From positions 3,720,001 to 3,784,000 of the forward strand of contig NZ_CP041188.1 in assembly GCF_006517235.1 (NCBI RefSeq): 64,000 nt of DNA, in the 5' to 3' direction. The translations under genes were made by a program, and so were the position numbers. Every line of letters begins with the position of its first letter. Position 1 is the stretch's first letter. This DNA is from Pseudarthrobacter sp. NIBRBAC000502772. Its GTDB lineage: Bacteria > Actinomycetota > Actinomycetes > Actinomycetales > Micrococcaceae. The notes below the pieces were generated by a model, which was not told the DNA's origin, searched no databases, and saw only the letters and a list, made by a program, of their open reading frames with translations. Shown here in pieces: positions 1 to 64,000 of the stretch.

Positions 1-924
1 GGGGCCAAAGAGGTCGACGCCGGCGTCGAACCAGGGCTTGAAGGGCACCAGGTCATGGCCGCGCCACACTGTTTCGGTTTTGGTATACGCCTCAAAATCT
101 CCGGTGGCGGCCCAGGCCGCTGCCGGCCACAGCAGTGCCGAGGCACCGCACACCACGGTTAGGCCCGCCAGGGACGCCAGCTCCCCGAGGCTGTGGGTGC
201 CCGGCCGCTCCCCGCGCCCCCGTTCGACCAGTCGCCAGAGGAAGAGAAGCCCCACCATGGCGGCAAAGGGAACACCCACGGGTCGGGAGAGGCACAGCAG
301 CAGGACCACCGGCATGGCAACGAAATAACGGCGCCTGATGACGAGCAGCAGGGCGGTGGCCAGCAGGAAAACGGTAAGGGGCTCCGCGTACGGGACCTGG
401 AGAATGGCGGACACCGGAAAGGTCGCGAAGAATGCCACGCCCCAAAGCGCCGCAGTGTGCGAAGCCTTGTGCCTGAACAGGCAGTACAAAACCAGCGCCG
501 CACCCAACCCCGCCAGCATGGCGACGACCGTCAGCGCCGCGGCAGGGCTGATTCCGGACAGGCCTGCGAGCGCACGGCCCAGGGCCGGGAAGAGCGGATA
601 GAAGGCCCACGCATTTTCCTGCACGTTGCCGGCGGCATCCGTTGGAAGCGGTGAGGGATAACCGTCGGTGATGATCCGGCCGTACCATCGCGCATCCCAG
701 ATATTGATGAAGTTCCAGTAGTCAGGGCCGGCCGGAAACCACGGGTTGGGCCCTTGGTGCAGGGCTGCTGCCATAAAGATGCAGGCGCTGACCAGCCGGG
801 CAGTGGCGTAGAGGGCGGCAACCTGCAGCCACCAGGGCCAGCGTTGGACCGCCCACTTGGCGCGGGCGCCGAATGCGGTGATCAACGCCGTCGGGCCCGT
901 CCGGTCCCCCGTGTCAGTGCTCAA
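1..924 (-). CDS. PIG-V-like mannosyltransferase, membrane protein (partial)
   Basis: Reading the minus strand from a TTG at 924 gives 308 codons open to the window edge, so the C-terminus is missing. The protein is strongly hydrophobic, with about five visible membrane segments. Residues 70-81 contain WNFINIWDARWY followed by a GYP motif and later FYPLFP, the arrangement seen in PIG-V/GPI-mannosyltransferase-2-like proteins (Pfam Mannosyl_trans2 type), which transfer mannose from a polyprenyl-phosphate donor at the membrane. In actinobacteria the acceptor is unknown to me. The TTG start overlaps the stop of the DivIVA-domain gene (TTGA), suggesting translational coupling; it is the last visible gene of the LOG-DivIVA-PIG-V run. 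The family call is moderate, the coding call strong. Confidence 0.75.
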   Translation of the reverse strand, partial: MSTDTGDRTGPTALITAFGARAKWAVQRWPWWLQVAALYATARLVSACIFMAAALHQGPNPWFPAGPDYWNFINIWDARWYGRIITDGYPSPLPTDAAGNVQENAWAFYPLFPALGRALAGLSGISPAAALTVVAMLAGLGAALVLYCLFRHKASHTAALWGVAFFATFPVSAILQVPYAEPLTVFLLATALLLVIRRRYFVAMPVVLLLCLSRPVGVPFAAMVGLLFLWRLVERGRGERPGTHSLGELASLAGLTVVCGASALLWPAAAWAATGDFEAYTKTETVWRGHDLVPFKPWFDAGVDLFGP

Positions 925-1319
925 GCGCCGGCCTCCGGGCGTGCCGCCCGTTCCGATTCCAGCAGCCGCGCCCGGAGCCTGCCCATTTCTTCGTCTTTGG
1001 CCGCGATCTGGTCCCGCAGTTCGTCGAGGACCTGGTCCACCTGATCCATCCGGTATCCACGCAGGCCGAGGGAGAAGCGGACCCGGTCGACGTCGGCAGG
1101 TGCAGCGTCCGCGGGCAGCAGCACCGGCGGAAGGTTGGCGGGTGGCTGCCCGAACCCCGGGTAGAGAATCGGATTCTCCGGGACCTCGGAGCCCGCGGCC
1201 GGTTCACTGCCCCGGCGGAGGCTGCGCAGAATGCCGCGGCGGCCACCGGCGCCTGCCCACAGGGTGGCGGCGATCAGCACGATGGCGAGGTAGACCAGGA
1301 AAAAACTCACAGCACCCAT
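921..1319 (-). CDS. DivIVA domain-containing small membrane protein
   Basis: 132 residues. Residues 4-22 form one N-terminal membrane segment, followed by a basic and proline-rich linker. Residues 80-101 (RFSLGLRGYRMDQVDQVLDE) match the conserved N-terminal core of DivIVA-domain proteins (F..GLRGY..DQVD..L), and the tail is a short charged coiled coil. In actinobacteria small DivIVA-domain proteins attach to polar or septal wall-synthesis sites; here the role is inferred only from the domain. The start is the ATG at 1319 rather than the longer upstream frame, because the membrane segment begins right there. It lies 23 bases after the LOG-family gene and overlaps the PIG-V-like gene, so the three are probably one operon. 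Confidence 0.85.
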   Translation of the reverse strand: MGAVSFFLVYLAIVLIAATLWAGAGGRRGILRSLRRGSEPAAGSEVPENPILYPGFGQPPANLPPVLLPADAAPADVDRVRFSLGLRGYRMDQVDQVLDELRDQIAAKDEEMGRLRARLLESERAARPEAGA

Positions 1320-1342
1320 CGTGCCAGATACGGGCCGACGGC

Positions 1343-2125
1343 CTATTCGGGCCGTTGCTCGCCGTTGGTGGAAACCGGGGGCGTCCAGTGCAGCACCAGT
1401 TGCACCGCTTCGGCGGGATCGTCCACCACCTGGATGAGGTCCAGGTCCTTTGCGGAGACCATTCCCTCGGCCACGAGGGTGCCCTTGATCCATTCGATCA
1501 TCGGCCCCCAGAAGTCGACGCCGAGGAGCACGATCGGGAAGGAGGTCACTTTCCGGGTCTGGACCAGGACCATGGCTTCAAAGAGTTCATCCAGCGTTCC
1601 CAACCCGCCGGGAAGAACGATGAAGCCCTGGGCATACTTGACGAACATGGTCTTCCGGGCGAAGAAGTAGCGGAAGTTAATGCCGAGGTCCACCCACTGG
1701 TTCAGGCCCTGCTCGAAGGGCAACTCAATGCCCAGGCCGACGGAGACGCCGTTGCCTTCCACGGTGCCGCGGTTGGCGGCCTCCATGGAGCCCGGGCCGC
1801 CGCCGGTAATGACGGCCACACCCGCGGCTGCCAGCTTCCGGCCTACTTCCATGCCCATTTCGTAATACGGGCTGCCGGGCTTGGTGCGCGCCGAGCCGAA
1901 GACACTGACGGCGGGCCCCAGATCGGCAAGCGCGCCGAACCCCTCCACGAACTCGCTTTGGATCCGGAGGACACGCCAGGGGTCTGAATGGACGAACTGT
2001 CCTGCGCCTTTGGTATCAAGCAAATGCTGGTCGGACATTTCCACAGCAGCCTGCTTGCGACGGAGTTCAAGGGGCCCCTTACGGCGCGGCTGGGAAGTTT
2101 TGGCCGGATCTGCGTTGATGCTCAT
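1343..2125 (-). CDS. LOG-family nucleotide phosphoribohydrolase
   Basis: 260 residues. It has the two signatures of the LOG/TIGR00730 Rossmann family: GGGPGSMEA at 108-116 and PGGLGTLDE at 172-180, which form the nucleotide-binding and catalytic site. Family members hydrolyse cytokinin-type or purine nucleoside 5'-monophosphates to the base and ribose 5-phosphate; older annotation as lysine decarboxylase is misleading. The N-terminus (residues 1-45) is a longer basic extension than in short LOG proteins. The ATG at 2125 has no Shine-Dalgarno but lies six bases after TAGCCT on the minus strand, fitting a leaderless message. It is the first gene of the minus-strand run toward the window edge. 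Confidence 0.88.
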
Positions 2126-2137
2126 CCCCCAAGGCTA
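2126..2137 (-). promoter_or_regulatory. Leaderless promoter -10 for LOG-family gene
   Basis: TAGCCT, then six bases (TGGGGG), then the ATG at 2125. The spacing places the transcription start at or one base before the start codon. No convincing -35 is seen. Confidence 0.5.
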
Positions 2138-2172
2138 ATGCCAAGGCCAGCGTGCCTGTGGCAGGTATCTCT

Positions 2173-2206
2173 TGAATCACGATCCGCGCGAACTTGGCGT
2201 GATTCA
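2173..2206. promoter_or_regulatory. Inverted repeat, candidate operator upstream of gluA
   Basis: TGAATCACG at 2173-2181 and CGTGATTCA at 2198-2206 form a perfect 9-base inverted repeat with a 16-base spacer. It ends 24 bases before the gluA -10 hexamer, covering roughly -70 to -37 of the predicted leaderless start. The position suits a dimeric regulator of the glutamate importer; the regulator is unknown. Confidence 0.45.
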
Positions 2207-2229
2207 CCTCATAACCAGCCAATGTTCGC

Positions 2230-2242
2230 TAGATTCTTCTTT
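2230..2242 (+). promoter_or_regulatory. Leaderless promoter -10 for gluA
   Basis: TAGATT at 2230-2235 followed by seven bases and the ATG at 2243. There is no purine-rich ribosome-binding site in the gap, which is pyrimidine-rich (CTTCTTT). This decides the start at 2243 over the longer upstream reading frame. Confidence 0.55.
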
Positions 2243-2998
<756 letters not shown>

Positions 2999-3071
2999 TT
3001 CTCCATCACCGAACACACACTCCAGTTCGCACCCAGGCCGTGACCCACGGCCGACCAATGAAAGGAATGTC

Positions 3072-3959
3072 ATGAAGGCATTTATGACCCGCCGGAAGTC
3101 GTTCTTCGTGGCGGCCACTGCTGCCCTGGCGTTGTCCCTGAGCGCATGCGGCGGCACCACCCCCGGCACCACCAGCGATCCCACTGTTGCCGACAAGCCG
3201 ACGTTTGCCGCCGGCACCACCATGGCCAAGCTGTCCGCCGCGGGCACCATCAAGATCGGCACAAAGTACGACCAGCCGCTGTTCGGCCAAGTGGGCCTGG
3301 ACGGCAAGCCGGTGGGCTTCGACGTCGAGATGGGCAAGCTGATCGCAGCCAAGCTGGGCATCGCCGCCGACAAGATCGAATGGTCAGAGACTGTCTCAGC
3401 CAACCGCGAACCCTTCATTGAGCAGGGCAAGGTGGACCTTGTCATTGCCACGTACACCATCAATGACAAGCGCAAGCAGGTCGTCAGCTTCGCGGGCCCG
3501 TATTACGAGGCCGGCCAGGCGCTGATGGTGAACAAGGACAACACGTCCATCACCAAGCCTGAGGACGTCGCAGGCAAGAAAGTCTGCTCCGTCACCGGTT
3601 CCACCCCGGCCGCGACAATCGTGGACAAGTACAAGGCCGAGCTCGTTCCGGCAGCCACTTACTCCGCTTGCCTTGAGCCGCTGCGCAACAAGCAGGTCGA
3701 AGCGATCACCACCGACAATGTGATCCTGGCCGGCTTTGTGGACAAGGAACCGGATGCCTTCAAGCTGGCCTCGGATGAAACCTTCACCAAGGAGCCCTAC
3801 GGCATTGGCCTGAAGAAGGACGACACCGAATTCCGCAACTGGATCAACGACCAGCTCGAGGCGTTTGGCAAGGATGGGTCCTACAAGAAGGCCTGGGAAG
3901 CAACGGCAGGCTCGGTCATCAAGACCGCCCCTGAACTTCCCGCCATCAACCGCTACTAG
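3072..3959 (+). CDS. gluB: Glutamate-binding lipoprotein GluB
   Basis: 295 residues with a lipoprotein signal: basic start, hydrophobic core and lipobox LSAC with the acylated Cys at 26. The mature part is a family 3 extracellular solute-binding protein of the GluB/GlnH type, containing IKIGTKYDQPLFG early and the VDLVIATYTINDKRKQVVSFAGPYY block typical of polar amino acid receptors (shown here as consecutive motifs). It captures substrate outside the membrane for GluC/GluD. The ATG at 3072 has a good ribosome-binding site (AAAGGA, 3061-3066). It follows gluA by 73 bases and is followed by a strong hairpin before gluC, which should give it higher transcript levels than the permeases. Confidence 0.93.
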   Translation: MKAFMTRRKSFFVAATAALALSLSACGGTTPGTTSDPTVADKPTFAAGTTMAKLSAAGTIKIGTKYDQPLFGQVGLDGKPVGFDVEMGKLIAAKLGIAADKIEWSETVSANREPFIEQGKVDLVIATYTINDKRKQVVSFAGPYYEAGQALMVNKDNTSITKPEDVAGKKVCSVTGSTPAATIVDKYKAELVPAATYSACLEPLRNKQVEAITTDNVILAGFVDKEPDAFKLASDETFTKEPYGIGLKKDDTEFRNWINDQLEAFGKDGSYKKAWEATAGSVIKTAPELPAINRY

Positions 3960-3966
3960 GTAGCCA

Positions 3967-4024
3967 CGGCGGCTTCCGGGGAATTCGTTGAACGCGTTCC
4001 CCGGAAGCCGCCGGCCTGCTTTTT
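3967..4024 (+). terminator. Intercistronic hairpin/attenuator between gluB and gluC
   Basis: Perfect 17-base arms at 3967-3983 and 3997-4013 enclose a 13-base loop, followed by GCCTGCTTTTT. It has the form of an intrinsic terminator but lies inside the gluABCD operon 31 bases before gluC. Partial read-through would keep binding protein in excess over permease. Confidence 0.75.
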
Positions 4025-4054
4025 GACCGCCTACGCCCAGAGCCGAAGGATCCT

Positions 4055-4705
4055 ATGGAAGTCATCATTGAAAACCTCCCTCTTTATTGGGAAGGCCTTC
4101 TCCGCACTCTTTTCCTGTCCGTCGTCTCCGGGATCATCGCCCTTATCCTCGGAACACTCCTGGCGGCAGCCCGCGTTTCCCCCGTTGCGGCACTCCGGGG
4201 ATTCAGCACCGTCTACGTGGAAATCCTCCGGAACACTCCACTGACCATTGCCTTCTTTTTCGCAGCGATCGTTCTGCCCCGCCTCGGCGTGACATTCCAG
4301 CAGTTCGAGGTCGCAGCGATCATCGCCCTCAGCGCCTATACAGCGGCCTTCATTGCTGAAGCCGTCCGCTCGGGCGTTAACAGCGTCCCGCTCGGCCAGG
4401 CTGAGGCCGCGCGCAGCATCGGCATGAACTTCGGCCAGGTCCTGAATCTCATCATCCTGCCGCAGGCGCTTCGGACCGTGATCCCGCCGCTGATCAACAT
4501 CCTGATTGCCCTCGTCAAGAACTCGTCCGTCGCCGGCGCGTTCTTTGTCCTGGAACTGTTCGGCTACGGCCGCCAAATGGCCAACGCCAACGGCGACCAG
4601 GTCATGGCAGTACTGCTCGGCGTTGCGTTCTTCTATCTGCTCCTCACCATTCCGCTGGGCATCCTTGCCAGCACGGTGGAACGAAAGGTGGCGATTGCCC
4701 GATGA
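4055..4705 (+). CDS. gluC: Glutamate ABC transporter permease GluC
   Basis: 216 residues, an inner-membrane permease of the HisM/GlnP type with about five membrane segments. The EAA loop is visible as EAARSIGMNFGQVLNLIILP, the contact with the ATPase GluA. It forms the channel with GluD. A GAAGGA ribosome-binding motif precedes the ATG. The gene follows the gluB hairpin and its stop overlaps the start of gluD (ATGA), so the two permeases are made together. Confidence 0.93.
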   Translation: MEVIIENLPLYWEGLLRTLFLSVVSGIIALILGTLLAAARVSPVAALRGFSTVYVEILRNTPLTIAFFFAAIVLPRLGVTFQQFEVAAIIALSAYTAAFIAEAVRSGVNSVPLGQAEAARSIGMNFGQVLNLIILPQALRTVIPPLINILIALVKNSSVAGAFFVLELFGYGRQMANANGDQVMAVLLGVAFFYLLLTIPLGILASTVERKVAIAR

Positions 4706-5559
4706 CTTCAGTCCTCTACGACGTTCCCGGCCCCAAAGCGCGCCGGGTCTCGCTGATCGGTTCCGTGGTTGGAACCGTGCTGATCCTTGGACTTCTGGCA
4801 TGGATTGGCATGACTCTCGCCCAGCAGGGCATTTTTGAAGGTCGCCGCTGGGCGATCTTCACCCGGGGCGACGTCTGGACCCTGCTCGCCAATGGCCTCG
4901 GCGCCACGCTCACCGCCGCCGCCCTCGCCGCAGTGATCGCGTTTCCCCTCGGCCTGATGTTCTGCCTGCTGCGCATCTCGCTGGTCGCCTGGATCCGGAT
5001 TCCCGCCCGCGTGGTCCTGGAGTTCCTGCGTGGCATGCCGGTTGTGCTGATGATGCTCTTCGTCCTGCTGGTGTTCGGGACAAGTTCCTTCGTCGCAGTG
5101 GTGGCCGGGCTCGTCCTCTACAACACCGCTATCTTCGCGGAGATCATCCGGGCCGGCATCCAATCACTGCCAAAGGGACAGCGGGAGGCGGGCCTGACCA
5201 TCGGCCTGACCAGCTTCCAGTCCCGGATGCTCATCGAGCTGCCGCAGGCTGTCCGCCGTATGATGCCGTCGCTGGTTGCCCAACTCGTGGTGCTCCTGAA
5301 GGACACCTCCCTGGGCTACATCGTGGCGTACGGTGAACTTCTGCGCGCAGTGCAGGTCATGGCGGACTTCCTCGGGAACGCGTTCCTGTTCCCCATCTTC
5401 TTTGTGGCTGCCGCCATCTACATTGTGATCAACATCTGCGTTTCCCGGCTCGCAATCTGGATCGAGCGCCGCGGTTCCACGAAGACGGCAGGCGGCGTTG
5501 CCAAAGCGCCGACCGCTGTGGTCGCACCGGAACTACCGGATGTACGCGAATCCAAGTAG
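4702..5559 (+). CDS. gluD: Glutamate ABC transporter permease GluD
   Basis: 285 residues. A longer N-terminal segment precedes a HisM-type permease core with an EAA loop (REAGLTIGLTSFQSRMLIELP). The C-terminal 30 residues are a hydrophilic Ala/Pro-rich cytoplasmic tail. It pairs with GluC as the second channel subunit of the glutamate importer. Its ATG overlaps the gluC stop by four bases. The operon ends after it at a strong bidirectional terminator. Confidence 0.93.
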   Translation: MTSVLYDVPGPKARRVSLIGSVVGTVLILGLLAWIGMTLAQQGIFEGRRWAIFTRGDVWTLLANGLGATLTAAALAAVIAFPLGLMFCLLRISLVAWIRIPARVVLEFLRGMPVVLMMLFVLLVFGTSSFVAVVAGLVLYNTAIFAEIIRAGIQSLPKGQREAGLTIGLTSFQSRMLIELPQAVRRMMPSLVAQLVVLLKDTSLGYIVAYGELLRAVQVMADFLGNAFLFPIFFVAAAIYIVINICVSRLAIWIERRGSTKTAGGVAKAPTAVVAPELPDVRESK

Positions 5560-5573
5560 CCACATCCACCCCA

Positions 5574-5619
5574 CAAGCAGAAGGGTCCGCAGCCTGCAGG
5601 CTGCGGACCCTTCTGCTTG
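5574..5619. terminator. Bidirectional terminator between gluD and dapE
   Basis: Perfect 21-base arms at 5574-5594 and 5599-5619 with a TGCA loop, between the convergent gluD and dapE genes. No clear U-tract on either side, but the stem is very stable and ends six bases before the dapE stop. Confidence 0.85.
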
Positions 5620-5624
5620 CAGGC

Positions 5625-6761
5625 TTACGCCGCGAGCCAACTCCGAAGCGCCCGCAGGCACTCCCGGATGGCGTCGGCGTCGACGTGCTCGTTGTCCTTG
5701 TGGGCCAGCAGCGGATCGCCGGGGCCGAAGTTCACTGCCGGGATCCCCAGTTCGCTGAAACGCGCGACGTCGGTCCAGCCGTATTTCGGTTTCGGCTCGG
5801 CTCCGACGGCGGCCACGAAGGACGCGGCAGCCGGGTGGTTCAGTCCCGGGCGCGCACCGGCGGCAGCGTCCGTGCGGACCACAGCGAAGCCCGCCAGCAG
5901 TTCGCGCACATGCGCCTCCGCCTGGTCCGGCGTCTTGTCGGGGGCGAAGCGGTAGTTGATTTCGACGACGCAGCGGTCCGGGATGACGTTGCCGGCCGTG
6001 CCGCCATTGATCTTCACGGCGTTGAGGCTCTCGCGGTAGTCGAGGCCGTCCACGTTAATGGTCTGCGGCTCGTAGGCTGCCAGCCGGGCCAGGATGGGTG
6101 CCGCTGCGTGGATGGCGTTGCTGCCCATCCACGCACGGGCAGAGTGTGCTGCCTCACCCACCGTCGTGGCCTCAAAACGGCTGGTGCCGTTGCAGCCACC
6201 CTCGACGGTGCCATGGGTCGGCTCCAGGAGGATGGCAAAATCGCCGCCCAGGAGGCTGCCGTGGTTGCGGACCAGCCGGCCCAGTCCGCTCTTGACCTCT
6301 TCCACTTCCTCGTGGTCGTAGAACACGAAGGTGACGTCGCGCTGGGGTGCCGCGCCGCCGTCGAACATTGTGGCCGCCAGCGCGAGCTGCACGGCGACGC
6401 CGCCCTTCATGTCCGTGGCCCCGCGTCCGTAGAGGATGCCGTCCCCCGGGATGCCTGAATCCCAGGTGGACGGGACGGTACCGCGCGCGCCTTCAGTAAC
6501 CGGCAGCGGCACTGTGTCCAGGTGTCCGGCGAGGATGACGCGTTCCGTCCTGCCGAGTTCCGTGCGGGCGATGATGGCGTCACCGTCGCGGACCACCTGG
6601 AGTTCCGGGATGGCCCGCAGCGCCACTTCGACAGCGTCCGCCAGTTCCGTCTCATTCCCGGAGACACTGTTGATGTCCATCAGGGCGGCGGTCAGCACGG
6701 AGACGTCCTGGCGGAGGTCCAAAGGCGCGGTGATCGATTCAGGGGCGGTTTCGGCAGTCAC
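5625..6761 (-). CDS. dapE: Succinyl-diaminopimelate desuccinylase DapE
   Basis: 378 residues, M20 peptidase family. It hydrolyses N-succinyl-LL-2,6-diaminopimelate to LL-diaminopimelate and succinate in meso-DAP/lysine synthesis. Metal ligands are visible: AGHLDT with H80 and D82, GATDMKGG with D117, and the general-base region DHEEVEE with E151/E152. The start is a GTG at 6761, six bases after TAGACT, consistent with a leaderless message. It is divergent from dapD, the preceding enzyme of the succinylase branch, while dapC lies 6 kb away; all three succinyl-branch genes are therefore in this window. Confidence 0.94.
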
Positions 6762-6811
6762 GTTGCCAGTCTAGTTCGAACCCGGTGCCCGCCTCTCGGT
6801 ACACTGGGGCC
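6762..6811. promoter_or_regulatory. Divergent overlapping leaderless promoters of dapE and dapD
   Basis: On the minus strand TAGACT (6773-6768) lies six bases before the dapE GTG. On the plus strand TACACT (6800-6805) lies six bases before the dapD ATG at 6812. The two -10 hexamers are only 26 bases apart, so the -35 regions must overlap and both promoters cannot easily be occupied at once. Confidence 0.6.
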
Positions 6812-7852
6812 ATGACTGAGACCGCTACCTCCGCCGCGCCCAAAGACCAGAACGCAACTTCCGAAGCCCGCTCCGCCTACGGCTTCGGGTTGGCAACCAT
6901 CGCCACTGCCACGGGCGAGGATAAGGCCGAAGCCACGGTCCTGGACGTCTGGTTCCCGGCGCCGGCGCTGGGCATCGCGGCCGATAACCTGCGTGCCGTG
7001 GAGAATGCGGACGAAACCCTGGTCCAGCTCGCCGAGAGCGGCATCGACGCTGACCGCGGGACCGAGCAGAAAGTGGTCTTCGTCCAGATCAACCTTGACG
7101 AAGCTCCGGCTGACACCGCAGACGCGTACCTCCGGCTGCACCTGCTCTCCCACCGGCTGGTCCGGCCCAACACGATCAACCTGGACGGCATCTTCGGCAA
7201 GCTGCCCAACGTGGTGTGGACCAACTTCGGCCCCGCCGCGGTGGAAGGCTTCGAACTGACCCGCGCCAGACTTCGCCGCCGTGGTGCCGTCACCGTCTAC
7301 GGCGTGGACAAGTTCCCCCGCATGGTGGACTATGTGGTGCCCGCCGGCGTCCGGATCGCCGACGCCGACCGTGTCCGTCTCGGTGCCCACCTCGCCGAAG
7401 GCACCACCGTGATGCACGAAGGCTTTGTGAACTTCAACGCCGGCACCCTGGGCGCCTCCATGGTGGAAGGCCGCATCTCCGCCGGCGTCGTCGCCGGCGA
7501 CGGCAGCGACGTGGGAGGCGGCGCGTCGATCATGGGCACCCTCTCCGGGGGCGGCAAGGAAAAGATCGTCATCGGTGAGCGCGTCCTGCTGGGCGCCAAC
7601 TCCGGCGTCGGAATCAGCGTCGGCGATGACTCCGTGGTGGAGGCCGGCCTGTACGTCACCGCGGGAACCCGTGTGCTTGTTCCTGGGCCCAAGGACGAGA
7701 ACGGCGAAGACACCGCCAAGATCGTGAAGGCAGCCGAGCTGTCGGGCGTCCCCAACCTCCTGTTCCGGCGCAACTCCACCACCGGGGCCGTCGAGGCGCT
7801 GCCGCGCAAGGGCCAGACGGTGGAACTCAACGACGCCCTCCACGCCAACTGA
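6812..7852 (+). CDS. dapD: Tetrahydrodipicolinate N-succinyltransferase DapD
   Basis: 346 residues, the long actinobacterial DapD form. It transfers succinyl from succinyl-CoA to tetrahydrodipicolinate. The C-terminal half shows the left-handed beta-helix pattern of hexapeptide transferases (repeats such as [20 protein letters not shown] and [21 protein letters not shown]). I place the start at the ATG 6812, six bases after TACACT, instead of 27 bases upstream, because the upstream ATG would place the -10 inside the gene. It is divergent from dapE and followed after seven bases by a membrane lysozyme-fold gene. Confidence 0.95.
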
Positions 7853-7859
7853 CCCGTCG

Positions 7860-8717
7860 GTGGCACGTGGACGCAGTTTCGTTCGCCCCACCGTGCTGCT
7901 GCTTACCCTGGCGCTGGCGGGCGCCGGCATCTACACAGCAGTCTCCTTCCTGCAGCGCTCTGAAACCCTGGTCTCGGAGCGCTGCACGGCCGACGTCGGG
8001 ACCCAGAGCGCAGAGCTTGCAACGGACCAGGCGGTTAATGCCTCACTGATTACAGCGGTGGCGGTGCAGCGCGGGCTGCCTCCCCGGGCAGCCAGCATCG
8101 CCCTTGCCACCGCCATGCAGGAATCCAAGCTGCGCAACATCACCCATGGCGACCAGGCCGGCCCTGACTCCCGCGGACTCTTCCAGCAACGTCCCTCGCA
8201 GGGGTGGGGAACCGAGGCCCAGGTGATGGACCCGTACTACGCTGCCAATGCTTTCTACGATGCCCTGGTCAAGGTTCCCGGCTACGAGTCCCTGGAAATC
8301 ACCGACGCCGCCCAGCGTGTCCAGCGCTCGGCTTATCCCCTCGCATACGCCCAACACGAAGATATGGGCCGGTCCTTCGCGTCCGGCCTGACCGGTCAGG
8401 CGCCCGCCTCCGTGCTGTGCATGTTGCGCGCCCCGCAGGAACCGGGCATCCCCGCCGCCGTCGAGTCCGAGCTAGCCCAGGCGTACGGGCCGCTCGCCAT
8501 CACCACGGAGAATGATTCGCTCGTGGTGGCAGCCGACGGCACCCAGGCCTGGTCCGTGGCGCAGTGGGCAGTTGCCAACGCCAAGGGCCTGGCGGTGACG
8601 CGCGTGGATGTTGCAGGCCGGAGCTGGGACCGTGGGGATCAGGGCGGCTGGCAGGAGTCCGACGCGCCCGCCGGGCAGGTCCGCATTACGGTGGCACCGG
8701 CCGGCACCGGCAGCTGA
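7860..8717 (+). CDS. Membrane-anchored lysozyme-fold protein
   Basis: 285 residues from a GTG seven bases after dapD. Residues 11-30 form a single membrane anchor, and the rest should be extracytoplasmic. Residues 70-120 carry ALATAMQESKLRN (candidate catalytic Glu88) and GPDSRGLFQQRPSQGWGT, a lysozyme/transglycosylase-like pattern found in many actinobacterial membrane proteins of unconfirmed activity. Two cysteines (42 and about 184) might form a disulfide. Adjacent to a DAP gene, a role in peptidoglycan turnover is plausible but not shown. I do not recognise a specific name. Confidence 0.75.
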   Translation: MARGRSFVRPTVLLLTLALAGAGIYTAVSFLQRSETLVSERCTADVGTQSAELATDQAVNASLITAVAVQRGLPPRAASIALATAMQESKLRNITHGDQAGPDSRGLFQQRPSQGWGTEAQVMDPYYAANAFYDALVKVPGYESLEITDAAQRVQRSAYPLAYAQHEDMGRSFASGLTGQAPASVLCMLRAPQEPGIPAAVESELAQAYGPLAITTENDSLVVAADGTQAWSVAQWAVANAKGLAVTRVDVAGRSWDRGDQGGWQESDAPAGQVRITVAPAGTGS

Positions 8718-8738
8718 CGGCCTGGCAGCTAAAGGCCG
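8718..8738. terminator. Weak hairpin after lysozyme-fold gene
   Basis: CGGCCT at 8718-8723 pairs with AGGCCG at 8733-8738 across a nine-base loop, right at the stop codon and before the convergent gene ending at 8773. Short stem, no U-tract. Confidence 0.3.
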
Positions 8739-8772
8739 GGGTGCTGATGCCCCGGATGCTGACCGCCCACCC

Positions 8773-9383
8773 TCAGACCAGGATGTCCACCACGGGCTGG
8801 ACGTAGCTGCGGAAGAGCTCCGGCGCGGACATGAGGTTATGGCTCATGATGATCTTGTCCGGCTCCACATACCAAGCCCGCTGTTCGTTCAGCGGCAGTT
8901 CGATGATGGTCAGGGTGAAGTCCCGTGACCGCCGGCCCACCTCCAGCAGGCGGTCATCCACCATGTCGCCCAACAGCTGGTCCGAACCGCTGGCCACCCG
9001 TTCTGCTTCCAGCCGGACGTACTCGCTGCGGCGTTCCCGTGCCCAGGTCAGCGCGGACCCGAAATGCGCCTGCAGGACGCGCTGGAGGGCGGGGGAATTT
9101 CCGAATTCTTCAAAATCCGGTGGGGACAGCTCCGGTGACGTCTGGGGTGCGCCTTCAGCAGCTGCTCCCACCAGGCTTCCCATTCGGTCTTGAGTGCGCT
9201 CAGCCCGCCGACGTCGGAGGTGAGATGCGAGTGGTCGGCATGGCGGATCTTCGGCGCGGCATGCGACAACGCGGGGTGGCCGGCGCCGTCGAGTCCTGCC
9301 GCATCACGGACAAAGAGCGCGATCATCAGAGGCCCGGACGTGTCCGTAGTAATCTGCCAGCCGGAACCACCTGTGTGATGCAT
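8773..9383 (-). pseudogene. Hypothetical protein, split by a -1 frameshift
   Basis: Two overlapping minus-strand frames join into one protein of about 203 residues. The first part starts at an ATG at 9383 with an AGGAGG site and runs to residue ~77 (KTEWEAWWEQLLKA). The continuation in another frame reads PQTSPELSPPDFEEF and ends at 8773. The shift falls at GGGG 9144-9147: one extra base in that run would restore a single frame of 204 codons. I do not recognise the family; the protein is soluble, acidic, with several Trp residues, and looks like an Arthrobacter-type conserved hypothetical. The break may be a homopolymer sequencing error. Confidence 0.7.
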
Positions 9384-9477
9384 CCCTACTCCTCCTGTGG
9401 CCTGCCTTTACCGGCCTGACCAGCCGGTTCCGCTCCCCCGGCTCCCAGTCTATTCCCGATGCCACCGGACGGTAATG

Positions 9478-10089
9478 TCAGGCGGCCAGGCTCTTCAGGT
9501 GCCGGTCCAGGACGTCATGGCACATCTGTGCCGTCATCCAGGCGGGCTGCAGGAGGGCGTGCATGCACAGCCCGTCCAGCGTAGCCAGCAGCCTCTCTGC
9601 CTCGACCGCCAGCGACTGCTGCCCGTCGCCGTCGTCCGGTACCAGGGCGGTGATGACCTGCCCGACGACGGCGGCCACCTCCCGGTGGCTCCGATCGGCC
9701 TCCGCCTCGAGGAAGGGACGGATCCTGGCGGCGTTTTTGAAGGCCATCCACACACAGGCGTCCACGGCCCGTTCCTCGTCAAGCGGCAGAAATTCACCCA
9801 GCAGGGTTAAAACCGCCTCATGATGCGGGCCGGTCCCGGGTTTGCTGGCGGCCATAGCCGGCAATGCCGCGGTGAGCCGGCCCGTGATCCGGTCCACAAC
9901 GGCGGCAAAGGAATGGCTGAGCAGTTCTTCACTGCTGGCGAAGTAGTGCCGGACGGAGCCTACGGCGAGGCCTGCTTCGTCCGCCACCTCCCGCAGTGAC
10001 GCCCGCTCAAGGCCGTCGACGGCGATGATCCTGAAGACCGCGTCAACAATTTCTGCACGCCGGGCTACGGCATCAACAATTTTGGGCAC
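9478..10089 (-). CDS. TetR-family transcriptional regulator
   Basis: 203 residues. Residues 1-55 carry a TetR helix-turn-helix (REVADEAGLAVGSVRHYFASSEELL). The rest is an alpha-helical ligand domain of unassigned specificity, related in form to the C-terminal domains of BetI/AcrR-like proteins. It starts with a GTG at 10089, six bases after TAAATA on the minus strand, with no ribosome-binding site, and so appears leaderless. A palindrome at 10098-10118 overlaps this promoter, suggesting autoregulation. It is divergent from galE, which may or may not be a target. Confidence 0.88.
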   Translation of the reverse strand: MPKIVDAVARRAEIVDAVFRIIAVDGLERASLREVADEAGLAVGSVRHYFASSEELLSHSFAAVVDRITGRLTAALPAMAASKPGTGPHHEAVLTLLGEFLPLDEERAVDACVWMAFKNAARIRPFLEAEADRSHREVAAVVGQVITALVPDDGDGQQSLAVEAERLLATLDGLCMHALLQPAWMTAQMCHDVLDRHLKSLAA

Positions 10090-10118
10090 CCCTATTATTT
10101 AGCACACCCGTGCTTAAA
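10090..10118. promoter_or_regulatory. TetR operator and leaderless tetR promoter
   Basis: TTTAGCAC (10098-10105), ACCC, GTGCTTAAA (10110-10118) is a near-perfect palindrome 9 bases from the tetR GTG. The tetR -10 (TAAATA, 10101-10096 on the minus strand) overlaps its left arm, as expected for autorepression. Confidence 0.6.
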
Positions 10119-10141
10119 TCCACGCATCCGCGGAATTGGGA

Positions 10142-10153
10142 TAGCGTGGGGGC
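10142..10153 (+). promoter_or_regulatory. Leaderless promoter -10 for galE
   Basis: TAGCGT at 10142-10147, then GGGGGC and the ATG at 10154. Transcription would begin at the A of the start codon. Confidence 0.5.
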
Positions 10154-11167
10154 ATGAAAATTCTGGTCACAGGTGGCACCGGGTACATCGGTTCGCACAC
10201 AGTCTTGTCCCTGCAGGAAGCCGGCCACGATGTGGTGGTGATCGATAACCTGGTGAACTCCAGCGAGGAGTCACTGCGCCGGGTTGCCGAACTGAGCGGC
10301 AAGACCGCCGAATTCCACAACGTGGACCTGGTGGACGAAGCCGCAGTGGAAGGCGTCTTTGCCGCCCACACGATCGACGCCGTGATCCACTTTGCCGGGC
10401 TCAAGGCGGTTGGTGAGTCGGTCCGCGAACCGCTCAAGTACTACTACAACAACCTTGTGGGCACGCTGAACCTGATCCGGGTGATGGACCGCCACGACGT
10501 CCGCTCCATCGTGTTCAGCTCCTCCGCCACAGTGTACGGCGAGCACAATCCCATTCCCTATGTGGAAAAGATGGAGATCGGCGCCAACAACCCCTACGGC
10601 CGCACCAAGGAACAGATCGAGGACATCCTCGCCGATCTGGGCGCTGCTGACACGCGTTGGCACATTGCCCTGCTGCGCTACTTCAATCCGGTGGGCGCGC
10701 ACCCGTCAGGCCGCATCGGCGAGGACCCCCAGGGCATCCCCAACAACCTGGTGCCCTTCATCGCCCAGGTGGCCGTGGGACGCCGCGACAAGCTCATGGT
10801 GTTCGGCGGCGACTACGACACCCCGGACGGAACCTGCCTGCGGGACTACATCCACGTCGTCGACCTCGCCGAAGGCCACGTGGCAGCCCTCAACCACGTG
10901 GCAGACCGCTCAGGCGTCTACCGCTGGAACCTTGGCTCCGGGAAGGGCTCCTCCGTGCTGGAGGTCCTGCGGTCCTTCGAGAAGGCCGTGGGCCAGCCCA
11001 TCCCCTACGAGATCACCGGACGCCGCGCGGGCGACCTCCCGGCGTTCTGGGCCGACGCCACCTCCGCCCTGGCCGACCTGAGCTGGTCCACCACGAAGAC
11101 CGTGGACCAGATGTGCGAGGACCACTGGCGCTGGCAGAAGAACAACCCCCTGGGTTACACGTCATAA
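10154..11167 (+). CDS. galE: UDP-glucose 4-epimerase GalE
   Basis: 337 residues, the usual GalE length. Extended short-chain dehydrogenase fold with NAD motif GGTGYIG at 7-13, catalytic SSSATVYG (Ser124 region) and Y148..K152 (YGRTK). The substrate-side block RYFNPVGAHPSG is intact. It interconverts UDP-glucose and UDP-galactose for cell-wall and exopolysaccharide sugars. The gene stands alone, with a leaderless promoter, and ends at a double hairpin shared with the convergent gltA. Confidence 0.95.
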   Translation: MKILVTGGTGYIGSHTVLSLQEAGHDVVVIDNLVNSSEESLRRVAELSGKTAEFHNVDLVDEAAVEGVFAAHTIDAVIHFAGLKAVGESVREPLKYYYNNLVGTLNLIRVMDRHDVRSIVFSSSATVYGEHNPIPYVEKMEIGANNPYGRTKEQIEDILADLGAADTRWHIALLRYFNPVGAHPSGRIGEDPQGIPNNLVPFIAQVAVGRRDKLMVFGGDYDTPDGTCLRDYIHVVDLAEGHVAALNHVADRSGVYRWNLGSGKGSSVLEVLRSFEKAVGQPIPYEITGRRAGDLPAFWADATSALADLSWSTTKTVDQMCEDHWRWQKNNPLGYTS

Positions 11168-11181
11168 ACAGCAACTGAACA

Positions 11182-11246
11182 GCAACGCGGGGTCACTTAC
11201 TGCCCGATCCGAAGGGAAAATCAGGCAGTAAGTGACCCCGCGTTGC
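11182..11246. repeat. Long inverted repeat (REP-like or terminator) after galE
   Basis: Perfect 23-base arms at 11182-11204 and 11224-11246 around a 19-base loop. The arms contain CGCGGGGTCACTTACTGCC. The pairing continues outward with GCAACTG (11171-11177) against CAGTTGC (11246-11252) after a bulge. The length and perfection suggest a dispersed palindromic element used as the galE terminator; its copy number cannot be judged here. Confidence 0.7.
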
Positions 11247-11259
11247 AGTTGCCGGTAAC

Positions 11260-11312
11260 GTACGACGGCGGCCGGTCACCTTCGTGGAGAAGGTGACCGG
11301 CCGCCGTCGTAC
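11260..11312. terminator. Strong terminator after gltA
   Basis: Perfect 24-base arms at 11260-11283 and 11289-11312 with loop GTGGA, 20 bases past the gltA stop (minus strand). Confidence 0.85.
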
Positions 11313-11332
11313 TGCCGATGAGCCGGTGGGGA

Positions 11333-12616
11333 TTAGCGGACCGGGTAGTCGCGCTCGGGCTCGCCGATGTACAGCTGGCGCGGGCGGCCGATCTTGGTGT
11401 TCGGGTCGCTGATCATTTCACGCCACTGGGCGATCCAGCCCGGCAGGCGGCCGATCGCGAACAGCACGGTGAACATCTTCTCCGGGAAGCCCATGGCCTT
11501 GTAAATCAGGCCGGTGTAGAAGTCCACGTTCGGGTAGAGCTTGCGCTGGATGAAGTAGTCATCGTTCAGCGCCTTCTCTTCGAGGCGCATGGCGATCTCG
11601 AGCAGTTCGTCGTTGCCGCCGAGCTTGGTGAGGATTTCGTGGGCCGTGGCCTTGACGATCTTGGCACGCGGATCGTAGTTCTTGTAGACGCGGTGTCCGA
11701 AGCCCATAAGGCGGACGCCGTCTTCCTTGTTCTTGACCTTCTCCATGTAATCCTCCGGCTTGGTGCCGTCGGCCTGGATCTGGCGGAGCATCTTGAGCAC
11801 TGCCTCGTTGGCCCCGCCGTGGGCGGGACCGAAGAGTGCGTTGATGCCAGCAGACACCGAGGCGAAGAGGTTGGCGTTGGAGGAGCCCACCAGGCGCACC
11901 GTGGAGGTGGAACAGTTCTGCTCGTGGTCAGCGTGCAGGATGAGGAGAAGGTCCAGCGCCTTGGCGATGACCGGGTCCACTTCGTACTGCTCGGCCGGCA
12001 GGCCGAAGCTGAGGCGGAGGAAGTTCTCCACGAGGTTGTGGGAGTTGTCGGGGTACAGCATGGGCTGGCCGATGCTCTTCTTCAGGGCGTAGGCGGCGAT
12101 GACCGGCATCTTGGCCAGCAGCCGGTACGTGGAAACCTCTACCTGCTCAGCGTTGAACGGATCCAGCGAGTCCTGGTAGAACGTGGACAGCGCCGACACG
12201 GCCGAAGAGAGCACAGGCATCGGGTGGGCATCACGCGGGAAGCCGCTGAAGAAGCCCTTGAGCTCTTCGTGCAGCAGCGTGTGGTGACGGATACGCTGGT
12301 CGAAGGCTTCCAGCTCCGTGGGTGTCGGCAGGTTGCCGTAGATCAGCAGGTAGGACACCTCAAGGAAGCTGGAGTGCTGCGCCAGCTGTTCGATGGGGTA
12401 CCCGCGGTAACGCAGGATGCCGGCATCGCCGTCGATGTAGGTAATTGCGGACGTGGTTGCTGCGGTGTTCATGAAGCCGGGGTCAAAGGTGACTGCGCCC
12501 GTCTGCTTGAGCAGCTTGGAAACGTCGTAGCCTTCGTTTCCTTCAACAACCTGGATGCGCGGGAGCTTGAGCTCGCCTCCTGCATGGTGCAGGGTTGCGC
12601 TGTTGGTCTCAGTCAT
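11333..12616 (-). CDS. gltA: Citrate synthase GltA
   Basis: 427 residues, the hexameric type II bacterial size. It condenses oxaloacetate and acetyl-CoA at the entry of the TCA cycle. The conserved FGHRVYKNYDPRAK block with the active-site His is present, as are the HEQNCSTSTVR and GPAHGGANEAV blocks. The ATG at 12616 has an AAGGGGA ribosome-binding site. The upstream 229-base region holds a CRP/GlxR-like box (12824-12839). The gene stands alone between galE and dapC. Confidence 0.96.
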   Translation of the reverse strand: MTETNSATLHHAGGELKLPRIQVVEGNEGYDVSKLLKQTGAVTFDPGFMNTAATTSAITYIDGDAGILRYRGYPIEQLAQHSSFLEVSYLLIYGNLPTPTELEAFDQRIRHHTLLHEELKGFFSGFPRDAHPMPVLSSAVSALSTFYQDSLDPFNAEQVEVSTYRLLAKMPVIAAYALKKSIGQPMLYPDNSHNLVENFLRLSFGLPAEQYEVDPVIAKALDLLLILHADHEQNCSTSTVRLVGSSNANLFASVSAGINALFGPAHGGANEAVLKMLRQIQADGTKPEDYMEKVKNKEDGVRLMGFGHRVYKNYDPRAKIVKATAHEILTKLGGNDELLEIAMRLEEKALNDDYFIQRKLYPNVDFYTGLIYKAMGFPEKMFTVLFAIGRLPGWIAQWREMISDPNTKIGRPRQLYIGEPERDYPVR

Positions 12617-12823
12617 GGAGTCCCCTTCATGAGGCGCGAGGGCCTCTGTCGAAAGCTTGATCCAACATCCGGTGAGCCGTGGCAGTGACCCTGTTCATCC
12701 AGGAATCCAATACCCGGGCTGCCTTCTTGTAGAAAGCCACCATTGATAGTCACTTAAAAAGTACCGTCCGATTGCGGGTGTCACTAATCGGAGGCGTGCG
12801 AAACCCCCGTAAAATGCCGCCTT

Positions 12824-12839
12824 TGTGTTGCGAGTCACA
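12824..12839. promoter_or_regulatory. CRP/GlxR-like site upstream of gltA
   Basis: TGTGTTGCGAGTCACA matches TGTGA-N6-TCACA with one mismatch. It lies about 210 bases upstream of the gltA start codon. GlxR control of gltA is known in Corynebacterium glutamicum; control here is inference. Confidence 0.4.
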
Positions 12840-12845
12840 TGATTG

Positions 12846-13994
12846 TTACGGCGTCGTGGCCAGTCTGGCCACGGCGGCGTCAATCCGTTCATCAGTGCCC
12901 GTCAATGCGACACGCACAAACCCGTTGCCGGCTTCGCCGTAAAAGACGCCTGGCCCCACCACGATGCCTCGCTCAGCAAGCCGGGCCACGGTGTCCCAGG
13001 TGCTCTCTCCGGCGGTGGACCAAAGGTACAGTCCGGCGTCGGAATCTTTGATCTCCAGCCCGAAGCCCTGCAAAGCCGGGACCAGGCGCTCCCGGCGTCC
13101 ACGGTAGCGGTCCTTCTGGGCCTGGACGTGGGTGTCCTCGCCCACCGCAACCCGCATTGCTTCCTGCACCGGGTAGGGGACGATCATGCCGGCATGCTTG
13201 CGGCTGTTGACGAGGTTGGCCATGATGCCCGGGTCACCGGCCACAAACGCTGCGCGGTAACCTGCCACGTTGGACTGCTTGCTCAGCGAGTACACGGCCA
13301 GAAGGCCCTCGTGGGACCCGCCGGAAACGCGCGGATCCAGGATGCTGGGCACGGGCTCGCCACCGCGCTGTGCGTCCCACGCGCCCCACCCGAGTTCGGC
13401 GTAGCACTCGTCCGAGGCCACCACGGCGCCCAGTTCGCGGGCCTGCGCCACAAGCGCTTTGAGGGACGCAACATCCCTGACGCTTCCGGTGGGGTTGCCC
13501 GGGGAGTTTACCCAGATCAGCCGCACGCGTGCGCGGGTGGCATTGTCCAACTCGTCGAGGTGGTCGGTCGCGACGGAGGTGACGCCGGCGAAAGTAGCCC
13601 CGATGTCATAGGTGGGGTAGGCAACCTTGGGGCGGACGACGACGTCGCCCGGCTTCAGCCCGAGCAGGAGCGGCAGCCACGCCACCAGTTCCTTGGAGCC
13701 GACGGTGGGCATAACGTTCTTAGGGTCCAGGCCGGGGACGCCGCGGCGCCGCTCGAACCACGCCGCAATGGCTTCCCGCAACGGAACGGTGCCGTGGACC
13801 GTGGGGTATCCCGGGGCGTCCGCGGCGGCCCTGAGGGCATCCTGGATCACAGCGGGAGTGGGGTCCACAGGCGTGCCGATCGACAGGTTCACGGCCCCGC
13901 CAGGGTGCTCAGAGGCTTTGGCCAGGTACGGTGCCATGGCCTCCCACGGGTAGTCGGGCAGGCTGAGGCCAAAGCCGTTCACGGCAGCGGTCAA
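12846..13994 (-). CDS. dapC: Succinyldiaminopimelate aminotransferase DapC
   Basis: 382 residues, fold-type I PLP aminotransferase of the actinobacterial DapC group. The PLP lysine is in VYSLSKQSN, with WVNSPGNPTGSV and ASDECYAELGW (PLP-binding Asp) upstream. It makes N-succinyl-LL-DAP from the keto precursor, between DapD and DapE. The start is a TTG at 13994; a GTG four codons later is an alternative. It follows fdxA by 13 bases, an arrangement common in actinobacteria, so the two are co-transcribed. Confidence 0.92.
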   Translation of the reverse strand: MTAAVNGFGLSLPDYPWEAMAPYLAKASEHPGGAVNLSIGTPVDPTPAVIQDALRAAADAPGYPTVHGTVPLREAIAAWFERRRGVPGLDPKNVMPTVGSKELVAWLPLLLGLKPGDVVVRPKVAYPTYDIGATFAGVTSVATDHLDELDNATRARVRLIWVNSPGNPTGSVRDVASLKALVAQARELGAVVASDECYAELGWGAWDAQRGGEPVPSILDPRVSGGSHEGLLAVYSLSKQSNVAGYRAAFVAGDPGIMANLVNSRKHAGMIVPYPVQEAMRVAVGEDTHVQAQKDRYRGRRERLVPALQGFGLEIKDSDAGLYLWSTAGESTWDTVARLAERGIVVGPGVFYGEAGNGFVRVALTGTDERIDAAVARLATTP

Positions 13995-14007
13995 CGCGAT
14001 GCCCGGC

Positions 14008-14334
14008 TCAGTGGTCTTGGTTCTGCGGCGGCAGGGCGGCGATCATCGGGTGATCCTTGCCCGTGTTGCCCACCTTGGCGGCGCCACCGGGCGAGCCCAG
14101 GTCATCGAAGAATTCGACGTTGGCCTTGTAGTAGTCAGCCCACTCTTCGGGGGTGTCATCCTCGTAATAGATGGCTTCCACCGGGCACACCGGCTCGCAG
14201 GCACCACAGTCGACACACTCATCGGGGTGGATATACAAGGAACGCTCACCCTCATAGATGCAGTCAACGGGGCATTCCTCGATACATGCCTTGTCCTTGA
14301 CATCTACACACGGCTGCGCGATTACGTACGTCAC
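14008..14334 (-). CDS. fdxA: Seven-iron ferredoxin FdxA
   Basis: 108 residues from a GTG at 14334 (MTYVIAQPC). Cluster cysteines are in CVDVKDKACIEECPVDC and CVDCGACEPVCPVEAI, the pattern of 3Fe-4S/4Fe-4S ferredoxins. It is a soluble electron carrier. I chose the GTG start because the longer frame lacks a ribosome-binding site while GAGAGGCAAGG precedes the GTG. It lies just upstream of dapC. Confidence 0.93.
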   Translation of the reverse strand: MTYVIAQPCVDVKDKACIEECPVDCIYEGERSLYIHPDECVDCGACEPVCPVEAIYYEDDTPEEWADYYKANVEFFDDLGSPGGAAKVGNTGKDHPMIAALPPQNQDH

Positions 14335-14456
14335 GTCCCTTGCCTCTCCACGATATTTCCCGGCAGTGGCCGGCACTTGAATCCGGCACCGGCCGGACTA
14401 TTGACTTCTGAGCCTATTATCTCCCAGCCCGTCCACGCGAACCTAGCCGGCCGCCT

Positions 14457-14468
14457 TAGTATGAACTG
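14457..14468 (+). promoter_or_regulatory. Leaderless promoter -10 for the SH3-like small protein
   Basis: TAGTAT at 14457-14462, six bases (GAACTG), then GTG at 14469. Confidence 0.5.
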
Positions 14469-14714
14469 GTGAGTCCCGCCCAGCCTACGCCCCGAGAATT
14501 TCTGGCCACCGCCGCGCCCGGAACACGGGTTGTAGTGCGTTACCGGATTGACGGCGGCCTGACGGACGCCCTGGGGCATCTGGTGGCCACTGACGGCGGC
14601 GGCTGCACAGTCCGCACGCGGAAGGCCGACGTCGTGATCCCCTTGGACGTGGTGGTGGCTGCCAAGGAAGTGCCGCCGGCGCCCGAGCGGCGCCCAGCCC
14701 GCGTCCGCAACTGA
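14469..14714 (+). CDS. Small SH3-like domain protein
   Basis: 81 residues. The core GTRVVVRYRIDGGLTDALGH followed by VIPLDVVVAAKEVPP resembles the small beta-barrel at the N-terminus of some actinobacterial GNAT acetyltransferases (the Rv0428c kind), but here it stands alone with no acetyltransferase domain. The function is unknown. A leaderless promoter gives the GTG start. It is convergent with typA and both stop at a shared hairpin. The coding call is supported by codon bias; the family resemblance is from memory. Confidence 0.7.
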   Translation: MSPAQPTPREFLATAAPGTRVVVRYRIDGGLTDALGHLVATDGGGCTVRTRKADVVIPLDVVVAAKEVPPAPERRPARVRN

Positions 14715-14731
14715 AACTCCCCTGACACAAG

Positions 14732-14783
14732 AGAAACTGCCGGCATGACGGCGGGGTTCCCGCCTGCCGTGCCGGCAGTTTCT
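14732..14783. terminator. Bidirectional terminator between the SH3-like gene and typA
   Basis: AGAAACTGCCGGCA (14732-14745) pairs with TGCCGGCAGTTTCT (14770-14783), and an inner stem GGCGGG/CCCGCC (14750-14764) extends the hairpin. It lies 17 bases past the upstream stop and 19 bases from the typA stop. Confidence 0.8.
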
Positions 14784-14801
14784 GTGATGTGCTATTTAGG
14801 A

Positions 14802-16730
14802 CTAGGCCTTGGCGCGTGCCCGTGTGGACTTGGCGCGTTCGCTGGCGTCCAGGATGAGCTTCCGGATACGGATGGACTCCGGGGTCACCTCAACGCACTC
14901 GTCTTCGCGGGCGAATTCCAAGGATTCTTCCAGAGTCAGGTTGCGCGGCGGCGTCATGTTCTCGAAGGTGTCCGAGGACGCTGCACGCATGTTGGTGAGC
15001 TGCTTTTCCCTGGTGATGTTCACGTCCATGTCATCGGCGCGTGAGTTCTCGCCAACGATCATGCCTTCGTAGACCTCGGAGGTGGGCTGCACGAAGAATG
15101 ACATGCGTTCCTGGAGCTTGATCATCGCGAACGGGGTGACCACGCCAGAGCGGTCGGCCACGATCGAACCGTTGGTGCGGTACTCGATGGGGCCGGCCCA
15201 CGGCTCGTAGCCCTCGGCGATGGAGGAAGCAATGCCGGCACCGCGGGTGTCGGTGAGGAACTTGGTGCGGAAGCCGATCAGGCCACGGGCCGGAACGATG
15301 AACTCCATGCGGCACCAGCCGGTGCCGTGGTTGGCCATGTTGGTCATGCGGCCCTTGCGGGCTGCCATCAGCTGGGTGACGGCACCGAGGTACTCTTCCG
15401 GCACGTCGATGGTCATGTGTTCCATCGGCTCGTGGATCTTGCCGTCGACGGTTTTGGTGACAACCTGCGGCTTGCCGACAGTCAGTTCGAAGCCTTCACG
15501 TCGCATCTGCTCAACCAGGATGGCCAGCGCGAGCTCGCCACGGCCCTGGACTTCCCAGGCGTCGGGACGCTCGGTGGGGAGAACCTTGATGGAGACGTTA
15601 CCGATCAGTTCCTTGTCCAGGCGGTCCTTGACCTGGCGGGCCGTGACCTTGGCGCCCTTGACCCGGCCGGCCAGCGGCGAGGTGTTGATACCGATGGTCA
15701 TGGAGATGGCGGGATCGTCCACGGTGATCAGCGGCAGCGGCTGCGGGTTGTCGACGTCGGTGAGGGTCTCACCAATGGTGATTTCCTCGATACCGGCAAC
15801 GGCGACGATTTCGCCCGGACCTGCAGACTCGGTGGGAACACGGTCCAGTGCCTTGGTGGCCAGCAGTTCGGTGATCTTGACGTTCTTGAGCTCTCCGTTG
15901 GCGCGGGCCCAGGCAACGGTCTGGCCCTTGCGCAGGGTGCCGTTGTAGATGCGCAGCAACGCGAGGCGGCCCAGGAACGGGGAGGCGTCCAGGTTGGTCA
16001 CGTGTGCCTGGAGGACACCGTTCGGGTTGTACGTCGGGGCCGGGATGTGCTCGATGATGGTCTTGAACAGCGGCTCAAGGTCTTCGTTGTCCGGAGCGGA
16101 GCCGTCGGCGGGCTGGTCCAGGGAGGCGCGGCCCACCCTCGCTGCTGCGTAGACAACCGGAACTTCAAGGATCTTGTCGAGGTCCAGGTCCGGAACTTCG
16201 TCGGCGAGGTCCGAGGCGAGGCCCAGGAGGAGGTCCATGGACTCGTGGACAACTTCCTCGATGCGGGCGTCGGGGCGGTCCGTCTTGTTGACGAGGAGAA
16301 TGACCGGCAGGTGCGCGGCCAGGGCCTTGCGCAGCACGAAGCGGGTCTGGGGCAGCGGGCCCTCGGAAGCGTCCACGAGGAGTACAACGCCGTCCACCAT
16401 GGACAGGCCGCGCTCTACTTCGCCACCGAAGTCGGCGTGGCCGGGGGTGTCGATGACGTTGATGGTGATGGTTTCACCGTTGGAGGACGGTCCGTTGTAG
16501 GCCACGGTGGTGTTCTTGGCCAGGATGGTGATGCCCTTTTCGCGTTCCAGGTCACCGGAGTCCATGACGCGGTCTTCGAGGTGGTTGTGTTCGGCAAAGG
16601 AGTTGGTCTGCTTGAGCATGGCGTCGACCAGAGTGGTCTTGCCGTGGTCAACGTGGGCCACGATCGCGACGTTGCGGAGGTCACTGCGCGATGCAGTGGC
16701 TACCGCGGTGTTGGTGGTGGTTTCAGACAT
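14802..16730 (-). CDS. typA: Ribosome-associated GTPase TypA/BipA
   Basis: 642 residues. G-domain motifs: G1 AHVDHGKT at 25-32, G3 DTPGHADF and G4 NKTD. After the EF-G-like domain comes the BipA-specific C-terminus ([21 protein letters not shown]). It is a translational GTPase used in ribosome assembly and stress or cold growth. The ATG at 16730 has no obvious ribosome-binding site. TAGAAT at 16837-16832 (minus strand) would give a leader of about 100 bases. It is a single gene between terminators. Confidence 0.95.
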
Positions 16731-17000
16731 GCGTGATTGCTCGATTCAGTGGTGAAGTCAGCTGTTGTTTCGCGACATTTCCAACCGGAACGCACGACGG
16801 ATTAGCCCAATAACACAGGGCTCCTTCCCTCATTCTAAACGCTGAGCCTATTGTTGGCCTAAAAATCTCGGATCGGCCCAGTCCGGCCGGTGGGTAATTC
16901 CGGCGCGCCGCGGCCCAAAGAGTGACCAAGCTCACTGGATTTTTGTGACTTGATGCACCATCATTGCTGTGATAACCACAGCAAGCCCGGAGAATCCCTG
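16731..17000. other. Intergenic region between typA and the SGNH gene
   Basis: 270 bases without a gene. It contains TAGAAT (16837-16832, minus), a possible typA -10, and on the SGNH side a palindrome CTGTG-ATAAC-CACAG at 16967-16981. No convincing small ORF or structured RNA is seen. Confidence 0.4.
16967..16981. promoter_or_regulatory. Palindromic operator candidate before the SGNH gene
   Basis: CTGTGATAACCACAG is a perfect 5-base inverted repeat with a 5-base centre, 20 bases upstream of the SGNH ATG. It may bind a repressor of that gene. Confidence 0.35.
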
Positions 17001-17846
17001 ATGCGAAAAGCCTCGGCTCTGACCCGCTTTGTCGCCTCTGGAATCGGGGTAGCCGCGCTTCTGGGCGGCTGCGGACAGACCCCAGCAGCAACACCGGACT
17101 CCGGCGTGCCATCCCCGGCGCAGGCGGCCGCGGCCGGCGCATACCACGCCCGCAGCGGCGATCCGATCAGCCTGCCTGACGGTTCTGTGTACCGGAACCC
17201 GGCCAGCGGGCGTGACGAGGTGGTGGTGCCGGACATGCGGCACACTGCCCTCCTGATCGGCGATTCCCAATCCGAACCTGCTGACGGGTGGCCGCGTCTT
17301 GGCCTTGCCGCCGTTGGTTACAAGGTCCACTTCTGCGGGCTCGGCGGCACGGGATTCGTGGCGTCCAACGGCAAGACGGGCAACTACATCGACGCCTTGC
17401 AGCGCGGCGACTGGAAACTGCCGTACGGGACGCCCGCGCTGATCGTCATCCAGGGCGGCGGCAACGACGCCGCGCACGGCGCCACCGATGCCCAGATTGT
17501 GGCCAACGCCGACCGCCTGATCGGGGCACTCCGGGAACGCTATCCAGGCGCCAGGATGGCCATGATCGGCACCCTGGCCCGCGGCGTCAACTACGGTGGC
17601 GGACGGAGGACCCAGGTGGACGCGCTGCTGGGCACGGTGTCCGCCAGGAACGGCATACCCTTTGTGGGCGTGGGCGACTGGCTGTCGAAGTACAACCTCG
17701 CGAAGAACCTGGCAGATGCCGTCCACATGGATGCCGCAGGCCGCAGGTCACTGGGCGGGCTGCTCGGATCCAGGCTCAGGCAGCTGGGGCTCGAAGGCCC
17801 ACCGCTGGACGGAACGGCCCCGGTGGCGGCTTCCCCAGCGGGCTGA
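17001..17846 (+). CDS. SGNH/GDSL-fold lipoprotein hydrolase
   Basis: 281 residues with a lipoprotein signal; lipobox LLGGC with Cys at 24. Block I ALLIGDSQSE gives the nucleophile Ser, a GGGND motif provides the block III Asn, and DAVHMDAAG gives the Asp-His pair of block V, so the triad is complete. It is probably a surface-anchored esterase or lipase-like hydrolase acting on acylated polysaccharide or lipid; the substrate cannot be read. A GGAGA site nine bases before the ATG at 17001 supports this start over an upstream TTG. Confidence 0.85.
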   Translation: MRKASALTRFVASGIGVAALLGGCGQTPAATPDSGVPSPAQAAAAGAYHARSGDPISLPDGSVYRNPASGRDEVVVPDMRHTALLIGDSQSEPADGWPRLGLAAVGYKVHFCGLGGTGFVASNGKTGNYIDALQRGDWKLPYGTPALIVIQGGGNDAAHGATDAQIVANADRLIGALRERYPGARMAMIGTLARGVNYGGGRRTQVDALLGTVSARNGIPFVGVGDWLSKYNLAKNLADAVHMDAAGRRSLGGLLGSRLRQLGLEGPPLDGTAPVAASPAG

Positions 17847-17920
17847 ACAGACTTTTAGCGGGCGGAACTCGCCCTTGGCGCGCTGAACAGAGCGTTAAGC
17901 AATGGAGCCGTTAAAACGGA

Positions 17921-17953
17921 ATGGAGCCGGCGCGCTGAAGGCACCGGCTCCAT
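17921..17953. terminator. Terminator between the SGNH gene and the dpp operon
   Basis: ATGGAGCCGG (17921-17930) pairs with CCGGCTCCAT (17944-17953), 27 bases before the convergent dppDF stop. A copy of AATGGAGCCG also occurs at 17901-17910 as a direct repeat. Confidence 0.7.
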
Positions 17954-17979
17954 CCTTAACCCGGGATACTGCGGCCGGA

Positions 17980-19683
17980 TCAGGCCACTTCGGGCGGGAG
18001 CATCAGCTTCGCACCGGGAATGGCATTGAGCAGCGCCTTCGTGTACTCCTGCTGCGGAGACTCGAAGACGTCGTCCGTGGAACCGGTCTCCACCAGCTTC
18101 CCCTTTTCCATCACACAGACGTGGTCGGCAATCTGCCGCACCACGGCCAGGTCATGGGTGATAAAGAGATAGGTCAGCCCGAGGTTGGCCTGCAGGTCCG
18201 CGAGCAGGTTAAGTACCTGCGCCTGGACCAGCACGTCCAGCGCGGACACGGCCTCGTCGCAGATGATCACCTCCGGATCCAGTGCCAGAGCACGGGCAAT
18301 GGCAACGCGTTGGCGCTGGCCGCCGGAGAGCTCGTTCGGGTAACGCTGCATGGCGGACTGCGGCAGTGCCACCTGGTCCAGCAGTTCCCGGACCTTCTTC
18401 TCGCGGCTGGCCGCGTCACCAATCTTGTGGACCCGCAGCGGTTCCTCAATGGTGCGGAAGATGTTGTACATCGGGTCCAACGAGCCGTACGGATCCTGGA
18501 AGATAGGCTGAACGCGCCGCCTGAACTTGAACAACTCCCGTGTGTCCAGGCCTGACGTGTCCACGCCGTCGAACAGGATCTTGCCATCGGTGGGCTTTTC
18601 CAGCTGCAGTACCATCTTGGCTACGGTGGATTTGCCGGAGCCCGACTCCCCCACAATCGCCGTCGTGGTGCCGCGCCGCACTTCGAAGCTCACCCCGTCC
18701 ACCGCCGCGAAGTCGGTGGACCCAAAGCCCTGTCGGAGCTTGTAGACCTTGCGCAGGTCCTGGATCTGCAGGACGTTATCGGCGGCCGCTGCCTCCGCAG
18801 CGGGAGCCAGCAGGTCAGACGCTTCGAGACCCTGCTCCTTGGCGACCTGGATCCTTCGGCTAGCCAGTGACGGAGCAGATTCAACCAGCCGCTTGGTGTA
18901 CGGGTGCTGCGGATTCTGGAGCAATGCCAGCGAAGGCCCGGCCTCCACTACCTGCCCCCGGTACATCACCACAACCTTGTCCGCCCGTTCGGCGGCCAGC
19001 CCCAGGTCATGGGTGATCAGCAGGACAGCCGTGCCCAATTCTGTGGTCATGGTGTCCAGGTGATCCAGGATCTGCCGCTGGACAGTAACGTCCAGTGCCG
19101 ACGTCGGCTCATCCGCGATCAGCAGGCGCGGCTGGCAGGACAGCCCGATGGCAATGAGGGCACGCTGGCGCATACCGCCGGAAAACTCATGCGGGTACTG
19201 CTTGGCGCGCCGGTGGGCATCCGGCAGTCCCGCCTCGGACAGCACTTGGGCGACATCATCCGGGCCACTGGGCCTGCCGTTGGCGCGGAGGGTCTCCTTG
19301 ACCTGGTAACCGATCTTCCAGACCGGGTTCAGGTTGGACATCGGGTCCTGCGGGACCATACCGATCGTGTTGCCGCGCAATTCGATCATCCGCTGCTCAG
19401 TGGCGTGGGCAATGTCCTCGCCGTCGAGTAGGATCTGCCCGGCGGAAACGCGGCCGTTGTTGGGCAACAGGCCGATGGCAGCGAGTGCCGTCGTCGACTT
19501 GCCCGAGCCCGACTCCCCCACGATTGCCACGGTTTCTCCCGGCATGATGGTCAGGTGCGCGTTGCGGACTGCCTGGACTTCACCACTGCCGGTGGTGAAC
19601 GTGATGGCCAGGTCGCGGATTTCCAGCAGTGGCTTCACTCCCGCAGACGCTGCCTCATCGATGTGGATTTCTGGAGTAGTCAT
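17980..19683 (-). CDS. Oligopeptide ABC transporter, fused dual ATPase (DppD-DppF)
   Basis: 567 residues holding two complete ABC ATPase domains. Each has Walker [10 protein letters not shown]; the first has [15 protein letters not shown] and [12 protein letters not shown], the second [15 protein letters not shown] and [12 protein letters not shown]. This is a natural fusion of DppD and DppF that powers peptide import through the two permeases upstream. I use the ATG at 19683, with a GAGAAAGAG site; the ATG at 19698 overlaps the dppC stop (ATGA) and is an equally possible start. It is last in the operon. Confidence 0.92.
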
Positions 19684-19694
19684 CTCTTTCTCTC

Positions 19695-20639
19695 TCATCG
19701 CTGCCGGCTCTTGGGGTCGAGGGCGTCGCGTACCGCGTCGCCCAGCATAATAAAGCTCAACACGGTGATGGACAGCGCTGCCGCCGGAAAGAGCATGATT
19801 TCCGGCCTGGTTCGAATAGAAGCCTGCGCGCCGGCGATGTCATTACCCCAGGACATGATGCTCTGCGGCAGGCCAATGCCCAGGAAGGACAAGGTGGCTT
19901 CCGCCACGATAAAGACGCCCAGCTCGAGGGTGGCAAGGACGATAATCGGTGCCAGGGCGTTAGGCAGAACGTGGCGGACCAGGGCACCAAACTTTGAAAC
20001 GCCCAGGGAACGGGCAGCCGTCACAAAGTCGGCATTGCGCACTTCAATGACCGCACCGCGGGTGATGCGTGCCATCTGCGGCCATGCCAGCAGCGCAATC
20101 ACAAAAACGACGCTCCAAACGCTCTTGTTTTCGCGGAACAACGGCAACTGGGTGATCACCAGTGCGCCGAGGATCAGCGGCAGGGCGAAGAAGACGTCGC
20201 CCAGGCGGGCAAGCACGGCATCGACCCAGCCGCCGTAGTAGCCCGCAAGAGCCCCGACGGTCACACCAATAACCAGGACGCAGAGCACAGAGAGCAGACC
20301 CACTGAGAGCGAAGCCTGGGTTCCATGGACGACTCTGGAATAGATGTCGCAGCCCTGGAAGGTGAATCCGAAGGGATGCCCGTCCGTGGGGCCGCCTTCC
20401 GAGTTGGCCAATACACAGCCATCATTCGGAGCGACGGAGGAGAAAAGGCCCGGGAACAGCGCCACCACGGCAAGTGCCACGATGAGCAGCGCCGAAATTA
20501 TGAACAGTGGACGACGGCGGAGCTTGCGCCAGGCGTCCGCCCACAGGCTCAGCGGTGCCTGGTCTGTCTTGACGGTGTCGGTTGCCAGCAACGGAGTTTC
20601 GTCGATGGGCGCCACAAAGTGGCTGTTATTACTGGTCAT
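19695..20639 (-). CDS. Oligopeptide ABC transporter permease DppC
   Basis: 314 residues, DppC/OppC type: a cytoplasmic N-terminal ~45 residues, then about six membrane segments. The permease signature is visible as AARSLGVSKFGALVRHVLPN. It forms the channel with DppB. The start at 20639 overlaps the dppB stop by about ten bases, and its stop overlaps a possible start of the ATPase. Confidence 0.92.
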   Translation of the reverse strand: MTSNNSHFVAPIDETPLLATDTVKTDQAPLSLWADAWRKLRRRPLFIISALLIVALAVVALFPGLFSSVAPNDGCVLANSEGGPTDGHPFGFTFQGCDIYSRVVHGTQASLSVGLLSVLCVLVIGVTVGALAGYYGGWVDAVLARLGDVFFALPLILGALVITQLPLFRENKSVWSVVFVIALLAWPQMARITRGAVIEVRNADFVTAARSLGVSKFGALVRHVLPNALAPIIVLATLELGVFIVAEATLSFLGIGLPQSIMSWGNDIAGAQASIRTRPEIMLFPAAALSITVLSFIMLGDAVRDALDPKSRQR

Positions 20640-21558
20640 AACGGATCCTCGGGTCAAGCCAGGCATAAAGGAGATCAACGAGCAGGTTGGCCACCACGAA
20701 GACCAGCACAAGAACGCTGACGATGGAGACGATGGTGGGGCCTTCGCTCCGCAGGACGGCCTGGTAGAGCTTGTTGCCGACGCCGGGGACGTTGAAGATG
20801 CCCTCGGTCACGATCGCACCGCCCATAAGGCCGCCGAGGTTGGCGCCAAGGTAGGTCACCACCGGAATCAACGAGTTACGCAGGATGTGTGCGATGACCA
20901 CCCGAGGCCGCGACAGGCCTTTGGCGGTAGCAGTCCGCACGTAGTCAGCGTTCATGTTTTCGCTGACAGAGGCGCGGGTCAGGCGGAGAACATACGCGAA
21001 GGACACCAGGCCCAGGACCACTGCCGGAAGCAGCAGGCTGCCCCAATCAGCGTTGGCCCCGACCGTGGGTTTCGCCCACTCGAGTTTTACGCCAAAGACG
21101 AGTTGAAAAACGAAACCCAGAACAAACGTGGGGACCGCGATGACAACCAGCGAAACTACCAGGACGGTGGAGTCAAACCAGCCGCCGCGGCGGAGGCCGG
21201 CGAAGACGCCGAAGGCTACGCCGAAGATTGCCTGGATGGCCAGTGCCTCAACGGCAAGCATTGCCGTCACTGGGAAGACCCTGGCCAAGCTTGCCGCGAT
21301 TGGCTGGCCGGTGAAGTCGTTGCCGAGGTTGAACGTGAAGAGGTTCTGCAGGAAGAGCCCGTACTGGACCCAGAAGGGTTGGTCCAGGTGGTACTGGCTG
21401 CGCAGGGTGTCGATGACTGCCTGCGGGGGCTGGCGGTCTCCGAAGAGCGCCGCAATGGGATCGCCGGGAAGGGCGAAGACCATGTAGTAAACCAAAAGCG
21501 TGGTGCCAATGAAGACGGGGATCACTTGGAGGAGTCGTCGCAGAATAAAGCGGACCAC
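20629..21558 (-). CDS. Oligopeptide ABC transporter permease DppB
   Basis: 309 residues, DppB/OppB type with six membrane segments and the signature RTATAKGLSRPRVVIAHILR. It starts with GTG at 21558. The gene is separated from its binding protein by 125 bases that contain a hairpin, and is coupled to dppC downstream. Confidence 0.92.
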   Translation of the reverse strand: MVRFILRRLLQVIPVFIGTTLLVYYMVFALPGDPIAALFGDRQPPQAVIDTLRSQYHLDQPFWVQYGLFLQNLFTFNLGNDFTGQPIAASLARVFPVTAMLAVEALAIQAIFGVAFGVFAGLRRGGWFDSTVLVVSLVVIAVPTFVLGFVFQLVFGVKLEWAKPTVGANADWGSLLLPAVVLGLVSFAYVLRLTRASVSENMNADYVRTATAKGLSRPRVVIAHILRNSLIPVVTYLGANLGGLMGGAIVTEGIFNVPGVGNKLYQAVLRSEGPTIVSIVSVLVLVFVVANLLVDLLYAWLDPRIRYDQ

Positions 21559-21622
21559 CGGATCACCAGCCTTCTGGATGCGAAGAGAGGTGTTTCATTT
21601 GTGCCTTCCTGCCGTGCAGGAC

Positions 21623-21655
21623 AATGGGGGCCCGGCTTTGTGCCGGACCCCCATT
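21623..21655 (-). terminator. Intercistronic hairpin between peptide-binding protein and dppB
   Basis: AATGGGGG at 21623-21630 pairs with CCCCCATT at 21648-21655, and CCGGC with GCCGG inside, around loop TTTGT with one mismatch. It sits in the middle of the operon, downstream of the binding protein, as in gluB-gluC. Confidence 0.7.
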
Positions 21656-21683
21656 CGCCTGGCGGCAAGTTAGATCCTGGAGA

Positions 21684-23369
21684 CTACTTGGCCGTGATGT
21701 TGTAGTAGAGAATTCCGCCATTCCAGCCGGTTTCGGCCTTCACAACGTTTTCGCTCCACACGATCGGCTTTGCCTGGTCCCAGAGCGGCAGTCCGGGAAG
21801 GTCCTCGAAGAGCACTTCCTGGGCCTCGTTGAACTTGGCATTGGCCTCATCCGTAGTCTTGGCGGCAAGCCCTTCCTGGAGCAGCTTGTCGAACTTAGGG
21901 TTCGAGTACTTCTCGTAGTTGGAGGAAGCGCCCGTTGCCCAGACCGGTCCGAGGAAGTTGTAGAGCGACGGGTAGTCGCCCTGCCAGCCGGCGCGGCTCA
22001 GGCCCGGGAGGGACTGGGACTTGCGCAGGTTCAGTACTTCAGCGAACTTGGCGAAGGGCTGGATTTCGGCCTGGATGCCGAGGTTGTTCTTGAAGCCGTT
22101 GGCCACGGCGTCAATCCATTCCTTGTTGCCACCATCGGTGTTGGAGGCAATCTGCAGCGGCTTGGAGGCGTCGTACGGCTGGATCTTGTCAGCCTGCGCC
22201 CAGAGGTCCTTGGCCTTGGCAGCATCGAACTTGAGGATTTCGCTGCCCTTAAGGCCTTCCTTGAAGCCATCGATGACCGGCGGGGCAAAGGCCTTGGCCG
22301 GGGTGCGGGTGCCGTTGAAGACCACCTTGGCGATCTCTTCGCGGTTGATGGCGTAGGACAGTGCCTGGCGGCGCAGCTTGCCGGCTTCACCCTGGAAGTT
22401 CGGGTTGTAACCCGGGATGTTCAGGGTGGAGTTGGTGGCCACGGCCTTGGTGGCGTTGCGGTCCTGGAAGTCCGTGACGTAGGTCTTCAGTGCGTTGGAC
22501 GGCAGTACGTCGGTGACGTCCAGGTTGTTGCCCTGAAGGTCCGTGTATGCGGGGCCCGGATCGGTGTAGAACTTGAAGGTCACGCCGCCGTTCTTCGATT
22601 CGCGGGGACCCTTGTAGTCGGCGTTCTTGACGAGGGAGATCGACTGGTCGTGTACCCAGGAGCCGGTCTTTTCGAACTTGTACGGACCGTTACCTACCGG
22701 GTTTTCGCCGAAAGTCTTCGGATCCGCCAACGCTGCGGACGGCAGCGGGAAGAATGCTGAGTAGCCAAGGCGGAGCGACCAGTCAGCTTCCGGCTGTGCG
22801 AGCTTCACCGTGAGGGTCGAATCGTCTGTAGCTGTCAGACCCGACATCGTTTCCGCGGTGGGCGCCGGCGTGGTGGTCTTCTTGCCATCGGCCGCTGTTT
22901 CGGTGGTCACGGCCGAGACATCTGCATAGCCTTCGATGGACTCGAAGAAGAACCCGTTGTTCTGCAGGTTCTTGGAGTTCGCCGCGAAGTTCCAGGAATC
23001 AACGAACGTCTTGGCGGTGATCGCTTCGCCGTTCGTGAACTTCTGGCCCTGCTTGATCTTGATCGTCCAGTTCTGGGCGTCGGGCGACTCAATGGACTCT
23101 GCAAGCGAGTTGACCGGCTTGCCGTCGGCGTCGTAGCTGCGAAGGCCTTCGAACAGCAGCTCGACAACGCGGCCGCCATAAACTTCGTTCGTATTTGCCG
23201 GCAGCAACGGGTTCTGTGGTTCGTTGCTGTACGCGGTGATCACCTTGTTGGGATCGCCGGCCGACTGGCTGGCACCGTCATTGCTGCCGCCTCCAGCGCC
23301 GCAGCCTGTCAGGGCAAGGGCAGCGATCGCCACCATGCCGAGTGCTTTGGAAGTGCGCGTGAAACGCAT
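21684..23369 (-). CDS. Peptide-binding lipoprotein (DppA/OppA family), first copy
   Basis: 561 residues, family 5 extracellular solute-binding protein. Lipoprotein signal with lipobox LTGC, Cys at 23. The middle contains the family patterns WTIKIKQGQKFTNGE and LSYAINREEIAK. It binds peptides or related solutes outside and hands them to DppBC. The ATG at 23369 has AGGAGG upstream, which decides against the longer frame to 23534. It lies between a second family 5 binding protein and dppB. Confidence 0.92.
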   Translation of the reverse strand: MRFTRTSKALGMVAIAALALTGCGAGGGSNDGASQSAGDPNKVITAYSNEPQNPLLPANTNEVYGGRVVELLFEGLRSYDADGKPVNSLAESIESPDAQNWTIKIKQGQKFTNGEAITAKTFVDSWNFAANSKNLQNNGFFFESIEGYADVSAVTTETAADGKKTTTPAPTAETMSGLTATDDSTLTVKLAQPEADWSLRLGYSAFFPLPSAALADPKTFGENPVGNGPYKFEKTGSWVHDQSISLVKNADYKGPRESKNGGVTFKFYTDPGPAYTDLQGNNLDVTDVLPSNALKTYVTDFQDRNATKAVATNSTLNIPGYNPNFQGEAGKLRRQALSYAINREEIAKVVFNGTRTPAKAFAPPVIDGFKEGLKGSEILKFDAAKAKDLWAQADKIQPYDASKPLQIASNTDGGNKEWIDAVANGFKNNLGIQAEIQPFAKFAEVLNLRKSQSLPGLSRAGWQGDYPSLYNFLGPVWATGASSNYEKYSNPKFDKLLQEGLAAKTTDEANAKFNEAQEVLFEDLPGLPLWDQAKPIVWSENVVKAETGWNGGILYYNITAK

Positions 23370-23647
23370 TCCGCCTCCTATGAGTTGTGGGAGATATTCA
23401 GGGGAAATCTTTTGCTCCCCGGCAGGCCGATCACAGGTTCTCACTGTGACGTGGCCTACATATACGAGTAGCCTAACCGCACAAAGTCCAAATACTGGTA
23501 CTCCGTTGCCAAACCGTAACCAGTTAACCGCCAATAACTAGCCGGTACCCGGAAGTTGCGCAAGTCACATGCTACTCGCTGGTAGGGGATGCTGCGAATC
23601 GAGGACGGGGCCGGGCTCCCACAGCGGTGACAAGCCCCCAGGACGCC
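23370..23647. other. Intergenic region between the two peptide-binding proteins
   Basis: 278 bases. An inverted repeat TCACAG-N7-CTGTGA at 23431-23449 lies 62-80 bases upstream of the downstream binding-protein start. Possible minus-strand -10 sequences (TATATG, TAGGCT) occur near 23455-23475. So the first binding protein may have its own promoter. No gene is seen. Confidence 0.4.
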
Positions 23648-25411
23648 CTATTTCAGGCGCCACTCCCACACATTCCACCAAACGCCCAAAGGGCCTGAGC
23701 TGGGCTTGATACCCGTCACGCGGCTGCTGAAAGCCACGGTTCCAGTGGTCTGGTACAGCGGCAGGCCGTAGGCGCTGTCCCACACGCGTTTGTCGATGTC
23801 AGCCAACAGTTCGTCCTGCTTTGCAAGGTCCGTAGTGCCGGACAGTTGCTCCATGGCTTTGTCTGCGTCGCCGTCGGAAAATCCGTTGAAGTTGCTGCCG
23901 CCACCGGTCTTGAAGATCTGCGGGACGCGGCTGACGCCGACCCCGGGTCCGATGGAACCGAGGATGGCGGCGTCGTAGCTGCCGCCGCCGAGCGCTTTCG
24001 CCCAGTCCGAGCTGCCGAGGCCCGCGTCTTCAACAGTGAATCCGGCGAGGCGGGCGGAATCGCGGATCAGGGAGAAGACCCGCACGCGGTTGGGGTTGTC
24101 CCTGTTGTACAGAATGCGGACCGTCGGAGCGGCATCCCGCAATTGCGACTTCGCGCCTTGGATGTCCACGTCAGAGTATTCGGCCGAACCGTTGTTTTTC
24201 ACGGCGTCCGGATACTTCGGATGGGGTGGCAGGAAGACGTGCGAGTCCAGGGGTTTCGCGTCGGCGACAAATCCGCCCACCACGTCATCCACGATCTCCT
24301 GGCGCGGAACAGTCTTCAGGAAGGCCTCCCGGACATCCTTGTTGGCGAACGGTCCTGAAAAGTTGAGATCGAGGTGGTCGTAGCCGGACTGGCTGAAGCG
24401 CTGGACGGTATTGCCCTGCTCCACCAGCCTGTCGAAGAGGCTTTCGGTGCCGGCAGAGGGCTGCGGGGCAATGATGTCCGCCTGGCCGTTCCTGAGCGCG
24501 GCAATGGCGGTAGAGGCGGCACCGGTGAACCGTACGGTGATGTCATCGAGGTAGGGCTCCGGTCCCCAGACATAGTCCCTGTTCCGGACCAGCCGGATCG
24601 AGGCGTCCGGAACGATGTCCCGGACGATGTAGGGGCCGCTTGAAAGGTACATGGCCGGGTCATCAGGAAGCGTTTTGGTGTCGAAGCCTGAGTTCCAGAA
24701 GTTGCTGACCCGCTTCAGAGGGGCGTTGACCGAGGGCTGTTCCGTGTCGCCCCGGGGCGAGCCCTTGATCAGGTCCACGAGGTCGTCTTCGTCGTTAAGG
24801 CCGCTCTTGGCGGCGACAACATGGGCGGGGAGCCCGACGTCGAACGCTACTTCCCAATCAGCGTACGGCGCGGCGTATTCCAGCGTGATGGAACGCCCGT
24901 CACTCCCGATCTCCGGGAGTGCGGTGGCCCCCAGGCCGCTCTTGTCAGCCGCGGCCGAAAAGTACGTAGTCCCGGTCCCCGCCCTGGGTTCCGCGTCGTC
25001 GAAGTAGCCCGAGCCGGCGGCCCAGGACAGGAGGAGGTCGCCGGCGTCAATGGCTTCGCCGTCGGACCATTTCACACCCTCGCTGACGGTGTACTTCACC
25101 TTCAGCGGCTTGTCGGAGATTTTCTCGATCCGGCCGAATTTCTCGTTCCGGACCACCTTTTCGGTGTCATCCACGTAGTAGAACCCGGAGTGGGTGATGT
25201 GGCCGATCTTGGTGTTGATGTCCGTGTTTCCGTCGGCACTGAACGGGTTAAAGGACGTGAAGGCGTTCACCTCGGCCACAGTGGCGCTGCCGCCGCGGTT
25301 CGTCTCACCGACCACCACCGGCGGCGCACCCCCGGAAGCGGAGCACCCCGAGATAACCAGCGCCGCAACGACGGCCCCGGTGATGACCTGAATCAGACGC
25401 CTCAGGGGCAT
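23648..25411 (-). CDS. Peptide-binding lipoprotein (DppA/OppA family), second copy
   Basis: 587 residues with a lipoprotein signal, lipobox VISGC with Cys at 23. Family 5 binding protein, recognisable by VKYTVSEGVKWSDGEAIDA. The sequence is clearly diverged from the neighbouring copy, so this is not a recent tandem duplication; it may serve the same importer with another substrate. An AGGAG site precedes the ATG at 25411. It is upstream of the rest of the importer operon with a 278-base gap. Confidence 0.88.
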   Translation of the reverse strand: MPLRRLIQVITGAVVAALVISGCSASGGAPPVVVGETNRGGSATVAEVNAFTSFNPFSADGNTDINTKIGHITHSGFYYVDDTEKVVRNEKFGRIEKISDKPLKVKYTVSEGVKWSDGEAIDAGDLLLSWAAGSGYFDDAEPRAGTGTTYFSAAADKSGLGATALPEIGSDGRSITLEYAAPYADWEVAFDVGLPAHVVAAKSGLNDEDDLVDLIKGSPRGDTEQPSVNAPLKRVSNFWNSGFDTKTLPDDPAMYLSSGPYIVRDIVPDASIRLVRNRDYVWGPEPYLDDITVRFTGAASTAIAALRNGQADIIAPQPSAGTESLFDRLVEQGNTVQRFSQSGYDHLDLNFSGPFANKDVREAFLKTVPRQEIVDDVVGGFVADAKPLDSHVFLPPHPKYPDAVKNNGSAEYSDVDIQGAKSQLRDAAPTVRILYNRDNPNRVRVFSLIRDSARLAGFTVEDAGLGSSDWAKALGGGSYDAAILGSIGPGVGVSRVPQIFKTGGGSNFNGFSDGDADKAMEQLSGTTDLAKQDELLADIDKRVWDSAYGLPLYQTTGTVAFSSRVTGIKPSSGPLGVWWNVWEWRLK

Positions 25412-25579
25412 GCCGTCTCCTTTGCCTGTCCGGAATCAGACGTTGAAGCGGAACATACCTATTAATGCCCGCATGACGTTGAATGTCCTTGTTTTTCCTT
25501 GAATTCTAGCGGTTCAGGGCGTCGGCCAATGTCCGCCTATCATGAGCATCAGACGCACACCGATCCTTGAAGGAAGCCC

Positions 25580-26620
25580 ATGCCTGTCTCCTCACGACCT
25601 CTACGCAAGCTTGGATTCCTTACGATTGGCCTGTTCGATCCGGCGGATCCGGCCGCAGGGCACGAATCGACGCTGCAGGTCATCGAACTGGGCGAGCGGC
25701 TTGGATTCGACAGCGCCTGGCTCCGCCACCGCCATCTGCAGTTCGGAATCTCCTCCCCCATTGCGGTCATGGCCGCGGCCAGCCAGCGCACATCCCGGAT
25801 CGAGCTTGGCACCGCCGTGACCCCGCTGGGCTGGGAAAACCCATTGCGCCTGGCCGAGGACCTGGCCACCGTGGATCTGCTCGCCGGCGGACGAATCAAT
25901 CCGGGACTCAGCGTAGGTGAACCAATGAACTACGACACGGTGAAACACGAGCTTTACCCGGATTCCGCTGAGCTGGAGGACTTCAGTTATGCCCGCGTGG
26001 ACCGGCTTGCCCGTTTGATTGCAGGGGAGCCGGTCCGGGAATTTTCCGGCAAGCAGGGTGTCGTCGAGGAATTTTCCAATCGCGTCGAGCCGCACTCTTT
26101 CGGGCTGCGTGAACGGCTTTGGTATGGTGCGGCAAGCAAGAAATCGGCCATCTGGGCCGGGGCCAACGGATTCAACCTGCTCTCCAGCAGTGTGATCTTC
26201 CCCGAGGCTGACCAAGAACCGTCATTCGCCGACATCCAGCAATCACAGATCCGCGCCTACCGTGAAGCCGCCGCGAATTCCGCCCAATCGCGCGGACAAG
26301 CCCGGGTCTCGCAAGGACTGGTGGTGATCCCGACCGATTCGGCTTCAGCGAAACAGCGGGAAAAGTACCTGCGGTACGTCGACGAACGAACTCCCCGCAC
26401 CCGGGCGCCGCAGGGGCCGAAGAGGATGCTGTTCGCCCAGGATCTTATCGGCACCAGCGATCAGATTGCCGAACAGCTGTACGCACACGCCGGGTTCCAG
26501 GAGGTCGACGAAGTGGCATTTGCGCTGCCCTTCAGCTTCGATCACGAGGACTACGTCCAGATCCTCACCGACATCGCCACGACATTGGGTCCCGCCCTGG
26601 GGTGGACGCCAGCAGGTTAA
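25580..26620 (+). CDS. LLM-class flavin-dependent oxidoreductase (luciferase-like)
   Basis: 346 residues, bacterial luciferase-like alpha/beta barrel. The N-terminal block LGFLTIGLF, the RIELGTAVTPLGWENPLRLAEDLATVDLLAGGR region (here in part) and the C-terminal GTSDQIAEQL are typical of flavin-dependent monooxygenases of the alkanal or nitrilotriacetate type. FMN or F420 as cofactor cannot be decided. A TGAAGGAAG site lies before the ATG at 25580. It stands alone and divergent from the peptide-binding gene. Confidence 0.85.
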   Translation: MPVSSRPLRKLGFLTIGLFDPADPAAGHESTLQVIELGERLGFDSAWLRHRHLQFGISSPIAVMAAASQRTSRIELGTAVTPLGWENPLRLAEDLATVDLLAGGRINPGLSVGEPMNYDTVKHELYPDSAELEDFSYARVDRLARLIAGEPVREFSGKQGVVEEFSNRVEPHSFGLRERLWYGAASKKSAIWAGANGFNLLSSSVIFPEADQEPSFADIQQSQIRAYREAAANSAQSRGQARVSQGLVVIPTDSASAKQREKYLRYVDERTPRTRAPQGPKRMLFAQDLIGTSDQIAEQLYAHAGFQEVDEVAFALPFSFDHEDYVQILTDIATTLGPALGWTPAG

Positions 26621-26745
26621 GGATTCAAGCCTGCCGGCTGGAATCACGCGGTCCTACATAGAGCTGCTCCGAACAGGACGGGATCAGCTGATCATTGCCG
26701 GGGTGTCTGTCTTGTCTTGCGGATCTGGTGTGGTCATTGCTGGGA

Positions 26746-27264
26746 TCATCCGATCATGTAGACCATGCCGCGTCCCTCGTCAGCGAGGTTCGCCGTAAAG
26801 GTCCGCGCCTTCCGAAGGTAGCTCCGGACATAGTCGACCTCACCAGCAACGTCCGGACTGAAGCAATGCGATTCCCGCAGCCGCAACTCCACGTCCTCGG
26901 CGCAGACCTCTTCCAGGTCCCTTGCGACAGCCAACACCTCCGGTGGGGTCAGTGTCCGCACCCAAGGCTCCCAACCCATGCCGTTCATGACCACTGCGCC
27001 TTCGAACATCCGATAGGCACGACGGGTGATCAGGTCTGGTTCCGCTGGTGCAGTGAGGCACTGCAATTGCCGCCATGCTTTGTCGAGGTACAGCATGTCC
27101 CGGTTCGGCACCGCTTGCTCAAACGTCGGGGTGCTGATCGTGGCACCCTGTTCGAATCCCCATGCATCGGCGAGCGGATCATCGGAGAGAAAGCTGAGAG
27201 GATCGGCAAGCGCTTGGTCGGTCAGGTTGCCGTCGAATGCGTACGCGTAGTATCTGATTCCCAT
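26746..27264 (-). CDS. DUF1877-like (YfbM-type) hypothetical protein
   Basis: 172 residues. The start MGIRYYAYAF and the internal LYLDKAWRQLQCLTA, followed by the C-terminal LTPPEVLAVARDLEEV, resemble YfbM/DUF1877 proteins of unknown function. I take the ATG at 27264; GATGCT six bases upstream may be a weak leaderless -10. It stands alone between an LLM-class gene and ychF. Confidence 0.65.
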   Translation of the reverse strand: MGIRYYAYAFDGNLTDQALADPLSFLSDDPLADAWGFEQGATISTPTFEQAVPNRDMLYLDKAWRQLQCLTAPAEPDLITRRAYRMFEGAVVMNGMGWEPWVRTLTPPEVLAVARDLEEVCAEDVELRLRESHCFSPDVAGEVDYVRSYLRKARTFTANLADEGRGMVYMIG

Positions 27265-27418
27265 TCGCCAAGCATCGCCGGGCTGCGGGCTGCACGTAAC
27301 CGCCACATTCGGGTATGTGGATAACCCTGTGGTTCCTTGGCAGCAAAGGGGCCAGCTCTCTCCTGGTGGCATGCTTTATGGCCACCAAAACGACTAACGC
27401 GATCAGTGCCAACACGAA

Positions 27419-27449
27419 AATCGCGCCCAGGCTGTGCCAAGGCGCGATT
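27419..27449. terminator. Terminator after ychF
   Basis: AATCGCGCC (27419-27427) pairs with GGCGCGATT (27441-27449) 14 bases beyond the ychF stop. Confidence 0.6.
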
Positions 27450-27462
27450 CTCGCAGATGGGG

Positions 27463-28548
27463 CTAGACGTTGAAGCGGAACTCCACTACATCGCCGTCAG
27501 CCATCACGTACTCTTTGCCTTCGATGCGTACCTTGCCACGGGACTTGGCTTCAGCCATGGAACCGGCCTCGATGAGGTCATGGAAGGAAACCACTTCAGC
27601 CTTGATGAAGCCACGCTGGAAGTCGCTGTGGATGACGCCTGCTGCCTGCGGCGCGGTGTCGCCCTGGTGGATGGTCCAGGCGCGTGTTTCCTTCGGACCG
27701 GCTGTGAGGTACGTCTGGAGGCCCAGGGTGTGGAAGCCGACGCGTGCCAGTTGGTCGAGGCCGGACTCGTCCTGGCCGTTCATTTCCAGCATTTCGCGCG
27801 CTTCCTCCTCGTCCAGCTCCACAAGGTCGGATTCGAGCTTCGCGTCCAGGAAGATGGCGTCCGCCGGGGCCACCATGGCCCGCAGTTCGTCCTGCTTCTC
27901 CGGGCTGCCCAGGATGCCTTCGTCGGAATTGAAGACGTAGATGAACGGCTTCGCGGTCAGGAGGCTGAGCTCCTTGAGATACTCCATCTCCAGCTTGTCG
28001 CTCTTGATCGAGGAGAAGACCGTGTCCCCGCGTTCCAGGACCGCCTGCGCAGCCTTGATGGCTGCCAGCTCGGCAGCTTCCCGCTTCTTGATCTTGACTT
28101 CTTTTTCGATCCGGGGAATGGCATTTTCGATGGTCTGAAGGTCAGCGAGGATCAGCTCGGTGTTGATGGTTTCCATGTCCGAGCGGGGATCCACTTTGCC
28201 GTCAACGTGGATGACGTCGGGGTCATCAAACACCCGGACCACCTGGGCAATGGCCTCGGCCTCACGGATGTTGGCAAGGAACTTGTTGCCCAGGCCTTCG
28301 CCCTCCGATGCGCCCTTTACGATGCCGGCGATGTCCACGAAGGACACCGGAGCGGGCAGGAGGCGCTGCGACCCAAAGATGTCAGCGAGCTGCTGGAGCC
28401 GGGGATCCGGCAGGTTCACGACGCCGACATTGGGTTCGATGGTAGCGAACGGATAGTTCGCAGCCAGCACCTGGTTCCGGGTCAGTGCGTTGAAAAGAGT
28501 TGATTTGCCGACGTTGGGCAGTCCGACGATGCCAATAGTAAGAGCCAC
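27463..28548 (-). CDS. ychF: Redox-regulated ribosome-binding ATPase YchF
   Basis: 361 residues, Obg-family P-loop protein. G1 GLPNVGKST lies at residues 8-16 of the [19 protein letters not shown] start, and the TGS domain is at the C-terminus. YchF/OLA1 prefers ATP and binds ribosomes. The canonical N-terminus is obtained from a GTG at 28548; it lies eight bases after TAGAAT, so the message appears leaderless. Longer frames upstream are not protein-like. Confidence 0.95.
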
Positions 28549-28562
28549 GAGCATTGATTCTA
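28549..28562 (-). promoter_or_regulatory. Leaderless promoter -10 for ychF
   Basis: TAGAAT at 28562-28557 (minus strand), eight bases, then GTG at 28548. An ATG two bases after the hexamer is in frame but too close to be a start of a message made from this promoter. Confidence 0.5.
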
Positions 28563-28678
28563 CCGGTTGCCGGACGCATGGGCCCCAGGCGGTCCCCCGC
28601 AGTGTCGGCACATGGTGGAACGCCTGGTGGAATATGTCGGTTCCGTAAATTGTCACAGGGTCATGCCACAGTGTGGAT

Positions 28679-29887
28679 ATGGATGCTTTAGCCCTGATTC
28701 TTGCCCTGTTGATGCTGCTGGTAGGTGCCGTCGCCGGCGCCGCCGCCACCTACTTTTCCCTCCGCCGGCACAGTCGTGCCCTGGAGGAGGACTTCGACGC
28801 TGTTTCGTCGCGGCTTTCCGAGGTCAACGCCCAGTTCGCCGCCGCGGACGCGGAGCGCCGCCTGCTCTCGATGCAGAACCGGGAACTCGGCGAGTCCCGC
28901 AACCAGGACGGGAGCGTCCTCCGGGCACTCGCCCCCGTGGCGGAAAAGCTGACCGCGGTGCAGCAGCAGGTGGCACTGCTGGAACGCGACCGCCTGGAAC
29001 AGTACGGCCAGTTGGCGCAACAACTTCAAGAGGCCAGGCTTTCCGATGCCCAGCTGATCCGGTCCACGCACGCCCTCGAGTCAGCGTTGCGCTCCAACAG
29101 TGCTCGTGGACAGTGGGGCGAAGTTCAATTGCGCCGAGTGGTCGAGGCATCGGGCATGCTCAAGCACGTGGATTTCCTGGAGCAGGTCCACAGTGCCGGG
29201 GCCGATTCAGCGGTCCGTCCCGACCTCGTCGTCCAACTGCCGGGCCAGAAGCAGCTGGTGGTGGACGCGAAGGTTCCGTTGTCCTCCTACCTGGAGGCCC
29301 AGGAGCTGGGTGCGCGCCAGGACTCGGGTACAACCGGGAATCCCGGCAGCCAGCAATCCCTGCTGGCCGCCCACGCCAAGGCGCTGCGGGCCCACGTGGA
29401 CTCGCTCAGCAACAAGAAGTACTGGGACATCCCCGGGAACTCCCCCGAGCTGGTGATCTGCTTCCTGCCGGCCGAATCCATCCTGGCCGCCGCCCTGACC
29501 GCCGATGCGACGCTGTTGGACCACGCGCTTTCCAGGAATGTGGTTCTTGCCTCGCCCAGTACGCTGCTCGCAGTGCTCAAATCGGTGGCTTTCACGTGGC
29601 GCCAGGATGTGCTGACGGACAGTGCGCGGGAACTGTTCGACCTCGCCCGTCAGCTGTACGAACGAATGGGAACGCTCGGCGATAACGTGGGCAAGCTGGG
29701 TTCGTCACTCAAGTCTTCGGTGGACCGGTACAACGCCCTGATCGGCACCCTGGAAGCGCGGATCCTGCCCACCGCACGGAAGCTCAATGCCATGGATGAA
29801 TCCGGGCTGCTCACTCCGCCGGCACTCGAGGTCACGCCGCGTTCGTTGGCGGCCCCGGAGTTTCAGCAGGACGAAGCCGCCGCCTGA
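28679..29887 (+). CDS. rmuC: RmuC-family DNA recombination protein
   Basis: 402 residues from the ATG at 28679 (a GTG two codons upstream is possible). Residues 3-22 form a membrane anchor, followed by a long coiled coil (about 30-130) and the RmuC nuclease-like core with GQWGEVQLRRVVEASGM and VVDAKVPLSSYLEA. RmuC limits recombination at inverted repeats in E. coli. CACAGT six bases before the ATG is a possible leaderless -10. It is divergent from ychF, with ispH convergent after a hairpin. Confidence 0.9.
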   Translation: MDALALILALLMLLVGAVAGAAATYFSLRRHSRALEEDFDAVSSRLSEVNAQFAAADAERRLLSMQNRELGESRNQDGSVLRALAPVAEKLTAVQQQVALLERDRLEQYGQLAQQLQEARLSDAQLIRSTHALESALRSNSARGQWGEVQLRRVVEASGMLKHVDFLEQVHSAGADSAVRPDLVVQLPGQKQLVVDAKVPLSSYLEAQELGARQDSGTTGNPGSQQSLLAAHAKALRAHVDSLSNKKYWDIPGNSPELVICFLPAESILAAALTADATLLDHALSRNVVLASPSTLLAVLKSVAFTWRQDVLTDSARELFDLARQLYERMGTLGDNVGKLGSSLKSSVDRYNALIGTLEARILPTARKLNAMDESGLLTPPALEVTPRSLAAPEFQQDEAAA

Positions 29888-29898
29888 CGGTGGGAATG

Positions 29899-29934
29899 GG
29901 TGGTTGAGCTTTGGTTTCGACAAGCTCAACCACC
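29899..29934. repeat. Palindromic element, terminator between rmuC and ispH
   Basis: GGTGGTTGAGCTT (29899-29911) pairs with AAGCTCAACCACC (29922-29934) around a 10-base loop. A stem with GTTGAGCTTGTCGAAACC-type sequence is very frequent between genes of Micrococcales in my experience, so this is probably a dispersed element acting as terminator. Copy number is unknown. Confidence 0.65.
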
Positions 29935-29949
29935 GGAGGTCGGGAGATG

Positions 29950-31029
29950 TCAGTCGCGGGAGCGGCGGCCGCCGAGCGCCCGGCTGACGTCTCCGGCTTC
30001 CTTAAGGGTTGCGCGGAGTTCCTTGGGCAACGAGAAAAGGAGGTCTTCTTCGGCCGTGACTACTTCTTCCACGGAGCCGTACCCGTAGTCGGCCAGCAGG
30101 CGCAGGACGTCCGTGACCAGGAGCTCCGGAACTGAAGCCCCTGAGGTGACGCCGACGGTAGCCACGCCTTCAAACCATGCCTCGTCCACTTCGTTGGCGA
30201 AGTCCACGCGGTAGGAGGCCTTGGCACCGTACTCCAGGGCGACTTCCACCAGACGGACAGAGTTCGAGGAGTTGGCCGATCCCACCACAATGACCAAGTC
30301 AGCCTGGGGTGAGATTTTCTTGATGGCCACCTGACGGTTGGTGGTGGCGTAGCAGATGTCGTCGCTGGGCGGATCCTGCAGGGTGGGGAACCGATCCTTC
30401 AGCAGCCGGACCGTTTCCATGGTCTCGTCCACGCTGAGGGTGGTCTGGGACAGCCAGATGACCTTTTCCGGATCCCTGACGGTTACCTTGTCCACTTCGT
30501 GGGGACCGTTGATGATCTGGATGTGTTCCGGTGCTTCGCCGGCGGTGCCCTCGACTTCTTCGTGACCGTCGTGGCCGATCAGCAGGATGTCGAAGTCGTC
30601 CTTGGCGAACCGCACGGCCTCCTTGTGAACCTTGGTCACCAGCGGGCAGGTGGCGTCGATGGTGCGCAGCCCGCGGTCTTCGGCTGACTGGACGACGGCC
30701 GGGGATACCCCGTGGGCGGAAAAGATCACCAGGGCGCCTTCCGGGACCTCGTCGGTCTCGTCGACGAAGATGGCTCCCTGCGCCTCCAGCGAGCTCACCA
30801 CGTGGACGTTGTGCACGATCTGCTTCCGGACATATACCGGCGGACCGTAGTGCTCTAGGGCCTTCTCGACGGCGATAACGGCCCGGTCCACACCGGCGCA
30901 GTAGCCGCGGGGCGCAGCCAGGAGGACCTTCTTGGGACCGGTCACCGGAGCCGCGGCGGCTACCTCCTCAGGCGAGCGCCGCCTGCGCGGGACAGTTGGC
31001 ATCGAGAGGGACACAGCTGAGGAAGTCAT
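29950..31029 (-). CDS. ispH: 4-hydroxy-3-methylbut-2-enyl diphosphate reductase IspH
   Basis: 359 residues with a longer than usual N-terminal tail (about 30 residues). The last step of the MEP pathway, making IPP and DMAPP. Cluster cysteines are in [22 protein letters not shown] and [16 protein letters not shown] and SANSSNS are intact. The ATG at 31029 is six bases after TAGCAT on the minus strand. The first three bases of that hexamer are the TAG stop of the upstream membrane-protein gene. Confidence 0.95.
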
Positions 31030-31041
31030 CTCTCCATGCTA
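31030..31041 (-). promoter_or_regulatory. Leaderless promoter -10 for ispH, overlapping an upstream stop codon
   Basis: TAGCAT at 31041-31036 (minus), GGAGAG, then ATG at 31029. GGAGAG might also act as a weak ribosome-binding site for read-through transcripts. Confidence 0.5.
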
Positions 31042-31890
31042 CCGGGTGGGGGCCCGCCGCCCTGGCGAAGCGATCCGGATCACAACGGCCGCAGCGACAA
31101 GCACAGCGCCGGTTATCGCGGCACCACCGACCCAGGATTGGAAGCTGCTGGACGCGGCCGCCACAAACGCATCCTTGAACATGTCCGAAAGCCCGTTGCC
31201 GCTGGCCGTCCCCACGACGGCATCCCTGGCGACCTGCGAGCCGGCAGCCCACAGGCCCGCCAGTGCCAGCGCCCCCAGTCCCACAGCGAGAATCACGGTC
31301 CACCGACGGCGCGCGGACACCAGCGCCAGCGCAAAGGCGATTCCCGCTCCAATGGCAAGGGAGTAGCCGAGCGGCGCGTAGGCGGACGCTCTCTCGACCA
31401 TTTGGCGCTGCTCAGGCTCGCCAACGTTGACCAGCGTCTGCTCCGGCGCAGTCAGCGGGAGTCCCGTGGTGCGTGCGAGCTCCTCCGTCGCCAGCGCCAC
31501 CAGGGGTGCCACGTCCAACGTAAGCGACGACGGCGAGTCAGGTTCGGCGGGAGCCGATGCGGGTGCGGCGAAGCTGAGCCGGTGGCTCTTCCGCAGTGTT
31601 TCCTCCCAGGCCGCCGGGTAGCCGGGCAAAGCTGTGAGGGAACCGGCCGCCGCCTCAAGCACTGGCGTGACCAGACCTGCCAGGGCGTCCGGGATGGCCC
31701 CTGCATCGATGGTGCCCACAGCGGCTGCGGCGAGCCGCTGCTGGAATTCTGCGTCCTGCCCCAGGGGAGCGGCCAGGGCCACAAAGCCATCCTCCTGAAC
31801 CACGTTGCGGTCAAGCCAGATGGCGGGTACGGCCAGGGCGGACAGCAAAACGCCCACGACGACGGCGATGGCTGAAACGAAGGTGCGCAA
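31039..31890 (-). CDS. Hypothetical membrane protein with large exported loop
   Basis: 283 residues. An N-terminal membrane segment (6-26) and two more near the C-terminus (about 172-220 and 245-270) enclose an acidic extracytoplasmic region of about 140 residues. I do not recognise the family. The start is a TTG at 31890 with GAGGAC nine bases upstream. It precedes ispH and is divergent from xseA. Confidence 0.75.
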   Translation of the reverse strand: MRTFVSAIAVVVGVLLSALAVPAIWLDRNVVQEDGFVALAAPLGQDAEFQQRLAAAAVGTIDAGAIPDALAGLVTPVLEAAAGSLTALPGYPAAWEETLRKSHRLSFAAPASAPAEPDSPSSLTLDVAPLVALATEELARTTGLPLTAPEQTLVNVGEPEQRQMVERASAYAPLGYSLAIGAGIAFALALVSARRRWTVILAVGLGALALAGLWAAGSQVARDAVVGTASGNGLSDMFKDAFVAAASSSFQSWVGGAAITGAVLVAAAVVIRIASPGRRAPTR

Positions 31891-32093
31891 AACGGGTCCT
31901 CACGGGTTGGCGGCAGCACAGCCATCATAGAGCTGGTGTCTGGACAAAGAATGTCAGTCTCGGGTGATACAGCTTATGGATAAGGTTGAATGGCAACCGC
32001 CAGCTCACTGACGGCCGCCTTTCAAGCACGAACCGCTACCTGCCGAACAAAGGACCACCATGCCGCCACCCACAGTTTCCCGGGGCAGCGGAC

Positions 32094-33419
32094 ATGTCTG
32101 AACAGGCTGCGCTGCCGGGCACTGCTGCCACCACGTTGCCCGCCACGGCCGGTGAGACCAGCCCGGACAATCCATGGCCGCTGCAGTTGCTGTCCCAGAA
32201 ACTCAAGGCCCATATCGATCGCACCCCGTCCGCATGGGTCGAAGGCCAGGTCATCGAATTGAACCGCCGCGGGGGTAACGCGTACCTCACCCTCCGGGAC
32301 GTGGACGCGGAAGTTTCCCTGCCGGCGTCGGTCTGGACCAAGGTTCTGGACCGGCAGAACATGCCCCTGGAGCGTGGATCCCGCGTGGTGGCCTTGCTCA
32401 AGCCGGAGTTCTGGCTGAAGACCGGGCGGCTCAACATGCAGGTTCGGGACATCAGGCCTGTAGGGCTTGGCGACCTGCTGGCGCGGATCGAACGGTTGCG
32501 CCAGGCTCTCTCCGCCGAGGGGCTGTTTGCCGACTCACGGAAGAAACCACTGCCGCTGCTCCCGCACCGTATCGGCCTGATTACCGGACGGGACTCCGAC
32601 GCCAAAAAAGACGTCGTCCAAAACGCCGCACTGCGCTGGCCCGCAGTTGAATTCGAGATCCGGGAAGTGGCGGTCCAGGGCAACACTGCGGTCTCGCAAA
32701 TTATCCGCGCCCTGCAGGAACTGGACAGCCGCCCCGATGTGGACGTCATTGTCATCGCCCGGGGCGGCGGAGCCTTGGAGGACCTGCTGCCTTTCAACAG
32801 CGAGGAACTGATCCGTGCTGTCGCGGCCACGGCCACCCCGGTGGTCAGCGCCATCGGACATGAGGCGGACCGTCCCCTACTCGACGACGTGGCGGACCTG
32901 CGCGCGTCGACGCCCACTGATGCGGCCAAGCGAATCGTGCCTGACGTTGCCGAGGAACTGGCCGGCGTGCGCCAGGCACGGGAGCACCTGCGCAGGAGCA
33001 TCGGCAGGCTCGTGGACAGGGAGTCGGACCGGTTGTCCGCACTCCATTCCCGGCCTGTTCTGGCCACCCCGGAAGCCATCGTCACCGGACGCGCGGAGGA
33101 AATCGAACGCCTCCTGCGGAGATCATCGGCCGCTGTCAGTTCAACGGTGGTACGGGCGGCTGACCAGCTGGTTCACCTGCAGGCCCAGGTCCGTGCCCTG
33201 TCACCACAAAAGACGCTGGACCGCGGCTATGCCGTGGTCGAACTGGCCAACGGCCGGCCGGCCCGTGCCACTGAAACTGCCGGCCACGCTGTGATCCGAG
33301 ACCCGTCGGAGGCGCCGTCGGGAACTGCGTTGTCCGTACGCGTAGCCCATGGCCTGTTCGGCGCCACTTCCACTGGGGAACTTCAACAAGGAGAAGCACA
33401 TGCCCGAAACAAAGCCTGA
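32094..33419 (+). CDS. xseA: Exodeoxyribonuclease VII large subunit XseA
   Basis: 441 residues. The N-terminal OB fold ([21 protein letters not shown] region in part), then the catalytic [14 protein letters not shown] and [22 protein letters not shown] blocks (in part), and a coiled-coil C-terminus. Degrades single-stranded DNA with XseB. I use the ATG at 32094; the frame is open for 36 codons upstream without a protein-like sequence. The stop overlaps the xseB start, so the subunits are translationally coupled. Confidence 0.94.
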
Positions 33420-33618
33420 CCCGGAAATCCAAGCACTGAGCTATGAGGAAGCCCGCGAACAGCTGGTGCAGGTGGTGGGGAAGCTTGAGGCGGGCGGCGC
33501 CAGCCTCGAGGAATCCCTGGCACTCTGGGAACGCGGCGAAGCCCTGGCAAAGCGCTGCGAGGAGTGGCTGGAGGGCGCCCGCAAACGGCTCGCTGCCGCC
33601 CGCGACCAGCCGCTCTGA
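33400..33618 (+). CDS. xseB: Exodeoxyribonuclease VII small subunit XseB
   Basis: 72 residues from the ATG at 33400 (AAGGAG site). Contains [20 protein letters not shown] followed by [15 protein letters not shown], the XseB signature. It overlaps xseA by 20 bases and completes the ExoVII pair. Confidence 0.94.
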
Positions 33619-33666
33619 CCAGTCACAGAAGGCGGCCCACCCCTCGGAACGACGCGCCCCAACAGG

Positions 33667-34521
33667 TCAGGACCGTTCAACCAGTTCCCGTTCGATCGGG
33701 ACGTCGAACTCCGCCTTTGGCCATTCCAGCTTCATGTCAGACAGCGCGCCCAGCACCAACTGCTGCACCGCGATCCTGGCGTACCATTTCTTGTTGGCCG
33801 GAACCACGTGCCAGGGTGCGGCTTCCGTGTTGGTCTCGTCGAAGGCAGCCTGGTAGGCGGCCATGTAGTCGCCCCAGAAGGCTCGTTCCTTGAGGTCACC
33901 GCTGCTGTATTTCCAGTGCTTGGCGGGGTTGTCCAGCCGGGCAAGGAGCCGTGCCTTCTGTTCATCCTTGCTGATGTTGAGCATCACCTTGATGATTTTG
34001 GTTCCGGCATCGGTCTGGCGCGCCTCGAACTCATTGATGGCCCGGTAGCGGCGCCTAATTTCGTCAGGCGTCGCCCAGTTATGGACCCGGTGGATCAGGA
34101 CGTCCTCATAGTGGGAGCGGTCGAAGATGCCCACCATGCCCGCTCCGGGCACCTCCTTCTCGATCCGCCAGAGGAAGTCATAGGACTTTTCCTCCTCGGT
34201 GGGGGCCTTGAAGGCTTTGAACTGGACGCCCTGCGGATTCATGGTGGCCATGACATGGCTGACGATTCCGCCCTTGCCCGCGGTGTCCATGGCCTGCAGG
34301 ATCAGCAGAAGCCGTTTTCTCCCGCCGAAGCGCGACTCCGCGAACAGCTTTTCCTGAAGTTCGGCCAACGCGCCGTCCAGTTCAGCCAGAATTGTCTGGC
34401 CATCGGCTTTGTTGCCCTTGTAACCGGGCGTCGCGTCGGAGTCAGCGTCGGCCAGCGAGAACCCTTTCCCCACCCTCAGCGTATCGACAGGGTGCTTCTC
34501 GAACTCAACGACGTCGGCCAT
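33667..34521 (-). CDS. PPK2-family polyphosphate kinase
   Basis: 284 residues, single-domain PPK2. Walker A QAMDTAGKGG and lid/Walker B FDRSHYEDVL are intact. These enzymes transfer phosphate from polyphosphate to nucleoside mono- or diphosphates; the class (AMP or ADP) cannot be decided safely. An AAAGGA site precedes the ATG at 34521 (an in-frame upstream ATG at 34545 is less likely). It is downstream of the aminotransferase. Confidence 0.9.
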   Translation of the reverse strand: MADVVEFEKHPVDTLRVGKGFSLADADSDATPGYKGNKADGQTILAELDGALAELQEKLFAESRFGGRKRLLLILQAMDTAGKGGIVSHVMATMNPQGVQFKAFKAPTEEEKSYDFLWRIEKEVPGAGMVGIFDRSHYEDVLIHRVHNWATPDEIRRRYRAINEFEARQTDAGTKIIKVMLNISKDEQKARLLARLDNPAKHWKYSSGDLKERAFWGDYMAAYQAAFDETNTEAAPWHVVPANKKWYARIAVQQLVLGALSDMKLEWPKAEFDVPIERELVERS

Positions 34522-34570
34522 TGGGGTCCTTTCCCAAGGTTCCACGCGCCGAAAGACGCGTCACCACAGG

Positions 34571-35791
34571 CTAGTTCCCTTGATACCGGCTAAGGAAGTC
34601 CCCCATGCGTCCGATCGCTTCTTCAATGTCCTTGACGTTCGGCAACGTGACCATGCGGAAGTGGTCAGGCCGGACCCAGTTGAACGCCCGTCCGTGTGAC
34701 ACCAGGATCTTCTGTTCCTTCAGCAGGTCCAGGACAAATTTCTCGTCATCACGGATGTGGAAGACTTCCGGATCCAGGCGCGGGAACAGGTACAGCGCGC
34801 CACGGGCCTGCTGCGTGCTCACACCCGGGATCGCGTTGAGCATGTCGTAGGCCTTGTTCCGCTGTTCCAGCAGCCTGCCGCCGGGGAGGATGAGGTCATT
34901 GATGCTCTGGTAGCCGCCGAGCGCGGTCTGGATGGCGTGCTGGGCGGGCACGTTGGCACAGAGGCGCATGTTGGCCAGGAGGCTGATGCCCTCCAGATAA
35001 TCGGAGGCATCCTTCTTCGGGCCCGAGATGGCCATCCAGCCGGCACGGTAGCCGCAGACGCGGTAGGCCTTGGACAGCCCACTGAAAGTGAGGCAAAGGA
35101 CGTCGTCGCCCGTCAGCGCGGCCATGTTGATGTGCACGGCGTCCTCGTACAGGATCTTTTCGTAGATTTCATCCGCGAAAAGGATCAGTCCGTGCTTCTC
35201 GGCCAGCGCCACGATCTTCTTCAGCGTCTCTTCCGGATAGACCGCGCCCGTGGGGTTGTTGGGGTTGATCACCACGATGCCCTTGGTGCGGGGCGTGATC
35301 TTGGCTTCAAGATCCTCAAGGTCCGGCTGCCAGCCTGATTCCTCATCGCAGAGGTAGTGCACGGGCTTCCCGCTCGCCAGGGCCACGGAAGCGGTCCACA
35401 GCGGGTAGTCCGGTGTGGGGATCAGCACCTCGTCGCCGTCGTTGAGCAGCGCCATGAGGGACATGGTGATCAGTTCGCTGACGCCGTTGCCCAGGTAGAT
35501 GTCGTCCACATGGATGTTCTGGATTCCGCGGGTCTGGTAGTACTGGGAGACCGCAGTCCGGGCCGAGAAGATGCCCCGGGAGTCGCTGTAACCCTGGGCA
35601 TGGGGCAGATGGCGGATCATGTCCACCAGGATCGCGTCCGGGGCTTCAAATCCAAACGGCGCAGGGTTTCCGATGTTCAGTTTGAGGATCCGGTGACCCT
35701 CCGCCTCCATCTGCTGGGCGGCCTGAAGAATCGGTCCACGGATGTCGTAAAGGACGTTGTGAAGCTTGGTGGACTGCTTGAATTCTGCCAT
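34571..35791 (-). CDS. AlaA/AlaT-type pyridoxal phosphate aminotransferase
   Basis: 406 residues, fold-type I aminotransferase of the glutamate-pyruvate (AlaA/AlaT) group. Key blocks: LNIGNPAPFGFEAP, VINPNNPTGAVY, and FSGLSKAYRVCGYRAGW with the PLP lysine. It probably makes alanine from pyruvate and glutamate. The ATG at 35791 follows CATATT by six bases, a possible weak leaderless promoter. Confidence 0.9.
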   Translation of the reverse strand: MAEFKQSTKLHNVLYDIRGPILQAAQQMEAEGHRILKLNIGNPAPFGFEAPDAILVDMIRHLPHAQGYSDSRGIFSARTAVSQYYQTRGIQNIHVDDIYLGNGVSELITMSLMALLNDGDEVLIPTPDYPLWTASVALASGKPVHYLCDEESGWQPDLEDLEAKITPRTKGIVVINPNNPTGAVYPEETLKKIVALAEKHGLILFADEIYEKILYEDAVHINMAALTGDDVLCLTFSGLSKAYRVCGYRAGWMAISGPKKDASDYLEGISLLANMRLCANVPAQHAIQTALGGYQSINDLILPGGRLLEQRNKAYDMLNAIPGVSTQQARGALYLFPRLDPEVFHIRDDEKFVLDLLKEQKILVSHGRAFNWVRPDHFRMVTLPNVKDIEEAIGRMGDFLSRYQGN

Positions 35792-35858
35792 CCATCAAAT
35801 ATGCCATATGACGGATGTACTTCTGTTGAGACCTCAGACACAGACGTGTAGAGAGCGG

Positions 35859-35903
35859 ACGACCGCGGCTGCCGGCCCGTGTGGGTCCGGCAGCCGCCGT
35901 CGT
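35859..35903. terminator. Terminator after the betaine transporter operon
   Basis: 17-base arms with one C-C mismatch at 35859-35875 and 35887-35903 around an 11-base loop, 22 bases past the binding-protein stop. Confidence 0.75.
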
Positions 35904-35925
35904 GATTGCGTTGTGGAGTCAGGTG

Positions 35926-36879
35926 CTACTTGACGATGCCCTTGTCCTTGAGCCACGTGGCGGCGGCGTCTTTGGCATTTTGCTTCTGGCTGCCGCTGAC
36001 TGCGCGGTTGAGGTTGACCAGGTCCTCAGTGGTGAGGATCTTCGACACGGCATTGAGCGCGTCCTTGGCCTTGTCGGTCATTTTTGCCTTGTTGTACAGC
36101 GGCAGGACCTGCTGGGCCTTGAAGTTGTTCTTGGGATCCTCCAGGACCACCAGGTCGTTGTCCGCGATGGACGGTGTGGTGGTGTAGATGTCAGCCACCT
36201 GGACGTCGTCGGTCAGCAGTGCCTGCAGGGTCAGGTTGCCGCCGCCGTCGCTGAAGGGCTTCAGTGCCTTGAGTTCGCAGCCGTAGTTCTTTTTGAGTCC
36301 CGGGAAGCCATAGGCGCGGGTTTCGAACGTGGCCGGCGCCGCCATGGTCAGGTCCTTGCAGACCTTGGCGAGGTCCTCAATGGACTTCAGCTGGTACTTC
36401 TCCGCGGTGGCCTTGGTGACCACCATGGCGTCCTTGGACTCGGCCTTGGATGCCTCCAGGACTGCCAAACCCTCGGGGAGCTTGCCCGGCAGCGCCTTGT
36501 AGATGTCGTCGGCCGAGACCTCGGCAGCTTCAGGATCCACATGCGAGAGCAGGTTGCCGGAGTAATCCGGGACAAGGTCAACCGAGCCGTCCTGGACCGC
36601 TTTGAAGTAGATTTCGCGGGCACCGATGTTGGGCTTGGTGGTTGCCGTGACCCCTGCAGCAGTCAGCGCGCCGGCGTAGATCTCAGCGACGATCTGGCTC
36701 TCCGGGAAGTCAGCCGAGCCGACCACCAACGAGCCGCCGCCGGCGCTTCCGGCGCTGGTGCTGGGGGTGGCCAACGGGTCACTCCCGCCGCAGGCCGTCA
36801 GCGCGACGGCCAGGCCGACGCCGGCAGCCATGCCAGCCAGTCCCCGGCGGGTAAGGATTGTCCTGGTGTTGTCTTTCAT
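35926..36879 (-). CDS. Betaine/choline-type ABC transporter binding lipoprotein
   Basis: 317 residues, OpuAC/OsmX (ProX-type) substrate-binding protein. Lipoprotein signal with a twin Arg at 11-12 and Cys at 30 (LTAC). The block VGSADFPESQIVAEIYAGAL and the later VDLVPDYSGNLL are typical. It binds a quaternary amine such as glycine betaine, choline or carnitine. An AGGAGGT site precedes the ATG at 36879, which also overlaps the stop of the upstream permease. Last gene of the operon. Confidence 0.9.
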   Translation of the reverse strand: MKDNTRTILTRRGLAGMAAGVGLAVALTACGGSDPLATPSTSAGSAGGGSLVVGSADFPESQIVAEIYAGALTAAGVTATTKPNIGAREIYFKAVQDGSVDLVPDYSGNLLSHVDPEAAEVSADDIYKALPGKLPEGLAVLEASKAESKDAMVVTKATAEKYQLKSIEDLAKVCKDLTMAAPATFETRAYGFPGLKKNYGCELKALKPFSDGGGNLTLQALLTDDVQVADIYTTTPSIADNDLVVLEDPKNNFKAQQVLPLYNKAKMTDKAKDALNAVSKILTTEDLVNLNRAVSGSQKQNAKDAAATWLKDKGIVK

Positions 36880-37622
36880 GGGGTACCTCCTTGAACGGCA
36901 GCTGGCGCAGGCGCGGCAGCTGGGAGATCAGCGGAGGCCTTTTGGCCACCGTGCAGATCGGTTTTGAGGCCGGGCGAAAGAAGGGCTCTTTGCACCGCGG
37001 CCAGGATGAGGTCAACAACGATGGCCAGCCCTGCAATCAGCAGCGACCCGGCAAGCATCCGCGGGAAGTCCTGCAGCGCCAAGCCGTCAAAAAGGTAGCG
37101 GCCCAGCCCGCCCAAGGGCAGGTAGGCAACCACCGACACCGTGGCGATGACCTGCAGCACGGCGGTTCGGACACCGCCGAACATGACCTGCAGCCCGTTG
37201 GGCAGCTCAACCCGGAACAGGATCTGCAGCTCGGTCATGCCCATGGCCCGGGCAGCGTCCACCACGGCCCGGTCCACACTCGAAATGCCGGCATACGTTC
37301 CGGCAAGGAGCGGCGGCACGGTCAGGATGACCAGCGCCCACACCGGCGGCATCAGGCTGCTTCCCGCAAGGAGGGCGAAGAGGACCAGCAGGCCCAGTGT
37401 GGGCAGGGCCCGCAGCGCCCCTGCCACCGCTACGGCCACCACGCGTCCGCGGCCCGTGTGCCCGATGTAAAGCCCTGCCGGAACCGCGATGGCCGCGGCA
37501 ATCACCAAGACCAGCCCGCTGTATTGGAGGTGCTCCAGCAGCCGGACCGGGATGCCGGAACTGCCGGTCCAGTGCAGCGGATCGGCAATCCAGGCGAGGG
37601 TGTCCACAAAAATGTTGCTCAT
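36876..37622 (-). CDS. Betaine-type ABC transporter permease (second)
   Basis: 248 residues, OpuCB/OpuCD type permease with about six membrane segments and the EAA-like DAARAMGMTELQILFRVELP. The C-terminal 30 residues are Ala/Pro-rich. ATGA overlaps with the gene before and after; the four genes form one operon. Confidence 0.9.
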   Translation of the reverse strand: MSNIFVDTLAWIADPLHWTGSSGIPVRLLEHLQYSGLVLVIAAAIAVPAGLYIGHTGRGRVVAVAVAGALRALPTLGLLVLFALLAGSSLMPPVWALVILTVPPLLAGTYAGISSVDRAVVDAARAMGMTELQILFRVELPNGLQVMFGGVRTAVLQVIATVSVVAYLPLGGLGRYLFDGLALQDFPRMLAGSLLIAGLAIVVDLILAAVQRALLSPGLKTDLHGGQKASADLPAAAPAPAAVQGGTP

Positions 37623-38328
37623 GGCGCGGCCCCTGTGTGGATGTTGGCGTCGGCCAGGTAGCTGGCGGCGGAAGGCGCCGCGGCGCCGGACGCTTTAGCG
37701 GCGCGGGTCCACGGCGTCAGCAGCCTTTCCAGGACGACCAGTACAGCATCCATCAGCAGCGCGAGCACCAGGATGGCGATGATTCCCACCACCACTTCCG
37801 TGACGAAGTTCCGTTGCAGTCCGTCTGTAAACAGCATGCCCAGGTTCCCCACCCCCAGGAGTGCCGCGACACTCACCAGGGAGATGTTGCTGACGGAGAC
37901 CACCCGCAGCCCGGCGAACATCACCGGAAGGGACAGTGGCAGGTCGATCTGGACAAAGCGGAGCCACGGCTTGTACCCCATGGCGATCGCAGCCTGCCGG
38001 AGATCCTCCTCCACGGAGTCAAAGGCATCCAGGGCGGCCCGGACCAGCAGCGCCACAGCGTAGATGGTCAGGGCCACAATGACGTTGAGCGGGTCCAGGA
38101 TCCGGGTTCCGAGAATCGAGGGCAGGATGATGAACAGCGCCAGCGACGGGACGGTGTACAGCAATGAACTGGCGGTCACCACCACCGACCTGAGCGCCGA
38201 GTGGGTCCGCGCCAACTGCGCCAGCGGAATGGAAATGACCAGCCCCAGGACCATCGGGATGAGGGCCAGGACCAGGTGCTGGCCCGCCAGTCCCATGACC
38301 ATGCCGCTGTTTGCCAGGAACCACTCCA

Positions 38329-38329
<1 letters not shown>
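37619..38329 (-). CDS. Betaine-type ABC transporter permease (first)
   Basis: 236 residues, OpuCB/OpuCD type permease with the same loop RQAAIAMGYKPWLRFVQIDLP (in part). Paired with the neighbouring permease as a heterodimer. Its start overlaps the ATPase stop (TGATG). Confidence 0.9.
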
Positions 38330-39429
<1,100 letters not shown>

Positions 39430-39647
39430 TCCGGACGTACCTGTTCTGTTGGACGGCATCGGACAGTGTTGGGTCATAAGCTCACTGATATTTACGGTAA
39501 CGCAATCCGTTCACAGCGTAACCGGATCCGAAGGCAATCCGGGCAAGAGAATTCCTACTGTTAACCATTCGTTGGACAGCCGCCCGCGGATGGGTCCTTC
39601 GATCACAAGGTGCCGGTGCTGCGCTTACGCCCGGCTCTGCCCGCGCC

Positions 39648-39659
39648 TAGAGTTGGACT
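39648..39659 (+). promoter_or_regulatory. Leaderless promoter -10 for pirin
   Basis: TAGAGT at 39648-39653, TGGACT, then GTG at 39660. Confidence 0.5.
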
Positions 39660-40700
39660 GTGACCAACTTGGAAGTGGCTCCGCAACAGGAACTTTGTCC
39701 ACCCGCAGGCCCTGAAGGGACTTCCGGACCGTGCCTGCAGCTCTGGCCCGAACGGGAGGTTCCGCTGGGCGGCGTGCGGGCCATGAACGTCCGGCGCACG
39801 CTCCCGCAGCGCGGCCTGCCCACCATCGGAGCCTGGTGCTTCCTGGACAGTTTCGGTCCGGACCGCATCGCCATGTCCGTACTCCCCCACCCGCACACGG
39901 GCCTGCAGACGGTCACCTGGCCGCTTGCGGGGAACATCCGGCACCGGGACAGCGTGGGCAGCGATGTTGTGGTCCGGCCAGGTGAGCTGAACATCATGAC
40001 CGCCGGGCACGGGGTGTCCCACTCCGAGTTCGCCGCGCTTCCAGATTCCGATGCAGGTCCCGACGCCGGCGCGCCGCTGCCCGTGCAGCGCGGCCTGCAG
40101 CTCTGGGTAGCGTTGCCGGATACTGAACGTCATCGCGAACCTGCGTTCGAGCAGCACCGCGAACTGCCTTCCGTGACGGGGCCGGGTTTCACAGCGACGG
40201 TGATGGTGGGCGAATTCGCCGGGGCGGTGTCACCGGCCACGATGTACTCCCCCATCATCGGAGCGGACATCTCCTGCGACGGCCTGGCCGTCCTGCCGCT
40301 GAACGCTCACTTTGAGCATGCCGTCCTGGTGCTCGACGGCGGGCTGACGCTGGACGGGCAGGAGGTCCCGCCCGGGCCGCTGGGCTACCTGGGCGCGGGA
40401 CGTTCGGCGCTGGAGTTCCAGGCCCTGCCCGGCACACGGTTCCTCCTGATCGGCGGGGAGCCGTTCCAGGAGGAACTGCTGATGTGGTGGAACTTCGTGG
40501 GCCGCACGCACGACGAAGTGGAGCAGGCCCGTGCGGACTGGGAAGCCCAGGCCGCACTGCCTGACGCTGCAGCCCGCGGAGCCCGCTACGGGCTGGTTGA
40601 AGGGCACGGCCCGGATGCGGGCGCCGAAGCCGGACGCATCCCCGCCCCCATCATGCCGGCCGTCAGGCTGACACCCCGGAAGCGGTCAGTGGGCCCCTGA
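39660..40700 (+). CDS. Pirin-family protein
   Basis: 346 residues, bicupin of the pirin/YhhW family. The iron-binding pattern is complete: PHPHTGLQTVTW and GHGVSHSE provide His, His, His and Glu. Family members show quercetin 2,3-dioxygenase activity or act as redox-sensitive regulators; which applies here is unknown. GTG start at 39660 with a leaderless promoter. Its end overlaps the convergent kinase gene by 15 bases. Confidence 0.9.
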   Translation: MTNLEVAPQQELCPPAGPEGTSGPCLQLWPEREVPLGGVRAMNVRRTLPQRGLPTIGAWCFLDSFGPDRIAMSVLPHPHTGLQTVTWPLAGNIRHRDSVGSDVVVRPGELNIMTAGHGVSHSEFAALPDSDAGPDAGAPLPVQRGLQLWVALPDTERHREPAFEQHRELPSVTGPGFTATVMVGEFAGAVSPATMYSPIIGADISCDGLAVLPLNAHFEHAVLVLDGGLTLDGQEVPPGPLGYLGAGRSALEFQALPGTRFLLIGGEPFQEELLMWWNFVGRTHDEVEQARADWEAQAALPDAAARGARYGLVEGHGPDAGAEAGRIPAPIMPAVRLTPRKRSVGP

Positions 40701-41663
40701 CGCTTCCGAGACTAGCTTCAGGACGCCAAACACAGGGTCCTGGTCCAGGACACGGACATCGGAGACGCCGGCGGCCGCTAGGTGGCTCCGGAAAGAGTCC
40801 TGCAGCGGAATCACGTTCATGCCGAGTCCGCTGCCGAGAATTACCGGGCCGTCGATTCCAAGCTTCCGCAGGGCCTGCGCAGCCAGGCCGGCAAGGTCTT
40901 GGCCGGCCTGGTCCAGGAGCTCTTGGCTGACCGTGTGGCCCGCCGCAGCCGCCTCCACCACCAGGCGTGCCTGCTGAGCCCAGAACCGGCGGCCGGTGTC
41001 CGGGGAATGGAAGAGCGCAATCAGCTTGTTGGGGTGGTCCACTCCGCAGGCTGCAAGCAGCGCCTCGGTCAGCTGGTCCGCCGGGAGTCCCTGGTTCATC
41101 CGGCGCAGGCTGTGCCGGACCGCCTCACGGCCCAGCCAGTAGCCGCTGCCTTCATCCCCAAGCAGGTAGCCCCAGCCGCCGGCCCGGGCTTCGTCGCCGG
41201 CGGCATTCCTTCCCCAGGCTGCAGAGCCGGTTCCCGCGATCACGGCCACGCCGGTACTGGCGCCGCCCGCGGCCAGCAGCAGCCGTGAGTCGTGGACCAC
41301 CGTGACTTTGGCTCCCGGAACATGGGGTTCGATCAGCGCGGCAAGGGCTGCGGCGTCGTCGTCGGTGTCTATGCCACCGGCCCCGGCATACACCTGGGCC
41401 ACCTGGCCGCCGCCGATCCGGGAGAAGAGATCCGCGAGGTTCATCGCCGCCTGTTCGCGGCTGACGTTCTGGACGTTGGAACTGCCGGCGGACTCGTCAG
41501 CCACGGCAACGCCGTCCTCAAACCTGACGCCGCGGGTCTTTGTACCTCCGATGTCCAGGCCGATGATGACCCCCGCGAGGGGACCCGGGGCGGCCGCGGA
41601 CGTGGCGCCGCCCAGCGGGTGGTGTCCGGAAGTTGTGGTCTGGGGGTGCTCGCTATCAGTCAC
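40686..41663 (-). CDS. N-acetylglucosamine kinase-like BadF/BadG ATPase
   Basis: 325 residues, ASKHA fold. The phosphate-1 motif GLDIGGTKTRGVRF near residue 34, GTGSAAWG (phosphate-2) and VILGSGLG later. Closest in form to N-acetylglucosamine kinases of the BadF/BadG/BcrA/BcrD ATPase family. GTG start at 41663, seven bases after TAGGCT with GGGGGAC between, so either leaderless or with a short leader. The end overlaps pirin. Confidence 0.82.
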   Translation of the reverse strand: MTDSEHPQTTTSGHHPLGGATSAAAPGPLAGVIIGLDIGGTKTRGVRFEDGVAVADESAGSSNVQNVSREQAAMNLADLFSRIGGGQVAQVYAGAGGIDTDDDAAALAALIEPHVPGAKVTVVHDSRLLLAAGGASTGVAVIAGTGSAAWGRNAAGDEARAGGWGYLLGDEGSGYWLGREAVRHSLRRMNQGLPADQLTEALLAACGVDHPNKLIALFHSPDTGRRFWAQQARLVVEAAAAGHTVSQELLDQAGQDLAGLAAQALRKLGIDGPVILGSGLGMNVIPLQDSFRSHLAAAGVSDVRVLDQDPVFGVLKLVSEASGAH

Positions 41664-41676
41664 GTCCCCCAGCCTA
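41664..41676 (-). promoter_or_regulatory. -10 for the GlcNAc kinase-like gene
   Basis: TAGGCT at 41676-41671 (minus), seven bases, then GTG at 41663. The spacer GGGGGAC could also act as a ribosome-binding site. Confidence 0.45.
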
Positions 41677-41741
41677 CTGAAACGCTGCCGGCGAAACGCT
41701 GCCGGGCCGCGGGACGACGTCGTGTCTCAGCACCGCGCCGC

Positions 41742-42728
41742 CTATCCCCTGCCTGAACGGGCGGCCACGAGGCCCGCCAGCAAGTGCGGGCCCTCCTGCA
41801 GGACCATCTCCCGGAAGAAGCGCACAGGATCGGGCTCGGCGTCGGGGCCGGGTTTCCGCCGGCGCCAGCCCAGCCCGATTTCGCGGAACGCCAGGCCGGA
41901 TTCCAAGGCAAGTTCGACCCAGCCCAGGTTGCCGGTCTCCGGGCTGATGTGGCGCCCCGGGGCATTGCCGCCGGGCGGCAGGATGCTGACGCCAAGTCCC
42001 GCGGCGACCAATCCACGGGCGGTGTGGGTGTCCTGGCTTTCGAAGGCGATCCGCGGCCGGAAGCCTGCCTCGCGGAACAAGGCATCCGTCAGTGACCGCA
42101 TGCCGTAACCCGGCTCCAGCGCGACGAAGGGGTCCCGGCGGATGTCCTGCATCCTGACGGCGTCCCGTCCGGCCAGCGGGTGCCCGTGGTGAACCACCAG
42201 CCGGAGGGGCTCACGGTAGAGCGGCGCCGAAGCGATGGTGCTGCTTGCCGCCGGAACAGGGGCGGTCAGTGCCAGGTCCGCCTGGCCCGAGGCCAGCTCC
42301 GCCAGGCAGGTGTCCCGCGCCCCCTGGCTGAGAATGAAGCCGGCCTCCGGGTGGCGGCTGCGGAAGACACTGATGAGCACGGGCAGGGTGGCCTCCCCGA
42401 ACGTGTGCTGAAAGGACAGCGACACCTTCCCCCGCACCACGTCCGACTCGTGCCGGACCAGGTCCAGTCCGGCCTGGAACTCGGTCAGAGCCGACTCGAT
42501 GTACGGCAGCAGCGTCCGGGCGGCCGCTGTGAGGCGGATGCCCCGTCCGTCCCGGATCAGCAATTCTGTTCCGACGACGGCGCTGGCCCGGGACAGTGCC
42601 CGGCTCACCGTGGACTGGGGTACTCCAAGGAGCTCGGCCGTTTCCGTGACGTGCTGGGTCCGGCCCAGCTCGGCCAGGATGGGGAGGAGCGGCAGGAGCT
42701 TCACCAGCTGTTTGTGGTCCGCGTGCAT
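41742..42728 (-). CDS. LysR-family transcriptional regulator
   Basis: 328 residues from the ATG at 42728 with GGTGGAG upstream. An N-terminal LysR helix-turn-helix (TETAELLGVPQSTVSRALSR) and an effector-binding domain. Divergent from an MFS exporter, with a T-N11-A box in the shared region; it probably controls that exporter. Confidence 0.9.
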   Translation of the reverse strand: MHADHKQLVKLLPLLPILAELGRTQHVTETAELLGVPQSTVSRALSRASAVVGTELLIRDGRGIRLTAAARTLLPYIESALTEFQAGLDLVRHESDVVRGKVSLSFQHTFGEATLPVLISVFRSRHPEAGFILSQGARDTCLAELASGQADLALTAPVPAASSTIASAPLYREPLRLVVHHGHPLAGRDAVRMQDIRRDPFVALEPGYGMRSLTDALFREAGFRPRIAFESQDTHTARGLVAAGLGVSILPPGGNAPGRHISPETGNLGWVELALESGLAFREIGLGWRRRKPGPDAEPDPVRFFREMVLQEGPHLLAGLVAARSGRG

Positions 42729-42778
42729 GGGCTCCACCTTCCAAACGTTCCACTCTAGATATGAATTGTCCCTAAAAG

Positions 42779-42819
42779 ATGCATTGGAAGCATACATTGC
42801 CGAAGCCTACCCTTGAGCC
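42779..42819 (+). promoter_or_regulatory. MFS promoter with LysR box over the -35
   Basis: TTGGAA (42785-42790), 17 bases, TACCCT (42808-42813), six bases, ATG at 42820: a complete promoter with optimal spacing and a leaderless start. ATGC-N7-GCAT at 42779-42793, which fits T-N11-A, covers the -35. Confidence 0.6.
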
Positions 42820-44106
42820 ATGCCACAGAATGCCGCCATCCCAGGAACGTTCAGTCCAGCGCAGGATCACTGGGCGGGACATCCCAAAGGCTCCGCCGCC
42901 TACAACAAGATTCTGGCCGGCCTGGCCTTCGCAGGCGTGGCAACGTTCGCCCAGCTCTACTCCACCCAGGCGGTCTTGCCGCTCTTGGCGGCAGAACTGA
43001 AGGTAACAGCGGCAGAGGCCGCATTGACCATTTCGCTGGCCACCGTGGGCCTGGCCATCACCGTCATTCCGTGGTCCTTCCTCGCGGACAGGATCGGCAG
43101 AGTGAAGGCCATGGCATGGGGCATCTCCGCCGCCACTATCCTGGGCCTGCTGGTACCGCTCGCTCCCACTTTCGGCGCCCTGCTTGCCTTGCGGCTGCTG
43201 GAAGGCATGGCGCTGGGCGGGATCCCGGCCATCGCCATCGCCTACCTGAACGAGGAAGTGAACAGGGCCCATGCGGCCGTGGCCGCAGGCAGCTACGTTG
43301 CCGGCACTACGCTGGGCGGGCTGGCCGGCCGGCTCGTGGCAGGCCCGGCAGGTGAGCTGTGGGGCTGGCGCACGGCCGCCCTGGCCGTTTCCCTGCTGGC
43401 AACAGTGGCCGCGGTACTCTTCCTGGTTCTGGTACCGCAGGCGAAGGGATTCACCGCCGCCAAAGCCGCCGGGCTGCTCGGTGCCATGGCGACGCTCGGC
43501 GGGCATGTGCGCAATCCCCGGCTGCTGGCGCTCTACATCCAGGCTTTCCTGATGATGGGCGGGTTTGTGGCCGTCTACAACTACCTCGGCTTCCGGCTGT
43601 CCGCTGAGCCTTTCACGCTGCCTGCCACCCTGATCAGCCTGATCTTCCTGGCGTACCTTTCCGGAACGTTCTCTTCCCGCTGGGCCGGCGGGTTGACGGT
43701 CAGGTTTGGCCGCAGGAATGTGCTGCTGGCTGGCATCCTCCTGATGGTGGCCGGGCTGGCGCTGACGCTTACGCAGCTGCTCGCCCTGATCCTTGCCGGC
43801 CTGGTGATTTTCACCGGCGGCTTCTTCGCGGCCCACAGCATCGGCGCAGGCTGGACCGGAAGCATCGCCACCACCGGCCGCGCCCAGGCATCGTCGCTCT
43901 ACAACCTGGCCTATTACCTGGGCTCCAGCGTCATCGGCTGGGCCGGCGGACTGGTGTTCCAGTCCCTGGGCTGGACGGCGCTTGCCGTGGCAATCATGGC
44001 CCTGGCGTGCATCACGGCGGTGACAGTCGCCGTCGTACATCCCCTGGGGCACGACGAAGCCGCACGGACCGCCGCACAAGGGCAGGCAGAAGCCGCGCGG
44101 CCGTAG
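42820..44106 (+). CDS. MFS transporter (YnfM-like)
   Basis: 428 residues, 12 membrane segments, with the MFS loop motif WSFLADRIGRVKAMAWG between segments 2 and 3. The N-terminal cytoplasmic ~35 residues precede FAQLYSTQAVLPLLAAEL, the block of YnfM-type exporters (arabinose or drug efflux relatives). Substrate unknown. The divergent LysR gene is the likely regulator. Confidence 0.88.
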   Translation: MPQNAAIPGTFSPAQDHWAGHPKGSAAYNKILAGLAFAGVATFAQLYSTQAVLPLLAAELKVTAAEAALTISLATVGLAITVIPWSFLADRIGRVKAMAWGISAATILGLLVPLAPTFGALLALRLLEGMALGGIPAIAIAYLNEEVNRAHAAVAAGSYVAGTTLGGLAGRLVAGPAGELWGWRTAALAVSLLATVAAVLFLVLVPQAKGFTAAKAAGLLGAMATLGGHVRNPRLLALYIQAFLMMGGFVAVYNYLGFRLSAEPFTLPATLISLIFLAYLSGTFSSRWAGGLTVRFGRRNVLLAGILLMVAGLALTLTQLLALILAGLVIFTGGFFAAHSIGAGWTGSIATTGRAQASSLYNLAYYLGSSVIGWAGGLVFQSLGWTALAVAIMALACITAVTVAVVHPLGHDEAARTAAQGQAEAARP

Positions 44107-44114
44107 AACTATCC

Positions 44115-44127
44115 GCCATTAAATGGC
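44115..44127. promoter_or_regulatory. Short palindrome upstream of the Lrp gene
   Basis: GCCAT-TAA-ATGGC lies 9 bases after the MFS stop and 100 bases before the Lrp gene, whose likely -10 TAGGAT is at 44195-44200. Operator or minor terminator; undecided. Confidence 0.25.
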
Positions 44128-44227
44128 ACGTGTGTCTGGCGATTGTTCGGCAGGGAAGGTTGCGATCCGGGGTGATCAACAGGAATCCGGCGTCTAGGAT
44201 GAACTGACGGACATTCAAGGAGATTCC

Positions 44228-44731
44228 ATGAGCAGCAACCCAAAAAGCATCCGGCCGGCCAGCCACTTTGAGCCGCTGGATGCCATCGATGAACGGCTTC
44301 TGGCCGCCTTGGTGGACGATGCACGGATCTCCAACAAGCAGTTGGCAGAACTGGTGGGCATTGCACCGTCCACCGCGCTCATGCGGACCCGCGCATTGTC
44401 CGAACGTGGCATTGTCCAGGGATTTGAGGCGAAGCTCAGCCTCTCGGCCATCGGCAGGTCCGTCCAGGCGCTTGTGGCCGTCCGGTTGAGGGCCCACGAC
44501 AGGGACCAGATCGACCGGTTTACAGCCCGCGTTCCGCACCTGCCCGCGGTCCTCTCCACCTTCCACACGTCAGGCTCCGTGGATTACCTGCTGCACATCG
44601 CCGTTGCCAGCACCGAGGACCTGCGGGACTGGGTCCTGGACAATCTCGCCACCGACCCCGTGGTGGGCCACACCGAGACCACCCTCGTCTTTGAGCACAT
44701 CCAAGGGAACCACGGCCCGCTGCCGGACTAG
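44228..44731 (+). CDS. Lrp/AsnC-family regulator
   Basis: 167 residues. Winged helix-turn-helix (ISNKQLAELVGIAPSTALMR) followed by an AsnC/RAM effector domain. AAGGAG site before the ATG at 44228. The stop shares the CTAG with that of the convergent MFS gene. Probably responds to an amino acid; target unknown. Confidence 0.9.
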   Translation: MSSNPKSIRPASHFEPLDAIDERLLAALVDDARISNKQLAELVGIAPSTALMRTRALSERGIVQGFEAKLSLSAIGRSVQALVAVRLRAHDRDQIDRFTARVPHLPAVLSTFHTSGSVDYLLHIAVASTEDLRDWVLDNLATDPVVGHTETTLVFEHIQGNHGPLPD

Positions 44732-45969
44732 GCTGTCCGCTGCAGCGCCGTCCGAAGCGTGACGGCGGACAGCGCCAGTGCAGCGGCGCTGCACAGCACC
44801 ACGAAGCCCGCGACCGCCGTCGGCAGCCCGAACACCGCCGTTGCCCAGCCCAGCCCGATGACGGGTACGGCGCTGCCCAGGTACGTGATGACATATACGG
44901 TGCTGATGACCTGGGCGTGCTGTGACGTTTCCACTTTGGCGGCCACATCATTGAAGACCGTCCGGAAGGCGACCCCCTGGCCCAGCCCCGCACAGACGCT
45001 GGCGGCGGCGAGCATCAGCGGACTGCTCCAAGCGGCCGCGGCAGCCAGGAGCAGCACCGAGGCGCCCAGGACCGCCAGCCCCGCGGGCACCACAAAGCGG
45101 CCCCGCACGGACAGCAACTGGCTCAGGGCGGAGGCTGCCAGCGTCATCCCGGCCAGGGCGCCGATCAACGGCCGTGAATCGGTCTGAATGATCGGGGCGA
45201 AATAGGCCGGTGCCAGCGACAGGCAAAATCCAAAGACGGAGAAGCTGAGGAAGCCCACAGCCGCCGCCAGCCAGAAAGCGCCCCTCGCCTCACTGGATAC
45301 CGAAGGCCGGCGGGGAGCCAGGGCCAGGACGGGCCGCCGGCCGACCGGAGGCTTGATGGCCGGCCGGGCCTGAAGCAGGTACAGCGGCACCAGCATTGCC
45401 GCCAGGGCGAGCGAGTGAACATAGTACGGGGCTGTGGTGGGCCCGGGCAGCAGCGACAGCAGGCCGCCGATGACCGGACCGGCTGCTACCCCTCCCGCCG
45501 TCGCCAGCAGGGTGAAACGGGTGGCCCACTCCGGCCGGGTCGGGAGCAGTTCCCGCAGTGCGGCTGCGCTGGCACCCGTGGCCAGGGCAACGGCCACACC
45601 CTGAAGGGCCCGTCCGGCAGAGAGCGCCACGAGGTTTTCGGCCTGCGAGAAGACCCAACTGCCCGCCAGTCCGGCGAGTACAGCCAGGATGAGCGCCGCC
45701 CGCCGGCCGATGTGGTCCGACCAGTGCCCGGCCAGCATCAACGTTGCAACCAGGGCCAGGACATAGCTGGCAAAGGCCGCCGTGACGCCGAGTGCCGATA
45801 GGCCAAGGTTTGCCTGTAGCAGCGGATACAGAGGCGTAGCCAGGTTCGCACCGACCAGCAAGGTGAAGATGACAGCGCCGGCCATCACCAGCCGTGCGCT
45901 GGTGGATGCATCCCAGCCCTGGCGCCCGGCGGTGGCCGGACGCATGCGGAGTTCATTGAAGACTGTCAT
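44728..45969 (-). CDS. MFS transporter
   Basis: 413 residues, 12 membrane segments. The MFS motif GHWSDHIGRRAAL is between segments 2 and 3. Substrate unknown; drug/multidrug exporter type. Divergent from an Lrp/AsnC regulator at 46107. The ATG at 45969 is chosen over a longer frame because the upstream part is not protein-like. Confidence 0.88.
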   Translation of the reverse strand: MTVFNELRMRPATAGRQGWDASTSARLVMAGAVIFTLLVGANLATPLYPLLQANLGLSALGVTAAFASYVLALVATLMLAGHWSDHIGRRAALILAVLAGLAGSWVFSQAENLVALSAGRALQGVAVALATGASAAALRELLPTRPEWATRFTLLATAGGVAAGPVIGGLLSLLPGPTTAPYYVHSLALAAMLVPLYLLQARPAIKPPVGRRPVLALAPRRPSVSSEARGAFWLAAAVGFLSFSVFGFCLSLAPAYFAPIIQTDSRPLIGALAGMTLAASALSQLLSVRGRFVVPAGLAVLGASVLLLAAAAAWSSPLMLAAASVCAGLGQGVAFRTVFNDVAAKVETSQHAQVISTVYVITYLGSAVPVIGLGWATAVFGLPTAVAGFVVLCSAAALALSAVTLRTALQRTA

Positions 45970-46106
45970 TGGCGCTGCCTTGGCGTCGACCGGGGAGGGA
46001 GGTCCTTGTGGGAGGCCGCCCCGGGGGGAATTGATACCTAAAGAATGCTTCAGAGGTGACCGTTTGGGCGCTTGTCCGTGGAACAATTGAGCAAAATACG
46101 CAAATC

Positions 46107-46673
46107 ATGGTGTCTCCAATAACTGAAAGTGACAGTTTGCCCACCCTTGATCCCACTGACCTGAAGATCCTCCTGGAACTCATCCACGATCCCCGCATCC
46201 AGATCGGCGAGTTAGCCGAGGTGCTGGGGATTGCGCGCAACACAGCGCAGTCGCGGGTCCGGCGCCTGCTCCGGGCCGGAGTGCTGCACGACGGCGGCCG
46301 CGAGATCGACCTCGAGGCCGTGGGGTACGACGTCGTCGCCTTCGTCACGATCGAAGTGACGCACCGGGAACTGGACGGAGTCGTGGGCGCCCTCCGGCTG
46401 CTCCCCCAGGTCCTGGAGGTCCATGAGATCTCGGGGCGAGGTGACGTGTGGTGCCGTGTGGTGGCCACCGATACGCACAACCTGCAGTCCGCCCTCCGCC
46501 TGATCCTCCGCATCAAGGGCGTCATCCGGACCGAAACTGTCCTGGCTCTCCACACCCATATCCCTTACCGGACTGAACCCCTGATCAGGCGCCTCGCACA
46601 GGCCGCGCCCGGCACCCCAACACGGCCCAGGCAATTGACCGAGGGCGGCGGCGGGCCAGCCGAAGGCAGTTAG
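46107..46673 (+). CDS. Lrp/AsnC-family regulator
   Basis: 188 residues from the ATG at 46107. Helix-turn-helix IQIGELAEVLGIARNTAQSR near residue 32, RAM domain after it, and a Pro/Gly-rich tail. Divergent from the MFS gene at 45969, so likely its regulator; amino acid effector unknown. No ribosome-binding site is seen. Confidence 0.88.
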   Translation: MVSPITESDSLPTLDPTDLKILLELIHDPRIQIGELAEVLGIARNTAQSRVRRLLRAGVLHDGGREIDLEAVGYDVVAFVTIEVTHRELDGVVGALRLLPQVLEVHEISGRGDVWCRVVATDTHNLQSALRLILRIKGVIRTETVLALHTHIPYRTEPLIRRLAQAAPGTPTRPRQLTEGGGGPAEGS

Positions 46674-46682
46674 GATTCGAGC
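46671..46682 (+). promoter_or_regulatory. Leaderless promoter -10 for the DUF1761 gene
   Basis: TAGGAT at 46671-46676, TCGAGC, then ATG at 46683. The TAG is the stop codon of the preceding Lrp gene. Confidence 0.5.
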
Positions 46683-47108
46683 ATGGATTGGGCTTCGCAT
46701 ATTTCACAGATCAACTGGCTCGCCGTGGCGTTGGCCTTCGTCCTGAGCATGGCCATCGGCTTTGTCTGGTACCTGCCTGCCGTGCTGGGCAAGCGGTGGA
46801 TGGCCGCCATCGGAAAGACTGAAGAGGACCTCAAGAACATCAGCGGCGGCGCGGGGATCTGGGTTCCCATGATGGTCACTGCCGCCTTGACCGCCGTCCT
46901 GCTGGCTGTTCTGATCAGCAAGCTGGGCCTGGACAACGCAGCGGCGGGCGGCTTGTTCGCGCTGGTACTCGGGCTGGTGTTCCGCGCCGGCGGGCACGTC
47001 ACCCACAACGGGTTCGCCGGCCGCCCGACAACGGTCACCCTGATCGATTCCGGACACGACCTGCTCGCCATGACGGTGGCTGGCGCGATCATCGGGGCAA
47101 TGTCCTGA
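46683..47108 (+). CDS. DUF1761-type membrane protein
   Basis: 141 residues with four membrane segments; INWLAVALAFVLSMAIGFVW and a W.P..LG..W block match DUF1761 proteins of unknown function. Leaderless promoter; followed by corA after one base, so probably co-transcribed. Confidence 0.82.
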   Translation: MDWASHISQINWLAVALAFVLSMAIGFVWYLPAVLGKRWMAAIGKTEEDLKNISGGAGIWVPMMVTAALTAVLLAVLISKLGLDNAAAGGLFALVLGLVFRAGGHVTHNGFAGRPTTVTLIDSGHDLLAMTVAGAIIGAMS

Positions 47109-47109
47109 C

Positions 47110-48105
47110 GTGACCATCATCGACAATGCCGTCTACGTGGACGGCGTCCGCAGCGCGGAACCGGAGAGCCTGGAACAGACCTTTGAAACGCTCGCCGAGC
47201 GCGGGGGCATGGCCTGGATCGGGCTATACCGGCCCACGGCGGCGGAAATGACGGCCGTTGCCACCGAATTCGGGCTGCACGCCCTGGCGGTGGAGGACGC
47301 CATCTCGGCGCACCAGCGGCCCAAGCTTGAACGCTATGAGGACAACCTCTTCACGGTGCTCCGCCCGGCGCGGTACCTGGACGCCACCGAGACCGTGGAG
47401 TTCGGCGAGCTGCACATCTTCACCGGCCGGAATTTTGTGGTCACCATCCGCCATGCCGAGATGGCCGGCGTTGCCCGGGTGAGGCGCCGTCTGGAGGGCC
47501 GGCCCGACCTGCTCCGACACGGCCCGGAGGCCGTTCTCTACGCGCTGCTGGACCTGGTGGTGGACGACTACGCACCGGTGGTGGCCGGGCTGGAAAACGA
47601 CATTGACGAGATCGAGGACCAGCTCTTCAGCGGGGACACCACCGTCTCCCGCCGCATCTACGAACTGGCCCGCGAAGTGATCCAGTTCCAGCGCGCCATC
47701 CATCCCCTGCCGGACATGATGCAGCAGCTCAAGCGTGGCTTTGAAAAGTACGGCGTGGACTCTGAACTGCAGCACAGCCTGCGGGACGTCGAGGACCATG
47801 TGGAGAGAGTCATCTCGCGCGCCGATTCATTCCGTGATTTGTTGCAGAACGCCCTCACGCTGGACGGAACGCTGACCGCCAACCGGCAGAACCAGGCCAG
47901 TGCCGAACAGAACGAACAGGTGAAGAAGATCTCCTCCTGGGCGGCGATCTTCTTTGCACCGTCCTTCGTGGCCGGCGTCTACGGAATGAACTTCGACCAC
48001 ATGCCCGAACTCCACTGGGCCCTTGGCTACCCGATGGCCATCGCGCTGATGGCCGGCACCGCAGGCCTGATGTACGCCATTTTCAAGAGGAAAGGCTGGC
48101 TGTAG
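47110..48105 (+). CDS. corA: CorA-type magnesium/cobalt transporter
   Basis: 331 residues. A cytoplasmic domain of about 270 residues, then two C-terminal membrane segments; the first ends with YGMNF, the selectivity-filter GMN of CorA channels. GTG start at 47110, directly after the DUF1761 gene. Imports Mg2+ (or Co2+/Ni2+). Confidence 0.93.
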   Translation: MTIIDNAVYVDGVRSAEPESLEQTFETLAERGGMAWIGLYRPTAAEMTAVATEFGLHALAVEDAISAHQRPKLERYEDNLFTVLRPARYLDATETVEFGELHIFTGRNFVVTIRHAEMAGVARVRRRLEGRPDLLRHGPEAVLYALLDLVVDDYAPVVAGLENDIDEIEDQLFSGDTTVSRRIYELAREVIQFQRAIHPLPDMMQQLKRGFEKYGVDSELQHSLRDVEDHVERVISRADSFRDLLQNALTLDGTLTANRQNQASAEQNEQVKKISSWAAIFFAPSFVAGVYGMNFDHMPELHWALGYPMAIALMAGTAGLMYAIFKRKGWL

Positions 48106-48141
48106 GGGCGGCGGCTGCGGGCCCCCGGGCTCCGCCGAGCC

Positions 48142-49737
48142 TCAGGCGGCGTGGAGTTCCACACTCCCGTGGCCTGAGTCTGCAGCGCTGAATACCAGCC
48201 GGCGGTTGGCAATCTTGTCGGTGAAGAAGCGGTCGTGGCTGACCACCACCACTGCTCCCGGGAAATGCAGCAGGGCGCGTTCCATAACCTGGGTGCTGGA
48301 GAGGTCCAGGTGGTTGGTGGGCTCATCCAGCAGCAGCACCGAAGCACCCGAGAGCAGGCATTGGGCCATGGCCACCCGGGCGCGCTGGCCGCCTGAGAGG
48401 TTGCCGATCTTCTGCTTAAGATCGGCTTCGGAGAACTGGAACATGGCAAGGAACCTGTTCACCGACTTCTTCGTCGCAGTCAGGGCCAGGCTGTCAGGCA
48501 TCGCGTTGACCGCATGGGTGACCGTGTCGTCGTCGTCCAGTTCTTCCAGGACCTGGTTGTAGGAGACCACTCCGGCGCCCTTGGCCCAGGCCACGCTGCC
48601 TGAATCGGCCGGCTCTTCGCCGGTGAGCGCCCGGAGCAACGTGGTCTTGCCGCTGCCGTTGGACCCGACGACGGCGATGCGGTTACCACGCCCGATCTCG
48701 AAACTGAGGCCGCTGAACAGCGTCCGGCCGCCGTAGGCCTTGCTCAGGGACTCCACCCGGCACAGGACATCCTTGACGTACAGGCCGCCGTAAATCTCCG
48801 TGATGATCTGGTCCACGGGCCGGGGCGCCCGGGACTTCTTGATCCTGGCCAGCTGGTTTGCCAGTCCCTTGCCGGCCGCCTTGGCCGCTTCCCGCCGGTC
48901 GGAGATGCCTTCGGCCTCGAAGGCCAGCAGCTCGGACTCGTGAACGAACTGGCTCTCCAGGCTCTTGAGCTTGAACTGCTTCGCCACCACATATTCGGCG
49001 AAGTTTCCCGGATATTCGTGGAGGTGGAAGTTCTCCACTTCGATGATCCGGGTGACAACGGAGTCCAGGAACTTCCGGTCGTGCGAGACGATGATCGCAG
49101 CGCCTTTAAAGGTCCGGAACCAGCCTTCGAGCCATTCGACGCCGGCCACGTCAAGGTAGTTGGTGGGTTCATCAAGCAGGAGGACGTCCGGGGCTTCCAG
49201 CAGGATCTTTGCCAGCGCTGCCCGGTTCCGCCAGCCGCCGGAGAGTTCATCGATGGCGCAGGTGCGGTGGTGGTCGCTGAAGCCGAGAGTGGTGAGCACT
49301 TTGTCGATGCTGCGCTGGTAGTCCCAGCCATCCAGCCGGTCCATCGCCTCAAAGAGTTCGGACTGGCGGTGGATCAGTTCATCCAGCCGTGCTGCGTCCG
49401 AGGAGTCGGCGGCGATGGCCGTATCGATGCCGGCCAGCTCGGCTTCGATCTCCTTCACGTGGGCGAACAGTCCGTCCAGGACCTCCGCGATGGTGGATTC
49501 GCCGTTCAGCTCGGAGAACTGGGAGAAGTACGCAGCCTTGGTTCCGAGCTCGACGGCGACGGTCCCGGAGTCGGGAGCCACCTGGCCCTGGATCAGCTTC
49601 AGGATGGTGGACTTGCCCGAACCGTTCTTGCCGATCAGGCCGACCCTGTCCCCTGCTTCAAGCTTGAAAAAGGCCTCGCGGAGAACTTGGGTTTTGTCAA
49701 AGCTCACGTTGACGTCGTTCAGCCGGATCAAACTCAT
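48142..49737 (-). CDS. ABC-F family ATPase
   Basis: 531 residues, two ABC ATPase domains without membrane segments. Walker A GKNGSGKST at 36-44 and GSNGSGKTT in the second; signatures LSGGWRNR and LSGGQRAR. ABC-F proteins act on the ribosome (EttA/Uup type) or give antibiotic resistance; which cannot be read from the linker. It stands alone and convergent with corA. Confidence 0.9.
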   Translation of the reverse strand: MSLIRLNDVNVSFDKTQVLREAFFKLEAGDRVGLIGKNGSGKSTILKLIQGQVAPDSGTVAVELGTKAAYFSQFSELNGESTIAEVLDGLFAHVKEIEAELAGIDTAIAADSSDAARLDELIHRQSELFEAMDRLDGWDYQRSIDKVLTTLGFSDHHRTCAIDELSGGWRNRAALAKILLEAPDVLLLDEPTNYLDVAGVEWLEGWFRTFKGAAIIVSHDRKFLDSVVTRIIEVENFHLHEYPGNFAEYVVAKQFKLKSLESQFVHESELLAFEAEGISDRREAAKAAGKGLANQLARIKKSRAPRPVDQIITEIYGGLYVKDVLCRVESLSKAYGGRTLFSGLSFEIGRGNRIAVVGSNGSGKTTLLRALTGEEPADSGSVAWAKGAGVVSYNQVLEELDDDDTVTHAVNAMPDSLALTATKKSVNRFLAMFQFSEADLKQKIGNLSGGQRARVAMAQCLLSGASVLLLDEPTNHLDLSSTQVMERALLHFPGAVVVVSHDRFFTDKIANRRLVFSAADSGHGSVELHAA

Positions 49738-49967
49738 TGATGGTGTCCAATCCAGTCATGGTAACGCTTGGAAGCGGTGGGGATCCTGCAAGCCTATTCG
49801 AATCAAGCATCCTGCGCAGACATGGCGTTGCGCCCGCTGGGCCGAAAGTAACCTTGATAGTCGCACTCGTCCCTCAAGAAAGGCAACGCGCGATGCCTGA
49901 CTGGTATTTGGGCAGCGCGTCCAAGATGGCGTTCACCGCAGCACCCGTGACCTGGCCGTGGAGACCG
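49738..49967. other. Intergenic region with possible gene remnant and motif
   Basis: 230 bases between the ABC-F start and the ABC-exporter stop. On the minus strand, 49874-49967 reads HGQVTGAAVNAILDALPKYQ and a stop with good codon bias but no start, perhaps a remnant. GGGCC-GAAA-GTAAC at 49839-49852 resembles the DosR-like boxes further on. Confidence 0.3.
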
Positions 49968-51590
49968 TTATTCGGTGCCCACCTCCCGGCGGCGCATCGC
50001 AGCCAGCGCCGTCGCAGCGAGAACTCCCGCGATGCTAAGCATCCAGAAGCCACCGCTCCAGTCCGTCCCCTGGGCGGTCGTGACCGGGGTGTGCGTGAAG
50101 GGCGAGAGGTCGCGGACGGCCTGGTCGAAGCCGAGCATCCCGCCGTAGATGCCGAGGGCGACCCCGAGGCCCAGTAGCGTCCAGCCGAGCGGCATCGTGG
50201 CCCGCGGCCAGAGGACGAACACCACGGCGGGCAGGGCGAGGTAGATGAGTGCGGCGGGGAGTTGGTTGAGGGCCGTCTGCCAGACGTCGCCGACTTCGCT
50301 GGACGTGTCCCCGGATGCTGCCAGCGACACCCACGCCCCGAAGGCTGCGAAGCCCAGGACGAGCACCACGGATACTGCGCCCAGCCCCAGGAAGCTCCCG
50401 AGCCAGCGCACGCGGCCCACCGCTCCCGACAGAACGAGCGTGCCGGTCCCCGCCACTTCCTCCTGGCGCAAGCGCAGGACGGCCTGCAAGCCGCAGACCG
50501 CGGCGAGGACACCGGCAATCGAGAACAGGGCCGCGATGAGTAGTTGGGTCATTGAGATTCCCTGTGCCTGGATCATTGCGCGCAGGGCGGCCGTCACGGA
50601 AGGGCTGGTGGTTACCGAAGATTCTACGGCCGATCCGAGGGAGCCGGTGAGCAGGCCTGTTGCGAGGCCGGCAACGCACCAGCTGGCGATCGCCCCTTGC
50701 TGGAGCCGCTGGGCGAGTGCGAACGGCCCCCGGAGGCCCGGCCTCGCATCAGTCCGCCCTGATCTGCCCGCGAGGACGCTGGCGCCGACGTCGCGTCGCG
50801 CCATGATCATGACGACGGCGGCGAGGCTCGCTGCCGCGAAAGTGAGGTGGAGCAGGAGGGGCCAGGCCCGGTTGCCCGTGTAGGCGAACGTCTGCTGGCC
50901 CCAGCCGATCGGTGATACCCAGCTTGGCCAAGCGGCCGTGACCGTGAGGCCGTCCTCGCTGATCTGTCCGGTCGCGTCGCCGAATCCGCGGAGCAGGTAG
51001 GCGAGGACGACGAATGCAGATGCGATGCCGTTCGCTCCGCGTGAGGTGCTGAGGAATTCGGCGGCAAGGAGTCCGACGCCGAGGAAGGCGACACCCACGG
51101 CTCCTGTCGCTGCGCCGGCGACGAGTGAGCCGGCAGGGTCGAGGCCGCCGGCGAGGAAGGCCAGGGCGACGGCCGTCGCGACGAGTGCGTTCGCCACCAG
51201 CCCGTGCACCGCCGTGGCGGCGAGGGGGGGCCACCGAACGGCGGGCGTCGCGGAGATAAGCTCTGCCCGACCGGACTCCTCCTCGGCCCGCGTGTGACGG
51301 ACGGCCAGGAACGTGCTCATCAGCCCGGCGAGGAGGGCGAGGAAGGCGTAGATCAGGAAGAACGTGAAGGCGCCAAGCTCAGCGCCTCGGACCAGGCCAC
51401 GAAGCACGAGAATCACCGGCGTCGCCGTGGCCAGCCGCAGGATTTCCGCCCGGGAGGCTTCGTCGCCGTACGTCCGGGCGACTGCCGCGGTAGCAAACAG
51501 GGCAAGCAGCCCGATGGAGAGCACCCAAGCGACGAGCTGCCACCTGTCACGGCGGAGCCGCTGCATGTACAGGACCAGGAAGATCCTCAT
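49968..51590 (-). CDS. ABC exporter permease (antibiotic-exporter type)
   Basis: 540 residues with about 12 membrane segments, in the style of actinobacterial antibiotic or polyketide ABC-2 exporters. FLAVRHTRAEEESGRAELI is a recognisable block. It follows its ATPase by one base. Codon choice leans to CTC/GTC, unlike neighbours that prefer CTG/GTG, hinting at acquisition. Substrate unknown. Confidence 0.85.
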   Translation of the reverse strand: MRIFLVLYMQRLRRDRWQLVAWVLSIGLLALFATAAVARTYGDEASRAEILRLATATPVILVLRGLVRGAELGAFTFFLIYAFLALLAGLMSTFLAVRHTRAEEESGRAELISATPAVRWPPLAATAVHGLVANALVATAVALAFLAGGLDPAGSLVAGAATGAVGVAFLGVGLLAAEFLSTSRGANGIASAFVVLAYLLRGFGDATGQISEDGLTVTAAWPSWVSPIGWGQQTFAYTGNRAWPLLLHLTFAAASLAAVVMIMARRDVGASVLAGRSGRTDARPGLRGPFALAQRLQQGAIASWCVAGLATGLLTGSLGSAVESSVTTSPSVTAALRAMIQAQGISMTQLLIAALFSIAGVLAAVCGLQAVLRLRQEEVAGTGTLVLSGAVGRVRWLGSFLGLGAVSVVLVLGFAAFGAWVSLAASGDTSSEVGDVWQTALNQLPAALIYLALPAVVFVLWPRATMPLGWTLLGLGVALGIYGGMLGFDQAVRDLSPFTHTPVTTAQGTDWSGGFWMLSIAGVLAATALAAMRRREVGTE

Positions 51591-51591
51591 T

Positions 51592-52575
51592 TCAGGCGCC
51601 GCTCCGCGCCTCGGCGCGGTGGCGACGGCGGTGCGGGCCGCCGTCGTCCGCGTCCGGGACGGCAGAGGCGACCTGGTCGCCGTAGTGGCGCAGGAACAGC
51701 TCCTCGAGCGACGGGGGAGCGACGAGAAGCCCCTTGACCCCCATGCTGCCCAGCAGCGGCAGGACCTCGTGGACGCTGTCGGAATCGGCGCCGAACTTGA
51801 CCCGGCCTTCGGCGATGGTGAGATCGTGTACCGGGGAGAGGCTGGCCAGGGCAGTAATGTCCGTACTGTCCTGGGTGAAGGAGACTTCCGTTCGGGTGAG
51901 GTGTCGGAGGGAGTCGAGCGTCCCGCCGTCGACGATCCTTCCGGCGCGGATGATACTCACCCGGTCGGCCAGTTGCTCGACCTCGGAGAGGATGTGGCTT
52001 GAGAGGAGGACTGTGGCGCCTTTCTCCTGCGCCAGCCGCCGGATTTCGCGCATGAAGACGGCCTCCATAAGGGGGTCCAGGCCGCTGGTCGGCTCATCCA
52101 GGAGGTAGACCTCCGCCTCGGTGGCGAGGGCCGCAATGAGGACCACCTTCTGTCGGTTGCCCTTGGAGTAGGCGCGGCCCTTCTTACCCGGGTCGAAGTC
52201 GAAGGCCTCGCAGAGTCTGTGCCGTTTCTGCCTGTAGGCTTCCTGGTCGGCTGTGCCTCCGCGCAGGCGCGACAGGAGATCGATCGCTTCGCCTCCGGAT
52301 AGGTTGGGCCAGATATTCACATCGCCCGGCACGCTGGCCACCCGGCGGTGGAGTTCGACGGCGTCGGTCCAGGGGTGGAGGCCCAGAACCGTTGCGCTGC
52401 CGGACGACGCTCGGGCCAGGCCGAGGAGGATGCGCAGCGTGGTGGACTTCCCAGCGCCGTTGGGGCCGAGGAAGCCGTGGATCTCGCCTGCCATGGCCTC
52501 AAGGTTGAGACCGTCGAGCGCTTGGACCCGACCGAAGTTCTTGCGGAGATCGACCGTGCGGATAACGGTGTCCAT
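51592..52575 (-). CDS. ABC exporter ATP-binding protein
   Basis: 327 residues. Walker A GPNGAGKST, Walker B VYLLDEPTSGLDP; the signature is degenerate (YSKGNRQKV instead of LSGGQ), as in many drug-exporter ATPases of this type. Powers the permease encoded one base later. ATG at 52575 seven bases after TAGCGT. Confidence 0.9.
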   Translation of the reverse strand: MDTVIRTVDLRKNFGRVQALDGLNLEAMAGEIHGFLGPNGAGKSTTLRILLGLARASSGSATVLGLHPWTDAVELHRRVASVPGDVNIWPNLSGGEAIDLLSRLRGGTADQEAYRQKRHRLCEAFDFDPGKKGRAYSKGNRQKVVLIAALATEAEVYLLDEPTSGLDPLMEAVFMREIRRLAQEKGATVLLSSHILSEVEQLADRVSIIRAGRIVDGGTLDSLRHLTRTEVSFTQDSTDITALASLSPVHDLTIAEGRVKFGADSDSVHEVLPLLGSMGVKGLLVAPPSLEELFLRHYGDQVASAVPDADDGGPHRRRHRAEARSGA

Positions 52576-52588
52576 ATGATCGACGCTA
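52576..52588 (-). promoter_or_regulatory. Leaderless promoter -10 for the ABC exporter
   Basis: TAGCGT at 52588-52583 (minus), seven bases, then ATG at 52575. Confidence 0.5.
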
Positions 52589-52731
52589 CGCAGTTTCGCT
52601 CACATTGTGAACTCTCGGAAGCCTCTTGCTTTTCACCGGCCTTTTGTGAGTTCCTCCCGGGGCAACCGCTATGCCGATCAGGACCGGCCCCTGAACGACA
52701 CAATCATCAACAGTGCAAACGGGACGCGTAG

Positions 52732-52779
52732 GGCCGGAAGGCACATACGAAGTGGGGTGTTGTGCGCGATACTGACGGG
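52732..52779 (+). promoter_or_regulatory. DosR-like box and leaderless promoter of the NTF2-like/DUF5671 operon
   Basis: GGGCC-GGAA-GGCAC at 52732-52745 is centred 41.5 bases upstream of the ATG at 52780. GATACT at 52768-52773, then six bases and the ATG, form the -10. The spacing is that of an activator bound next to RNA polymerase. Confidence 0.5.
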
Positions 52780-53244
52780 ATGAACGCTGCGGCGGGAAAA
52801 ACTGACCGGATTCTCATCGCCATCATCGCGGCCATTACATTGCTGGTTGTGATCGCGCTGGCAGTTGTTTTCACCCGCGGGGAGCCGGAGGTGCTGAATG
52901 AGGCAACGCCGCCGGGCGTTGTCCAGCGGTACAGCACGGCGGTCATTGACGGCGATACGGCCACTGCCAATTCCTACCTCACGCAGGTGGCACGCTCCTC
53001 CTGCAGCGGTTACCGGGAAAGCGGCCCGTTGCCTGCCCGGGTCGTCCTGATTTCCACAACCGAGAGGGACAATACGGCTTTGGTGAACGTCTCGGTTGTC
53101 ACTTCAAGCCCGGGTGGCCCCTTCGGACCATCCGAGTACGACGCCGAAGGCCGCTTCTCCCTGGTGAAGGTCGATGGCAAGTGGCTGATCGACCAGGCAC
53201 CGTACCAGCTCATGTCATGCCCCGGAACAAGCCTGAAGCCATGA
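52780..53244 (+). CDS. Membrane-anchored small protein, NTF2-like type
   Basis: 154 residues. One membrane anchor (about 10-30), then an exported domain of about 115 residues with the ending VKVDGKWLIDQ seen in small NTF2-like/DUF4878-like domains. The start is at the ATG 52780 because the -10 lies just before it. The stop overlaps the next start (ATGA). The promoter carries a DosR-like box. Function unknown. Confidence 0.75.
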   Translation: MNAAAGKTDRILIAIIAAITLLVVIALAVVFTRGEPEVLNEATPPGVVQRYSTAVIDGDTATANSYLTQVARSSCSGYRESGPLPARVVLISTTERDNTALVNVSVVTSSPGGPFGPSEYDAEGRFSLVKVDGKWLIDQAPYQLMSCPGTSLKP

Positions 53245-54989
53245 ACGCAACAGTCCGGACAGCTGTACCAGCGGCGGGTTCTGCCCTACTCACTCTGCGC
53301 CGCTTGATCCTGTACGTGTTGCTGTTTGCCCTGGTGGTGATCGCCGCTATCGGGTTGAGCGGCCTCCTGGAGCGCCTGTTCAGCACGGGCGCCGTGTTGG
53401 CGTCCACAGATGTGGCCGGGCTTGCCCGTTCCCTCGCCTTCACATTGATTGGAGGTCCGCTGGCCGGGCTCCTGTGGTGGGTAGTTTGGCGGAGGCTCGA
53501 CGACGCCGCGGAACGCGCGGCAGCAGGGTGGGGCCTGTACGTGACCGCGATTTATGCGGTGTCTCTCATCGTAGCCACGAGTTCCCTCCTGGGAATGGCG
53601 GCGTCCTTCATCGGTCCCCAGGAACCCCGGTGGTATTCGCCGTTGTCAAACGGACTTGTCTGGGCCGCAGTATGGTTCTGGCATCGCTGGATGTGGCGGC
53701 ACCCCGTCAAACATCCCGTCCATCTTGACGACGTCCCGGCTGTTGTCGGCACAGTCTTCGGACTGCTCACGGGCGCGTTTTCCGCCATCACCGCCCTGGG
53801 TGGCTTGCTTGACGTCGCCATCCGGGGCTTCACCAGCCTTACCCCAGGGGCGGAAGCGTGGTGGCAGTCTGTGCTGCGGGCGCTCGTCTGGGCCATTGGC
53901 GGAAGTATCGTGTGGTGGTGGCACTGGTTCAAGGGTGGCGGGCGCAAACTGGAAACCGCCCTGGTGGATGTTGCACTGATCAGCGTTGGGATCTTCGCAG
54001 CCGGAATCACGGCGCTTGGCGGGGCCGCCGTCGTGGTTTTTGTACTCCTCAGAACTGTATTCGACCGGGGCGAGTCGATGAATGAACTGCTGGCTCCCCT
54101 CGGCCCTGCTGTCGCCGCTGCAGCCGTCGGAGCATTGGTGTGGCGCTATCATCGCGTCAGCGGAACCCACCGTTCGGTGGCTACGCGCAGTGCAGGCCGG
54201 CTGGTGACGTCAGGAATTGCCCTGGCGGCAGCTGCCTCCGGCATCGGCGTCGTCATCAACGCAGCTCTTGCCATGGCCGTTTCACCCCTGGCCGGAAGCG
54301 GCACGCGCACCCTGCTGCTGGGTGGCATCAGTTCCCTCCTTGTGGGAGGCCCCGTCTGGTGGCGGGCGTGGAAGCCGGGCCTGCAACCGCACAGCATGGA
54401 TGTCATTCCTCCGGGCAGGCGGGTTTACCTCGTGGTGGTCTTCGGCATCAGTGCCGTGGTGGCGCTCGTTGCCCTGCTGGTGATTGGATACCGGCTCTTC
54501 GAGTTCATCTTGGGCGACGTGTCCGGAGGCAGCCTGCTGGACCGCATCCGGGCACCACTCGGCCTCCTAGTAGCAGCCGGCCTCGTTGCCGCCTACCACT
54601 TTGCCCTTTGGCGGCGTGAGCACGCCCACCTGGCGGCCGCGGCCCCGTCCGGCGCGCACACCATTGAGAGGGTCACCTTGGTGACGGCATCGGATCCGGA
54701 GGCGTTGTCCACCGCAATCACCGCCGCGACCGGCGCCAAAGTCACTGTGTGGCGACGGGCCGATGCCGGCAACGGACCACTGCCGGCGGAAGCGGCCCTC
54801 CCCTCGGAACCAGGGCTCGTGGAGCTGGCAGTAAGTGCCCTTTCCGGCGTCACTGCCGCCAGCGTCCTGCTGGTAATCGGTCCGGCCGCCGGCCAGGCAG
54901 CCCGGATCGAGGCAATTCCCCTGGAAACAGAAGAACCCGCCCGGAATTGGCGCCGGGAAGCGGCGGCGTCCCCACCAGAAATCAAGTGA
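53241..54989 (+). CDS. DUF5671-domain membrane protein
   Basis: 582 residues, with about 12 membrane segments arranged in repeated units of four (for example LLWWVVWRRLDD and related WWR motifs recur), as in DUF5671 proteins. A soluble C-terminal ~150 residues follow. Overlaps the preceding small protein gene (ATGA), forming one operon. The function is unknown; control by a DosR-like site suggests a stress role. Confidence 0.78.
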   Translation: MNATVRTAVPAAGSALLTLRRLILYVLLFALVVIAAIGLSGLLERLFSTGAVLASTDVAGLARSLAFTLIGGPLAGLLWWVVWRRLDDAAERAAAGWGLYVTAIYAVSLIVATSSLLGMAASFIGPQEPRWYSPLSNGLVWAAVWFWHRWMWRHPVKHPVHLDDVPAVVGTVFGLLTGAFSAITALGGLLDVAIRGFTSLTPGAEAWWQSVLRALVWAIGGSIVWWWHWFKGGGRKLETALVDVALISVGIFAAGITALGGAAVVVFVLLRTVFDRGESMNELLAPLGPAVAAAAVGALVWRYHRVSGTHRSVATRSAGRLVTSGIALAAAASGIGVVINAALAMAVSPLAGSGTRTLLLGGISSLLVGGPVWWRAWKPGLQPHSMDVIPPGRRVYLVVVFGISAVVALVALLVIGYRLFEFILGDVSGGSLLDRIRAPLGLLVAAGLVAAYHFALWRREHAHLAAAAPSGAHTIERVTLVTASDPEALSTAITAATGAKVTVWRRADAGNGPLPAEAALPSEPGLVELAVSALSGVTAASVLLVIGPAAGQAARIEAIPLETEEPARNWRREAAASPPEIK

Positions 54990-55217
54990 TTGCAATGGGC
55001 GGAGTAGCGCATTTCGATCTTGCCTTCGATCCTGTGGGTATGCAGACGCGGCCGCCGAACCGGATGCCCTGGATGACGTCATCGCCGACAGCAATGCGGT
55101 TGCTGAACCGCTCGAGCACCAGTTCGTCGCGTTTCTAGGTGACTTTCGGCCCTACAGGTCCGCAGTTTTGCGCCCCACGCTGGAGAGGCAGCAGGCGCGT
55201 ACGGAAGGGAAGCGGTC
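54990..55217. other. Intergenic region before the universal stress gene
   Basis: 228 bases. Contains a DosR-like box (55139-55152) and, on the minus strand, a small open frame from GTG 55119 to 54982 with strong codon bias (see findings). Confidence 0.35.
55139..55181 (+). promoter_or_regulatory. DosR-like box and -10 of the universal stress operon
   Basis: GTGAC-TTTC-GGCCC at 55139-55152, with CACGCT at 55176-55181 beginning 30.5 bases from its centre. The reverse complement GGGCC-GAAA-GTCAC shares both half-sites with the boxes at 61238 and 63892. Confidence 0.5.
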
Positions 55218-55678
55218 ATGGAGGATTCAGCAGCAGGGAGCCCCAGGTTCGTCGTGGGGGTGGACGGGTCCGAGGCCTCGGTGGAAGCCCTCCGCCAGGC
55301 CCAGCGGCTGGCTGCCCCCTCGGTGCCAAAGTGCTGGCCACCGCCTACTGGGAGGATCCGCAGGTTTACGCCGGATACGTGGCGATGGGAATCGACCGTT
55401 TCGAGGAGCGCGTCATGGTCATCCTCAACGAAGCCTTGGAACAGGCATTCGGGCAGGACATCCCGCCAAACGTCATTCCGCGCGCCGTACGGGGCCATCC
55501 CAGGGACTCCCTCATCGACGACAGCCGCCACGCGGACATGATCGTTGTTGGCAGGCGTGGCCATGGAGGATTCGGCGGCCTGCTCCTGGGATCTGTCAGT
55601 TCAGCATGTGTTGCCCATGCGCACTGCCCCGTATTAGTTGTCCATAGCCCCGACGAGAAGAAGGAAGACCAGCCGTGA
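55218..55678 (+). pseudogene. Universal stress protein, split by a frameshift
   Basis: A single-domain UspA-type protein of about 153 residues in two frames. The first reads SPRFVVGVDGSEASVEALRQ (ATG 55218), the second LGAKVLATAYWEDP to the stop at 55678, with the ATP-binding VVGRRGHGGFGGLLLGSVS. The shift is at CCCCC 55315-55319: six C would restore the frame. Real mutation or sequence error; if real, only the first third would be made. It overlaps the next gene (GTGA). Confidence 0.75.
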
Positions 55679-56529
55679 GAACGTCTAAACCGATCGCCGT
55701 CGCCACCAACGACTCTCCGCAAAGCCAGGCAGCCGTGACGTGGGCTGCCAGCCGGGCTGCCAAGGCTGGCCTTCCGCTGATCATTCTGTACGTTGTTGAC
55801 GACCGATGGGTGGCCGAACCGATCCCGTGGACCGGGGCGCTGCTGGAGAAGGGTGAACAGCTGCTGGAGACCGCTGCCGGGCGCGTGAGGGGCACGCTTC
55901 CGGTTGAGATCACCACCAAAGTCTTGGAGGGAGGAATCGCGGGCTCGCTGCGAAAGTACTCCACCCAGGTATCGATGCTGGTAGTCGGGTCCGGCGCTCC
56001 GCATTTGGGTGGTTCGCTGACGGACCGGGCTCTACAGGTCGCCGCTGCAGCGAAGTGCCCGGTCGCGGTCATCGGAGACCGGGACGTCGAAGGCCGGCAG
56101 GGAGTGGTTGTGGGCATTGACGGATCCGAAGACGCCACCCAGGCCGTTGCGTTCGCTGCCGCGGAGGCCGACCGGGAGGGCCAAGAGCTTACGGTGGTTT
56201 ATGCCATCTGGGAACCCGACAAATGGGTCGACAGCGGAGCTCTCACCGGGACGCTGGCCCAGCGAATTAAGGACGAGGAACAGATGGTATTGTCCGAAAC
56301 GGTCTCTGGCCTCGGCGAGGATTACCCGGACCTTGTAGTGCACAAGGTCCTGGACACGGAGCTGGAACCGGCTGGGGCGCTGGTAAGAGCCGCCGCTAAA
56401 GCCCAGCTGCTGGTGGTGGGGAGCCGTGGAAGGGGCGGTTTCAAACGGCTGCTGCTCGGTTCCACAGCTCACGGAGTTCTGACGCACCTTCCATGCCCCA
56501 CGGTGCTAACGCCAATCCACCGTAAATAG
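55675..56529 (+). CDS. Universal stress protein, two-domain
   Basis: 284 residues with two UspA domains. The second has VVVGIDGSEDATQAVAFA and the ATP-binding VVGSRGRGGFKRLLLGS; the first lacks a full G-2x-G-9x-G motif. GTG start overlaps the previous stop. Second gene of the DosR-like operon; comparable to mycobacterial dormancy Usp proteins such as Rv2623. Confidence 0.9.
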   Translation: MRTSKPIAVATNDSPQSQAAVTWAASRAAKAGLPLIILYVVDDRWVAEPIPWTGALLEKGEQLLETAAGRVRGTLPVEITTKVLEGGIAGSLRKYSTQVSMLVVGSGAPHLGGSLTDRALQVAAAAKCPVAVIGDRDVEGRQGVVVGIDGSEDATQAVAFAAAEADREGQELTVVYAIWEPDKWVDSGALTGTLAQRIKDEEQMVLSETVSGLGEDYPDLVVHKVLDTELEPAGALVRAAAKAQLLVVGSRGRGGFKRLLLGSTAHGVLTHLPCPTVLTPIHRK

Positions 56530-56541
56530 CACCAGACGTAG

Positions 56542-56553
56542 TAGCCTGCGAGC
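56542..56553 (+). promoter_or_regulatory. Leaderless promoter -10 for the PNPOx-like gene
   Basis: TAGCCT at 56542-56547, GCGAGC, then ATG at 56554. No DosR-like box at the expected place (around 56505-56519). Confidence 0.5.
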
Positions 56554-57012
56554 ATGCAAAACGACACTTCAGGACGCCAGACGGAAGTCCTCAACGTTCA
56601 TGACTGCTGGAAATACCTCCGATCAGCTTCGGTCGGCCGGGTTGCCGTATCAACGGCAAACGGGCCGGAGATCTTCCCGGTGAACTACGTCCCCGACTAC
56701 GGGACCGTAGTCTTCCGCACCGGACCCGGAACCAAACTGGACGCGGTGCTCGGCGGGGCCACGATCGTTCTGGAAGCGGACGGCCTGAATGCATACGGCA
56801 CCATTGCGTGGAGCGTCATCGTCAAAGGACCTGCCGAAGTAGTGGATAGCGCGCAAGACGTTCAGGAAGCGGCAGACGCCGGCCTGTCGCCGTGGGAGCC
56901 TGGCAGCAAGGACAACCTGGTCCGGGTGACACCGTCGGAAGTCAGCGGCCGGCGCTTTGTCATCAATCCCACGTCCCGGTGGTGGCCTCCGCTGGACTCA
57001 CAAAGGACCTGA
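56554..57012 (+). CDS. Pyridoxamine 5'-phosphate oxidase-like flavin protein
   Basis: 152 residues, split-barrel PNPOx-like protein. The SVGRVAVSTANGPEIFPVNY start and the following VFRTGPGTKLDAVL resemble PNPOx-fold proteins of dormancy and nitroimidazole-type clusters. It probably binds FMN or F420; substrate unknown. Own leaderless promoter although only 24 bases follow the universal stress gene. Confidence 0.82.
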   Translation: MQNDTSGRQTEVLNVHDCWKYLRSASVGRVAVSTANGPEIFPVNYVPDYGTVVFRTGPGTKLDAVLGGATIVLEADGLNAYGTIAWSVIVKGPAEVVDSAQDVQEAADAGLSPWEPGSKDNLVRVTPSEVSGRRFVINPTSRWWPPLDSQRT

Positions 57013-57048
57013 GCGTCCCACCGAAAGGTGAAGTCTCGACGTCGGCCG

Positions 57049-58950
57049 TTATCTCCGCGCTGCAACGCCCGCCGGCGCGCCGCCCACCGCCGCCGTGTTG
57101 GGTCGGCGTCGATCGTGCAGGGCGCGCAGCGCGTTCAGGATCGTGGCCAGGTCGACCAGCTCCTGGAGGAGGGCGCCGGCCACAGCTGGAATGTAGCCGA
57201 ATACCGCTGCAACCATCAGGCCGATGCTCAGCAGAATGCCTGTCCAAATGCTCGCCAGCGCTATCCGGACCGTGCGCTGGCCGATGTCGACGGCCAGCGC
57301 GGCTTTAGACAAGTCATCGAGCATTATGACGACGTCAGCCGACTCGCTCGCCGCAGTTGACCCTTTGGCACCCATGGCGACACCAATATCGGCGGCGGCC
57401 AGGACCGGGGCGTCGTTGACGCCGTCACCCACCATCATGACCGGGCGTTCCCGCAGGCCCGCGACAACGGAAACTTTGTCCGCCGGCAGGCAACTTGCCT
57501 GGAATCTCGCTATCCCGGCCTGCGACGCAATCTGCTCGGCAGTGGCCGGCGCGTCGCCGGTGAGCAGAAGGGTCTCCTGAACGCCCAGCCGGCGCAGGTC
57601 GGCAAGCGTAGTCACTGCATTGTCCCGAAGCGGGTCGCTCATTGTCAGGGCGCCTGCGAAGAGTCCGTCAATGCCCACATAGATCGCCAGTTGCCCACGG
57701 GCCACCTCGGCCTCCTCGAACCCTGAAGTGACGGACCTGACGAAGTCAGGTTTACCGACCACCACCGATTGATCTCCGCAGTTGGCGACGACCCCCTGGG
57801 TGGCGTGTTCAGAAGCGTTGCCTCCCTCCAACAGGTCAAGGCCGCGGTGGCGCGCAGCATCCATCACAGAGGAGGCAAGGACATGGGAGGAGTACTGCTC
57901 CGCCGAAGCGGCCAACTGCAGAAGCCGGTCCTCGGTAATCAGCTCGGATGCCGCCCGCGAAACGTTGATGCCTTGCAAGGCGGGCCGGCCGTGGGTTAGT
58001 GTCCCCGTCTTGTCGAACACGGCCGTCCGCACCCGGGCAAGCTGTTCAAGGGTTCCACCGTTCTTGATGATGATTCCCGAGTGTGCCGCCCGGCTGGTGC
58101 CCGCAAGAAACGCCACCGGAGCGGCGATGAGCAGGGGGCAAGGAGTAGCCACAACGAGGACCTGCGCGAACCGCGCCGGGTCCTGGCTGAAATACCAGCC
58201 CGTCCCGGCCAGGGCGAAGGCGAGGATCGTGAACGGAAATGCGTATCTGTCAGCGAGCCGGACCACTGGCGGCCGGCTCGACGCCGCCTCCTGGACCAAC
58301 GCCACGATCTTGCTGTACTGCGAGTCGTTCGCTGTGGACGTCGCCTTCATATGCACGGCGTTCTCACCGTTGACGGATCCGCTGAGCACCGTGTCGCCCT
58401 CCGCGTGCTCCACCGGCAGACTCTCACCCGTCAAAGTCGATTCGTCGAAACTGCCGGTTCCCGCGAGCAGCACCCCGTCCACGGGAACCACTTCCGAGGG
58501 TTTGATCAGGAGAACATCCCCGGGGCGGACATCCCCTGCCGGGATGTCTTCCGGCGGCAGGCCCGGCAGCTCGCGGTGGGCTGTCTGCGGCACGCGCTCA
58601 AGCAGGGACTTGAGTTCCCGGGTTGCGCGCCCGTGTGCGATCTCTTCCAGCGCTTCCCCTCCGGCCAGCATCAGCACGATGATCAGGGAGGCCACGTACT
58701 CCCCCACTGCCACCGTCGAAGCGATGGCAGTCACAGCCAGGAGATCGATTCCCCACCGGCCCTTCAGCAATGATTTGACCATGGAGCCCGACCTGGCCAT
58801 GGCTACCAGAAGTGCGTAGGCGCTCGCCGTCCACTGGGCTGCCGGAGATTGCACCGCGGACAGGAGGACCGCAACGAGCAATCCCACAGCCAAAGTAGCG
58901 GCCACCAGCGGAAACCGCACAACCGAACTTGTTAGGGCGGACAGGGCCAT
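57049..58950 (-). CDS. P1B-type heavy-metal P-type ATPase
   Basis: 633 residues. Actuator TGES at 174-177, TPC-type membrane motif (TPCPL) at 269-273, phosphorylation site DKTGTLT with D313, and hinge GDGVNDAPVLAAADIGVAMG. There is no N-terminal HMA metal-binding domain, and the HP-locus reads SSHVLA in place of the usual SEHPLA. The transported metal is not predictable. The ATG at 58950 is seven bases after TAACGT, with a DosR-like box at the right distance. Confidence 0.9.
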   Translation of the reverse strand: MALSALTSSVVRFPLVAATLAVGLLVAVLLSAVQSPAAQWTASAYALLVAMARSGSMVKSLLKGRWGIDLLAVTAIASTVAVGEYVASLIIVLMLAGGEALEEIAHGRATRELKSLLERVPQTAHRELPGLPPEDIPAGDVRPGDVLLIKPSEVVPVDGVLLAGTGSFDESTLTGESLPVEHAEGDTVLSGSVNGENAVHMKATSTANDSQYSKIVALVQEAASSRPPVVRLADRYAFPFTILAFALAGTGWYFSQDPARFAQVLVVATPCPLLIAAPVAFLAGTSRAAHSGIIIKNGGTLEQLARVRTAVFDKTGTLTHGRPALQGINVSRAASELITEDRLLQLAASAEQYSSHVLASSVMDAARHRGLDLLEGGNASEHATQGVVANCGDQSVVVGKPDFVRSVTSGFEEAEVARGQLAIYVGIDGLFAGALTMSDPLRDNAVTTLADLRRLGVQETLLLTGDAPATAEQIASQAGIARFQASCLPADKVSVVAGLRERPVMMVGDGVNDAPVLAAADIGVAMGAKGSTAASESADVVIMLDDLSKAALAVDIGQRTVRIALASIWTGILLSIGLMVAAVFGYIPAVAGALLQELVDLATILNALRALHDRRRPNTAAVGGAPAGVAARR

Positions 58951-59000
58951 GCCATTGACGTTAATGCCGCCGGCCGGTTACCGACAGGGCACTTCGGACC
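58951..59000 (-). promoter_or_regulatory. DosR-like box and leaderless promoter of the P-type ATPase
   Basis: On the minus strand GGTCC-GAAG-TGCCC (59000-58987), then TAACGT (58963-58958) whose first base is 30.5 bases from the box centre, then seven bases and the ATG at 58950. The box is a weaker match than the others. Confidence 0.45.
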
Positions 59001-59025
59001 GGTTGCTTCTGGAACTGGGGTAGAC

Positions 59026-59469
59026 CTAGCGGTTCGGCTCGACTTCCAGGCGCTGCTTAAGGCTGCCCCAGATGGCCTTCTCTTGCCTGCGTCCGATGGC
59101 CACGAACAGCGGGCTCGCGAGCTTGAGGAGGCCCTTCGGGCGAAGGTCCCAGGTCCAGCTCATGCGTGTGTCCATACCCTCGGGGCTGAAAGTCAGCGAC
59201 CCTGTAATGTCCGCAGTCGTCATCCTGGCCACGGTCCCCAGGCGCGAGGGACGGGTGTAGTCGGTGACCTCCAGCTCCATGGGCATTGGCCGCCTGCCGG
59301 ACACGACGGTCGCCCGCCAGATGGTCCCTTTTCCGATCGGCCCGTCCGTCACCTTGTCCACGTTTGTCATCTGCGGGTTGTAGCTCGGCTCATTGCGTTC
59401 GTCGGCCACGAAGTCGAAGACCTCCTCAACCGGCCGGCGGATGGTGATCGACCCCTCGATCCTGACCAT
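59026..59469 (-). CDS. SRPBCC-family protein
   Basis: 147 residues, START/Bet v1-like fold. The start RIEGSITIRRPVEEVFDFVAD and a polyketide-cyclase-like pattern fit SRPBCC lipid- or ligand-binding proteins. GAGGAG before the ATG at 59469; a TACACT hexamer at 59533-59528 (minus) is a good -10 with a leader of about 50 bases. Function unknown. Same strand as the P-type ATPase downstream. Confidence 0.85.
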   Translation of the reverse strand: MVRIEGSITIRRPVEEVFDFVADERNEPSYNPQMTNVDKVTDGPIGKGTIWRATVVSGRRPMPMELEVTDYTRPSRLGTVARMTTADITGSLTFSPEGMDTRMSWTWDLRPKGLLKLASPLFVAIGRRQEKAIWGSLKQRLEVEPNR

Positions 59470-59527
59470 GATGTTCTCCTCGCGCCGGGCTCAGCGCGCA
59501 CGCTTGGAGCACGTTTCGACGCTAACA

Positions 59528-59533
59528 AGTGTA
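59528..59533 (-). promoter_or_regulatory. -10 hexamer upstream of the SRPBCC gene
   Basis: TACACT on the minus strand, leader of about 50 bases. A possible weak DosR-like sequence GGGCC-GTCA-GGCCG at 59559-59572 lies two bases further than in the other promoters. Confidence 0.35.
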
Positions 59534-59617
59534 GGATCCACGCACGGGTTTTGTCTGCGGGCCGTCAGGCCGAATGCGAGGACCCGCGGTACACGCCGTC
59601 AGGCGGAACCGTCGCCG

Positions 59618-61144
59618 CTATGGCCGCGCGTTGCTGGCACTCGGGCCCTCCTGGCTGTCGCTGGCACCCGGCTGCCGCGCCTGGACGTCCCCTGCGCCCT
59701 GGTCCAGGCGGAACGGCGGGTATTCATCCCGCATCAGGGCCGTGTAGGCAACGACCCGGTAGATCCACCGGTTGAAGCCCAAAAGCAGGTCGAACAGCGG
59801 ACGCTGGTAGCGACCGCTGAACAGCAAGATCACCGCAGCGACAAGAACCAGGAAGCCCACCAGCGAAAACCCCGTAACGGTCTCGTACCTGACACCGGAA
59901 GCCTGTCGGTCGCTCCAGCGAACAGTGCTGGTGCCGGTCAGCGCCGCAATGATTATCAGGTGGGGCAGCGCCAGGAGCCACCACTTAACCAGCACGAGGC
60001 CACGGGAAAGCCGCTCGGGGTAATCAACCTCGAAATCGGCCGGGTAGTCCGTCTTTGCCAGTGTAAACGGCGGGTACTTGTCCGTTCCCAGCGCGGAGTA
60101 GGCATAGAAAGCCACTCGCCAGTTCCAACGCAGGACGCCTACGTTGAAATCGAAAAGGGAACGGGGAAAGCGGCCTGTAAACAGGATGGCGAAGCCCGCG
60201 ATGACGGTCACTATGACAAAAGCGAACCAGAGGAAGAACAGCACAATGAAGTGCGGTATGGCGAGGAACCACTTCACCAGCCACAGCCATCTGGACAGGA
60301 CCGGGTCGAGTTCTCCCCATAGCCTTGCCGGGTACGGCGCCGTCTGCCCAGCGGAATGGGACGGGAGTTGCTGGACAGCCGAACCGGCATACACCTCGGG
60401 CGCTGTGGCCGCAGGCATTGAAGCAGCCGCCGGCGGTGGCAGAGCGGCTCCAGGCGGGGCCGCCCCCGGCGCATGCCTGCCCAGTCCTTGGGCGCCAAAG
60501 ATCAACAGCGGAACCCCGATAACAAGCAGAATGGCTCCTGCTGCCAGTAGTCCGGCGGCTATGGGGCCAAGAAACTCGGACCGGAACCCGGCCTGCAGGT
60601 CCGCGCTAATGTCCGGGCTGGCATCGGCATTCATCACCACCACCGACCAGTTCCCCGACTGGATATTCCAGTCCAGTTTCTGCTCGCCGGCTCCCGAAGC
60701 GGACGCCACCCAAAAGTCCTGCCCGGACGGAAGGGCCGGTTGTTGTGTTCCCTGCGTTTCCCGATACTCAACATGGAAGGGCCGGAATCTAACGTCCAGC
60801 AGTTCGGAGTAGTTGGCCCCGGACAAGTAGCGCTCCACGTCAGACCTGGGGGCGATACCGACAAAGATCTCCTTGCCGGGATTAGCGGATTCTGCAAGAA
60901 TCCGGATGCTGCCCACATCAAAGGGTAAGGGCCCTGGGTAGGCGTCATCACGCATGTTGTCCGGCCCTGCGGAGATGATCGCTGAGGAATCAACGTCGAA
61001 TCGCTCACTCGGTGAGGTCAGGTAGCCGCCGTCGTTCTGTAGTGAATTGACCCACGAGGCACCTATGCCGCCGAAGAGCAACCCGATACCCAGCATTGAG
61101 AACAAAATTCCCAGAATGAGCATGGTGATGGAACGGGCCCGCAT
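59618..61144 (-). CDS. DUF4389-domain membrane protein
   Basis: 508 residues. An N-terminal membrane segment, an extracellular region of about 150 residues, a second membrane segment, a Pro/Ala linker and then two DUF4389 units, each with paired helices and FTGRFPRSLFDFNVGVLRW or FSGRYQRPLFDLLLGFNRW (given as two separate blocks). GGGAG before the ATG at 61144. Function unknown; a DosR-like box lies 94 bases upstream. Confidence 0.85.
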   Translation of the reverse strand: MRARSITMLILGILFSMLGIGLLFGGIGASWVNSLQNDGGYLTSPSERFDVDSSAIISAGPDNMRDDAYPGPLPFDVGSIRILAESANPGKEIFVGIAPRSDVERYLSGANYSELLDVRFRPFHVEYRETQGTQQPALPSGQDFWVASASGAGEQKLDWNIQSGNWSVVVMNADASPDISADLQAGFRSEFLGPIAAGLLAAGAILLVIGVPLLIFGAQGLGRHAPGAAPPGAALPPPAAASMPAATAPEVYAGSAVQQLPSHSAGQTAPYPARLWGELDPVLSRWLWLVKWFLAIPHFIVLFFLWFAFVIVTVIAGFAILFTGRFPRSLFDFNVGVLRWNWRVAFYAYSALGTDKYPPFTLAKTDYPADFEVDYPERLSRGLVLVKWWLLALPHLIIIAALTGTSTVRWSDRQASGVRYETVTGFSLVGFLVLVAAVILLFSGRYQRPLFDLLLGFNRWIYRVVAYTALMRDEYPPFRLDQGAGDVQARQPGASDSQEGPSASNARP

Positions 61145-61208
61145 GAAAGTACTCCCGTCGTCGATATCCGGATATTCCGGCCAGTCCCCGCCGCGTCTGG
61201 CTCCCTCC

Positions 61209-61251
61209 ACAGTCCGCCCCGGGGACCGCGGCCAGTAGGGCCATAGGTCAC
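61209..61251 (-). promoter_or_regulatory. DosR-like box and -10 of the DUF4389 gene
   Basis: GGGCC-ATAG-GTCAC at 61238-61251 (plus-strand reading). GACTGT (61214-61209, minus) begins 30.5 bases from its centre. Confidence 0.55.
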
Positions 61252-61287
61252 TGCAAGGGCAACTGGGGGCATCAATCAGGGGGGCGG

Positions 61288-62139
61288 TTAGGATGCAGGC
61301 CGGGTGATGATGGTGGGACAAGGCAACTGCATCAGAACCTTTTCGGCGATGGATCCGATGGGTTTCCGAAGTCCGCCCCGTCCCCAGCAGCCAATCACCA
61401 ATAGGCTTGCTTGTCTTGCGGCACGAATGAGCACGTCGGCGGGAGCGCCGTCCGATTCCAGCGCCTCGGAAACAGTCAGCGCCGGAAAGTGCTCCCGAAT
61501 GCTCCCGGCAGCTTGTGAAATGAGGGTCCGCGGGTCAGGCTTAGGGCCGTAACCGGGTTGGGTTCTGCCGCCTACGTCAGCTGGAGCCAACACTTTCGAC
61601 ACTGTATGCAGAATTGTCAGAACCTCTCCCATCCGGTCTGCTTCCTCCGCCGCCAGCTTCAGGGCAATCTCGGAGTCAGCCGTCCCGTCAATGCCAACCA
61701 CCACCCCTGTTCGGCTTGCCGCCTTGGGAGCGGGGATGACGGCGACTGGACTTCGGCACAGGACTGCGACCTGAAAGCTCACCGACCCAAACCTTTCTCC
61801 CCGGCTGTCTGCTGAACGGTCCGAACCGAGAACCACCATTTCGGCGCCAGCGGACAACCCGTTCAGCACCGGTGCCGGCTCGCCCGGCTGCCAGCTGGTG
61901 ATGATTTGCAGCGTCGGATGCCGCGCGGCCACTCTGCCGCGCTCAAGGCCCAGCTGCACCTGCGCCTCGGCAATGGCCTCCCCGTATTGCACCGGCAATC
62001 TGTAGTTCGAGGGTTCGGGCACCACCCGCACCAGATGCAGCCGCAGGCCTAGCCGGTCCGCCCTCTGCGCAGCCCAGTCCGCAGCCCTTTGACTCGTGCT
62101 GGACCCGTCAGCTCCAGCCAAGACTTCATGCGCCTTCAA
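61288..62139 (-). CDS. Universal stress protein, two-domain
   Basis: 283 residues, two UspA domains: EVLAGADGSSTSQRAADWAA at the start and VVVGIDGTADSEIALKLAAE in the second, with VIGCWGRGGLRKPIGSIAEK near the end. A TTG start at 62139 with an AGGAG motif immediately before, because an in-frame stop lies upstream. Two DosR-like boxes lie at 59 and 81 bases upstream. Probably a stress and dormancy gene. Confidence 0.88.
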   Translation of the reverse strand: MKAHEVLAGADGSSTSQRAADWAAQRADRLGLRLHLVRVVPEPSNYRLPVQYGEAIAEAQVQLGLERGRVAARHPTLQIITSWQPGEPAPVLNGLSAGAEMVVLGSDRSADSRGERFGSVSFQVAVLCRSPVAVIPAPKAASRTGVVVGIDGTADSEIALKLAAEEADRMGEVLTILHTVSKVLAPADVGGRTQPGYGPKPDPRTLISQAAGSIREHFPALTVSEALESDGAPADVLIRAARQASLLVIGCWGRGGLRKPIGSIAEKVLMQLPCPTIITRPAS

Positions 62140-62169
62140 CTCCTGCCCCCTTCATCACGCCGCTCAACA

Positions 62170-62233
62170 AGTGTCTCGCTGAGGCGCTGAACGGCTAGTG
62201 CCTTTAGCCCCCTGCCGCCGGGGCTTTGATCCC
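62170..62233 (-). promoter_or_regulatory. Two DosR-like boxes upstream of the universal stress gene
   Basis: GGGGC-TAAA-GGCAC (62211-62198) and GGGAT-CAAA-GCCCC (62233-62220) on the minus strand, centres 22 bases apart. GACACT (62175-62170) begins 29.5 bases from the centre of the nearer box. Confidence 0.5.
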
Positions 62234-62304
62234 TGTTGCCCGTACCTGGCGACAGTGTCTACTGGATGGATACGCAGAACGCTGCGTTCCAGAAAAGGAC
62301 ATCC

Positions 62305-62403
62305 ATGACCAACATCACCATTTTCGGCAGCGGGCATATGGCCCGCGCACTCGCCATGACGATGCTGCGAGCAAACAACCCGGTAGATAAGGGTGCCCGG
62401 TGA
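62305..62403 (+). pseudogene. Truncated NAD(P)-binding / F420 reductase-like remnant
   Basis: 32 codons from an ATG with AAAAGGAC ahead. MTNITIFGSGHMARALAMTM is the Rossmann start of NADPH-dependent F420 reductase-type proteins, then it runs into a stop at 62401-62403, 17 bases before the stop of the convergent nuclease. The rest of the gene is gone. A good ribosome-binding site is retained, so decay looks recent. Confidence 0.65.
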
Positions 62404-62420
62404 TCCCGCCTTCAGGCACT

Positions 62421-63805
62421 CTAGCGCGGGTTTTTCAGCGGCACTGCTTCCAGATACTCAGGGACCCGGACGTTCCAGCCCAGTTCACGTCTGATGCGGA
62501 CCCTCAAAGCGTCAGACGCGTCCGGCTCGCCGTGGGTGACGTAGGTCATACGCGGAGCTTGCGGGGCTGCGCGCATCCATTCGATGATTTCGTTGGAATC
62601 AGCATGCGCCGACAGGCTGTCCAACATAACGATTTCGGCATTGATGGGAACGTCCTCACCGAAGATCCGTAGCTGCCTTGCCCCGCCCGCGAGGGCGGCG
62701 CCACGGGTTCCCGCGGCCTGGTATCCGCTGAGCACCACCACATTTTTGGGGTCCGGCCCGTAAGCCTGCAGATGATGCAGGATTCGGCCTCCGGTGAGCA
62801 TGCCGCTCGCCGAGATGATCACCATGGGGCCGCCGCGCAGGTTCAGCAGTTTGGAGTCGTCAACGCTCCGGGTCATGGTGGCCACCCGGTACATCTCTTT
62901 GTACTCGCGTTCCTGCAGCCGGTGTTCTTCGGGGTGCCTCTGGTACATTCCCGACGCGTCGATGGCCATCGGGCTATTGAGGTAAATGGGGATGTCCGGG
63001 ATCGCCCCGCGCCGCCGGAGGCGCGAGAGATGCAGCATAAGGGTCTCCGCCCGGCCCACCGCAAAGGCGGCAACGAGGACAACCCCGCCCCTGTTGGCTG
63101 CTCTGCCTATAACTTCGCCAAGTTCGTCCTCGGGATTGATCTCCGGGTGGACCCGGTTGCCGTACGTGGACTCGGCCACCAGGACGTCGGCGGCTCCAAG
63201 CGCCCGCGGGCGGTGCATCAGTGGATCATGGGGCCGGCCGAGGTCCCCGGTGAAGTGCACCCGCGTGCCCTGGACCGTCAGCCGTATCTGCGAGGCGCCC
63301 AGGATGTGCCCTGCCGGAACAAAAGTGGCCTGGATGCCTCCCCAAGGTCGAGGGGTGATTCAAAACCGTGCGGCTCGAAGCTGTTCAGGGACCGCACGGC
63401 ATCCGCGGCTGTGTAAACCGGGACGGCGGGGTGATGGGATGAATATTCGTGCAGGTCCGCGTAGCGCGCCTCCTCCTCCTGGAGGTGTCCGCTGTCAGGC
63501 AGGAGGAGCGTGCACAGTTCCGTAGTGGCTGCAGTGGCATGGACTCGCCCCCGGAATCCGTCCCTGACCAGGGCAGGGACGTAGCCTGTGTGGTCCAGGT
63601 GGGCGTGGGTCAGCAGGACTGCGTCAATGGACGCCGGGGGTACCGGAAAGGGTGCCCGGTTGCGGACACGGATGCGTTTGATCCCCTGGAACAACCCACA
63701 GTCGACAAGAATCCGATGTCCACCCGAATCCACGAGGAACCGGGATCCCGTCACGGTGTCGGTTGCCCCCAGGAAACGGAGAGTGGCCTCGTTCCTATTC
63801 TTCAT
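62421..63805 (-). pseudogene. MBL/beta-CASP nuclease, split by a frameshift
   Basis: About 461 residues in two frames. The first, from ATG 63805 (AGCAGGA site), carries LLTHAHLDHTG with the HxHxDH motif (67-72). The second reads GIQATFVPAGHILGASQIRL then FTGDLGRP, ISASGMLTGGR and SAHADSNE, as in MBL-fold RNA exonucleases with a beta-CASP domain. The shift is at CCCC 63340-63343 (plus strand); one more base restores the frame. Two DosR-like boxes lie upstream. Either a real break or a sequencing error. Confidence 0.78.
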
Positions 63806-63863
63806 TCCTGCTCTTTTCCGAGAAAAACGGATGGACCGCGGAACCGAAACGGTCGGTGGCACA

Positions 63864-63935
63864 ACGTTCTCCCGGTTCCAGCGGCAGGGTAGGGCCATTG
63901 GTCACAGGGCGCCAGCGGTTCGGGTCATTGGACCC
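63864..63935 (-). promoter_or_regulatory. Tandem DosR-like boxes and -10 of the MBL nuclease gene
   Basis: GGGCC-ATTG-GTCAC at 63892-63905 and GGGTC-ATTG-GACCC at 63922-63935, centres exactly 30 bases apart. GAACGT (63869-63864, minus) begins 29.5 bases from the nearer centre. The second is a perfect 5-base palindrome. Confidence 0.6.
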
Positions 63936-64000
63936 TTGTGGCATCTTGGCTGTTCCTAAAGAATTAGTCAGGCGCAGGCGGGGGCACCCTTGTTGCCCTT

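What the first reader, a model, noticed from the sequence alone, without database searches (positions are those of the whole stretch)
52732..63935. A DosR-like regulon: eight GGGNC-N4-GNCCC-type boxes with fixed promoter geometry
Eight 14-base interrupted palindromes occur in the non-coding gaps at 52732, 55139, 58987, 61238, 62198, 62220, 63892 and 63922. Three are the same half-sites exactly (GGGCC-N4-GTCAC in one orientation or the other) and one is a perfect GGGTC-N4-GACCC. In six of six transcription units the nearest box centre is 29.5-30.5 bases from a hexamer with A at position 2 and T at position 6 (GATACT, CACGCT, TAACGT, GACTGT, GACACT, GAACGT). The core GGGAC-TWWA-GTCCC of M. tuberculosis DosR has the same layout. 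The genes served (three universal stress proteins, P-type ATPase, DUF4389 and DUF5671 proteins, MBL nuclease) are dormancy/hypoxia-type. Motif and geometry are seen; the regulator and the signal are inferred. No dosR/dosS gene lies in the window.
Basis: partly seen in the sequence, partly recalled or inferred. Interest (0 to 1): 0.85.

Follow-up and report, generated by a model that had tools for sequence, protein, structure and literature searches.

The report
Dormancy-type regulon in a soil actinobacterium
The repeated DNA boxes are real and very probably are binding sites of a DosR-type dormancy switch like that of tubercle bacilli and Streptomyces; its regulator and heme-sensor genes start just past the window's edge, so this is a solid new example of a known system rather than a new kind.

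Summary
Six strict boxes and a weaker seventh (62220) lie in gaps at 52.7-64.0 kb; the eighth (58987) is degenerate. All six claimed box to -10 distances check out at 29.5-30.5 bases.

The inference is supported. A response regulator whose best solved match is M. tuberculosis DevR/DosR (213 bits; next 112) starts 27 bases past the window end, with a DosT/DosS-type heme-GAF kinase convergent to it. Box 63922 is its proximal box; a box with hexamer stands before dosR in 22 of 24 congeners (control 2).

Three further tests agree. In 80 actinobacterial dosR loci the hexamer peaks 30.5 and 31.5 bases from box centres (77 and 63 against 18.6, s.d. 6.2). A promoter model trained on other organisms puts 11 of its 13 matches with E<1 into three islands, 1.3% of the genome. 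In 61 congeneric genomes, those with the kinase average 7.1 predicted promoters, those without 0.5.

Some start codons lie 42.5-43.5 bases from the box centre, implying leaderless class II promoters. Binding, signal and induction are inferred. New member of a known kind (DosR/OsdR).

The parts
52731..52744 (+). DosR-type box GGGCCGGAAGGCAC; GATACT at 52768-52773; ATG at 52780, 42.5 bases from the box centre (leaderless layout)
52780..54989 (+). two genes: 155-codon protein of no Pfam family (52780-53244) and DUF5671 membrane protein (53304-54989)
   Evidence: paralogue at L002 6631-8331 is 97% identical
55139..55152 (+). box GTGACTTTCGGCCC; CACGCT at 55176-55181 (30.5)
55218..57012 (+). Usp (55218-55678, apparently frame-interrupted), tandem Usp (55675-56529), PNPOx-like protein (56554-57012)
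   Evidence: Pfam matches only profile positions 58-141 of the first Usp
58987..59000 (-). degenerate box (GGTCCGAAGTGCCC read toward the gene); TAACGT at 58963-58958 (30.5); ATG at 58950, 43.5 bases from the centre
   Evidence: not in the lists
57049..58950 (-). P-type ATPase
61238..61251 (-). box GTGACCTATGGCCC; GACTGT at 61214-61209 (30.5); the best promoter-model match in the genome
59618..61144 (-). DUF4389 membrane protein
62198..62211 (-). box GGGGCTAAAGGCAC; GACACT at 62175-62170 (29.5)
61288..62139 (-). tandem Usp (TTG-started frame)
62220..62233 (+). weak box GGGGCTTTGATCCC before a short remnant (62305-62400) of an F420-type oxidoreductase gene; probably a relic
   Evidence: remnant 22 of 27 residues identical to the L001 10603-11280 protein
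63892..63905 (-). box GTGACCAATGGCCC toward the nuclease gene (GAACGT 29.5 or AACGTT 30.5); also the distal box of dosR
62421..63805 (-). MBL fold (63278-63805) and beta-CASP/RMMBL (62421-63260) parts of an RNase, in two different frames
63922..63935 (+). proximal dosR box GGGTCATTGGACCC; AAGAAT at 63959-63964 (30.5); dosR itself starts at window position 64027 (L003 27-710) and the kinase lies at L003 714-2501, minus strand

Best explanation
The boxes are operator sites of a DosR/DevR/OsdR-type two-component system. A heme-GAF histidine kinase with DosT-like features, coded just outside the window, senses falling oxygen, or NO or CO, and phosphorylates the DosR homologue. A DosR dimer binds the palindrome centred about 42-44 bases upstream of the transcription start, overlapping the -35 region, and recruits RNA polymerase to a weak NANNNT -10 hexamer (class II activation). 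It switches on Usp, P-type ATPase, PNPOx, DUF5671, DUF4389 and RNase genes here and genes in two further islands, and its own gene through the 63892/63922 pair. Several targets have the start codon at or next to the transcription start (leaderless). Shown here: sites, geometry, conservation, homology of regulator and sensor, co-occurrence. Inferred: binding, activation, signal, leaderless transcripts.
For: Regulator: 213 bits to DevR/DosR, next 112; the stretch LAEKTVKNYVS and the aspartate aligned with Asp54 are kept. Sensor: GAF domain 177-184 bits to DosT/DosS heme domains, next 38; histidine aligned with the heme ligand His149 kept. Geometry in 80 loci: 77 and 63 hexamers at 30.5/31.5 against 18.6, s.d. 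6.2; reversed control 19 and 10 against 16.0, s.d. 5.1. Genome scan with a foreign model: 11 of 13 matches with E<1 in three islands. Genus: 44 of 47 genomes with the kinase have three or more predicted promoters, 0 of 14 without. dosR upstream: box plus hexamer in 22 of 24 congeners, reversed control 2 of 24. Published DevR plan: proximal box overlaps the -35 element.
Against: The bare motif is not enriched in the genome. Outside the genus the dosR upstream box with hexamer is found in only 2 of 5 fetched loci, control 1 of 5. With near-copies removed and any ATG counted, the ATG peak is modest: 16, 15, 10 at 42.5-44.5 against 7.6, s.d. 3.7, highest elsewhere 19. Pfam finds one GAF domain, not two. 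G010 and G070 have the kinase but one predicted promoter each, G030 (partial kinase match) none. Congeners without the kinase may lack the target genes too; not tested.
Confidence: 0.9

Rival explanations
1. A DosR-type system, but with a main signal other than oxygen/NO/CO, or acting as a repressor at some of the sites.
For: The signal cannot be read from sequence; positions 89, 108 and 118 fit neither DosS nor DosT (alignment, numbering).
Against: Heme ligand kept, and three of the seven DosS/DosT-discriminating residues are as in DosT; box centre at the class II activator position.
Confidence: 0.12
2. The boxes are read by another NarL/LuxR-type regulator of the genome and dosRS is only a neighbour.
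For: The genome has four more HisKA_3 kinases, and NarL-type proteins share half-site styles (general knowledge).
Against: Boxes follow dosRS in other genomes and phyla branches; only one DosR-like protein at E<=1e-50 in this genome; boxes stand before dosR itself.
Confidence: 0.04
3. Chance palindromes in a GC-rich genome, chosen by eye.
For: Pattern counts are at or below controls.
Confidence: 0.01

Closest known systems
DosR/DevR regulon of Mycobacterium (PMC3029386, PMC4082495 and PMC6448022, passages seen)
   Same: Closest solved regulator and heme-GAF sensor; GGGACTTNNGNCCCT-type box; proximal box over the -35 element; autoregulated; Usp, HSP20 and P-type ATPase type genes (the last two as mycobacterial targets from general knowledge)
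   Different: One kinase instead of DosS plus DosT; kinase gene convergent to dosR, not in one operon; box often GTGAC at the far side; different gene set (DUF5671, DUF4389, DUF5129, MBL RNase)
OsdR/OsdK regulon of Streptomyces coelicolor (PMC5069765, outline and first part of Results read)
   Same: Boxes cluster around the regulator gene; Usp, PNPOx and alcohol dehydrogenase genes among targets; consensus AGGGCCGATCGGCCCT
   Different: No nitrate reductase or nitroreductase among the proteins I scanned (not searched genome-wide); box centre richer in A/T; targets spread over three islands

Membership tests
DosR/DevR response regulator | receiver plus GerE/LuxR helix-turn-helix, DevR the closest solved protein | tested here: met
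DosR/DevR response regulator | phospho-acceptor Asp54 and recognition-helix stretch | tested here: met
   alignment: aspartate aligned with Asp54 (role) and LAEKTVKNYVS identical
DosS/DosT sensor kinase | heme GAF domain with proximal histidine, HisKA_3 and HATPase_c | tested here: met
   ligand role from PMC4082495 passages
DosS/DosT sensor kinase | two tandem GAF domains (from general knowledge) | tested here: inconclusive
   Pfam scores one GAF region, residues 79-218
DosS/DosT sensor kinase | heme binding and oxygen/NO/CO-controlled kinase activity | not testable with these tools
   needs purified protein
DosR-type regulon | GGGNC-N4-GNCCC-type box before the regulator gene | tested here: met
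   63922 and, with hexamer, 22 of 24 congeners
DosR-type regulon | proximal box overlapping the -35 region | tested here: met
   by position to the -10-like hexamer, 30.5/31.5 bases; transcription starts not mapped
DosR-type regulon | targets include Usp and other stress genes | tested here: met
DosR-type regulon | induction by hypoxia or NO through the regulator | not testable with these tools
   needs a deletion strain and RNA-seq

The most novel reading that the evidence does not exclude
Across Actinomycetota, DosR promoters follow one rigid plan, box centre, 30-31 bases, NANNNT, then often the start codon itself, so that much of the dormancy regulon is translated from leaderless mRNAs; in Arthrobacter-type soil bacteria this module has been spread over several islands by segmental duplication.
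Probability: 0.35. Interest if true: 0.5.

Novelty: new member of a known kind. Interest (0 to 1): 0.4.

Why it matters
It gives a soil genus a well-delimited DosR regulon with predicted sites, start points and sensor, so that oxygen and NO control of dormancy genes, and the role of leaderless translation in them, can be tested outside mycobacteria. It also makes the DUF5671, DUF4389, DUF5129 and MBL RNase genes probable dormancy genes.

Tried and rejected
Simple pattern enrichment was rejected as evidence, because counts are at or below controls. One search used a pattern with one G too many by my mistake and is not used. The stretch around 3.8457 Mb (L004) was dropped: its strict pattern sites all fall in coding sequence. 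I first took L002 3300-5815 for a second dosRS pair; Pfam showed a multicopper oxidase and a short-chain dehydrogenase. A first footprint of dosR upstream regions read the minus-strand loci in the wrong orientation; it was replaced, which showed the three best sites per region only, and then, which counts all sites and adds the control. One search failed on a search term. My notes contain two slips (a guessed second dosRS cluster; 11 of 12 and 21 of 23); the counts in this report are recounted.
Full report
What is there. The window is bases 3,720,001-3,784,000 of a 4.80-Mb single-contig genome. The nearest named dosR locus is from Pseudarthrobacter sp. HLT1-5, 93% identical in DosR, so the organism is very probably of the Arthrobacter/Pseudarthrobacter group (inference). 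By the strict pattern GGGNC-N4-GNC[AC]C on both strands, six places lie in gaps between 52.7 and 64.0 kb and six in coding sequence; no strict gap site lies in the first 52 kb (my gene calls are home-made and hand-corrected). Coding is 90% of the window, so six of twelve in gaps has a binomial P of 5e-4. 62220 matches with one mismatch and 58987 with two. The genes are DUF5671, three Usp genes, a PNPOx-like protein, a P-type ATPase, a polyketide-cyclase-like protein, a DUF4389 protein and an MBL/beta-CASP RNase.

Chance. Counting the bare pattern is useless: shuffles and the reversed pattern give more. Position is what counts. The six box to hexamer distances claimed are right (29.5 or 30.5) and a seventh, for box 63922 toward dosR, is 30.5. 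The sites also cluster: 16 of 86 AT-centred sites of the genome lie in 64.5 kb of three islands against 1 of 90 sites of the reversed control. But I drew the islands after seeing the sites, and 5 of 2000 random placements also reach six sites in 20 kb, so this count is support, not proof.

The regulator. dosR begins at the 27th base past the window end. L003 (the next 20 kb) opens with a 227-residue receiver-GerE protein at bases 27-710. Its best solved relative is DevR/DosR of M. tuberculosis, 213 bits, next best 112. Convergent to it at 714-2501 is a GAF-HisKA_3-HATPase_c kinase whose GAF domain matches the DosT and DosS heme domains at 177-184 bits, next best 38. The histidine aligned with the heme ligand His149 is kept. 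Of the seven positions that PMC4082495 (passages) gives as differing between DosS and DosT, by my reading of the alignment three are as in DosT (87 G, 90 G, 169 N), one as in DosS (97 H) and three as in neither (89, 108, 118). It is the only protein of this genome that matches DosR at E<=1e-50.

Independent test of the geometry. In 80 named actinobacterial dosR loci, 1.46 Mb in all, I took all boxes of the class G[GT]GNC-N4-GNC[AC]C and looked for NANNNT at offsets 10.5-79.5. After removing near-copies (60% or more identical), 831 boxes gave 77 at 30.5 and 63 at 31.5 against a mean of 18.6 (s.d. 6.2, highest elsewhere 39); 793 reversed control motifs gave 19 and 10 against 16.0, s.d. 5.1. ATG starts of frames of 80 or more residues peak at 42.5, 43.5 and 44.5 bases (17, 18, 8; control 2, 7, 2). 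With near-copies removed and any ATG counted the peak is modest (16, 15, 10; background 7.6, s.d. 3.7, highest elsewhere 19). In this genome the layout box, 23 bases, hexamer, 6 bases, ATG is seen at 52731, L003 3810, L002 6058, L002 8732 and L001 9700, and at L002 2706, a one-mismatch box (by my count); 58987 has one base more. The other boxes are followed by leaders. Such promoters would give leaderless mRNAs, about a quarter of transcripts in mycobacteria (PMC6448022, passages).

Whole-genome scan. A sequence-only model of 23 promoters from other organisms (none from this genome or from its near relative L040) was run over the genome. Of 22 matches with E up to 10, 13 have E below 1, and 11 of these lie in three islands at 2.716-2.731, 3.067-3.082 and 3.781-3.788 Mb; the other two are at 3.372 and 3.109 Mb. 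Of the nine weaker ones, one lies in an island (150 of 4054 first-look candidates were scored). In this window only 61238 and 63892 are among the 13; the other boxes here score below that. The islands hold Usp, PNPOx, alcohol dehydrogenase, F420-type oxidoreductase, flavodoxin, P-type ATPase, DUF5671, DUF5129 and HSP20 genes; not each of these has its own box. An earlier model that included 13 sequences of this genome gave the same picture but is partly circular.

Genus test. In 61 genomes of the genus (this one included) the kinase is matched in 47, one of them (G030) only in part. Those have on average 7.1 predicted promoters (median 8); the 14 without have 0.5 (highest 2). Three or more: 44 of 47 against 0 of 14. 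Some training loci may belong to this genus. Whether the genomes without the kinase also lack the target genes was not tested. In 24 congeneric dosR upstream regions other than this genome's own, 22 have a box with at most one mismatch and NANNNT at 30.5 or 31.5 (misses L017, L022; L033 is doubtful), against 2 of 24 for the reversed motif; the hexamer is AAGAAT or AACAAT in 18 of 24 against 0. Outside the genus it is 2 of 5, control 1 of 5.

Mechanism. Published work places the proximal DevR box over the -35 element (PMC3029386, passages) and gives GGGACTTNNGNCCCT as the strong motif (PMC6448022, passage); OsdR of Streptomyces uses AGGGCCGATCGGCCCT near its own gene (PMC5069765, first part of Results). 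The boxes here fit that plan, so class II activation by phosphorylated DosR is the best reading. Binding, activation and the signal are inferred.

History. The 52.8-57.0 kb genes have paralogues in the same order in the 3.07-Mb island (97%, 77% and 77% identical), so the regulon seems to have spread within the genome by segmental duplication (inference). Box 62220 stands before a 32-codon remnant of an oxidoreductase whose full-length relative, with two boxes of its own, is in the 2.73-Mb island.

Standing. This is a new member of the DosR/OsdR kind. In the rows listed by my paper searches on this point (7 of 7 papers, 10 of 44, 10 of 24, 25 of 1,579) I saw no title on a DosR regulon in Arthrobacter or its close relatives. 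The lists are partial and subscription papers are mostly not held, so this is weak evidence of absence.

Noticed in passing
window 55218-55678 and 62421-63805: A Usp gene and an MBL/beta-CASP RNase gene look frame-interrupted: their domain parts lie in different frames. Decay or sequencing error cannot be told apart here.
   Followed up: no
window 52780-57012 and L002 6089-12167: Segmental duplication: DUF5671 protein 97%, tandem Usp 77% and PNPOx 77% identical between the two islands.
   Followed up: partly
window 62305-62400; L001 10603-11280: Truncated start of an F420-type oxidoreductase gene behind box 62220; a full-length relative with two boxes lies in another island.
   Followed up: partly
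G001, G003, G006, G007, G009 and others: Several congeners carry a second DosR-like regulator (about 48-56% identical) and a second DosS-like kinase; which boxes it reads is unknown.
   Followed up: no
G000:C1:2715972 (L129): A promoter-model match before a long frame that by eye looks like a cation-transport P-type ATPase; not checked with Pfam.
   Followed up: no
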